Positions 1 through 64,000 of a stretch of 64,000 bases of DNA are shown here, piece after piece. Each line of letters starts with the position of its first letter. The stretch's first letter is position 1. The stretch spans positions 12,748,350-12,812,349 of the forward strand of contig OX387611.1 in assembly GCA_947568835.1 (NCBI GenBank), written 5' to 3'. The DNA comes from Protonemura montana. Lineage: Eukaryota; Arthropoda; Insecta; Plecoptera; Nemouridae. The notes under the pieces were generated by a model. That model did not search any database and was not told the DNA's origin. It saw only the letters and a list, made by a program, of their open reading frames with translations. The translations under genes were made by a program, and so were the position numbers.

Positions 1-388
1 TTGCAGTTAAGACAAGAGATCTCATGTTGCACTCTGGTCTTCATGATAAAGGTGGTGTTCTAGAAAGTCAAGGGTGGCTGTTGACCGTGGTGATTTATAT
101 GCTATTGCAGTTAAGACAAGAGATCTCATAGTGCACTCTGGTCTTCATGATAATGGTGGTGTTCTAGAAAGTCAAGGGTGGCTGTTGACCGTGATGATTT
201 ATATGCTATTGCAGTTAAGACAAGAGATCTCATGTTGCACTCTGGTCTTCATGATAAAGGTGGTGTTCTAGAAAGTCAAGGGTTGCTGTTGACCGTGGTG
301 ATTTATATGCTATTGCAGATAAGACAAGAGATCTCATGTTGCACTCTGGTCTTCATGATAAAGGTGGTGTTCTAGAAGGGCAAGGGTG
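1..388. repeat. 104-bp tandem repeat, about 3.7 copies
   Basis: The same unit begins at 1, 105, 209 and 313 (TTGCAGTTAAGACAAGAG and variants), so the period is exactly 104 bp. Copies differ at a few bases only. The array breaks off near 388, where the sequence diverges after TTCTAGAAGG, and it probably continues leftward outside the window. Short open frames here are repeat artefacts because 104 is not a multiple of three and the frames shift between copies. Confidence 0.95.
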
Positions 389-1340
389 GATTCCTATGCT
401 AATGAAGTTCAGGGTAGCTAACCATTGTGTTCAGGAATTTGGCCGGTGTACAGGCTCAACAAGGATGCAATCTATGATTGCATGGAGGTGGTTGTGAAAT
501 GAGAGTAATCACGAGGATTACATTGTGATACACATTTACTTGATAGTTACTCCCTAATTTTTGCTTCAGAATTATATACAGTTGTTAGCTACGCTTTTCA
601 TTGATACTGTTCATTTGATGGCTTCATCAGTTTTACAATAAATTGTGCCAAATGCATGAGTTCGTAAAAACATGCATCAACTATAACCGCCTCTAACGTA
701 ATCCATAATAAGTATTCATCTAAAAGCTAAATCACAAAAGTCACACTTGTTTAAATTACTAGTCTTTTGTGATAGTTTAGTAAAATTAGTCAATTTAAAA
801 AAAAAACTGTCGGCTGAACAAGCGACCAGTTGACATGTTATCTCGATCCGTTGAAAGGAACACAGATTCTTACAGCTTCTTCAGGTGACCCAGACTCAAG
901 GAAATGTACAAAAAACAATTTTTTCAATTTTTTATTTTTCCATTTGATGTTTTAGCTTTTCAAATATATAATTACGGTTATGTAGTATTATTCTTACAAT
1001 TACAGGATTGTTTTATATCGATCGATTTGCAATAGCATATCGTGCATGGCATTAATTTTCTGAATATGGTAACCATGTTTTGTTATTTTTCAATCCTGCT
1101 TTGTCATTTTCAATATCAGGCTGAATTTGGCTGAATCAAAATTTAAATAGTTGCGCCAACATTCGTCTGTACCGGCTGTCCTTGTTGAACAGATGTTTAT
1201 TAAATGTTGGTTCCGATTTGAGTGGTATCAGAGGTGGTATACTTCAGTTTACTTCGATCGTTTTATATGGTTTTGTTTGTGCCATATTTGATAATGCCTT
1301 GTTGTTTACGTTTAACGAAGAAGCGGAAGCAAAGCTTTCA
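389..1340. other. non-coding stretch, nothing recognised
   Basis: AT-rich sequence with many stops in all frames. I see no splice-bounded exon, RNA gene or mobile-element terminus here. It should in principle have held the missing SERCA 5' exon(s), but no sequence coding for a SERCA N terminus was found. Confidence 0.6.
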
Positions 1341-1391
1341 GATAAAATCAGTTTTTAAGCCTCAAGATGTTGTAGTGGAAAAGAAGCAAAA

Positions 1392-1890
1392 GTGGGGTTA
1401 AATACGCCTGGTACCAGGCGCTCAATAACGCCTTTTTTAAGTTCGTCAAGACAAAAGTTGGAAGGACACTTTGAAGATTCAGAAATCAGTGAGAATAGTC
1501 CAGACAGTGGTAACGAAATTATCAAAATGGAACTTTTGACTGTTGCTCTGCAGAGCTTCGTTGCTTGTCGCGAGTGCCACGACAAATCCTGCATCTCTAC
1601 AGTGACCGCTGTGCATAATAGTCTTGCATCAAAACTGAAACTTTTTGTGAACGTTGTAAAGCTGAGTTTGCCTTCGATTCATCAGAGAAAAGAGTAATTG
1701 CAGCTGCTGGTTAAGCTTTTTTGGTATGATGTGAATACACGTTTGGTTTTTGGTCTACGAAAGATTAGCAAGGAGCGCAAGGCAAGGCAGATTTGAAGAA
1801 ACTGCAAGCGGCAGCTTGAGGACATGGAAGATAACTTGGACAACCCTTCTTATCGAGCTGGAATCGCTAGAAAAATGAGAAAGTCAAATT
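1392..1890 (+). pseudogene. relic of a Mutator-like transposase (broken)
   Basis: An open frame from 1392 contains CRECHDKSC and then LASKLKLF. If the reading slips by one base after LKLF (about 1645), it continues CERCKAEFAFDSS and ends at a TAA near 1713. The cysteine-pair, LASKL, CxxC arrangement resembles the zinc-binding front part of the Mutator-like transposase domain common in invertebrate repeats. At 1760-1890 a lysine/arginine-rich stretch followed by QLEDMEDNLDNPSYRAG looks like the C-terminal tail of such a protein, interrupted by TGA. The middle of the transposase is missing. What is seen is the motif spacing and the frameshift; the family name is from memory and is moderate in certainty. 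No terminal repeats were found around it. Confidence 0.45.
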
Positions 1891-2097
1891 TAATTTATTG
1901 TTACAGGTGGTACAATTTAGTAATTTAGTGGAATTTATTGGTCAGCGAAACGCGTCAAACATGAAAATACTATGCAAGATCCAAGAAAACTATTGTATTA
2001 CTTATAATTAGAAGTATGTCTGCTCAAATAAAATAACTTTTTGGTTCTAATACTTTCAGAACATTGCGCTTTTATGGAAAAATAGCAAAAATAGCGT

Positions 2098-2398
2098 GCT
2101 AAAAATAACCACTGCGATTATCTCGGCTCCCAGTTTTGTTGTATTCATTGTACTTTTACTCAGAGTCTGAAAAGCAGCCTCATCATCCCCTCATTCACAG
2201 ACCTCATTAGATCAGTGCCACATGGCCAATGCAACCATCTTCTGACTTTGTGTTGGTTTGATTCTAGCTTGCAGTGAAGTCTGGAAGGACATAGAGTTGA
2301 GCTGTCAACTTCAACTCATCCTACAGCAGTGACTCTTGACAGGTAGGTTTCAATATTTCAAGATGCAATACAAAGTGGAAATATATCATCATGGTTTG
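2098..2398 (+). repeat. 301-bp dispersed inverted repeat, left arm
   Basis: This segment (from CTAAAAATAACCACTGCG to CATCATGGTTTG) is the reverse complement of 39014-39314, with only a few mismatches (for example at the CCATCTTCTG and GTTGGTTTG positions). The two arms are about 36.6 kb apart. No coding potential. The left arm ends 32 bp before the start of the SERCA segmental duplication. Confidence 0.9.
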
Positions 2399-2600
2399 TT
2401 GAGGGGGCAGTGAGGGATGTTACTAATGTCGGCGCTGTGTGCCAGGAATATTGACAAGACTTGGCGCTAATCCACCTTGTATTTGTTCTACGTGATTTAA
2501 AACTCCAATCATACTTTATCTTGCTATCGCAACACCAAGGCTTCCTGCTATGCCATAACATGCCATAACGAACCATGTCATACCATACCATTAGATATAC

Positions 2601-3452
2601 CATACCTTGCCATGCCATGCCATGCCATGCCATGCCATGCCATGCCTTGCCATGCCATGCCATGCCATGCCATGCCATGCCATGCCTTGCCATGCCATGC
2701 CATGCCATGCCATGCCATGCCTTGCCTTGCCATGCCATGTCTTGCCATGCCATGCCATGCCATGCCTTGCCATGCCTTGCCTCGCCATGCCATGCCATGC
2801 CTTGCCATGCCTTGCCATGCCTTGCCATGCCTTGCCATGCCTTGCCATGCCATGCCATGCCTTGCCATGCCATGACATGCCTTGCCATGCCATGCCATGC
2901 CTTGCCTCGCCATGCCTTGCCATGCCATGCCTTGCCTTGCCTTGCCTTGCCTTGCCTTGCCATACCATGCCATGCCATGCCATGCCTTGCCATGCCATGC
3001 CTTGCCTTGCCTTGCCATGCCTCGCCATGCCATGTCATGCCTTGCCATGCCATGCCATGCCTTGCCATGCCATGCCTTGCCATGCCTTGCCTTGCCATGC
3101 CATGCCTTGCCATACCATGCCATGCCATGCCATGCCATGCCATGCCTTGCCATGCCATGCCATGCCATGCCTTGCCATGCCATGCCTTGCCTTGCCATGC
3201 CATGCCATGCCATGCCATGTCATGCCTTGCCTTGCCATGCCATGCCATGTCATGCCTTGTCATGCCTTGCCATGCCATGCCATGCCATGCCATGCCATGC
3301 CATGGCATGCCATGTCATGCCATGCCTTGCCTTGCCATGCCATGCCATGCCATGCCATGCCATACCATGCCATGCCTTGCCATGCCTTGCCATGCCATGC
3401 CATGCCATGCCATGTCTTGCCTTGCCCTGCCATGCCATGCCATGCCTTGCCA
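2601..3452. repeat. pentanucleotide array CATGC/CTTGC
   Basis: About 850 bp built almost entirely of CCATG and CCTTG pentamers, with rare CCTCG, CCATA and CCCTG variants. Both strands are open in several frames, giving apparent proteins of Met-Pro-Cys-His-Ala or Met-Ala-Trp-His-Gly type. These are artefacts of a stop-free unit. The matching array in copy B (20511-21042) is about 320 bp shorter. Confidence 0.97.
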
Positions 3453-3902
3453 AACGAGGGACTTTTGACCAATATTTCCCGAGCAATATTTGGTTTTGTT
3501 CCACGTGGCTGGTGCTGGTGCTGGTGCTGCTAGAAATGGTTGATCTTACAAGATGCTGTGGTTCTGTATCTTTAGAGTTTTTAAGCTTAGAGTAAACAAT
3601 CTAACAATCCTTCCATTGTCTCTGACTAAAGAGATGTTCGCTGGCTTCCATTACATTGCATCGATCTGTTGATTCTTGATGGCCGTTATGATTTGATGGC
3701 TTTTTGTCTGCTGTCAGATTTAATAGAGGCTTCTCTTTGGCTTCTCTTTGGCTTCTATTTAACTTTTATTTCGGTTGATGTTTGTGTGTTGTTTCAAACG
3801 GAAACTGGTTTACCGAGGCAAGATCTTGAGTCGCCGCTATTTCCGACTCTCGCCGAGTGCATCGACGTTGAATGACGGCGTTGTCGCTGAACTCGGTCAC
3901 TG

Positions 3903-3930
3903 TGACGTCAGACAGTAGCTGGTGACGTCA
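3903..3930. promoter_or_regulatory. two TGACGTCA sites (CRE-like) 20 bp apart
   Basis: The palindrome TGACGTCA, the classic CREB/ATF site, occurs at 3903-3910 and 3923-3930 within a 20-bp direct repeat (TGACGTCAGACAGTAG). It lies 153 bp upstream of the SERCA microexon and is kept in copy B at 21487-21494 and 21507-21514. It may be an intronic or alternative promoter element of SERCA. The motif is seen; regulation is inference. Confidence 0.4.
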
Positions 3931-4083
3931 GACAGTAGACTGATATCTGTACACGCCTTGAGCTCGCGTGTTGAACGAAGCCTTCTAAACGCCCCTCCCC
4001 TTCTAGACACTGAATCTAGGGTCCCTAGCAGAACAAACTCTTATTACACTTGGTACTTCATTCACTTGTTTCTTTTGTTTCAG

Positions 4084-13609
<9,526 letters not shown>

Positions 13610-14265
13610 GCCCCCTGGATACCCACAACCAAGCACCTACTTAACCTCCAGCCCAACAAACTCTAGGAGTTCACTTAAATTCTTAGAGAAGTGCCTTTTG
13701 TTTTGTATGCGAGGTGTTATTTTTATATAGAAAGGAAGCGGTTCTTTTTTTAGCAGTTAGTACGTTCCGGCAGAGGATTCCTCGGCCCAATATTACTCGC
13801 CTGACAATAATTTTACACGAAAGTGATTCCCGCAACGTGGGGGTTGGCGCCACTGGGTGATAATCGTAGTAGCGTACTTGTATACATTCATTACACACAA
13901 ACAAAATATGTTAGTAGCGAGTATTTATTATTTAACTTAGTGCAGGAACGTAAGCGGAGACTCACTCACCTTTCCACTAGTAATTTGCCGGGCAAAATGT
14001 GCATTCATTAACCTCTTTTCTATTTATTCACACACTAGATATTAGCTACACAGAGATTAGGCTAGCGTGGGCTGGCAACAGAAAGTCCTGCGTCTTCCCT
14101 AACAAAGCTCCTGACAAAAGAACCCCTGATCCTGATCCTGGTCCTGGTCCAGACCCCTCGGTTCCCGGTGGAAACGCCGAAGTTTTCAGTGGACAATTGC
14201 CGCAAAGTCGTAAGTACTGGCTTGGCCTCGTGGCGTGCTGTTGGTTTGCCTAGCAGACATTTCTC
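13610..14265 (+). other. SERCA 3' flank, probable 3' UTR
   Basis: Sequence after the SERCA stop. An open frame at 13999-14253 includes a GATCCTGATCCTGGTCC hexamer run coding for DPDPGPGPDP. Some arthropod SERCA genes have an alternative long C terminus encoded downstream, but no matching hydrophobic exon with a clear acceptor could be identified, so I leave this as untranslated or unassigned. Confidence 0.4.
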
Positions 14266-15262
14266 AACCAGATTTCATGAATTGTTGCTTTCAATCTCCT
14301 TTTGTCTACCAAAAGTATGTAATATTTGACTGACATCAGGAGTTAAATCAATGAATTATTTAGACAAGGACAAGAGTGTACATAAACCTACAAACTAATA
14401 ATGTATTGTTCAATTTGTTTCACTTGTCTGACATTGTTGTTTACAAAATAAGACAGTGGATTGCTAATTTAATAAAAACATGAGAGTTTTACGAGGAATG
14501 CACCGAGTGTTGTTTGCCGGCTTTGCTTTTCACGTGTGCAGTGGAGTGAGCTTGCCTGGGTTTTATCCGACCATGAACTTGAATGCCAGCGAGCAGCGTG
14601 GTTGCCAGTGGTTGGGATGTCTTCCTCCCCGCTTTCTTTCAGCTTCAAGCTTCTTACAAGTATTTCACATAAATTACACCTCTAATGATATATTTAATGA
14701 TATATTTGATGATATGTTTGCCAGTAGCAATAGACAAGCAAATGGAGTGAAAACTCATGACATTCCATTGATACATTATCCTATTAACATTGAAAGACAA
14801 TTTTTGAGTTGAATTTAACCGTTGTGTTTTAAATGGAGTTTGACTTTCAAGTCATGTCTCGTGTTCCTCACTGACCGAGGTACATTCCTGTTTTTGAGTG
14901 AGTTTTAGGTTTGGCTTTGTGCAATTGTGAATACTTGCAAGTGAGGCCATGCGTTTGAGTTTGCAATCAGCTGGGACCATCTAATTACTCAGGTAATGTA
15001 CGTGTAAAGACTGCTTAACTTTATTCTTTTACATCTTTGCAATACAATGCTTTGCAACTTTTCTTGACATTTGGGAGCTTGGACTTGCCAATACAACTTG
15101 TTATTTGTTATGGGTCCTTGAAGCAAAGCTTTGTGAAAATTGCCTTAGTCATGGGTAAGATCTTGCAATTACAGAGCTTTACATTTCTAGAGATCTTCTT
15201 TGTTTCACTTGTAAAGTAACAATATTTTCCGATAAGTTTCCGACAGTTGAACATTACTTTAC
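14266..15262. other. spacer between SERCA and CCDC157-like gene
   Basis: A plus-strand frame at 14480-14812 starts MRVLRGMHRVLFAGFAFHVC and could encode a 110-residue peptide with a hydrophobic N terminus. It has no recognised domain and weak coding character. The remaining C-terminal exons of the CCDC157-like gene would be expected here or further left but were not found. Confidence 0.35.
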
Positions 15263-18200
15263 CTGAAGACCTGCAGCTTGCATCTGAAACTCAGCACATT
15301 TAGTTTGGTAATCCTGTTGCTCTCGGAGAAGTCTGACATGTAATCCTGCAATTTCATTGGCTTGTGTGTTTCTATCATTAGAAACCATCTCCAGCTGCTG
15401 GTGCATTTCTTCAAGAGCATTTTGTGTGCACTTTTCCTTGCAGACACTTTCTGCTAGTAGTTGATCTAAATGCAGAAATAGAAGACTAACTTGTGTGGGC
15501 TGCAACATTCTGATAGGTAGGATTGTATTGTATTCATCTTTATTGTTTTAGGCATTATTGACCCGGTTACAATTTCTTCAAGTACATTTAAAATAGACAA
15601 TAGTAAATAATTGCTATAATGATTGGTAACTATAGGTACCTACACAGTTAATCATGATACATAGTTGACATATTTACTTGTTAATACATCCTATTTATTA
15701 CTAATAGATACATAGTTATGATTTCTGAATTTGTGAATGATTACAATATAATTTCCCTGTGGGATCTCAGCCTTTGTTTGAAGTCTTCTATTTTATCAGG
15801 CCAGGAACTTAGAACCACACCAAGGTTATTCCATTCAGGGATGGTGCTGCCCAGAAAGGAAAACTTGCCGATGTTGCTATTGTATCCCTTCATTTTTAAC
15901 TTAAAGTTATTTTCATTTCTTCCTAAAAATACAGATTTATTTATCATATTTTATAACTCTTTCCATGCATTATCTTCATTTATTATTTTGTACATAGCAA
16001 CCAATTTTGAATCAACCCTTCTCATTTCTAAAGATTCCCATCCGAGTTCAAGAATCATTTCAGTCGGGCTATGCCTTCTTCCATACTTTGCCATCACCTT
16101 TCTAGCTGCTCGTCGTTGAATTTTTCCAGCATATCCTTCAACCCTTGCAGTTGTGGGTCCCAGACAATGCTCGCATATTCTAGTGTAGGCCTAACTAATG
16201 ATTTATATGCCATTTCTTTGATTTCTTTGCTGCTTGTTTTGAGATTTCTAAATACAAAGTTAAGATTGCGCATTCCTTTCTTAGCTACATACTCTGCATG
16301 GGGCCTCCACATTAACTTACTATCTAATAGTACTCCTAAATATGTACAGTTGTCATTAAAGTACTTTTAGAAGTACTTTTACAGACAGATTCAGTGTAAT
16401 TCAACAATAATCGATTATCTATACAAACCAGTGAGTTTCAATTTCATTTCTAATATTTTGTAACTTTCTTCTTTATCACTGAACAATAGCTGCCACTTCA
16501 TGTTTACTTGGCTGAGCTGATTTTGCTTTTCTTCCAGATTCACTTTAGAATCTTTGCATTGTATTTTTAGCTTCTTGATATAATCCTGGTTTCTTTGGGT
16601 TTTTTTCTCCAATTTGCTTTGTGTAGCTCTCACCAACTTGATCAGCTGAGTGTTTTGAATGCTGATCTCTTTGTAGTTGACTTGGAGGTTGGTAAGATCT
16701 TCAACGATGGCATCAGCCCAACTTCCCATGCAATGCCACTGCGTTGTTTGTATTATTTCCTTCGACGCCACCTTCCTGTGATTATTACTGTCATTTTAAT
16801 TGGGGTACAATCAAATTTGTATGCTCTTGCTAAAGTATTTTCTAACTGTAAACTACCTCAAATATCGAATGCAAAGTGTCGTAGAATTGTAGTTGGTCTT
16901 TACGCGCTACCCAAAGATATTAGTATTTAGCTTGGCACTAATAAAATGTTGTTAATTGTTTGAGTTGATCAGACACAGATGATAGAAACATAGTCAGTAA
17001 AACATATAAACAAGTCAATGCAACAAAATGAAAATAGAAATAGGTAAGTATATGAACCAGTTGCTGGAGTTGAAGTAATAATTACAAATAATAAACACTT
17101 TGTGTTTTCCAATCTGAACCTTTATTCTCATTCTTGAATTAAAGGAATCGGAATTTTATTTCTTGAAGTGTGGAATCAGAACTTTTATTTGAAATAATAT
17201 GCGCAGTCATAAAACACAAGAAGGTTTTGCTTATAGGTAATAACATGTTTGTAAATAAGTATTTATTGTACCTCTGGGCAGCAACTGAAGATTCTCTGTC
17301 GATATCATGACAAGTATTTTCTATCCACGTGATTAGTTTCTTCATGAGTGCTTCATTCATCTGACAGCTTTCACATGAAGCCAAGGAAATCAAATCTGTT
17401 TGACTAATTCTGGAAACAACTGTGTGGGAAATGTTGGTTGTATTGATATTCGAATCAGTATCTTGGTGCTTGCCATTCATTTCAAACATTTTCCTCTGAG
17501 TAACCTGCATAAAAGATATATTATTTTCATCATCAGGAGGTTATCTGCATTTAAAAGTAACATTACAACATTACAGAATGATATTCAAGAGTTGTAATCA
17601 TTCCAAACCATGCAATCGATCATGCTCTTCTGCAAAGATTGCATTCTCGACCAGAATATGTTTAGTAGACCTCCAAGTGAGAGCTGTTGTGGACGGATCA
17701 CATTTTTAGCCGCATACAAATTGGTCGAGGGATTTGGAAAATTGTCCACAAATTTTATCAGTAAATTCAGAATCAATAAAAGTCTGAAAAAAAAAACAGA
17801 ATGAGGTAAAAGTGATGTTCACATTTAATAGCACAGAACAATAATCGCTCTTTTGTGCCAGTTTTGTCGCCTTCCGAAATGCACCGCTTCAGTAAAATAT
17901 ATCTGGTAGACTCAGTAACTCCTGGAAACTTCTTTGCTGTGACTTTAAGATTCTGAACACCCAATAAAGTATGTTGTTGTGGTATCAGAATAGATTCAGT
18001 AAGATTCCCATAATAATAAGATGCCCAGTACGTATAGTAATTATTTTAGTACAAGACTCAACCTATATTTCAGTGTGCTGCAGGCAACTTTTAGTTGTTG
18101 ATGTGAATTCCATGGTTGAAGGTAGAATGTACGTATTAGATTCTGAATTTTAATTCAGTTGGTAGGGTCATATACGCTAACTCATGCTCACATCCGAATA

Positions 18201-18521
18201 AAAAATATAGCCAGCTGAATTCTAAAATAATTTTTCACAAATTCTATTCCAAATACCAGAATTATTTGGATGGATTTCGGTACAATAGTTAAGTTACCTG
18301 TCATAGATGCATTCTAAAAGATTGATGTAGTATTCACCAGCAGATCCATTGAGCTTGTTAAAAATAGACAAGACATCTACAGATTGTGACTGCTTGGAAG
18401 GACATCTCCAAGACTTGCAGTCAATCTTGCCCATCCACGAAGACAATGTAATCGAGATATTGACTACTTCTTTCAGATCCCACACCATGGCACGAATCAA
18501 GTTTTCATTCAATTGTGCCAT
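15263..18521 (-). CDS. CCDC157: CCDC157-like coiled-coil protein, exons 1-5 (3' end not found)
   Basis: Exons on the minus strand: 18298-18521, 17609-17783, 17272-17504, 16429-16775, 15263-15465. Every junction has an AG acceptor and GT donor and the phases agree, giving 394 codons open throughout; the donor at 17608 (GTTTGG) is weak. The N terminus has an SWRCPSKQ motif and the first junction reads CIYDRLLLILNLL, matching the SWRFP and IDRLLLLLQ motifs I recall for CCDC157. A CESCQ pair in exon 3 and a long Glu/Lys/Gln coiled coil in exons 4-5 also fit. CCDC157 is a poorly characterised protein linked to sperm and Golgi function in mammals. A LINE fragment sits in intron 4 (15520-16340). The start lies 55 bp from the divergent start at 18577. 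Later exons may be lost or lie outside. Confidence 0.7.
15520..16340 (-). mobile_element. 5'-truncated LINE in CCDC157-like intron 4
   Basis: Minus-strand frames read AYKSLVRPTLEYASIVWDP (16312-16094) and then, in another frame, FLGSTIPEWNNLGVVLSSWP with FKQRLRSH near the end. These are the C-terminal blocks of a non-LTR reverse-transcriptase protein. The trailer runs to 15520, where AAAGATGAATACAATACAAT ends the element. The last 320 bp recur at 36532-36849, which identifies the family's 3' end. The frame break between the two blocks shows it is inactive. Confidence 0.85.
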
Positions 18522-18576
18522 CGTTTAAAAATTAAGAGTAAATGAGTAAATCATTCCCTTAGTCAGGAGCACTGAC
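18522..18576. promoter_or_regulatory. 55-bp bidirectional promoter region
   Basis: Only 55 bp separate the start codons of the minus-strand CCDC157-like gene (18521) and the plus-strand FBXL4-like gene (18577). The interval has no TATA box that I trust. A head-to-head arrangement this tight implies a shared promoter, with 5' UTRs overlapping the opposite gene. Confidence 0.5.
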
Positions 18577-18840
18577 ATGTTTAGCGCAAAAGTTGAAAAT
18601 CATCGATGGGCGCCAGATCCATCGGCTCTGACTTTCATCGACTCTGGCTTGCCTGTCATGGAAGAATCTGTGGTTAGTAGTGTGACCAGCGCGGGCAAAA
18701 TCGAGCAATTTGTTAATGAAATATTACTGTGCAGTTCTCAATATGGAAATAGCTCTAGTATTTCGTTCACGGCAGTCAATTTGATTGGAAAACCAAGAGT
18801 TTATCCACGTTATGGCGACTCTCACGAAGCATATTCTCCT
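18577..18840 (+). CDS. FBXL4: FBXL4-like F-box/LRR protein, first coding exon only
   Basis: The exon starts with an ATG and ends with CCT followed by GTAAGT at 18841, a strong donor. Residues IEQFVNEILLCSSQYG, SISFTAVNLIGKP and VYPRYGDSHEAYSP line up with the N-terminal discoidin-like region of FBXL4 as I remember it (SSHYG, NLAG, VFP, YGD). FBXL4 is a mitochondrial outer-membrane F-box protein that limits mitophagy through NIX/BNIP3. The continuation exons are not in the following 7 kb, which is occupied by a retrotransposon fragment, a minisatellite and SERCA copy B, so the gene is either interrupted by that insertion or resumes beyond it. Confidence in the family is moderate. Confidence 0.6.
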
Positions 18841-18931
18841 GTAAGTTGTCGGACCAAGCAGTCACCGAAATTTGATGATGCCTTCCAACAACGCTAATCT
18901 TGTTAAGTATGCTTAAAGAGTCTATATGCTA

Positions 18932-19841
18932 TTCAAGATGGCGGGTGAGGAGAGTAGTGCGTCTGGTGGCTCCAAGATTAAATATTCTTCCTAAATGTCC
19001 GAAGTGCTCAAGAAAAGTTGTAAATGGTGTGAAGTGTGTAATATGTGGCCAACTCAATCATCTGAGATGTGCGCAAGGGACTTCTGGTGAGGAAAACGTA
19101 GATATTGATGACTTTATTTGCGGCGACTGCACAATTAGAGAAGCCACCATGCTTGATCTACACACGTCCAATGTAGAGCTACTGCATCAACGGATCAAGG
19201 ACCTCGTGTACATTGTTCAACTCCAAAAAGCAAGAATATCTGAACTAGAAAACAGGAACGACTACATATCAGCTAATATGACATCATTTCCAGCAAAAAC
19301 GTCCTACAGCCAAATTCTGAGAGGTAAGCCTGAAGTTATTCAAATTACACCAGAGGCTGACCAAGACAAAGCAACAACAAAACATGACGTCAAATCACAG
19401 AATAATCCAGCAAAACTTCCGATAGGAATTTCAAATATGCGACAAAGCAGAAATGGAGATGTCTTGATCAACTGTCCAAACAGCAAATCAGCTAAAGCAT
19501 TACTGAAAGAAGCAGAACAAGTGCTAGGAAACAAGTACACAGCCACAATCAAAACAAAATTCAATCCTAGACTAAAAATCATGCATATTGAACTAGGAAA
19601 TACTGACACGAAGTCCTTCAGAGAAGCAGTAATAATTCAAAACCAACTGGATCCCACTGACCCACATTTTTCGCTAAAAGTCATCACCACTATCACGCAA
19701 AAAAGTGGATTAACCTTCACGATAATTGAAGTCGATGCCCGAACCCGCTCGAAACTAATGCGCGAGGGACGGATTAATTATGAATGGAAAAGGTATAGGC
19801 TATATGACCACATACACGGAGCACAATGTTTTAAATGTGCC
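18932..19841 (+). mobile_element. non-LTR retrotransposon ORF1 (gag-like) fragment
   Basis: A frame of about 300 residues begins with a PHD/RING-like zinc cluster (CPKC, CVICGQLNHLRC, CGDC), followed by a short coiled coil (YIVQLQKARISELENR), a basic nucleic-acid-binding region and the first half of a CCHC knuckle (CFKC). It matches, domain by domain, the frame at 50530-51530. The likely natural start ATGGCGGGTGAGGAG (18939) is one base out of frame with the rest, so the copy is frameshifted. The element stops at 19841 in mid-knuckle, where a 59-bp minisatellite begins. ORF2 is missing. It sits in what should be the first intron of the FBXL4-like gene. Confidence 0.85.
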
Positions 19842-20215
19842 AGCCTGAGAGGGCTGCGACCCTCTGCAGCCCTGTCCTGTCACCAGGCTGGTAGCTCTAT
19901 CAGCTGAGAGGGCTGCAACCCTCTGCAGCCCTGTCCTGTCACCAGGCTGGTAGCTCTATCAGCTGAGAGGGCTGCGACCCTCTGCAGCCCTGTCCTGTCA
20001 CCAGGCTGGTAGCTCTATCAGCTGAGAGGGCTGCGACCCTCTGCAGCCCTGTCCTGTCACCAGGCTGGTAGCTCTATCAGCTGAGAGGGCTGCAACCCTC
20101 TGCAGCCCTGTCCTGTCACCAGGCTGGTAGCTCTATCAGCTGAGAGGGCTGCGACCCTCTGCAGCCCTGTCCTGTCACCAGGCTGGTAGCTCTATCAGCT
20201 GACAGGGTTAAGAAT
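19842..20215. repeat. 59-bp minisatellite, about 6 copies
   Basis: Units start AGCTGAGAGGGCTGCGACC at about 19902, 19961, 20020 and so on. The first unit has one extra base. Each contains GAGGGCTGCGACCCTCTGCAG, which is partly self-complementary (GAGGG...CCCTC). It abuts the retrotransposon fragment on its left and a unique 118-bp spacer on its right. Confidence 0.93.
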
Positions 20216-20510
20216 TTCCCCCTAGCGATGCCGGTAATAGTAAACATGATAGTGAATGCTAATAATTGGTGATTGCAATCAGCTTGACTCGGCTGGACTC
20301 GGCTAGTCTCGCCTAACCTTCGTATCAGCCGAGTCGGCGCTGTGTGCCAGGAATATTGATAAGACTTGGCGCTAATCCACCTTGTATTTATTCTACGTGA
20401 TTTAAAACTCCAATCACACTTTATCTTGCTATCGCAACACCAAGGCTTCCTGCTATGCCATAACATGCCATAACAAACCATGTCATACCATACCATTAGA
20501 TATACCATAC

Positions 20511-21042
20511 CTTGCCATGCCATGCCATGCCATGCCATGCCATGCCTTGCCATGCCATGCCATGCCATGCCATGCCATGCCTTGCCATGCCTTGCCATGC
20601 CATGCCATGTCTTGCCATGCCATGCTATGCCATGCCTTGCCATGCCATGCCATGCCTTGCCTTGCCTTGCCATGCCTTGCCTTGCCTTGCCTTGCCATGC
20701 CTTGCCATGCCATGCCATGCCATGTCATGCCTTGCCATGCCATGCCTTGCCATGCCATGCCTTGCCTTGCCATGCCATGCCATGCCATGCCATGCCATGC
20801 CTTGCCATGCCATGCCATGCCATGCCATGCCATGCCTTGCCATGCCATGCCATGCCTTGCCTTGCCATGCCATGCCTTGCCATGCCATGCCATACCATGT
20901 CATGCCTTGCCATGCCATGCCTTGCCTTGCCATGTCATGCCATGCCTTGCCATGCCATGCCATGCCTTGCCATGCCTTGCCATGCCTTGCCATGCCATAC
21001 CTTGCCATGTCTTGCCATGCCATGTCTTGCCTTGCCTTGCCA
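20511..21042. repeat. pentanucleotide array CATGC/CTTGC, copy B
   Basis: Counterpart of 2601-3452, made of CCATG and CCTTG units with rare CCATA and CTATG variants. It is about 530 bp against 850 bp in copy A. The order of variant units differs between the copies, so the array has rearranged since the duplication. Apparent long proteins on both strands are artefacts. Confidence 0.97.
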
Positions 21043-22014
21043 AATGAGGGACTTTTGACCAATATTTCCCGAGCAATATTTGGTTTTGTTCCACGTGGCT
21101 GGTGCTGGTGCTGCTAGAAATGGTTGATCTTACAAGATGCTGTGGTTCTGTATCTTTAGAGTTTTTAAGCTTAGAGTAAACAATCGAACAATCCTTCCAT
21201 TGTCTCTGACTAAAGAGATGTTTGCTGGCTTCCATTACATTGCATTGATCTGTTGATTCTTGATGGCCGTTATGATTTGATGGCTTTTTGTCTGCTGTCA
21301 GATTTACTAGAGGCTTCTCTTTGGCTTCTCTTTGGCTTCTATTTAACTTCTATTTCGGTTGATGTTTGTGCGTTGTTTCAAACGGAAACTGGTTTACCGA
21401 GGCAAGATCTTGAGTCGCCGCTATTTCCGACTCTCGCCGAGTGCATCGACGTTGAATGACGGCGTTGTCGCTTAACTTGATCGCTGTGACGTCAGACAGT
21501 AGCTGGTGACGTCAGACAGTAGACTGATATCTGTACACGCCTTGAGCTCGCGTGTTGAACGAAGCCTTCTAAACGCCCCTCCCCTTCTAGACACTGAATC
21601 TAGGGTCCCTAGCAGAACAAACTCTTATTACACTTGGTACTTCATTCACTTGTTTCTTTTGTTTCAGAATTACCTGCTGAAGAAGGTGAGTTTCATTTAC
21701 AAGATTAATTCCTAAATGACAGAAACAAGTTGTCTTTGTTGCACTTTGACTCTAAATTGTTTTTATTTCCCGCAGGAAAATCGATATGGCAGTTGGTACT
21801 GGAACAATTCGACGACCTTTTAGTCAAGATCCTATTATTAGCCGCAATCATCTCCTTTGTAAGTACAAGATCGCCTCTCTCTTTCCCTGCATTGCTCTCT
21901 CTCTTGCAGTTTTGCACCTGCAAAATCTGGGTCTTTCTTTGTTATTTCTAGTTTTATTTTCTTTAGTTTATAATTTAAACTAAAATTTAAACTAGTGTTC
22001 GGCATGTCCAGTAG

Positions 22015-22317
<303 letters not shown>

Positions 22318-22487
22318 TAATACTGGGTCTTTTGCTGATTTATAACTGTTTCTTTGTTATTATTCATTAGAACTATTTTAAAATACAGAGACCATCTTTA
22401 CAGTTCATAAACCCATTCACTTTTTCACTATTGTAAGCAAGTTTTGTCATATGTTCATGTCATGGTCATGTCATGGTCATGTCCCCA

Positions 22488-23116
<629 letters not shown>

Positions 23117-24022
23117 TAGATTTGCTATGGTAACCAATAGCTGTCAAAACACCCAATTGTAAATATAGCTGGCATTATTTTCAATGAGAATCCCAGCTCT
23201 GTTTGAGATTCAGAATAATTTAGTAAATATGACAGCTTGCACTGTTGGCTTTCATCTGTTAAGCATAAAGAAAGCTGAGGTTTGTGAACCCAGTAAACTC
23301 CTAGAGGCTGTATTAGTAATTCTGTTGTTCTGATTCTAGGAAACATCTGCATCATGTGCAATGACTCTTCAATTGACTTCAACGAATTCAAGCAAGCTTT
23401 TGAGAAAGTAGGAGAAGCCACCGAGACTGCTTTGATTGTTCTCGCTGAGAAGATGAACCCCTTCTCGTTGCCCAAGACCGGACTTGACCGACGTTCCGCC
23501 GCCATCGTAGTCCGTCAAGAGATTGAAACAAAGTGGAAGAAGGAATTCACTCTGGAATTCTCTCGAGATCGCAAGTCCATGTCCTCGTACTGCGTACCAT
23601 TGAAGGCTTCTCGTCTGGGAACTGGACCCAAGCTGTTTGTCAAGGGAGCACCGGAAGGTGTACTTGAACGTTGCACACATGCCCGAGTTGGTACACAGAA
23701 AGTGCCGCTGACGCCCACGTTGAAGAAACGCATCCTGGAGCTCACTGCCACCTACGGTTGCGGAAGAAATACTCTCCGTTGTCTTGCCCTGGCTGTCGCT
23801 GATACCCCAATGAAACTGGAGGACATGAACCTGACAGACTCGACCAAGTTCTACACTTATGAAGTCAACCTTACCTTCGTTGGAGTCGTTGGAATGTTGG
23901 ATCCTCCTCGCAAGGAAGTCTTCGACGCCATTGTACGATGCAGGGCCGCTGGAATCCGAGTCATTGTCATCACTGGAGATAACAAGGCTACAGCTGAAGC
24001 CATCTGCCGCAGGCACGTATAA

Positions 24023-25900
<1,878 letters not shown>

Positions 25901-25911
25901 TAGCCTTACCT

Positions 25912-28117
25912 AAATCACGTGATGATAGCAGCCCAAGGATGGCCGTGGCCGGGTGGATAGGTACGGTACGCATGGAAAGATAAATCATCCAGGGTGATTC
26001 CACCACATTTTCAACTACTGCTGAAATTGTACAAAGTCAAGATTGCGCTTGATGGCGGTAATTCACTTTGTAAGTAACAATGACGATCGACAGCCCGGGT
26101 AGTGGAAAAAAATACCTATGCCAGCTAGCCAAGTTATTTGATAATTGTCGGAATCGAGCTTCTGACATTTTGAGGAATTGCATTTTGGTATTTTTAACGC
26201 CGACACAGCTCTCCAAGCAACGTCAGGTACATCGCCAGTTTTGACGCGGATATGACAAGTTTTGCAGATAAAGGTCTGAATTTTGCCGACTGTAGTAAAC
26301 GATGCTATTGTTGTGGCAAAAACCACCCGGCGGCAGCTCGTCTGGGATGGTCACGGCCCGACGAGCAGGTACGCGGGGGAAGGGTCGCAAAAACTCAGGG
26401 ATATTTCTCTAAAATATCAACAGCTACTGATATTTTACGAAGACGAGAGTTGGGCGATACAAATTTCAGCTCGCATGGGTTTTTCTCGGCTGCTTGAATT
26501 GTTAGTCATTTAAATAATACTCATTTCGGTTCGCTGCTCGGGCCGGCAAATTTAATTTCACAGAGCATCGAATTTGAAGTGTTTTAGTTGAACAATTAGA
26601 CGTTTGGAAGACCACGGATGATACTTAATTAAAATGACACCCAGTCAACCAAACGAGCAAAATGACCTGTTCTATCGACTACAGCAACTACTACAGTTCT
26701 AGGCTCTAGGTTCTAGTAACCTCTTTGATAGTTCTGCTTTCAACTCCCCTTCCTTAAGGTCTCCTATATGTTTGGTTTTTATCTCATTTTTTTGCAAGTA
26801 TTTTGCACCCCATTACTAGAGCCACGATTATATGGTGATGCGCGAAATCGCGAATTGTTCTTATCTCTTGTTATTTTTACAAATGAGTGCGATTCATTGA
26901 ATTCCCAACTCAAATATGTAAGAAGCTCATCGCGACAAAACGCGAAATTCACGAAAAATCATCCATAACACCGAAATCAACTATTTCCCGCGAAATCATC
27001 GCGAAATGAGCCTTTTCCCATCCAATTATCTTAAATTTCAGATATTCTGTTATTTTTTTCATTTTTATCAAATCTTATATCACAGAAAATAAATAAACAA
27101 ACAAAATAACCCATTTGTTTTTATGCTAAATTGAGAGATAATGAAGCTATTTCACTATAATACGTGTATTTTGCGAAATAGCCACTTATTTCCATGCAAA
27201 ATATTTAAAATGTTTATGTTATCTCTATAAACACACATTTCCATGGATTTGTCATATTCAGGTCTGTTTCTCATCAAATGCTGTCAACATTCCCAAGTTT
27301 AGGGGGTAGAAGTAGTGGGGAAAAATGTTTGCTGTAGGAAACTATTGCCATTGGTTGGCTGAATCTCCCCCTCCTTGCCATGTGCGCACCAGTCTTATGA
27401 GCATTCAGTCTATATAGAGATTAGCTGGGATTTCAAATTTCAATGGGGTGTAATAAATCTTTGACTTTTGAGGATCAAGCAAAGCAACTCTTTGATTTAT
27501 TTTGATGTGTAGAATCTGGATAACCAGACTTGTCTGGGAGAAAAAAGACAATCTTGCAAAGTATGTTAGTACTGGGCAGTGGGTCTAATTCAAATTCTAA
27601 TGGACATAAAAATCTCAAACCCCTCATTTGCAGTTCTGACTTAGCAAACTATTTGAGCCCCAGTGAACAGTGTTGATGCAGAGAGGTTTTTTAGTCAATA
27701 AAACCTTGTGCTGACTGACAAAGGAACAAGAATGAAGGAAGCTACCATTGAAACTTGTTCAATGTTAAGTTTTAACAAGTAGTAGGTGTCGCTCAAACTG
27801 CCATACAATGTATTTCATGGTAGCATTTATGTAAAATATTGATTTGTGCTATTAATTTTGTTCCAAGTCCCTTACAAATACCGATGTTGAGGACCTACAC
27901 TAAATATTTGCTTTATTGTAATTATTATTGATCACTTCTTTATTAGAGATCCCAGTGCTTACCCTAAATCTTCATTCCTTTCGAATGTAGATCGCAAAAG
28001 CTCTTTTTTTCTATTTAGCTATAAACGCTAAAATTCAAATAATTAGCACTAAAATTTCGATAAAACTAATGCTAAAAACACGTACCTTCTTTTTTCGTCA
28101 CCTATGTCTGAAATCTG
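25912..28117. other. unassigned AT-rich region
   Basis: Short frames at 26063-26326 (minus) and 26252-26513 (plus, with CSKRCYCCGKNHP) have no recognised family. At 26840-27010 the word CGCGAAAT or its variants (ATCGCGAA, CGCGACAAAACGCGAAAT) recurs several times, and a related ACGAAATTATCGAAATC run is at 28180-28200, suggesting an old degenerate repeat. Otherwise I see no gene. Confidence 0.5.
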
Positions 28118-28381
28118 CTATAGACACGAAATTCTGTACTTTTTCCATAACACCGCCATAACACCGAAATCCAAAAAGCTTACCACGAAATTATCGAAAT
28201 CATAACACCATAAAATCTTGGCTCTACCCATTACGTATAGGGCTGCTCTTTTCTGTACTTTTTCCACCTTTTGGTTGTCTCTGTCATTAGATGTCTCCCA
28301 AACATGTCCAGCATACTCTAGCAGTGGTCTCACTAGTGCAGTGCATGACTTTTCCTTGACATCAACTAAACTTTGTTTCAA
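28118..28381 (-). mobile_element. LINE reverse-transcriptase C-terminal fragment
   Basis: Minus-strand reading contains CTALVRPLLEYAGHVWETSN and KVEKVQKRAALYVMGRA, the conserved LVRP.LEYA..VW and VQ+RAA blocks of LINE ORF2. It is truncated on both sides and differs from the 15520-16340 element. Confidence 0.8.
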
Positions 28382-28562
28382 CTCAACTTGGGCTCATGAT
28401 TTTATGTCAAGTTAGTCAACAAAAACAAAGCATTGCTTGAAAGGAAATGTTTTGTGATTTAGAAATATGTCACTAGTTTTAACAAAAACTATTTCAACTG
28501 GGTTTTGAATGCTAAGTGAAGAACAACTGAATTTCCCAACGTTTCGTAACTTGTACCTGTTA

Positions 28563-28957
28563 CTTTATCAAGGGTTAAAGCAGTCCTGACAATTTTCCAA
28601 TAACAATAACAATATAAATAACAAGTGTAAAAGCAATGATAATGAATCTCTATGGGGAGAGATGTGGGAAGTTGGAAGATTGATTGGCAAGACTTCGAGA
28701 GAAGAGAACACAACTGGATGTTGTATTAGAATGAAATCTGATTTAAATTGCAAACGCTTGCAATGCGCGGGTATTTTATTATTATCAACACTATAACCGT
28801 CTCAGAAATTGATGCCCAAACGCGGATGTTTGGGCATCAATTTTTGAGACGGTTGTACTGGAGGTTGTAGATGACATTTTAGGTAATTGTTATAATTTGT
28901 TAGAGTTCTTTTGTTATCAGAAAATTGTCAGGACTGCTCTTACCCTTGATAAAGTAA
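28563..28957. mobile_element. foldback element with 44-bp inverted ends and internal hairpin
   Basis: ACTTTATCAAGGGTTAAAGC at the left (28563-28606) is complementary, over about 44 bp with a few mismatches, to GCTCTTACCCTTGATAAAGT at the right (28913-28957). Inside, 28793-28821 and 28828-28856 form a separate hairpin with 27 of 29 bases paired and a 6-base loop (GCGGAT). No protein is encoded. It may be a non-autonomous foldback/MITE-like element. The inner hairpin has the size of a small-RNA precursor stem, but nothing shows it is processed. Confidence 0.65.
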
Positions 28958-28961
28958 AAAC

Positions 28962-29061
28962 AATGTGAACAAATAGTGTTTAGACATGAGTCTAAAAACA
29001 AAAACAAAAAACAAAAAACAAAAACAATGTAAACAAATAGTGTTTAGACATGAGTCTAAAA
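28962..29061. repeat. about 60-bp direct repeat, two copies
   Basis: AACAAATAGTGTTTAGACATG followed by AGTCTAAAAACA occurs twice (about 28970 and 29032), separated by an AAAAACA-rich spacer. AGACATGAGTCT inside is nearly palindromic. Function unknown. Confidence 0.8.
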
Positions 29062-29611
29062 ACAATCATATTTTCCAGTCACTATTTTCTATGAGTGTTA
29101 AATCTCTGTTGGTTTGGATCCAAATATTACAATTTTTATTACAATATTTACAATAAATATCACACAAAGAGAAAATATTTCTGGCTTCAGAATAACATTT
29201 GGCTGCGATAAAAAAAATTTCACATTTTAACGAAAAAATCTTTTTTGTTTTGCATTTGAGTCTTGTTTAAAACCTTGGAACTGAATTAGAGACGGTCACG
29301 TGACACAGTTGGCTATCCTGGTTTGTCTAAATGCTTCCCTCATTTTGTAGGTTGGTATTCCCTCCTGGCTTGACCCAGCACTTGGACCGGCAGCATCCAG
29401 CAACATCGGCAATCAACATCAACTCAGGAAACTTCATTCTACGTCGATAGAAGATCAGGAAAACCATCCGCGTTGTACACTTTCCATCACTCGGGGAGAA
29501 AAGCAAGGTTTTTATGTCATCATTGTGATGGATTCTTGGCTGCAATGGAGGAAACACAATGCATTGTTAGGAATAAAACAAGTGCAGGATGTGAATCAAA
29601 GGGGTGCCGTC

Positions 29612-29746
29612 TAACTGCGGCTCTGTTTTCTGCAGCCCTGTTTTCTGCGCCTCAAACTAGCGTTTTGTGCGCCTCTGTTTTGTGCGGCCCTAGCTGCCGA
29701 CTCGTAATGTGCTCCTCAGCAAACTGCGCCCCAAAGTGACCGATGT
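29612..29746. repeat. GC-word repeat (GCGCC/TTTTGTG type), locus 1
   Basis: This stretch is built from degenerate 15-mers such as CTGTTTTCTGCAGCC, CTGTTTTCTGCGCCT and GTTTTGTGCGGCCCT. The complementary words (AGGCGCAGAAAACAG, GGGCCGCACAAAACA) make up 34446-34573 in the opposite orientation. The order of words differs, so this is not a simple duplicated segment. Confidence 0.65.
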
Positions 29747-30228
29747 ATTTAGGACGGAGAAACTATTTCTCAGCTAGTGTATTCTGCGGCCGACCTTGGG
29801 CAGTCACGGGGTGCTAACCCTTAGCCATAGACAACCCAACCAACATCAACGGCTCACTGGGAAGTGAAAACCAAGGCGTTTGAAATCAAAGCTATGCAGC
29901 CACGACAGGTGACAAAGTGACTGGTAGGTAAATTCGTTGAATTATTGCGACCCAATTTGTGGAGTTTAACAACGCTCTGATCTAACAACGGGGCCCGATG
30001 CACTGGCTAAAATCTTTGGTGAATGAGTGGATGATAATTAGGATAATGATTAGCCTAACCTAGCCTACAACTGAAAAGTGGAGATCCGGAGACTGCCCTT
30101 TGCCTACTTCTGTCGTAGAGCATTAAGAAACCAACGGCTTTAAGTCACAAGTACTGGTAGAACTCGAGCAACTCCAGTAATCTGACAAGGGGTTGAAAAA
30201 TAAGTTGAACAAAGTTGTTAATACGTAA
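29747..30228. other. no recognised feature
   Basis: Mixed-composition sequence with short interrupted frames. I found no splice-bounded exon, RNA gene or repeat family here. It leads directly into the 91-bp minisatellite. Confidence 0.5.
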
Positions 30229-32858
30229 CGTCTCTCCAACCTCGCTCCCGCACTTACATGTGTATGATGGTAACCCATCCAATACCTCAGTGATGTATTG
30301 GTCAATGCACGCGGGTGTACGCAGTCCACCCACTATTAATTTTATTTTTGGCCGTACCCCCACTTTGAATTTTTGAGGGAACGCAGGTGAACGCACGGGA
30401 AAGCAGTATTAAATTATGATTATTCGAAATATCCTGCACTTCTTTATTTTCAAGGCGAAAATATCCCAGTTACGGGTTTCATTCCTAATAATCCACTTAC
30501 TTAAAAATAGACCTAGCAAGAATGCCACTGTATGCGAACGTACTTAGAGTAGGTAGGCTGGAATTATGTCGGCGTCGTGACTTGCAACAAAGGGGTTAGT
30601 TAGAACCATATTACTGTTATCACTTAGGGAAGTCGGTAGCCGCTTTCGCGCCGTCGCACGGCGGTGCAAGCTCTCAGAAGCAAGCCCGCTTCAAATAATA
30701 AGAATTCGCAGGAAAGAAAAAAAAATACTAAGAATAACCAAAATGCCACATACGAGCCACACTGGACAAGTTAGTTCTATTCAAGATACAGAAGAGGAAG
30801 CAAGTGGATTTGCATTCCCTATCGGGTAATTAAAAATGCAGTTCTGACCATGTCATTCCAAGCCCAATTACATCGTAAACTCGTAGATTGACTCCAAAAG
30901 AAACCTTAGAATAAAAATTCACTTGGAGCTGCGCCCGAAGCCCCCTATTTCCCACTCTTTCGGTGCATTCGCCTTGGGTCTCCTCATCCTCCCCCCCCCC
31001 CCCCCCTCCGCGGCCCACCGACACAAATAATTATAAAATATGTCATTTTTGCGTACCCCCACTAAAAATTTTACGAATACATCACTGCAATACCTGGCCC
31101 AGAGCAGTGTTGCTTAACTTTCATCCCTCCAACCTCTCTCCCGAACAGAACTGGTCATGTGTATGGTAACCCATCCAATACCTGACCCAGAGCAGTGTTG
31201 CTTAACTTTCATCCCTCCAACCTCTCTCCCAAACAGAACTGGTCATGTGTATGATGGTCACCCTTCCAATACCTGACCCAGCGCAGTGTTGCTTAACTTC
31301 CATCCCTCCAACCTCTCTCCCGAACAGAACTGGTCATGTGTATGATGGTAACCCATCCAATACCTGACCCAGCCCAGTGTTGGTTAACTTTCATCCCTCC
31401 AACCTCTCTCCCAAACAGAACTGGTCATGTGTATGATGGTAACCCATCCAATACCTGGCCCAGAGCAGTGTTGCTTAACTTTCATCCCTCCAACCTCTCT
31501 CCCGAACAGAACTGGTCATGTGTATGATGGTCACCCTTCCAATACCTGACCCAGCGCAGTGTTGCTTAACTTCCATCCCTCCAACCTCTCTCCCGAACAG
31601 AACTGGTCACGTGTATGATGGTCACCCATCCAATAACTGACTCAGCGCAGTGTTGCTTAACTTCCATCCCTCCAACCTCTCTCCCGAACAGAACTGGTCA
31701 TGTGTATGATGGACACCCATCCAATACCTGACTCAGCGCAGTGTTGCTTAACTTTCATCCCTCCAACCTCTCTCCCGAACAGAACTGGTCATGTGTATGA
31801 TGGTCACCCTTCCAATACCTGACCCAGCGCAGTGTTGCTTAACTTCCATCCCTCCAACCTCTCTCCCGAACAGAACTGCTCACGTGTATGATGGTCACTC
31901 ATCCAATAACTGACTCAGCGCAGTGCTGCTTAACTTTCATCTCTCCAATCCCTCTCCCGAACAGAACTGGTCATGTGTATGATGGTAACCCATCCAATAC
32001 CTGGCTTAGAGCAGTGTTGCTTAACTTTCATCCCTCCAACCTCTCTCCCAACAGAACTGGTCATGTGTATGATGGTAACCCATCCAATACCTGACCCAGC
32101 CCAGTGTTGGTTAACTTTCATCCCTCCAACCTCTCTCCCAAACAGAACTGGTCATGTGTATGATGGTAACCCATCCAATACCTGGCCCAGAGCAGTGTTG
32201 CTTAACTTTCATCCCTCCAACCTCTCTCCCGAACAGAACTGGTCATGTGTATGATGGTCACCCTTCCAATACCTGACCCAGCGCAGTGTTGCTTAACTTT
32301 CATCCCTCCAACCTCTCTCCCAACATAACTGGTCATGTGTATGATGGTCACCCATCCAATACCTGACCCAGCGCAGTGCTGCTTAACTTTCATCCCTCCA
32401 ACCTCTCTCCCGAACAGAACTGGTCTTGTGTATGATAGTCACCCATTCAATACCTGACCCAGCGCAGTGTTGCTTTACTTTCATCCCTCCAACCTCTCTC
32501 CCGAACAGAACTGGTCTTGTGTATGATGGTCACCCATTCAATACCTGACCCAGCGCAGTGTAGTTTAACTTTCATCCCTCCAACCTCTCTCCCGAACAGA
32601 ACTGGTCATGTGTATGATGGTCACCCTTCCAATACCTGACCCAGCGCAGTGTTGCTTAACTTTCATCCCTCTAACCTCTCTCCCGAACAGAACTGGTCAT
32701 GTGTATGATGGTCACCCTTCCAATACCTGACCCAGCGCAGTGTTGCTTAACTTTCATCCCTCCAACTTCTCTCCCTAACAGAACTGGTCATGTGTATAAT
32801 GGTCACCCATCCAATACCTGACCCAGCGCAGTGTTGCTCAACTTTCATCCCACAAGGA
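30229..32858. repeat. 91-bp minisatellite, about 20 units, interrupted by a DNA transposon
   Basis: Units follow a pattern of CCAATACCTGACCCAGCGCA, a CTTTCATCCCTCCAACCTC block and TCATGTGTATGATGGTCACC; the period is 91 bp (88 in one unit lacking ATG). The array runs from 31088 to about 32858. One partial unit at 30229-30287 lies left of the 800-bp insertion, and the phase resumes exactly after it. Minor variants (GAGCAG/GCGCAG, GTCACC/GTAACC) recur in blocks, which points to multi-unit amplification. Confidence 0.93.
30288..31087. mobile_element. non-autonomous hAT-like DNA transposon, 800 bp
   Basis: The ends CAGTGATGTATT and AATACATCACTG are perfect 12-bp inverted repeats, starting CAGTG as in many hAT elements. 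The flanks are CAATACCT on both sides (30280-30287 and 31088-31095), an 8-bp target duplication, also a hAT hallmark. Subterminal GTACCCCCACT words occur near both ends. There is no transposase frame. Inside is a run of about 17 C residues near 30991. The insertion is precise: removing it and one target copy restores the 91-bp minisatellite unit. Confidence 0.88.
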
Positions 32859-34222
32859 CCAGTATTTCCAACCCTTCGGTTTGTATATAGAGTACCCAAT
32901 ATAATCTTTATATCGTAATGACAGCAGGCAAAAGATAAAATTTTTTATGTCAAATTTGCTAAAACTTTTTAAATCAGAGTTCTATATGATTTTATTTGTT
33001 TATGATACATATTTCCGTGGCACTTTAAAAAACTGTCACATCGATTCTTTGTGGCTGTTTCCATGGTGAGATTTGAAAAAGTAAAGAAACAGATAGATCT
33101 TTCATAGATACCGTTATGAATCAACGGCGACACGGAGTAACATCTGCAAAAGATTGACAGGCTTCGAGGCTTGGGATCGACCAAAGATTGTTTGACCAAT
33201 CGGCCAGATGATGCTGCCAAACGATATTAGGGAGCAGGTATTTTAGTTAGGGCCTTCCGACCTGCAGTGCGCTCTTTAAAGATTCAATGACAATGACAGT
33301 ACCTTCCCCGAAAGAGCGCACTTTGTTCACCGCAGTGGATAGATAACAATCTCAAAAATATTCACTCAAACACGACTGTGAGGAAAATTAACTACCATAA
33401 ATTTATAATTGTATATCAATGTACCGTTTAATACGTTCTAAAATCAATGAATTATATATAGCAAAAAAAACTTAAACTTGGATCAATCTGTGCTTGGATG
33501 TAAATATGATTACTTTCTCAGAAAATTGGCTAAAAACGAACGAAGCACTTATTTAGTTGCAGCATTACATTGACATTTGCGTTGTGAAGGTTGCTTTGTG
33601 ACATGCTAGAGACAGAAATTATGCAATTGTTTTGTTGTAAGAAAAAGGGTGCCCCGTTCTGGCAACATTGTCACAGTATCTACACCAACCAATAAACGCT
33701 TCGATCACCTTTTCGCGTAGTAAGGATGAGCGATTTAAGACGAGTTTTTGATTTGAGTTGTTACCAATCAACAATAGATGCGTTTTTTTGACGCAATTTT
33801 GGGGCCGCAAATGTATATTCCTTGTGTTGAAATTATTCTTTGCTCTAAACAGTCACACACACACACACACAGACAAGTGATTTTTGGAGCAGTGTAATTG
33901 AGAGGATTTTGCTCGCTTCCCTCGCTCATTCAATTAGAAATATATTTAGCATTATCTATTGTTTGCTACCAGAGGGCGCTCCAATATGGGAATAAAGTCT
34001 TATATATCACATTATAGGCTCAATATCATCCATTCATTCACCGACACCATGAGCCCAGTGCAACAATCCCAGTTATTAAAACAGTGCGTTCGTTAAACAT
34101 CACAATTCGGATCACAATTAGACAACGAGTGTAAATTTACTTTTCGAAGCTTTTCTTTCCTTAGTGGTTACTACATTGATGACTTGCAAAGCGCTTTAAT
34201 CCCACGCGCAGCCAACCCTTAT
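32859..34222. other. no clear gene; LINE-like traces
   Basis: AT-rich sequence. Around 33207 the plus strand reads MMLPNDIREQVF, which resembles the LP..IR end of a LINE protein, but the context is too decayed to call. A short CA run lies at 33853-33872. GTGCGCTCTTT (33268) and AAAGAGCGCAC (33312) form a small inverted repeat. Confidence 0.4.
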
Positions 34223-34321
34223 CCCTAAGTCACGTCAATGCGTCGTCAATCTGTTCCCTAAGTCACGTCAATGCGTCGTCAATCTGTTCCCTAAGTCGCG
34301 TCAATGCGTCGTCAATCTGTC
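34223..34321. repeat. 33-bp tandem repeat, three copies
   Basis: CCCTAAGTCACGTCAATGCG plus CGTCAATCTGTT repeats at 34223, 34256 and 34289, with CAC changed to CGC in the last. Confidence 0.93.
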
Positions 34322-34445
34322 AATTGATAGCTTTTATTGCAAACGCCTTGTTAACACTTGCCAGCAAGACGTTGAAGTTGAATGGGTTGCCCAACTAACA
34401 ACACGTGACGTACTATGGTAGGGGAGGAGATTATTAAGCCCGTCC

Positions 34446-34573
34446 CAAAAACATCAGTCACCAGTTGGGGCGCAGTATACACGGCTGCAGTTTCCACAGC
34501 CGCACAATCCCAAAACCAGTTTGCAGGGCCGCACAAAACAATCGTTGAGGCGCAGAAAACAGAGGCGCACTTT
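34446..34573. repeat. GC-word repeat, locus 2 (opposite orientation to 29612)
   Basis: Contains GGGGCGCAGTATAC, GGGCCGCACAAAACA, GAGGCGCAGAAAACA and GAGGCGCAC in series. Same vocabulary as 29612-29746 on the other strand. Either strand gives short Cys/Ala-rich frames with no known family. Confidence 0.65.
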
Positions 34574-35362
34574 ACGCTCTCCCAATCAAAGTCTTGCTGT
34601 TGATTCGTGGCTTTTATTTTTATTTTTATTTTTAAATGCAGTTTTATTCTTTCCAATGAACCTACATATTTATTTATACCAAGAATGAAAAGGAAATATA
34701 TGTAAGAACAGGAATGAAGCCCACGCAAGACAAAGCTGACAAGCAAATTGTGTTTTGTTGTTGAGCAGTTTATTGAGAGAAGAGTTTTCAAGTTAAGTTG
34801 ACGGATATCAAGAACAATTGCTTCTGGAAATACAAGTTCTGATGAATATCAACTTTTTATTCATTTCAGACCAACTTTTAGCATTGTTTTTGTGCCACTA
34901 ATATTATTGAGATTATATTTGTGCTACGTCCACCCAACCAATTATGCCATATTGAAGTTAAGATCGTGTCATTGCTTTGTACAAAGTTATAATACGTGTA
35001 TTATTAACAATATTACTTAAACTATCAACATTGAACATAAGGAATGTAACTTTTCAGAGAAGTTGATCAACACGGGTTTATTGCATTTAAATTTTCCTCC
35101 ATTACAACAGCAACTGGGACAAGATGTCAAGTCCCTGGTGTTGTGTATTGTGAGGGATAGGGTCAATGAAGACCAACAATTACCCCCCACCCCCTGCACA
35201 CATTCCATCTTGAGCTTGGAGGGCTAAGATGTAATCTAGAACATATGACTTTGTTGCTGCTCGTGATTATGACATGTATTGCAATGACTTACAATAAAGA
35301 CTATTATTCACTTACACAATTGTTTAAATATCAGAAAACGTTTACCCCTTACTCTGTCCGCG
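34574..35362. other. no recognised feature
   Basis: AT-rich, with TTTATTTTTATTTTTATTT near 34612 and no exon or RNA gene that I can support. Confidence 0.5.

Positions 35363-35396
<34 letters not shown>
35363..35396. repeat. 34-bp poly(A) run
   Basis: An uninterrupted A tract next to a tRNA-derived sequence at 35426-35502 on the minus strand. Read on that strand, the order is tRNA-like head, 28-base body, then a T run, which is compatible with a short tRNA-derived SINE that ends in a T tract. Confidence 0.8.
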
Positions 35397-35401
<5 letters not shown>

Positions 35402-35425
35402 AAACCTTGTCTAAAAGGAGTTATT

Positions 35426-35502
35426 GTGACCGGATTCGAACCCAGGAATATAATTCCTCGTCCAGCCACGAAGCTAGCACGTTACCACTGGGCTACGCTG
35501 CC
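35426..35502 (-). mobile_element. tRNA-derived SINE head
   Basis: The minus strand starts GGCAGCGTAGCCCAGTGG and has the B box GGTTCGAATCC near its end, with 77 bases between the outer limits. D-arm and T-arm like parts are present, but the acceptor ends do not pair, so it is not a functional tRNA. It is followed by a T tract on the same strand. Confidence 0.7.
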
Positions 35503-35650
35503 CTGATAATAATGATGTGGTTTAGGTCGTATCTGTACCATCGATTTTGGACTTAGTAAAAAAATTTCAAGAAATACTTTGAAATATTTTTTCGCCATCC
35601 CTTCAACAGGAATATATTTCGGGTGGAGAATTTCGACTCTCAAAAACTTG

Positions 35651-35890
35651 CGGCGCCGGGGATCGAACTGCAGACCTCACGCACCGGAGATCCCGACCAT
35701 CACACTGAGCCACTTGGACTCATTGATGTACAGTGATTAATTATCTAACAGGTGATGTCATTTGTTTCTTATAATGCATTGCAGTCGCCGCTCTCTGAAG
35801 AACAAAAATCATTTCATCGGGATTCGAACCCGATCTCGGAGGTTACTGATCAACGAACTTTCCAACCAGCCGTGAAGACGAGGTAACAGT
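35651..35890 (-). mobile_element. dimeric tRNA-derived element, unit 1
   Basis: Two tRNA-like modules on the minus strand. The module at 35814-35883 has the B box GGTTCGAATCC with a 5-bp T stem and a GGCTGGTTGG D arm. The module at 35651-35720 begins GTCCAAGTGGCTCAGTG and has GTTCGATCCCC. They are linked by about 95 bp containing GTGATGTCATTTG. The same two modules and linker recur in unit 2 (36056-36283) and unit 3 (42110-42310). Confidence 0.7.
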
Positions 35891-36055
35891 TGATTGAATT
35901 ATTAGACAAGTGCATAGCAACGAGGCGGTCAGGGTCTGTTGCTAGGCGAGATTTGATGACATGAAACGAACATCAGACAGTCAAGTTATTCAAACTCAAG
36001 ATAGGTTATTATCGTACTCACCTCATTGCCGTGCGACTGTAGATCCAATCCTTGC

Positions 36056-36283
36056 ATTCGACGGGGATCGAACCGAAGACCCCTCGCATTGAAGCACTTG
36101 TTCATTCAACTGAGCCACATGGACCCATGCATTGAGGACGGATTCCCAGACAAACATGTGATGTCATTCTCACAATACAATCCAGTTGCAACTCTGATAA
36201 ACAAAAAGCTATCCGGGCGGGAATCGAACCCAAGCCGTCTGCTTGTCAGGGTAGCGTCTTCTCCAACCAGCTATAGGGACTGA
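36056..36283 (-). mobile_element. dimeric tRNA-derived element, unit 2
   Basis: The minus-strand module at 36213-36280 starts GTCCCTATAGCTGGTTGG and carries GGGTTCGATTCCCGC. The module at 36059-36126 starts GGGTCCATGTGGCTCAG and carries GGTTCGATCCCC. The linker contains GTGATGTCATTC. Internal pol III A and B boxes are intact in both modules. Acceptor stems are not complementary. Confidence 0.7.
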
Positions 36284-36531
36284 TTACATGAGGGTGGAAA
36301 TAACACATACTTGACAGCAGAGAATCTCTCCTGAGGCCGTGCCAGCCCGTGAGATTGTTTCACTCCTTTAGGGATGGTTTTCACGCAACAAGGGGTGCTA
36401 ATGGGGGTTAAACTTTACGGAGAAATGAGTAAACTCACATTCTTCATTCTACTATCAAAACTAAGAAAGTTAATAAACTTTAAATCAGCTAAGTACTGGA
36501 AAAATGTATACAAATTTAATGTCAACAATGT
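36284..36531. other. spacer, no recognised feature
   Basis: A short plus-strand frame at 36374-36571 runs into the LINE tail and has no recognisable family. Nothing else is visible. Confidence 0.5.
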
Positions 36532-36849
36532 ATTGTATTGTATTCATCTTTATTGTTTTAGGCATTATTGACCCGGTTACAATTTCTTCAAGTACATTTA
36601 AAATAGACAATAGTAAATAATTACTATAATGATTGGTAACTATAGGTACCTACACAGTTAATCATGATACATAGTTGACATATTTACTTGTTAATACATC
36701 CTATTTATTACTAATAGATACATAGTTATGATTTCTGAATTTATGAATGATTACAATATAATTTCCCTGTGGGATCTCAGCCTTTGTTTGAAGTCTTCTA
36801 TTTTATCAGGCCAGGAACTTAGAACCACACCAAGGTTATTCCATTCAGG
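36532..36849 (-). mobile_element. LINE 3' end, second copy of the 15520 family
   Basis: Almost identical to 15520-15839: same ATACAAT tail, same trailer and the first C-terminal codons, ending abruptly at CCATTCAGG. This is strong 5' truncation, as expected for target-primed insertion. Confidence 0.9.
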
Positions 36850-36998
36850 ATTCATTAGAACTTCAGAATTGCATAAGACAATGTATTAATATTTGTATTT
36901 CTACACATGACACCAGTTCCTTGGAATGCTTGTGTACCCTGTTGACCTCTGGGAGCAAACAACAGCACTTGGCCATCGAATGGAGACCGATGCAAACT

Positions 36999-37186
36999 TC
37001 AATCAAAGAACAAAGCTTTGTATGCATCCGAGTCGGCTTCCTCTGAGAGCGACCGAAGACTGGAATCCAAGTCAGACATGGAGGTGAGGTCATCGTTCCC
37101 GGCGCCGTCATCATCGTCCTTGTGTTCATCAGCGCTGACCAGGTTGTCAATGGCAACAAGGAAGCAATCTTGGTCAGCAACGTTGT
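36999..37186 (-). CDS. possible terminal exon, acidic C terminus, unrecognised gene
   Basis: On the minus strand an acceptor (TTTGCTTGCAG) at 37187 precedes an open frame reading DNVADQDCFLVAIDNLVSAD, then an Asp/Glu/Ser-rich tail ending ADSDAYKALFFD and a stop. Composition and the splice site look like a real last exon. I do not recognise the family. Possible upstream exons on the same strand are at 37418-37456, in the 37905-39843 duplication, at 41243-41340 and at 41760-41990, but they cannot be joined with confidence. Confidence 0.35.
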
Positions 37187-37904
37187 CTGCAAGCAAAGAT
37201 AAGACTGAGCATCGTAACGTCCCGGCACTGCATGTCACGGGTCTACAGGTGTCAGACCTGCATGAACTTTTCTTCCAACTTGCAACAAATCCAGCCTACA
37301 ATTGTATTTCAAGTGTTACTTACGTACTATCATTGAGTGGTACCAATGCAAGGACCGTGATGTCACTGAACTAGGAGCCAGCAGGTGACTTCACGCTATG
37401 TGTTGATGTTGCAGGGAGATCACGTCGATGCTCTTGTTGAAAGTTCCATCGACCTGCAGTAGCGACATAAAAACAAATCAAACCTCCGTAACATTCCGTG
37501 ACAAATACTGGTGCATCTGACTAATTAACAAAACAAAAAGTTGGAGCTAAATCTTTAATTACTTAATTCAACAAACAAATCTGAAATCTGAAAAGTGAAT
37601 CACTGAATTTTCCTGAGAAAGTGTTGACCAATGATTGCTTTATAAAGAGTTTTAATAAAATAACTTTCAAGTTTCAATGCACAGGCCTAAAGCAACTTTT
37701 GATGTATTGAAAAGAGAATAATTAGCAGTAAAATTCATGGCTGACATTTACTTCTTTTACAATCTCTTAATAAATTAATTAATTACCACCTGCAATTAGT
37801 TACCAACGCAATTGTGGTGGAGAGAGCGATGCACTACTTTTAAAAATATGCATTACACTTCAGTACCTTCATTCCTTTGAGAAGCTGAAAAGTTTAAAAA
37901 TGGG

Positions 37905-38430
37905 GCCAGCTGATATCAGGTAGCACTTTTTGTATGGGGCATATTCTTGAGCTGCCCATCACGTTGTCTGCATTGCAAAATTGTTATAAATACAAGATAT
38001 GCAACAGATTGCTTCTGCCCTTCCACTACGTGCATCAGAGTCAATCATAATCTCTTCACCGTAGACCAACATTTCTATCAGAAATCATGAAACATGTTTC
38101 AATCCAAACAAACCTCAACAAATCCCAACAAATAACAAAATTACATACTGTAGAGCTTTGTCAATTTCCTGTGTGTTTCTTGCGGTGTCTGTGAGCTAAT
38201 TTTTCTCTTGGGCAGCAAGCTTCGAAGATGGATATAATGAAATCAAGCTAAACAAGCCGCTCCAGGTTGGATTGAATCGTCTTCCTAATGCCGACATCAA
38301 ACATTCAGCTCAGTGAGTTGACACTTGCCTCGGATGAGATCTTAGACCGTGTCACTACAAGGTTGGTCTCATCTAATGCCGCTTCCTCGTTGAACGCTAA
38401 GACATGAGCAGGTGCCCTGGTGAAGAGAAC
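37905..38430 (-). repeat. tandem duplication, copy 1 (with exon-like content)
   Basis: Nearly identical to 39313-39843. On the minus strand it contains an exon-like piece preceded by CTTCACCAG that reads TPAHVLAFNEEAALDETN, and another ending LTDTARNTQEIDKALQ before GTATGT. This copy has lost five bases (TCAAA) just before the second piece, which would shift its frame. Confidence 0.6.
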
Positions 38431-39013
38431 ACACGAGTTTAGAAACATTTTTTATAAATTGAATTACAAATGACGCTCGATGACTTTATTGACAGGTACC
38501 CATGGCAGACTAAAAAGAAATATATCATGATCTCAAAGCTACAGATAATGCTTGTGGTCAAAAGTCAAGTGTGCGTTTCTTAGCATGCTATGGATTTGAT
38601 GTTACCATTGTGATCATAATCTTGGAGTCAACCAACATCTCATGTATCTCATAGCAATCACTAGCCGCCGACTTTCATACAAAGGCTGAAGAGACCGTCT
38701 CTCAACAAGTCAACCACCAAGACAAGATCGTTAACTATCAGGTGTAAGTGAAATCATGAACCTTGGTAGGTGGAACCACATTGAATCCCTGTGCCCAGGT
38801 TTTCTGGTAATGTAATTAAACAATACAATAAAATGCCCCAAATTGGAATCGGCCCAACACAACCTCAACAATTTCGTCCACTTTGCTTTCAAAACCAACC
38901 TGCACCAAGACAACTGAACCAAGCTTTAACTGAATCCAAGTTTTTGGAACATGGCAATATATTTTCTTCTTTATATTCTCTTATATTATATATATATTAT
39001 ATTCTATATATTT
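38431..39013. other. spacer, no recognised feature
   Basis: Unique sequence between the two duplication copies and the inverted repeat arm. Ends in an AT-rich TATATATTATATT stretch (38985-39010). Confidence 0.5.
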
Positions 39014-39314
39014 CAAACCATGATGATATATTTCCACTTTGTATTGCATCTTGAAATATTGAAACCTACCTGTCAAGAGTCACTGCTGTAGGATGAGTTG
39101 AAGTTGACAGCTCAACTCTATGTCCTTCCAGACTTCACTGCAAGCTAGAATCAAACAAACACAAAGTCAGAAGCTGGTTGCATTGGCCATGTGGCACTGA
39201 TCTAATGAGGTCTGTGAATGAGGGGATGATGAGGCTGCTTTTCAGACTCTGAGTAAAAGTACAATGAATACAACAAAACTGGGAGCCGAGATAATCGCAG
39301 TGGTTATTTTTAGC
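39014..39314 (-). repeat. 301-bp dispersed inverted repeat, right arm
   Basis: Reverse complement of 2098-2398. It ends exactly where copy 2 of the 0.53-kb tandem duplication begins (39313), with AGCC shared. Confidence 0.9.
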
Positions 39315-39843
39315 CAGCTGATATCAGGTAGCACTTTTTGTATGGGGCATATTCTTGAGCTGCCCATCACGTTGTCTGCATTGCAAAATTGTTATAAATA
39401 CAAGATATGCAACAGATTGCTTCTGCCCTTCGACTACGTACATCAGAGTCAATCATAATCTCTTCACCGTAGACCAACATTTCTATCAGAAATCATGAAA
39501 CATGTTTCAATCCAAACAAACCTCAACAAATCCCAACAAATAACAAAATTACATACTGTAGAGCTTTGTCAATTTCCTGTGTGTTTCTTGCGGTGTCTGT
39601 GAGCTTCAAATTTTTCTCTTGGGCAGCAAGCTTCGAAGATGGATATAATGAAATCAAGCTAAACAAGCCGCTCCAGGTTGGATTGAATCGTCTTCCTAAT
39701 GCCGACATCAAACATTCAGCTCAGTGAGTTGACACTTGCCTCGGATGAGATCTTAGACCGTGTCACTACAAGGTTGGTCTCATCTAATGCTGCTTCCTCG
39801 TTGAACGCTAAGACATGAGCAGGTGTCCTGGTGAAGAGAACAA
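39313..39843 (-). repeat. tandem duplication, copy 2 (with exon-like content)
   Basis: Counterpart of 37905-38430. Minus-strand content: an acceptor followed by TPAHVLAFNEEAALDETN and VVTRSKISSE, with a possible GC donor (GAG/GCAAGT), then an intact reading LAAQEKNLKLTDTARNTQEI DKALQ before GTATGT. This may be a functional exon pair of an unrecognised coiled-coil gene, or part of a repeat family. Confidence 0.5.
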
Positions 39844-41242
39844 ACCAATTTATAAACATTTCATAATCAAGAGAGAAAAACTTTGACTTTAGAATAAATA
39901 ATTCTATGCTAGGATCATACAATGCTATCTTCTGTTAGATCTCTCGTACCGACCATCAGGAACAAAATCATTTACTTGATACGCGTCCTGCATTGTTTAT
40001 TAACTGTCAACAGCGAAATTCTAGTTATCCAAGACGTAATTTACATGTAAGACAAAAATACGATCCTACTTCGCCAAGCTCAGCTGTGACAGCCGGCCGT
40101 TTTGCGGAGTGTGACGTCACAGCCATGTGCTAGTGCATCATGAACTCCGTCGTTTGCGCCTCTGGTAGCTACGAGCTCAACTATCAGACGAGTTTCAAGC
40201 GAAATTTCAGCGCGAAAGTTGGAGAAGAAATAAATTAATGAATATATTTATATTTAGCTGTCAAGTTATTGCATCACGTATAGCAGCTAACACAATATTA
40301 TAACAATACATTAACATAACATATTGATACATAATAATAATAATAATACAAACATAATAGCAATGCTAACATTTTTTTAAACATTATGTAATTTAAAAAT
40401 GTTCTTGTATAAAGTTAATGTTTATTATAATTTAAAAGTTGTACTTATTTCTACTGTGATATTTGTACTCTAAGCAGTAAATTCACGGGGTGCTCTAAAA
40501 GTTGTTTTTTCCAGTATTTATTGGTTTTCACTTTCTTTGGTTGCTTTTTATTAGCAGGCATTCTTGTCTGAGCAATTGCAAAATTAGTTGCATTCCTGAC
40601 TTCATGCAGTAGTTTATTGAAAAGTAGTCTGCCTTTTGAAAATATAGTTTTATTATTAAATAAAGTTGAAGTTCTATGTACAAAGATATTGTTACAATCT
40701 CTAGTACCTATTAGGAACAGACAGCATCAAGTAATTTATTATTTTCTCAAACAGGTTTCGTGGTAGGAGTCCCGTAGTTGATTTAAAAATTAATGAAGGA
40801 GTTTTAATCAAAATCCTTTGCTTTACAAACATCTAACATTTCTTCAGATTAGGAGTACGTTTCTGCACCCGTGGGATAGATCTCATTACTTTGTTTTTGA
40901 GGATTTGCATTTTGTATAACTTTGATTGGTTATGAAAAGTATGTAAGAACAGCAGTGAAAGTGTGGATTGCCTGGCTTATTTCAACCTGAGACCATCATA
41001 TGATAAATTGAGATGGAATGGAATAATATACTTTGTTGAATGATGACGGAAAAACTTTGTTCTTATCTTTTCAATGTGTTTTTGTTATCCTCAAGCTGCT
41101 TACGAGGATGCACGTTTAAATATTTCAGTGATAATTAGAGTATTAGTATCGGCAAAGACTGGGAAGACTTAATCTGAGTTTTCCAGGATATTTCTCACCG
41201 GTTGATATCAGCTGCAACAAAGTGAATCAGACGGCAGCCAAA
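39844..41242. other. no gene recognised; one CRE-like site
   Basis: TGACGTCA occurs at 40112-40119 in a locally GC-rich stretch (40080-40210) that could be a promoter, reading minus or plus. An AATAATAATA microsatellite lies at 40330-40350. Nothing else supportable. Confidence 0.4.
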
Positions 41243-41340
41243 TCATTGAATCCATGACTTCCATTGGCTCAGCGTCATCTTGCCCTCTTCATAGAAAGTC
41301 CCCTCCACATCTGTGAAAAAAATGTATAACCACCTCCCGA
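41243..41340 (-). CDS. possible exon of an unrecognised minus-strand gene
   Basis: An acceptor TTTTTTTCACAG on the minus strand is followed by a frame reading DVEGTFYEEGKMTLSQWKSW and a stop. A similar start, VDGTFNKSIDVISLQ, follows an acceptor at 37456-37418, so the two may be related exons. No family recognised and joins unknown. Confidence 0.3.
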
Positions 41341-41759
41341 CCGATATCAAAGAATCCTCTCTATGCAGCATCTTTGATTGAAACCTTAAAAAAACCCAGT
41401 TGTGGTATTGTCGGGATCTTGTGGTCAAGTTAGTCTCCTATTTGCTAACAAGAAGACCCAACAAAGTGTGGGCTCTAAAGTGTAATGAATTGTGATATAC
41501 CATTCAATGTTTGTCTCTCCAGTACAGTAATTACTTGGATCATGTTAATGAGGTACGTACCAACACTGCCAACATTCATCTGATAGCATAATCATAATCA
41601 TAATCATTGACGATACCCATACCATGTACAATGTACTAGTCAACGGGATAATAAATACAATACAATATAATACTTCTTTGAGAAAGTTGGACAGCTAATT
41701 TGGAAGACTTTGTTTCGCTGTCAAGAATCCCAGACTTTGCCGACAGAAATATCTGTGAA

Positions 41760-41990
41760 GACTGCCAACTAAACATCTCTCCATCAAAACCTTGTGCAAT
41801 TCAAAGGCTGGAAAACCTGCATCTTGTAAGCTTTCTTGTCTACAGCACATGACATAACTAAATGAGCTTTTCCATTGTTTGAATTAGCAACAATACTCTC
41901 TTGCATTTCTTTCAAACACTCATTGTTGTTTTCTAATTCGAATGGTGATGCAACAAGGTTTTCTTGTAAAGGATCTTGTGAACCCAGCAG
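41760..41990 (-). CDS. possible exon, unrecognised
   Basis: Minus-strand frame with even composition: DPLQENLVASPFELENNNE, a KEMQESIVANSNNGKAH block, then SCAVDKKAYKMQ before a possible GTTTTC donor. No family recognised. Confidence 0.25.
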
Positions 41991-42109
41991 ATTATGACGA
42001 GGTGAACCAATTACGTTGAAATGTACAATTTAGTAATTGACACAATCATTGCCCAGGTGTAGTACGTTGCAGGTGGTTGGCTGGGAGAGAGAATTCTTCA
42101 CGGCTGGAA

Positions 42110-42310
42110 CGGTTTCAAACTTTGAACCCCATGGATCAGAGATCCCGTCCATCCCACTGAGCCACATGGACTCATGCTTGTGTACTAATTCATGATTAAA
42201 CACGTGATGTCATTTGTCATGAAGAACAAAAAGCGGGACAGCCAGGATGTGAACCAGAGCTTGAGGGTTGCTAGCAAAGCGATGTAGCCAACCAGCCGTG
42301 GACAGAGGGT
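42110..42310 (-). mobile_element. dimeric tRNA-derived element, unit 3 (degenerate)
   Basis: Carries the same order as units 1 and 2: GTCCATGTGGCTCAGTGGGA module at 42126-42172, linker with GTGATGTCATTTG, and a GGCTGGTTGGC module at 42238-42305. B boxes have decayed (GGTTCACATCC; GGTTCAAAG). The downstream AAACTCAAGATAAG and ATCGTACTCACCT sequence is shared with the region right of unit 1 (35985-36022), so the repeat family extends beyond the tRNA modules. Confidence 0.6.
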
Positions 42311-42449
42311 GAGAGTACCAAGGCTTATCAGAAACTTGCATAGCAATGAGGAGTTTAGAGGCAGTTGCTGTAAATGTCATCATATGTTGTAAATTGGATC
42401 GAACAATTAGTCAGCCGAATTACATAAACTCAAGATAAGATTACATCGT

Positions 42450-42535
42450 ACTCACCTGACTTGCTGTGCGCAGTGGTACACTACGCACAGCAAGTCAGGT
42501 GAGTCAGGTGAGTCAGGTGAGTCACAGCAAGTCAG
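42450..42535. repeat. 21-bp perfect hairpin followed by GTGAGTCAGG tandem repeats
   Basis: 42450-42470 is the perfect complement of 42484-42504 (CGCACAGCAAGTCAGGTGAGT) with a 13-base loop. The right arm runs into three GTCAGGTGAG units and a second CACAGCAAGTCAG. It arises from duplication of the tail sequence of the tRNA-derived repeat. Confidence 0.88.
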
Positions 42536-42767
42536 ACAGTGTGTGTATTGACTCACTCTGATAGCAGCACAGACTTTCATAATCAGTTGATATCACACTA
42601 ACTCAACTACACCAGTCTTATTTCCAGTTCTACCTGTTAAAATCCATCTCTTCGTTTTTCATTTTTGGACAGTGTAGATGATTTACGGGGGTCAAATTGA
42701 TAAGGTTGCAAGCCTGACATAGTACACTCAACGTTTACTAAACCCAATGTGGTTAAAAATGTCAAAA

Positions 42768-43990
42768 ATGTCCCAGCCTTGCCTGGACCCTGCCCCCATG
42801 TCCCATGTCACAGCCTTGCCTGGACCCTGCCCCCATGTCCTATGTCCCGTGTCCTAGCCTTGCCTGGATCCTGCCTCCATGTCCCAGCCTTGCCTGGACC
42901 CTGCCCTCATGTCCCATGTCCCAGCCTTGCCTGGACCCTGCCCCCATGTCCCGTGTCCCAGCCTTGCCTGGATCCTGCCCCCATGTCCCAGCCTTGCCTG
43001 GACCCTGCCCCCATGTCCCATGTCCCAGTCTTGCCTGGACCCTGCCCCCATGTCCCATGTCCCAGCCTTGCCTGGACCCTGCCCCCATGTCCCATGTCCC
43101 AGCCTTGCCTGGACTCTGCCCCCATGTCCCATGTATAAGCCTTGCCTGGACCCTGCCCTCATGTCCCATGTCCCTGCCTTGCCTGGAACCTGCCCCCATG
43201 TCCCATGTCTCAGCCTTGCCTGGACCCTGCCCCCACATCCCATTGTCCAGCCTTTCCTGGATCCTGCCCCCATGTCCCATGTCCCAGCCTTGCCTGCCAC
43301 CATGTCCATGTCCCAGCCTTGCCTAGACCCTGCCCCCAATGTCCCATGTCCCAGTCTTGCCAGGACCCTGCCCCCATGTCCCATGTCCCAGCCTTGCCTG
43401 AACCCTGCCCCCATGTCCCATGTCCCAGCCCTGCCTGGACCGTGGCCCCATGTCCCATGTCCCAGTCTTGCCAGGACCCTGCCCCCATGTCCCATGTCCC
43501 AGTCTTGCCAGGACCCTGCCCCCATGTCCCATGTCCCAGTCTTGCCAGGACCCTGCCCCCCTGTCCCATGTCCCATGTCCCAGCCTAGCCTGGACCCTGC
43601 CCCCATGTCCCATGTCCCAGCCCTGCCTGGACCGTGGCCCAATGTCCCAGTCTTGCCAGGACCCTGCCCCCATGTCCCATGTCCCAGTCTTGCCAGGACC
43701 CTGCCCCCATGTCCCAGCCTTGCCTGAACCCTGCCCCCATGTCCCATGTCCCAGCCCTGCCTGGACCGTGGCCCCATGTCCCAGCCTTGCCTGGACCCTG
43801 CCCCCATGTCCCATGTCCCAGCCTTGCCTGGACCCTGCCCCCATGTCCCAGCCTTGCCTGGACCGTGGCCCCATGTCCCAGCCCTGCCTGGACCGTGGCC
43901 CCATGTCCTATGTCCCAGCTTTGCCGGGACCCTGCCCCCATGTCCCATGTCCCAGCGTTGCCAGGACCCTGGCCCCATGTCCCAGCCTAG
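42768..43990. repeat. GC-rich minisatellite with 37-bp and 30-bp units
   Basis: Units of the form CCAGCCTTGCCTGGACCCTG plus CCCCCATGTCCCATGTC (37 bp), alternating irregularly with shorter units of 30 bp that lack one CATGTCC. About 35 units. Variants (TTGCCAGG, CCTGCCTGGACCGTGG) are grouped. Both strands are open for hundreds of codons in several frames; this is a sequence-composition artefact. Confidence 0.95.
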
Positions 43991-44123
43991 TTTAGTCCTA
44001 GAATATATCATGGATAATAAAGCATGTCAGGTCATAATAGATCATTCATCAATCAGAGAGACCAGGTTGTTGTACTTTATGTACTTTACTTTACTGAAAA
44101 CCTCATCTTTATGGGACTTTTAA

Positions 44124-44289
44124 AGGACCACCTTCAATTGACATTTAAAAATTACTGTATGTGAGGAACATCAATTAATTAAGGATCCCGTAAAAAAGAA
44201 AAATCTAAAGAAATGCGGTGCACATTTCTCGCACTTTTTCTTTTTGGCGCGAAGCTCCGTGCGTGACGTCAGAGATAGGGAGTCTGCAG
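44124..44289 (+). repeat. Kolobok left terminal inverted repeat with E2F-like and CRE-like motifs
   Basis: Contains TTTTTGGCGCGAAGCTCC (E2F consensus TTTSSCGC) near 44241 and TGACGTCA at 44264-44271. Both motifs are kept in the right repeat. It precedes the start of the plus-strand gene by about 90 bp and probably serves as its promoter. Confidence 0.85.
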
Positions 44290-44381
44290 CGGCAGTCTGC
44301 AAGACTGTAAGACGCGCGCTGCAGAGTCGGTAGGGTCGGCGCGCTCGCGATAGTGTCGCATTGTTTCATTGAAGTGTGGCA

Positions 44382-44924
44382 ATGGCTGGACCTTTCAGTT
44401 TAGACCCGAAGTTTACTCAGAGCGAGATTGAAGAAAATATTTGCAAAAAAGCCGATGAAAGGAGACTACAAGAATCCTTTGTAGGGCGAGCAGGAAACAC
44501 CTCGTGGTGTACGTGTGGTAACTGCGTTGCAATGGACAGCGACGTAGAATCGCATTGCTGTAAAGAGCCACCACAAATACGAGCGTTGTGCCAGAATGAC
44601 GAGTGCATTACCGAGCACGGGTCATTCGACGTTATCACGAAAAGCATTGATGTGCTCAACATTACCAGGCATAAACTGATTATGCACACAGCATCCAAAG
44701 ACACTAAAGACAAAATGCGCTGTCCCTCAAATAAAGTTTGGCGCCATTTGGCTTATAAATCATTTGTTTCCTGGGTCAATTCGTGGGCTGCATTAGGGAA
44801 AAATAGGCGTGTTGTTATTCCGTCCTGCGTCGTGAATTCCATTCGCAATACGTTCCCAGAAGACGATGGAATTTACGTCGGATTCAACGCTGCAGCCGGC
44901 GAGGAGCCAGAGTATTTCCTATAA
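44382..44924 (+). CDS. transposon-borne P2X7 intracellular (ballast) domain-like protein, 180 aa
   Basis: A single-exon frame from an ATG at 44382 to TAA. After a 40-residue charged leader it has W42-C43-T-C45-G-N-C48, C59-C60, C70, C75 with H79, C114, then LAYKSFVSWVNSW, PSC149, and IRNTFPEDDGIYVGF. This order and spacing match the zinc-binding cytoplasmic ballast domain of P2X7 receptors (family P2RX7_C), without any channel part. It lies inside a Kolobok element, tail-to-tail with the transposase (107-bp gap), and starts just inside the left terminal repeat. Its job in the element is unknown; a DNA- or RNA-binding accessory factor or a regulator of transposition are guesses. No defects are seen. 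Confidence 0.87.
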   Translation: MAGPFSLDPKFTQSEIEENICKKADERRLQESFVGRAGNTSWCTCGNCVAMDSDVESHCCKEPPQIRALCQNDECITEHGSFDVITKSIDVLNITRHKLIMHTASKDTKDKMRCPSNKVWRHLAYKSFVSWVNSWAALGKNRRVVIPSCVVNSIRNTFPEDDGIYVGFNAAAGEEPEYFL

Positions 44925-45031
44925 GTAAGTGCGAAAAACAACAATTTTGGCAGTCACCACGTTTGTTGTGACACGTGTAGATATGAATTTTGTGTTCAAG
45001 ATTACCTTCGGATTCGCCGCATTTTTCTTTG

Positions 45032-47218
45032 TTACACCTCCTCGAATCGAGAGTATCGCGTTTGCTGCCTCACTTCTTCAATTGTTGGCTTCGGAACGGG
45101 GGCAATGTTTGCAGGAATAGGGAGGCTGGCATCAGTTGGAGCGTCGTACTTTTCAAGAAGCATTATTTTATGTATTAGAATGTCCCTCCAGTGAGTGGTT
45201 TTCTTTTCGTAGGTCTTTTTTAAAATCCATTGACGCTGTCCTTTGGAATAGGCCAACGTTTCGTTCACGCAAACCCTACCAATATTGGCATTGTGGTCTA
45301 GGACTGCGAGTATTCCGCGAGTAACCATTCCATCATACGGGAAGTGAAGGCGTTTTGGCAGGTATTTTATGCGCTCATTGTGATAGGATTCTAGATTTCC
45401 TGTAAACGTGTAGGAATTGCTGTTATCGTTTGACGAACCAATTACGTCGTATTTTAATGTATTTGTTTATTTTATTGTTGAATTTAGAAGTGTTATTTTG
45501 TAAATAACGGTCTTACCTGTGTGACAGTAATTGCTTGTATGCCGCAAATCTTTCAGGAAAACCGGGTTGTTGATAATTTGGTTGAGCTTTACGTGGTCAG
45601 GTGAATTTCGCTTTATCCACTTGGTCTCAGCGATTTCCTGGGCTGTAAGTTCCGCGTGCTCACAGCCATGGAACAGCTTATTTCCTGACCACGTGTGTTT
45701 ATTTGTCATGTGATTTAGCGAACTTGTGAACTTTTCAAGTAGCAACTCATCATTGCCTCCGCAGGTCTGGGAAGACCACCACAAATGGTTTTGAATGCTT
45801 GGCTGCCAGAGGGAGATTAGTGGCGAAGAGTTAGCAAGGCGTTTTCGGAGACTTTTCGCCATGTGCCAAACGTCAAACTCATGTCGTATGCTTGGGTGGT
45901 CTGTTCGCATCAAAAGACCAATCCCTCTGTGTCTGTCAGTTATAAATAACTTGATATTTATGACACTAGTAAGCTCCTTCAAGAGTGCAGCACAAGCAGC
46001 CTTCTCCAAATCTCCAGCTGTTTGTTTGCGCTGCATGACTTTGAAGTCTATGATTCGATTCGTTCTTACATCCATTATAGAGTAAGTAACAAACTTGCCA
46101 CAGTAACCTGGAGAGTCATACTGACCATCACCGGACAGCCAAATGTCTTCGCCTGTCAAACCCAAGTTAAATAGTTCTATTTCTCGTTGAGACGCCCATG
46201 AGTTGACGATAGCCGGTTTCACATATGAATTGACAAGTCTACAATATGTGGATGACGACATGAAATGTAATTTTAGTGCGGAAGCAAAGGATTTAAATGC
46301 CGTAAAACTAAGTCCGCACGTGTACACAGCAGCCACAATGTTTATTGCGCCTAGTGCAGTGTTTCGTCTTTTAGACTGGGACAGCCAAGTGAAACTGTGT
46401 CCATCGCAACAAACTGTTTTCACTGTTAGCAAAGAACCACGGCATGTTTTAAATACTTCGCTAACTGAACCTCCGCAAATCTGGCATACTGCAAATAGCA
46501 ACGAAAGGCTATTCCAAAACACGAGAAAAACATTGTTTTCACTCGAATCAGACGTCTCGTCGTCTGTCTCCGAAGCCCCAGAGTCGCTATCATCATCCTC
46601 ACTATTTAGTTTGAAAGATTCGTCTAAGTTTTGCAATTCACTCTCACTAGTATCCGTTTCACTAGAACTCTCTTCATTTTCTAAACAAACTCGACGCAAA
46701 GTTTCAATGCCTAACTCGCATTGAGTGCTTATTTCACGCGAAAATGGATCGCCCGGCGCTTGGCTTGTGATAGCGATGGGTTTCACTCGCGGATTCGGGT
46801 GCGATTTGCTCGTTGACGGCTCGTTCAAATAATCTGGCACATGGTCCAATAACTCCTCTTTCTCCTTATTGATCAAAAACATGGACTTCTGACGCTTTTT
46901 CGGTGGAGGACAAACATTCGAATGTGATTTACCAGTCATGAGCAACGACGGGACTGCCGTTTTCTTCAAAATGGGTCTGGATTTCACTGCATCGCCCATC
47001 AATTGCAGTTTTAGTTTGTTGCGAATTTCAAAATCATCTTCTTGAAAATGTGCGGAACAAACACACGAGGATTTTCTTGGGACAAAATCTGTCCGATTAA
47101 CTTTATGCAACCATTGCCGATACATCCCAGGAAACTTATTCTTATCTGGAAATTTGTGGAAAGAAAATGGGCCTTTCGTGTTCGAACACTGATACACAAC
47201 ACAATGATTGTTCACCAT
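45032..47218 (-). CDS. Kolobok transposase, THAP domain plus DDE core, two exons, 689 aa
   Basis: Exon 1 is 47218-45517 and exon 2 is 45399-45032. The donor reads CACACAG/GTAAGA and the acceptor TTTACAG/GAAATC; the join restores CHTGNLESYHNERIKYLP in frame. The N terminus is a THAP zinc finger (C6, C11, W36, C54, H57), used to bind the element's ends. Residues 170-230 are acidic and Ser-rich. The catalytic core shows SGDGQYDSPG (D364), ITDRHRGIG (D428), HEFDVWH (449-452) and a C519-E520-H521 motif as candidate third acid. The C terminus has MVTRGILAVLDHNAN, typical of this family. No internal stop. The gene starts 166 bp inside the right terminal repeat. The intron (117 nt) must be spliced for a full product, which could limit activity to certain tissues, as in P elements. 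Confidence 0.88.
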
Positions 47219-47383
47219 TATTCTGCAGTTGGTTCACTTATAAAGTAGCAATCGTTAGACATAGCACACATAGACAAATATACGAGACAAATATAGTAAC
47301 GAGAAAAAACAATCCTACTCGCAAAGAGGTATCGCACGAACTAACTGGCAGCAGCCGCGGCAACCGGGCAGCGCTTGCTAGCC

Positions 47384-47550
47384 CTGCAGACTACCTATCT
47401 CTGACGTCACTAGCGGAGCTTCGCGCCAAAAAGAAAAAGCGCGAGAAAATATGCACCACATTTTTTAAGATTTTTCTTTTTTACGGGATCCTTAATTAAT
47501 TGATGTTCCTCACATACAGTAATTTTTAAATTTCAATTGAAGGTGTTCCT
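47384..47550 (-). repeat. Kolobok right terminal inverted repeat
   Basis: Complement of the left repeat, with TGACGTCA at 47402-47409 and the E2F-like GGAGCTTCGCGCCAAAAAG at about 47415-47433. It lies upstream of the transposase start (47218). Confidence 0.85.
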
Positions 47551-47620
47551 TTAACAAGCTGCCAGGCAACGCGTTTAGAAAAACAGCACACTGCTAACCA
47601 AATTTTTTCACCGTTTTTAG

Positions 47621-47868
47621 TTGGGCTGAATGACGACAGCGACCTTGTCTACTTCAGAGGAGGGCTTGTGAGAAAACCTTTCAAGTGCGTGAAATGTCCG
47701 ACGAGGTTCAAGAATAAATCAAGCCTGAGCAGGCATCTGGATCTTCAGTGCGGAAAATAGTCACAGTTTCGCTGTCGCCATTGTTCCCATCGCAGCAAGT
47801 TGACTCTGCTCAAACACAGCAAACGGGTGCACAGTGATAAGGCAGACCAAACTCCAATGAGCGAATAG
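47621..47868 (+). pseudogene. lola-like C2H2 zinc-finger terminal exon with in-frame TAG
   Basis: After an acceptor CCGTTTTTAG (47611-47620) a frame reads FRGGLVRKPFKCVKC, with a first C2H2-like finger (C..C, then H and the C of LQCGK), then TAG at 47758-47760, then SQFRCRHCSHRSKLTLLKH ... VHSD and TAG at 47866-47868. The CVKC/SLSRHL/CGK followed by FRCRHC/LLKH.K.VH layout is that of the paired fingers in alternative terminal exons of arthropod lola genes. The family usually has a sense codon where TAG stands, so the second finger would be lost. Either this alternative exon is dead, or a one-base error (for example GAG to TAG) is present. It abuts the transposon, 71 bp from its border. Confidence 0.6.
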
Positions 47869-49689
47869 GCAGCGCTATCGAAATGTGAAATTGCAGATAA
47901 AGTTTAGCAGAATGTGGATTACCAAGGGTGTACAAGATTGTGTTATTGTAAACTTTGGTTTTTTCGTTCTTTGCATATTTGTTTTTCGATCTGAAATGTA
48001 AATAGTTCGTGAAAAAATTCTAACCCTGTTTTTTAGACAAACAAAAATGTTGTTTCCACTGTTTTTTTTAAACACTTGGTTCATTCAATCAACATATTGT
48101 TAGTTGATATGACTTGGACTTTTCACACACTGTTGATATCACAGCATTGTTCTTTTTGTATCCACACTTTGAAACAAGACAAGGTGTGTTTGATCGGAGA
48201 GAGTTTCTCTTCCACATGTCTGACCTTGTTTTTTTTGTCAATGATCTTTGATTTACACAAACCGTTCATGAGGCAATCAATACACATGTACATTTTTTTT
48301 TCGCTGATTTGCTTCGTTTGAAAGGAAGCTTTTTGAATCGAACAATTATAATCAGATACTTTCGCAACATATATAAATGTCTCAATTTTTACCTCCCTAG
48401 TACCTTCCAAACGTTATTAATGTCTCTTTCCTTCTCTTAACTGACTGGTACATGAGAATATTCTTTCAGTTATCCTACATGTACCTACCGCCGTCGATCT
48501 CCTACCATTCCGTGTCAAGCCGCTCGTTTCAATGTGCGAACCGCTGCAGGTGTTATTGACACTCCAAGTTACGCTGCAAGGTCGCCAAGTTCGAGGGTAC
48601 AACGTCTCCATTTGCTGACATTTACAGTTCAATTTTACCTTTCGTTCCTTGCGTCAACTTTCTCGTCTTTCTCTGTGTTAAATGTCTCACATCTTATTTC
48701 CTTTATTTGTTTTAAACGGTCGTTTCTTCTTTGTACGTACATAAAAGATTTGTGCAATTATTTTTCGAAACCTCACTTTTTCTATATAAACGTAAGAGAA
48801 CCCAGTGATAACGTTACTTCCCTTCACACTTAGTCACGCTTTTTCCTTTTTGCTAAACAAAAAACTTAGCTAAACAAGAAAATGTTTTAGCCGCTATTGG
48901 AAGTGTTTGCCTTAAAACAATTAGTTACAAAATCAATCAGAATTGCAGACTATTATTGGCTTGTAACCAGTGAGAGCAAGAGCATTGCAGACTAACATGT
49001 TCTCTAAATTATCGATGAAAAAGTACATTTCTTTGGCTCACATAATGCAGGCAATCTTCGAGAAATAGGTTCTGCAAAAGTGGTATCTCTGCTACCGAAG
49101 CACAACGACTGCATCAAGACAAGGTGGAAGCTAGCCACGAGACTCACTAACAGAATGGTCTCCGACTGGCACCAGTACGGCAATAGCAAGAACCCAGTTA
49201 CAATACTGTATGAACGAACGGCCTCCTTAGAGGAACAGAGTAATTACAACTTGACATTATCAACTCGTGTGCAAGCGGACGACGTTAAGAGGCCAGCCAC
49301 TATACAAAGCTATGTACATTATGTTCCAAATTTTAGGAGTCGTGGTCAAAGCGGATGAAAACGGGGAGCTGTGGGCAAATAGTTTTACCATGCCAAACTT
49401 GAGAAGGCACAACAACTTCATCCGGCTTTCGAAATAATATTCGGAGGCTCCACTAGCAGCTGGAGACGTGGCTTTCGACAGCAACCATCATGGTCACGGC
49501 TACCAAGAGCCGTTCTTGTTTCAGTGCTTATCCACAGCTCCCAATAGGCCGAATGATACAGCCTAGCTTGTCAGCTGTTGAAATATAGTTGCCCAGCGCG
49601 TTTGGGAGATATGAGGTGAATAACATTTTCAATCATAGAAAATAAATATCGTTAGCAAATTGTTCTTCGGCATTGTTCTTCGGAATCTT
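47869..49689. other. no gene recognised
   Basis: AT-rich, with T tracts. A plus-strand frame at 49080-49358 (MVSLLPKHNDCIKTRWKLAT) has moderate composition but no family match and no clear splice sites. The rest shows short, unsupported frames. Confidence 0.45.
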
Positions 49690-50259
49690 GATCACTTTTT
49701 GAATTAAGATTAAAGTAGCTAGAGAAACATCAATGTATCCTTCTGTCTCAGCTTCCGTTTCTTACAACGCCGCCGTCTGCGTTTGCTGCGAGGCCCTGGC
49801 TTGGTGCTTGCGTCGCGAGCGCGGCAGATTCAGTCTGGCCAGGTGGCGAGCAGCTCCCTTAATATTCAGCATTCTAAGTGCCCGAAGTGTTCAAAAAAAG
49901 TCGCAAATGGTGTCAATTGCTTAAACTGTGATCAATTGTGCCATTTCAAGTGTGCGAGAGGAAATGCAAAGGTTAATGGCGAAGAAAACAGCGAAATTGG
50001 GATCTGTTCGGAATGCTCTACTACACGAGCCGACATGACAGATCCACCGCCAAACATCATTGAACTACTACAGCAAAGGGTCGCAGATCTCGTTTATATA
50101 GTGGAATTACAAAAGAAGAGAATAAATGAACTCGAAAAACGCGAAACGACGGAAAAGGAAGAACGCCCTCGTGTTAATGAGAAATCGTACAGCGCAACAG
50201 TAAGTGGAAATTACCAACTCATAAGCATAAAAGCTATAGAAGTCGACCAGGAAAAAACA
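49690..50259 (+). mobile_element. retrotransposon 5' end, first tandem copy (ORF1 truncated)
   Basis: From GATCACTTTTTGAATTAAG to 50259, with the start repeated at 50260 (period 570 bp). It encodes the zinc cluster CPKC, CLNCDQLCHFKC and CSEC, then YIVELQKKRINELEKRE, and stops where the second copy begins. Relative to the second copy it lacks about 165 bp between TCTGGCC and AGGTGGCGAGCAG. Confidence 0.85.
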
Positions 50260-51690
50260 GATCACTTTTTGAATAAGGATTAAAGTAGCTAGAGAAACAT
50301 CAATGTATCCTTCTGTCTCAGCTTCCGTTTCTTACAACGCCGAAGTCTGCGTTTGCTGCGAGGCCCTGGCTTGGTGCTTGCGTCGCGAGCGCGGCAGATT
50401 CAGTCTGGCCGTCAGGATGCTGCAACGCATGAGGAAGCCGAGCTACAAGGAACTCTCCCCCGACGAACGAGACCTTGTCGACAACGTCACGCTCACAAAG
50501 CTAGATGTTTTCCTGGCAATCCGTTTGGATTATTATGGATCGAACTATCATGTCGGCCGGTGCGCGCCAGGTGGCGAGCAGCTCCCTAAATATTCAGCAT
50601 TCTAAGTGCCCGAAGTGTTCAAAAAAAGTCGCAAATGGTGTCAATTGCTTAAACTGTGATCAATTGTGCCATTTCAAGTGTGCGGGAGGAAATGCAAAGG
50701 TTAATGGCGAAGAAAACAGCGAAATTTGGATCTGTTCAGAATGCTCTACTAAACGAGCCGCCATGACAGATCCACCGCCAAACATCATTGAACTACTACA
50801 GCAAAGGGTCGCAGATCTCGTTTATATAGTGGAATTACAAAAGAAGAGAATAAATGAACTCGAAAAACGCGAAACCACGGAAAAGGAAGAACGCCCTCGT
50901 GTAAATAAGAAATCTTACAGCGCAACAGTAAGTGGAAATTACCAACTTATCAGCATAAAAGCAAAAGAAGTCGACCAGGAAAAAACAAAAACAAGAGCAG
51001 AAGTGACATCACGCATTAATCCGGCTAAATTACCCGTCGGTGTCCAGAATATACGTCAGAACAATAGCGGTGATATCCTCATCAGTTGCGATAGCAGTAA
51101 ATCAGCATCGTCTCTGATCAAAGAATCCAATGATGTCTTGGGAGAGAATTACGTAGCCTCAATTGCACCGAAATGTAACCCCAGGCTCAAGGTAGCACAC
51201 GTGGAATTTGGAGACGAGGACATGGATAGCATACGTAAGGCAATTATAATGCAAAATCAATTAAACTCTGACAGACATAACTTCGCCTGTAAAATTATTA
51301 CGACCATCAAAACAAAGAACGGGTCATCGTTCGCTATTCTCGAAGTCGATCCGCAAACTCGGAACACTCTACTTCAAGAAAGAAAAATCAACATCGGTTT
51401 GCGACGATACAGCATATTTGACCATATCCATCTCTCGCAATGCTTCAATTGTGGTGGTTTCAACCATCGATCACGAGACTGCACCCGAAAAAAGGTATGT
51501 CTTAAATGTAGTGGCAGTCATACGAATTAAATGTGATGCGCTTGAACTGAAATGTGCCAACTGCACAAAGTTGACAACAACGCTTCCCCATAGCCACGAT
51601 TGCAGAAGTCACGACTGCCCTTCAAGGCTAAAGGCTCTAAAAATCATGAAGCAACGAATCGCATACGAAGACATACAACAGACAAAGCAC
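50260..51690 (+). mobile_element. retrotransposon 5' region and ORF1 (gag-like), second copy
   Basis: The probable ORF1 start is ATGTCGGCCGGTGCGCGCC at 50548. The product has a PHD/RING-like zinc cluster, a coiled coil (LVYIVELQKKRINELEK), a central nucleic-acid-binding domain, and zinc knuckles CFNCGGFNHRSRDC and CLKCSGSH. A one-base shift at about 51520 breaks the second knuckle, and the reading continues as IKCDALELKCANC in another frame to 51693. It is homologous to 18932-19841. Upstream, 50303-50605 is open in a second frame (RMRKPSYKELSPDERDLVDN) that is absent from the first copy and unrecognised. ORF2 is missing and the element is 3' truncated, which is unusual for LINEs. Confidence 0.85.
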
Positions 51691-52109
51691 TAGTGCATAC
51701 GACAGACGCTCGTAAATTCGCAATTTTCTGCAGAACTTGCTGCATGGCTTGCATTTACTCTTGCTGACAGACATCTTGATGATTTTAGCTACCGATGGCC
51801 GTGTCTGATGCTGACCAGAGCCAATTGTCGCAAGTTTTGACATAAGACTAGAGCTTCAAGAGAATAAAACATGGCAAATTGGACGCCGATGCAAGAAGCG
51901 AGCCCGAAAGAACAGTTGTCGATACATCACTAGCGAGTAACAAAAATAAAGTAAATAGATAAGAGGAAGAACCCAGCCCTGATTAATATGCAAAAGAAAA
52001 CAGGCAAGAAGAAGCTCGAGATATTGGATTGAGTTGTCACCTCCATGACGGCGTTGCTGCAGAGGTGTTATGTACCCTGCAGGGACGGGCACACCACGCT
52101 GAGTACCAG
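51691..52109. other. spacer before the satellite
   Basis: Unique sequence of 419 bp with no recognised feature. Its last part (CCCTGCAGGGACGGGCACACC) is mildly GC-rich. The apparent minus-strand proteins entering from the satellite end here. Confidence 0.5.
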
Positions 52110-55100
52110 CTCCCTCGAATGAATTTGCCAACGACGGCTCCCTCGAATGAATTTGCCAACGACGGCTCCCTCGAATGAATTTGCCAACGACGGCTCCCTC
52201 GAATGAATTTGCCAACGACGGCGCCCTCGAAAGAATTTGCCAACGACGGCTCCCTCGAATGAATTTGCCAACGACGGCGCCCTCGAAAGAATTTGCCAAC
52301 GACGGCTCCCTCGAATGAATTTGCCAACGACGGCTCCCTCGAATGAATTTGCCAACGACGGCTCCCTCGAATGAATTTGCCAACGACGGCGTCCTCGAAA
52401 GAATTTGCCAACGACGGCGCACTCGAATGAATTTGCCAACGACGGCGTCCTCGAATGAATTTGCCAACGACGGCTCCCTCGAATGAATTTGCCAACGACG
52501 GCGTCCTCGAATGAATTTGCCAACGACGGCGCCCTCGAATGAATTTGCCAACGACGGCGTCCTCGAATGAATTTGCCAACGACGGCGCCCTCGAATGAAT
52601 TTGCCAACGACGGCTCCCTCGAATGAATTTGCCAACGACGGCTCCCTCGAATGAATTTGCCAACGACGGCGTCCTCGAATGAATTTGCCAACGACGGCGT
52701 CCTCGAATGAATTTGCCAACGACGGCTCCCTCGAATGAATTTGCCAACGACGGCTCCCTCGAATGAATTTGCCAACGACGGCTCCCTCGAATGAATTTGC
52801 CAACGACGGCTCCCTCGAATGAATTTGCCAACGACGGCTCCCTCGAATGAATTTGCCAACGACGGCGCCCTCGAATGAATTTGCCAACGACGGCGTCCTC
52901 GAATGAATTTGCCAACGACGGCTCCCTCGAATGAATTTGCCAACGACGGCTCCCTCGAATGAATTTGCCAACGACGGCTCCCTCGAATGAATTTGCCAAC
53001 GACGGCTCCCTCGAATGAATTTGCCAACGACGGCTCCCTCGAATGAATTTGCCAACGACGGCGCCCTCGAAAGAATTTGCCAACGACGGCTCCCTCGAAT
53101 GAATTTGCCAACGACGGCGCCCTCGAAAGAATTTGCCAACGACGGCTCCCTCGAATGAATTTGCCAACGACGGCTCCCTCGAATGAATTTGCCAACGACG
53201 GCTCCCTCGAATGAATTTGCCAACGACGGCGTCCTCGAAAGAATTTGCCAACGACGGCGCACTCGAATGAATTTGCCAACGACGGCGTCCTCGAATGAAT
53301 TTGCCAACGACGGCTCCCTCGAATGAATTTGCCAACGACGGCGTCCTCGAATGAATTTGCCAACGACGGCGTCCTCGAATGAATTTGCCAACGACGGCTC
53401 CCTCGAATGAATTTGCCAACGACGGCTCCCTCGAATGAATTTGCCAACGACGGCTCCCTCGAATGAATTTGCCAACGACGGCTCCCTCGAATGAATTTGC
53501 CAACGACGGCTCCCTCGAATGAATTTGCCAACGACGGCGCCCTCGAATGAATTTGCCAACGACGGCGTCCTCGAATGAATTTGCCAACGACGGCTCCCTC
53601 GAATGAATTTGCCAACGGCGGCTCCCTCGAATGAATTTGCCAACGACGGCTCCCTCGAATGAATTTGCCAACGACGGCTCCCTCGAATGAATTTGCCAAC
53701 GACGGCTCCCTCGAATGAATTTGCCAACGACGGCGCCCTCGAAAGAATTTGCCAACGACGGCTCCCTCGAATGAATTTGCCAACGACGGCGCCCTCGAAA
53801 GAATTTGCCAACGACGGCTCCCTCGAATGAATTTGCCAACGACGGCTCCCTCGAATGAATTTGCCAACGACGGCTCCCTCGAATGAATTTGCCAACGACG
53901 GCGTCCTCGAAAGAATTTGCCAACGACGGCGCACTCGAATGAATTTGCCAACGACGGCGTCCTCGAATGAATTTGCCAACGACGGCTCCCTCGAATGAAT
54001 TTGCCAACGACGGCGCCCTCGAATGAATTTGCCAACGACGGCGTCCTCGAATGAATTTGCCAACGACGGCGTCCTCGAATGAATTTGCCAACGACGGCTC
54101 CCTCGAATGAATTTGCCAACGACGGCGTCCTCGAATGAATTTGCCAACGACGGCGCCCTCGAATGAATTTGCCAACGACGGCGTCCTCGAATGAATTTGC
54201 CAACGACGGCTCCCTCGAATGAATTTGCCAACGACGGCGTCCTCGAATGAATTTGCCAACGACGGCGTCCTCGAATGAATTTGCCAACGACGGCTCCCTC
54301 GAATGAATTTGCCAACGACGGCGTCCTCGAATGAATTTGCCAACGACGGCGCCCTCGAATGAATTTGCCAACGACGGCGTCCTCGAATGAATTTGCCAAC
54401 GACGGCGCCCTCGAATGAATTTGCCAACGACGGCTCCCTCGAATGAATTTGCCAACGACGGCGCCCTCGAATGAATTTGCCAACGACGGCGCCCTCGAAT
54501 AAATTTGCCAACGACGGCTCCCTCGAATGAATTTGCCAACGACGGCTCCCTCGAATGAATTTGCCAACGACGGCTCCCTCGAATGAATTTGCCAACGACG
54601 GCTCCCTCGAATGAATTTGCCAACGACGGCTCCCTCGAATGAATTTGCCAACGACGGCTCCCTCGAATGAATTTGCCAACGACGGCTCCCTCGAATGAAT
54701 TTGCCAACGACGGCTCCCTCGAATGAATTTGCCAACGACGGCTCCCTCGAATGAATTTGCCAACGACGGCTCCCTCGAATGAATTTGCCAACGACGGCGC
54801 CCTCGAATGAATTTGCCAACGACGGCGCCCTCGAATGAATTTGCCAACGACGGCTCCCTCGAATGAATTTGCCAACGACGGCTCCCTCGAATGAATTTGC
54901 CAACGACGGCGTCCTCGAATGAATTTGCCAACGACGGCGTCCTCGAATGAATTTGCCAACGACGGCTCCCTCGAATGAATTTGCCAACGACGGCTCCCTC
55001 GAATGAATTTGCCAACGACGGCTCCCTCGAATGAATTTGCCAACGACGGCTCCCTCGAATGAATTTGCCAACGACGGCTCCCTCGAATGAATTTGCCAAC

Positions 55101-58100
55101 GACGGCTCCCTCGAATGAATTTGCCAACGACGGCTCCCTCGAATGAATTTGCCAACGACGGCTCCCTCGAATGAATTTGCCAACGACGGCTCCCTCGAAT
55201 GAATTTGCCAACGACGGCTCCCTCGAATGAATTTGCCAACGACGGCTCCCTCGAATGAATTTGCCAACGACGGCTCCCTCGAATGAATTTGCCAACGACG
55301 GCTCCCTCGAATGAATTTGCCAACGACGGCTCCCTCGAATGAATTTGCCAACGACGGCTCCCTCGAATGAATTTGCCAACGACGGCTCCCTCGAATGAAT
55401 TTGCCAACGACGGCGCCCTCGAATGAATTTGCCAACGACGGCGCCCTCGAATGAATTTGCCAACGACGGCTCCCTCGAATGAATTTGCCAACGACGGCGC
55501 CCTCGAATGAATTTGCCAACGACGGCGTCCTCGAATGAATTTGCCAACGACGGCTCCCTCGAATGAATTTGCCAACGACGGCGTCCGCGAATGAATTTGC
55601 CAACGACGGCGCCCTCGAATGAATTTGCCAACGACGGCTCCCTCGAATGAATTTGCCAACGACGGCGCCCTCGAATGAATTTGCCAAAGACGGCGCCCTC
55701 GAATGAATTTGCCAACGACGGCGTCCTCGAATGAATTTGCCAACGACGGCTCCCTCGAATGAATTTGCCAACGACGGCGTCCTCGAATGAATTTGCCAAC
55801 GACGGCGCCCTCGAATGAATTTGCCAAAGACGGCTCCCTCGAATGAATTTGCCAACGACGGCTCCCTCGAATGAATTTGCCAACGACGGCTCCCTCGAAT
55901 GAATTTGCCAACGACGGCGCCCTCGAATGAATTTGCCAACGACGGCTCCCTCGAATGAATTTGCCAACGACGGCGCCCTCGAATGAATTTGCCAACGACG
56001 GCGCCCTCGAATGAATTTGCCAACGACGGCTCCCTCGAATGAATTTGCCAACGACGGCGCCCTCGAATGAATTTGCCAACGACGGCTCCCTCGAATGAAT
56101 TTGCCAAAGACGGCGCCCTCGAATGAATTTGCCAACGACGGCTCCCTCGAATGAATTTGCCAACGACGGCTCCCTCGAATGAATTTGCCAACGACGGCTC
56201 CCTCGAATGAATTTGCCAACGACGGCTCCCTCGAATGAATTTGCCAAAGACGGCGCCCTCGAATGAATTTGCCAACGACGGCTCCCTCGAATGAATTTGC
56301 CAAAGACGGCGCCCTCGAATGAATTTGCCAACGACGGCTCCCTCGAATGAATTTGCCAACGACGGCTCCCTCGAATGAATTTGCCAACGACGGCGCCCTC
56401 GAATGAATTTGCCAACGACGGCGTCCTCGAATGAATTTGCCAACGACGGCTCCCTCGAATGAATTTGCCAACGACGGCGCCCTCGAATGAATTTGCCAAC
56501 GACGGCGTCCTCGAATGAATTTGCCAACGACGGCTCCCTCGAATGAATTTGCCAACGACGGCGTCCTCGAATGAATTTGCCAACGACGGCGTCCTCGAAT
56601 GAATTTGCCAACGACGGCTCCCTCGAATGAATTTGCCAACGACGGCGTCCTCGAATGAATTTGCCAACGACGGCGTCCTCGAATGAATTTGCCAACGACG
56701 GCTCCCTCGAATGAATTTGCCAACGACGGCGTCCTCGAATGAATTTGCCAACGACGGCTCCCTCGAATGAATTTGCCAACGACGGCTCCCTCGAATGAAT
56801 TTGCCAACGACGGCTCCCTCGAATGAATTTGCCAACGACGGCTCCCTCGAATGAATTTGCCAACGACGGCGTCCTCGAATGAATTTGCCAACGACGGCTC
56901 CCTCGAATGAATTTGCCAACGACGGCTCCCTCGAATGAATTTGCCAACGACGGCTCCCTCGAATGAATTTGCCAACGACGGCTCCCTCGAATGAATTTGC
57001 CAACGACGGCTCCCTCGAATGAATTTGCCAACGACGGCGTCCTCGAATGAATTTGCCAACGACGGCTCCCTCGAATGAATTTGCCAACGACGGCGTCCTC
57101 GAATGAATTTGCCAACGACGGCTCCCTCGAATGAATTTGCCAACGACGGCTCCCTCGAATGAATTTGCCAACGACGGCTCCCTCGAATGAATTTGCCAAC
57201 GACGGCTCCCTCGAATGAATTTGCCAACGACGGCGTCCTCGAATGAATTTGCCAACGACGGCTCCCTCGAATGAATTTGCCAACGACGGCTCCCTCGAAT
57301 GAATTTGCCAACGACGGCTCCCTCGAATGAATTTGCCAACGACGGCTCCCTCGAATGAATTTGCCAACGACGGCGCCCTCGAATGAATTTGCCAACGACG
57401 GCTCCCTCGAATGAATTTGCCAACGACGGCTCCCTCGAATGAATTTGCCAACGACGGCGTCCTCGAATGAATTTGCCAACGACGGCTCCCTCGAATGAAT
57501 TTGCCAACGACGGCTCCCTCGAATGAATTTGCCAACGACGGCTCCCTCGAATGAATTTGCCAACGACGGCTCCCTCGAATGAATTTGCCAACGACGGCTC
57601 CCTCGAATGAATTTGCCAACGACGGCGTCCTCGAATGAATTTGCCAACGACGGCTCCCTCGAATGAATTTGCCAACGACGGCTCCCTCGAATGAATTTGC
57701 CAACGACGGCTCCCTCGAATGAATTTGCCAACGACGGCTCCCTCGAATGAATTTGCCAACGACGGCTCCCTCGAATGAATTTGCCAACGACGGCGTCCTC
57801 GAATGAATTTGCCAACGACGGCTCCCTCGAATGAATTTGCCAACGACGGCGTCCTCGAATGAATTTGCCAACGACGGCTCCCTCGAATGAATTTGCCAAC
57901 GACGGCTCCCTCGAATGAATTTGCCAACGACGGCTCCCTCGAATGAATTTGCCAACGACGGCTCCCTCGAATGAATTTGCCAACGACGGCGTCCTCGAAT
58001 GAATTTGCCAACGACGGCTCCCTCGAATGAATTTGCCAACGACGGCTCCCTCGAATGAATTTGCCAACGACGGCTCCCTCGAATGAATTTGCCAACGACG

Positions 58101-58364
58101 GCTCCCTCGAATGAATTTGCCAACGACGGCGCCCTCGAATGAATTTGCCAACGACGGCTCCCTCGAATGAATTTGCCAACGACGGCTCCCTCGAATGAAT
58201 TTGCCAACGACGGCGTCCTCGAATGAATTTGCCAACGACGGCTCCCTCGAATGAATTTGCCAACGACGGCTCCCTCGAATGAATTTGCCAACGACGGCTC
58301 ACTCGAATGAATTTGCCAACGACGGCTCCCTCGAATGAATTTGCCAACGACGGCTCCCTCGAAA
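52110..58364. repeat. 28-bp satellite, about 223 copies, with higher-order structure
   Basis: The unit reads CTCCCTCGAATGAATTTGCC followed by AACGACGG. Variation is concentrated in four positions: GGCTCC, GGCGCC, GGCGTC or rarely GGCGCA/GGCTCA before CTCGAA, and TGA or AGA after it; CAAAGACGG replaces CAACGACGG in a few units around 55680-56310. The AAAGAATT variant appears in the same pattern at 52221, 53061 and 53733, showing blocks of 30 and 24 units copied as a whole. All three minus-strand frames lack stops over 6 kb, giving three apparent proteins of more than 2000 residues. The unit length is not a multiple of three, so each frame cycles through the same 28-residue repeat. This is not a gene. 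Confidence 0.97.
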
Positions 58365-59165
58365 GAGGAAAGGTCGAAATGACACATTCTATGACATGTA
58401 CTTGTTTAACTGAATAAACTATTTTTAATGGTATTATAAAATAAATAAGAAACCAGAAATAACGGAGTTTTGATTATATCTGAATTAAAAAAAAATATCG
58501 ATTCAAGTTATCTTTTGAAATTATTTGGCTCAATAATAAATATGCTTAATTAATTTCTAGCTAGCACACAATTTGTGATTTGTGGTAGATTTTGATTTGC
58601 TGCTTGCTAGATAGCAATATTTGCCACAAGCTCATTGACATGAAGAAAGGGTAAAATGGTCTTGCGACGGACATAAACGGTAAGTGTGCCACAAACTCAA
58701 CAAATATTTACAGTGGAAATTTGCAATGAATAGTAGGCATTATCCCAATCCACGCACGGGACAAGTCCCAGATGCAGAAGCAGGAACTGCAAACACAATT
58801 AAAAACACAAACACAAGAAGAAAAATCGGCTGCAGCAACAACAGCTGCATGAGCGATCGAAATGAGGAAAAGCTGTTTCAGTGTGAGGTGAATATATTGA
58901 CGACCGGAACCTAATGTCGGTGCTGCGAAATAATTACCAGCAAGCCCCCGACGATTTAACATGTGACTGAAGATGTTGCTGGGTCGAGCAAATAGAACAA
59001 AGTGGCCACCGCGGTGGCGGGTCCGGTAGTATTTATTGCCTAACAAGGCAAGACAGAACGAGTTGAGCAGGCTCGTTGACAGCCAGCAGGACGCTCCAGG
59101 AGCCCGAAAATATTGACAAAATAACAGAAGAAAATAAATCTCGTCAACCGACGAAATGGATCGAC
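58365..59165. other. no gene recognised
   Basis: AT-rich, then a stretch at 58684-59046 with short frames on both strands and no family match. Confidence 0.5.
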
Positions 59166-59655
59166 TTTCTACAGAACATTTATCATACCGATGACATATG
59201 CCAGTGCTGTCTGGGGCGACTTATCCAAAACAACATTGAAAGGTTTACAAACTATACACAACTTAGCTAGCTGACACAACGCGGTACCAAGTCACCCTGG
59301 TATTTTAGAAATACAGAAATACATAGACAACTTGACATTGCCCTCTTAAAGGACAATGGAACAAGCCAAATTCACTTGAAAAGGCCCCAAATGGCCTCAT
59401 AAGATGGCAATTTCCTAGTGCCAAGAGAAAAAAATATACAAAAGACCAAAAGGCCCTCTTGGCTGATGAATGTAGCAAGTAAATAATGGAATTAACCCGA
59501 AAGAAAATATCACAAAAATGACAACTAGGTAGTACCGGGCTCGGGACGGGAAATATGACTGCAAACAATCTACACGTAGCACCGTTCAAAGCAAGAATGA
59601 AGTCCAAAAAAGTGCCATCAGAATATTAGCGGGAGCAAGTTATAACTCATGAGCT
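59166..59655 (+). mobile_element. decayed LINE (jockey-like) reverse-transcriptase fragments
   Basis: Plus-strand pieces read IPMTYASAVWGDLSKTTLKG and LQTIHNLAS (59185-59270) and, after a gap, VQKSAIRILAGASYNS (about 59593-59643). These are the TYA..VWG, LQ and QK.AIRI..GA blocks that occur near the C terminus of LINE ORF2. The second block has the same form as LQKKAIRFMAGASHD at 63510. Stops and gaps make it inactive. Confidence 0.65.
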
Positions 59656-61460
59656 GAGGTGTTTCATATAGAAGCAAACCGCTGTTTTATTTTTTTACCA
59701 TGGAAACTAGCAGTATGTCAACTAGCAGTACCCGCTGCCTGACAGCCGCTGTTGATGTCGAGGGAGTTTTGTCAGATGTCCTTTCCAAAGCCTCTAATAC
59801 CCGGTCGACAACCAAGAGTGGGTACTAAGAAAATGCTTAGAAAATAAAGTGTGATGCCCTTAATTTAAATTTAATTTAATTAAAATTTCATGAATTAAAA
59901 TTTATGAAAACGCTGCACTTGCGAGCCAAAGCTGGAGTCGCAAACTTTCCAGTTAGCTCTGCAATTTTTTAGGACAATAATTTTCGTCAGCATACGATCC
60001 CGGCCCCCGTTCCTAGTGCCCGTCTTTAAGCCCGCGTTCCTCATTTTTCGCGTGGCATCTTGGCCGAAGCGACATTGCGTCGTTTGCAAAGGTTTGGTGC
60101 GTCGTTGGCGTTCTTTACGGCGTTGGCCTCTTTTACGGAAGCACTGCCCCGCAATGCATCTCTTTAAATCCATAGTTTTTTGTCCTGCAAAAATTTCCCA
60201 GGCTTTCGGTTCCTTTAGCCCTTCAAACGAGCTCCCAGTATACTCCCACAAATACTCTAGTTAGCACAATAGAATGAAACTAGATCCAACAAAAGATGTC
60301 CCAGCTCGGGACTGATCCAGATCGCCACCATCTAGGACGGCACTGTGCCTGACGCGGGCGACCCAACCAGCGACTTTTTTCAAGCGACACTTCAGTGCCC
60401 GTCGCGGACAGCATCTCGGTTTCTGGCCACAGTGGTTCACGACACAAAACCAGAAGCGCGAAGTTACCAGCTTAAACAGATCAGGCAAGGATCGTCGCCA
60501 ACCCAAGCGACTTGCGACAGCCCCAGGACATGAGTCCTGACCGATGATAATGCAATCACATAGAAAACTCGAGATCCCTCAAGATTTAACACTAGATCAT
60601 CAAGAATAAGAATAATCACCATTGCAACGCGTCGAAAGTCGCTCGGCTAAAGACAAGCTTCGTATTTGAATCCATTTGCGACCAATTTAACACATGAAAT
60701 AAGTGAACGTTTTAAAAAATATACAACAATTAAATTCTTTTTAATTGTTTGAACACTTTTTACTTTATTATAAATAATTCCTCACCCTATTCGCCGACCA
60801 TTTGTACTTTTCCCCGTTTGTTTTCCATGGCTGTTCCACCAGAGTAGACAATAACTTCATGGAGATAGCTAACAATCTAGCGGGTCTTGGCACTGATATC
60901 GGCCTTTTTTAAACCAAACGGCTGATAACTGGATATGCGAATGGTTTAAGAACAGTTACAGTTTTCCTTGCTGAATCAAATATCGAGTACCACACCTGCC
61001 AGAAGAGGGCAGAAAAATTAACAATACTACAGCTAGAAGACTTACAAGCGCATTATATACCGTTTATATACTCTCAGTGGTTCCTGATTAATACGATGGC
61101 AACTAACCAGTCTACCGGTGCAGATCTGAACTACAGCGTTGACCAAGTCAACAGCAGTGGCCAGAGAGAAACACTAAATCGATTACACCTTGATGACACC
61201 ACCAGACCAAGCAACTCGTCACAAGGCAAGATTTCCATCACAAGGCGAACAGGCTTTATAAGGGACAAGGCTTTGTCATGTAAATTATACACATGTTGGC
61301 AAGACGATAGTAAGATTATTTCCATTCAAATGTATCATTTCCTCGGCCAAGTGTACCTATTCCGTAGAACATTCTGTGCATATTTATGCACTCTCATTAC
61401 GTTACACATTATTACTTGATATTTTTAATCATACCTTACCACGGTACTACCTTGTACAAT
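59656..61460. other. no gene recognised
   Basis: Short frames on both strands at 59895-60533 are GC-moderate but overlap each other and match nothing known. A 107-codon frame at 61096-61419 (MATNQSTGADLNYSVDQVNS) is uncharacterised and may be part of a mobile element whose tail is at 61461. Confidence 0.4.
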
Positions 61461-61500
61461 TGTAAGAGGACGCAAATAAATTACAATTACAATTACAATC
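61461..61500 (+). mobile_element. probable LINE/SINE 3' tail
   Basis: TAAGAGGACGCAAATAAATT followed by ACAATTACAATTACAAT has the form of a polyadenylation-like signal plus a short tandem tail typical of non-LTR elements. The body upstream is not identified. Confidence 0.4.
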
Positions 61501-63395
61501 GGCCACGCGACTCGGCCACGTCGCACACTTGATTTGAAGCAGCTGCCATCAAAGGAAATTGTTGAGGTTGTATGGGCCTGTAATCTGTACGAATGACGGT
61601 CATGAAACACATTATACTCTAGCCAGCCCAAACTCGCAAGGATTGCGTTACATTGCACCGAATACACGAACACGAATTTTGTGTCAGGAACCCCGGAGGT
61701 TAATTTTAATACATTTTAGAATGATTAGGATCCATAAAGACTAAAGCGGCTCTATTTGTGCAGAAGTAACAATTATCCGATTTAACGACTGCACATGAAC
61801 ACCTTATTTCATTTTTATATTTCGATGTACATCAAAATTATATTGAACCAATGTTGAACCCGAGCCCAGCAGGCCACGGAGACAATATTCAATCGCCAAT
61901 GCTCAATTGTTTTATTTAAATGCAGCCAACGGGCCGTGCAGGCTGACAGGTGCAATTTATTTATGTATATTCCACCGACAATACCGATAATAGGGAGCGA
62001 GAAGTACTAAAAATTTTCGGGAGCAAAATCCGAGATTAATTTCACTCTTCATTAAATGACATGAAATATTGGGTCTGTCTTTAGTAACCCTAGCTATTTT
62101 CTCCGAAGCCAAGTCCACCACCAACCACTAACAATATTTGGGCAGTCTCCAGCCATCCAAAGCCAATGAGACAAGAACTTGTGCCTGACAGATCTGCTGA
62201 TCTTCACAGACGAATAATAGGATGAAGCTGGTGAGCTGTTAGAGAACAATGTCATGTACGTCCTCGGCCTTGTAGAAATGGCCCGAGAAAGAGTGCTTCG
62301 TTCGTTTCCGCCAACAATGGAAAGCAAACAGTATTGCAACTGTTTGATTCCATGGCAATGGAAATCCCAACAACTTTAGGGAAAAAATGAATCGACTGCT
62401 TCTGGCATTGCGTTTCTGTGCCACGTGTTGTGAGCTAGTTGCAGTTGGGGCACTTGACTGGAATACACATGCAGTGACCGCGAGGCGATATCAATATTTT
62501 TAGTTCCACTCGGAACGTTAAAACAAACGTATAGAAGCGATATAATAAAAACATTTCTGCATGGCAAGCAATAAGATCCATCAATTTCTAGCAGCTCTGC
62601 GTGCAATGAGAGTAAAGCAATCTCGTTGGAGTACTCCATGTAGTATGTCTAGAATTTAACTTCTATAGAATCTGAATTTTACCTTGCAACCAGTCTCGGT
62701 GCTAGTTTGACCACTAGACTTTAGTTAGCTGAAGACAAAGCGACACGTATTGAAAAACACAGTATCTACCAGACACTCAGTAACATCACAGGCAAGATTT
62801 CGCTGGTGCAGGACCAAGCTGGAGCTGCGTTATACGCCAGAGGTTGCAAGCGATAGAATATCGTTTTTAAACTTTACACCAATGATAATTATTTTCGTGG
62901 CCTGCTGTAAATTTCTCCAGCCAGAAAGACTTTCTTACATTTAACACGTCTGCAATCTCTTACATCGAAGTGAGTTTCATGCACATGTTACAGAATGTTT
63001 GCACGGACTGCACTCGTTAAGATCAAACAGAAAGACTACCCCTGTATCATGGGTGAAGTAGCAAAAGTGCACGAACACGAACAATTCAAAAACTGGAAAC
63101 ATATTTAAACTATAATGACTCCAGATCCCCGCCGTTAAAGTCGATATCCGAGCTTGATAAGAGGCTGGCTAAAAGAAGTGCACGATTTCAATAAAGTGAT
63201 ATTTTGCCTTAACAGGTACGTCTCATCTACCGGCTTCAAATTGTACCAGTAAATGGCTAAGGCTAAGGCTAAGGATGGACAATCCGACTTGTCTGCAGCC
63301 GAGGCATATTTTGAAGTAAAAACATATCATACTTATATATTTTTAAATTTGATTTAGCTTTTTAATTATAGCTTTTTGAACGTACGGATGCATGC
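61501..63395. other. no gene recognised
   Basis: Short frames only (for example 62376-62639 minus and 62750-62944 plus), none with a recognised domain. GGCTAAGGCTAAGGCTAAGG at 63254 is a brief hexamer repeat. Confidence 0.45.
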
Positions 63396-63986
63396 GTGAT
63401 CCCGGCACCGATTTATTTAAATCACTCAATAATCCAAAATCTCTCAAACAAATCGGCAAGTGTTACATTAAAAAGCATTGGGGCCTCCAGACATTCGAAG
63501 AGACTCTTCGTCCTACAGAAAAAAGCAATTAGATTTATGGCAGGAGCCAGCCACGACCCCTGCGCCGTGGTGTTTTATAAGGACTCGTGCCGACCACATT
63601 TTAAGAAATTTCAAATAATGACTCTCCCCTGTTTATACATATACTGTACAATCCTATATGTTTTTAATTCTAGGCATCTTCTTGTCAAGGGCACCGGCCG
63701 CAGCATTGGCCTGCTAACCCGAACCACTGCAAAGGTATCGAAGGGACCATTGGAAGAGGGTAGAACACTTTTTAACGCTCTGCCGCGGGAAATCCTTTTA
63801 AAATCTACACATAATGACAACGATTTTCAAAGCAATGTGAAATTTTATCTTATCGACAAATGTTTTTACTCGACACAAGAATTTTTAAACTGCAAATGAT
63901 GTTAAACCGCATTTGTATCCGACTGTCACATGTCACCTGACCAAAATGATAATAAACCGATATTATTATTATTATTATTATTGTTA
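63396..63986 (+). mobile_element. LINE (jockey-like) ORF2 C terminus and 3' tail
   Basis: A 167-codon frame includes RLFVLQKKAIRFMAGASHD, SCRPHFKKFQIMTLPCLYIY, LLVKGTGRSIGLLTR and LFNALPREILLKS, ending at a stop near 63899. These are the RLQK+AIR, CRP.FK..I.TLP.LYIY and FN.LP..I blocks of non-LTR reverse-transcriptase proteins. A short trailer ends AATAAACCGATATT plus an ATT run (63960-63983). It is 5' truncated or enters from broken sequence upstream. The C terminus itself is open. Confidence 0.85.
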
Positions 63987-64000
63987 GTCTACAAATGTGT

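Follow-up and report, generated by a model that had tools for sequence, protein, structure and literature searches.

A Kolobok transposon with a second gene for a P2X7-type ballast-domain protein in the genome of Protonemura montana

The 64,000-nucleotide stretch of DNA analysed here (the window) contains at 44124..47550 a Kolobok-type element of 3,427 bp, with TTAA flanking both ends. It is very probably a recently active and apparently autonomous cut-and-paste Kolobok transposon of the Kol0 type, whose second gene product, KolX, would act as a helper in trans and of which the P2X7 receptor tail would be a domesticated descendant. This reading is based on what was observed, namely the TTAA flanks, long terminal inverted repeats (TIRs), a THAP/DDE transposase, an intact KolX gene convergent with it, and near-identical copies elsewhere in the genome. 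The central link between a Kolobok second gene and the P2X7 tail was already published in 2022, and the element is of this Kol0 kind, real but not new. Indeed, Kojima & Bao (2022, Mobile DNA, PMC9587614) describe a further Kol0-encoded protein, KolX, with the cytoplasmic ballast fold and seven conserved cysteines; in their account, P2X7 arose from fusion of a P2X4-like gene and KolX, and zebrafish nanor might be a domesticated KolX. An accessory role of the ballast protein and its capture by P2X7 have thus both been proposed in print (PMC9587614), and the present data fit them. Our results independently confirm, within a single genome, the repeated occurrence of the ballast domain as a Kolobok second gene, which the published origin of the P2X7 tail requires. 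They add a partially kept GDP pocket, an N-S-W-x3-G-x3-R stretch conserved across KolX and missing from the three mammalian P2X7 compared, and deletion derivatives with or without KolX that have multiplied, all with the THAP end.

Structure of the element and its transposase

The features of the element are as follows (coordinates in the window).
44120..44123, no strand: left TTAA target site duplication
44124..44289, plus strand: left terminal inverted repeat, first letters AGGACCACC
44382..44924, plus strand: KolX gene, 180-aa ballast-domain (P2RX7_C) protein
45032..45399, minus strand: transposase exon 2, with the last catalytic residue E571 (CHTGNLE)
45400..45516, minus strand: transposase intron, GT...AG, predicted from sequence
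45517..47218, minus strand: transposase exon 1, with the THAP domain, D364, D428 and D449VWH452
47384..47550, minus strand: right terminal inverted repeat, last letters TCCT
47551..47554, no strand: right TTAA target site duplication

The TIRs, of 166/167 bp, are 92.8% identical; their outer arms (44120-44227/47447-47554) match at 94% and their inner arms (44225-44289/47384-47448) at 92%. The first bases are AGGACC and the last TCCT, and AGGA...TCCT gives the 5'-RR/YY-3' termini that Kojima & Bao describe for Kolobok (PMC9587614). The KolX and transposase genes are convergent, with 107 bp between their stop codons, and start 258 bp inward from the left end and 332 bp inward from the right end, respectively. 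Such a structure is far beyond chance. The original prediction of a complete, TTAA-flanked Kolobok element with a THAP transposase and a second, ballast-domain gene, the two converging and each starting near a terminal repeat, was thus confirmed in its structural part.

The predicted spliced transposase has 689 aa (exons 47218-45517 + 45399-45032), with a putative GTAAGA donor and TTTACAG acceptor. A 583-aa minus-strand open reading frame is exon 1 read past the splice donor, and it stops inside the intron. The THAP domain lies at residues 6-92 (Pfam, E 3.8e-14). The DDE triad and the C/DxxH signature are found at D364, D428, D449VWH452 and E571, residues assigned from motifs and by eye rather than from a structure, and by eye they are also found in the transposases of families C and E (see below). 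Between C/DxxH and E lies an H2CH zinc finger (H503, H508, C519, H521), the four residues of which can be picked out by eye in the transposases of C and E too, more widely spaced in family E. THAP, DDE and H2CH are features of Kolobok according to PMC6004289. Set beside Kol0 by its published description, the element and its close copies (family A) resemble Kol0/Kolobok-1_XT in the TTAA target, the RR terminus, a DDE transposase with C/DxxH, and a second gene of the ballast type with seven cysteines.

The KolX protein and its relatives

The suggestion that the Cys/Trp/His pattern of the 180-residue second gene matches the P2X7 ballast domain was borne out: KolX matches Pfam P2RX7_C (PF20478) with E 5.2e-18 and 66.1 bits, the curated cut-off being 23.5, and the match ends at residue 168. 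All seven zinc-binding cysteines of the P2X7 ballast domain are present (C43, C45, C48, C59, C60, C75, C149). Structures were compared by VIA-align. In its predicted structure KolX has the P2X7 ballast fold, and a second gene with this fold is a feature of the Kol0 lineage. Compared with the P2X7 ballast domain (PDB 6u9v, 8trb, 9e3m and others), KolX is without the channel part. The GDP pocket is kept in part; the positions of rat P2X7 R546, H547 and R578 are retained, and R574 and K583 are replaced by V151 and E160. The full GDP-binding set (R546, H547, R574, R578, K583) is not a condition for Pfam membership, and fish and amphibian P2X7 likewise are without R574 and K583 (Rump et al. 2020, PMC7016195). 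Seven residues conserved across KolX (R96, W120, N133, S134, W135, G139, R143) are different or gapped in the three mammalian P2X7 compared, from which the N-S-W-x3-G-x3-R stretch is missing. Pfam gave no nuclease domain in KolX, and scans with KolX of viral contigs and of bacterial and archaeal contigs gave no confirmed relative.

The protein database yielded only 15 relatives of KolX, and a thin, unrooted tree of 16 rows was built with these, leaving out P0003, P0006, P0012 and P0014 (short fragments) and P0002 (full length, with a divergent C-terminal part). The three mammalian P2X7 rows stand apart from the KolX rows on a branch of 2.4. The KolX of families A, B and C of this genome pair with different database relatives (P0001, P0013 and P0007, respectively), which indicates that several old KolX lineages coexist in one genome. 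The database search also returned P0014, a protein of the beetle Ceutorhynchus assimilis with P2RX7_C. Rump et al. report no ballast gene in beetles (PMC7016195). In a tick, they list a protein whose ballast domain is preceded by a domain named 'TAHP' (PMC7016195), perhaps meaning THAP; this would be consistent with a Kolobok element annotated in error.

Copies of family A in the genome

A search by the left end gave at least 40 end matches, scored among 44 candidates and corresponding to at least 23 loci, and the sequences of all 23 were examined. Four copies are full-length: L009 (that of the window), L010, L019 and L020. The flanks of L010 match those of the window over the entire 3.84 kb compared, at 99.8%, so that L010 is a segmental duplicate and no separate insertion; the four copies thus represent three independent insertions, each with both genes. 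L010 has an extra 6 bp within the KolX frame. A stop interrupts transposase exon 1 of L019, and this exon is open in the other three; the sequence of exon 2 does not differ between the four copies. Both ends are present at 21 of the 23 loci, the exceptions being L023 and L031, and every one of the 44 ends adjoins TTAA, the target site of Kolobok.

The other 19 loci comprise 16 with internal deletions, in 11 forms (L011-L018, L021, L022, L024-L029), and three rearranged or one-ended copies: L023 (left part only), L030 and L031 (a lone right end). L030 has two facing right ends, without a left end, and TTAA on both sides; it is rearranged end to end and yet has apparently moved. None of these 19 loci has an intact transposase and only L011 has a complete KolX, so that residues 1-180 are present at five loci in total. 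At five further loci KolX is retained up to residue 172, the catalytic part of the transposase being lost. The original prediction had held that copies lacking the gene would make it a chance passenger; KolX is present in all four full-length copies, and complete at just one of the 19 other loci. Left breakpoints of the deletion derivatives spread from 199 to 842. Breakpoint 773/2649 is common to three derivatives, 772/2639 to two, and 397/2527, where KolX is truncated at residue 46, to three. Derivatives have thus multiplied whether or not they carry KolX, so that KolX is dispensable in cis. Whatever the state of KolX, the transposase is retained at all 16 deletion loci from its start to somewhere between codon 138 and codon 272, which takes in the THAP domain (residues 6-92). 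Either about 740 bp of this constant right end are a cis requirement, or it is the THAP fragment that is of use.

KolX in other families and selection

KolX as a query gave 51 matches in the genome, 19 in family A and 32 elsewhere, and 17 of these 32 places were examined (L032-L048). A transposase match lies beside KolX at 15 of the 17 (at L044 over just 34 residues), and none was found near KolX at L043 and L045; wherever the two genes occur together at these places, they converge. The convergent pair is found in the diverged families B and C and at L047 and L048, where only that of C is intact, the others having decayed or been truncated, and the KolX of families with this same layout are 38-42% identical to that of the window. 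In family C (L040), TTAA-flanked TIRs enclose a KolX of 179 aa and an intact THAP transposase of 723 aa. At L047, KolX is 53% identical to that of family B and the transposase is convergent, and a TIR pair was not found; L048 has TTAA-flanked TIRs, both genes truncated, and a KolX 76% identical to that of family C over residues 1-112. Grouping L046 and L048 as a family of their own was rejected, as KolX of L046 is 100% identical to that of C (residues 1-86) and that of L048 76% (1-112).

Family B occupies ten places (L032-L039, L041, L042) with identical flanking bases, so that it is one insertion spread by duplication. The TIR spacing is 3.2 kb in five copies and wider in L033, L034, L036, L038 and L042. 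In the search, the transposase was interrupted by stops or gaps at most places, and the KolX match was without stops in seven of the ten. None of the ten copies (contigs C1, C2, C4, C11-C16 and C28, the last of 65 kb) is more than about 106 kb away from a contig end. Together with the common flanks, this position indicates a single insertion carried by a duplicated block that resembles a subtelomere.

In family E (L049, L050) the THAP transposase is intact over 733 codons, and the two copies are 99.97% identical over 3,630 bp, with different flanks; a third genomic place scores equal to them in the transposase search. It is a second recently moved Kolobok family. No KolX above chance was found in its 3,630 bp: a candidate N-terminal remnant was rejected, its best E being 0.05, and a chance match on the opposite strand of the transposase reaching 0.017. 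With an intact transposase, nearly identical copies and no detectable KolX, family E raises the possibility that an element can do without KolX, or that KolX is no more than a regulator.

Between families A, B and C, KolX has pS 0.82-0.86 and pN 0.44-0.46, and between families A, C and E the transposase has pS 0.80-0.85 and pN 0.42-0.44. Synonymous sites being saturated between families, no numeric dN/dS is given. A little more than half of the sites at which a change would alter the amino acid are conserved, against a background of randomised silent sites. This means that KolX has been under purifying selection for as long as the families have existed, and it is constrained about as strongly as the transposase. 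The pairing whose recurrence the original prediction made its condition does recur (three independent full-length insertions, and families B and C, L047 and L048), and selection on the second gene between families is purifying.

Role and origin of KolX

By extension from the superfamily, the transposase would bind the ends through its THAP domain and insert the element into TTAA. KolX, presumably soluble and zinc-binding, would assist transposition in trans; its most likely partners are the complex of transposase and DNA or the host repair acting at the element ends. Other Kolobok lineages encode a nuclease or a helicase as accessory protein (PMC9587614), a hint at a function of the second gene in processing or repairing DNA at the ends. 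If KolX and the transposase are supplied in trans, derivatives missing either KolX or the catalytic part of the transposase, or even both, could have spread. Against the reading of the element as a whole count family E and the stop in exon 1 of L019, one of the four full-length copies. Truncated P-element products act as repressors. The main rival is a regulatory role, rather unlikely in our estimate, in which KolX would be a repressor or titration factor instead of a helper and the derivatives bearing it would brake the family. It would account for the five of 23 loci that keep KolX just beyond the end of the Pfam match and have lost the catalytic part, and for the THAP-end codons retained at all 16 deletion loci; but derivatives without KolX were amplified too, and the retained right end may just be a cis requirement. 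That KolX is a captured host gene or a chance passenger, without a role in the transposon, is very improbable. The multiplied derivatives without KolX, three of them with the common breakpoint 397/2527, and family E, nearly identical at two sites and without a detectable KolX, would agree with it. However, recurrence and between-family constraint speak strongly against: KolX holds the same convergent place across families at 38-42% identity, a passenger would decay where KolX is constrained like the transposase, and the pairing is published for Kol0 families (PMC9587614).

As to the origin, the P2X7 receptor tail would be a domesticated KolX, as proposed by Kojima & Bao (PMC9587614). The reverse, in which the ballast domain was first an animal gene and then taken by Kolobok, P2X7 and its kin being nearer the source, seems improbable to us. 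Our tree is silent on direction, as it is unrooted, the P2X7 branch is long and just three mammalian P2X7 rows are included. Ballast genes occur in most animal groups according to Rump et al. (2020, PMC7016195), in whose text, as available, a word search finds neither 'transpos' nor 'Kolobok'. Nanor and other ballast-only genes are like KolX short proteins with the ballast domain alone, and differ from it, going by the descriptions (PMC7016195, PMC9587614), as animal genes outside transposons. Against an animal gene as the source, the P2X-ballast architecture is confined to vertebrates (Rump et al., PMC7016195), and P2X7 has been argued to be a derivative (Kojima & Bao, PMC9587614).

Within the reading of KolX as a trans helper, we tentatively consider it possible that the protein has two surfaces: one, the zinc/ballast core, that P2X7 also has, and another for transposition (R96, N133-S-W135-x3-G139-x3-R143) that was lost in the receptor tail. 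KolX might then be a trans cofactor for other copies, perhaps for other families; transposase-only and empty derivatives would be mobilised, and derivatives with KolX and the THAP end would persist as helpers or brakes. In the literature searched, mostly outside subscription journals, we found no published test of the role of KolX in transposition, for which the near-identical complete copies are suitable material.

Neighbourhood of the element

A C2H2 zinc-finger fragment (47620-47760; E 3.3e-5, slightly below the Pfam cut-off) adjoins the right end of the element, which may therefore lie in or near a zinc-finger gene. Further away in the window, 9491-10159 and 23354-24022 are near-identical copies of an open reading frame with a P-type cation ATPase domain (Cation_ATPase 3.4e-23 for the first), and the same 78-bp tandem repeat comes after each of them. 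The pair looks like a duplicated gene piece, presumably of a calcium pump. Finally, 52109-58363 is a tandem array in which a 28-bp unit is repeated about 223 times, one frame of which is open over 2,116 codons; this frame is likely a tandem-repeat artefact and no gene.
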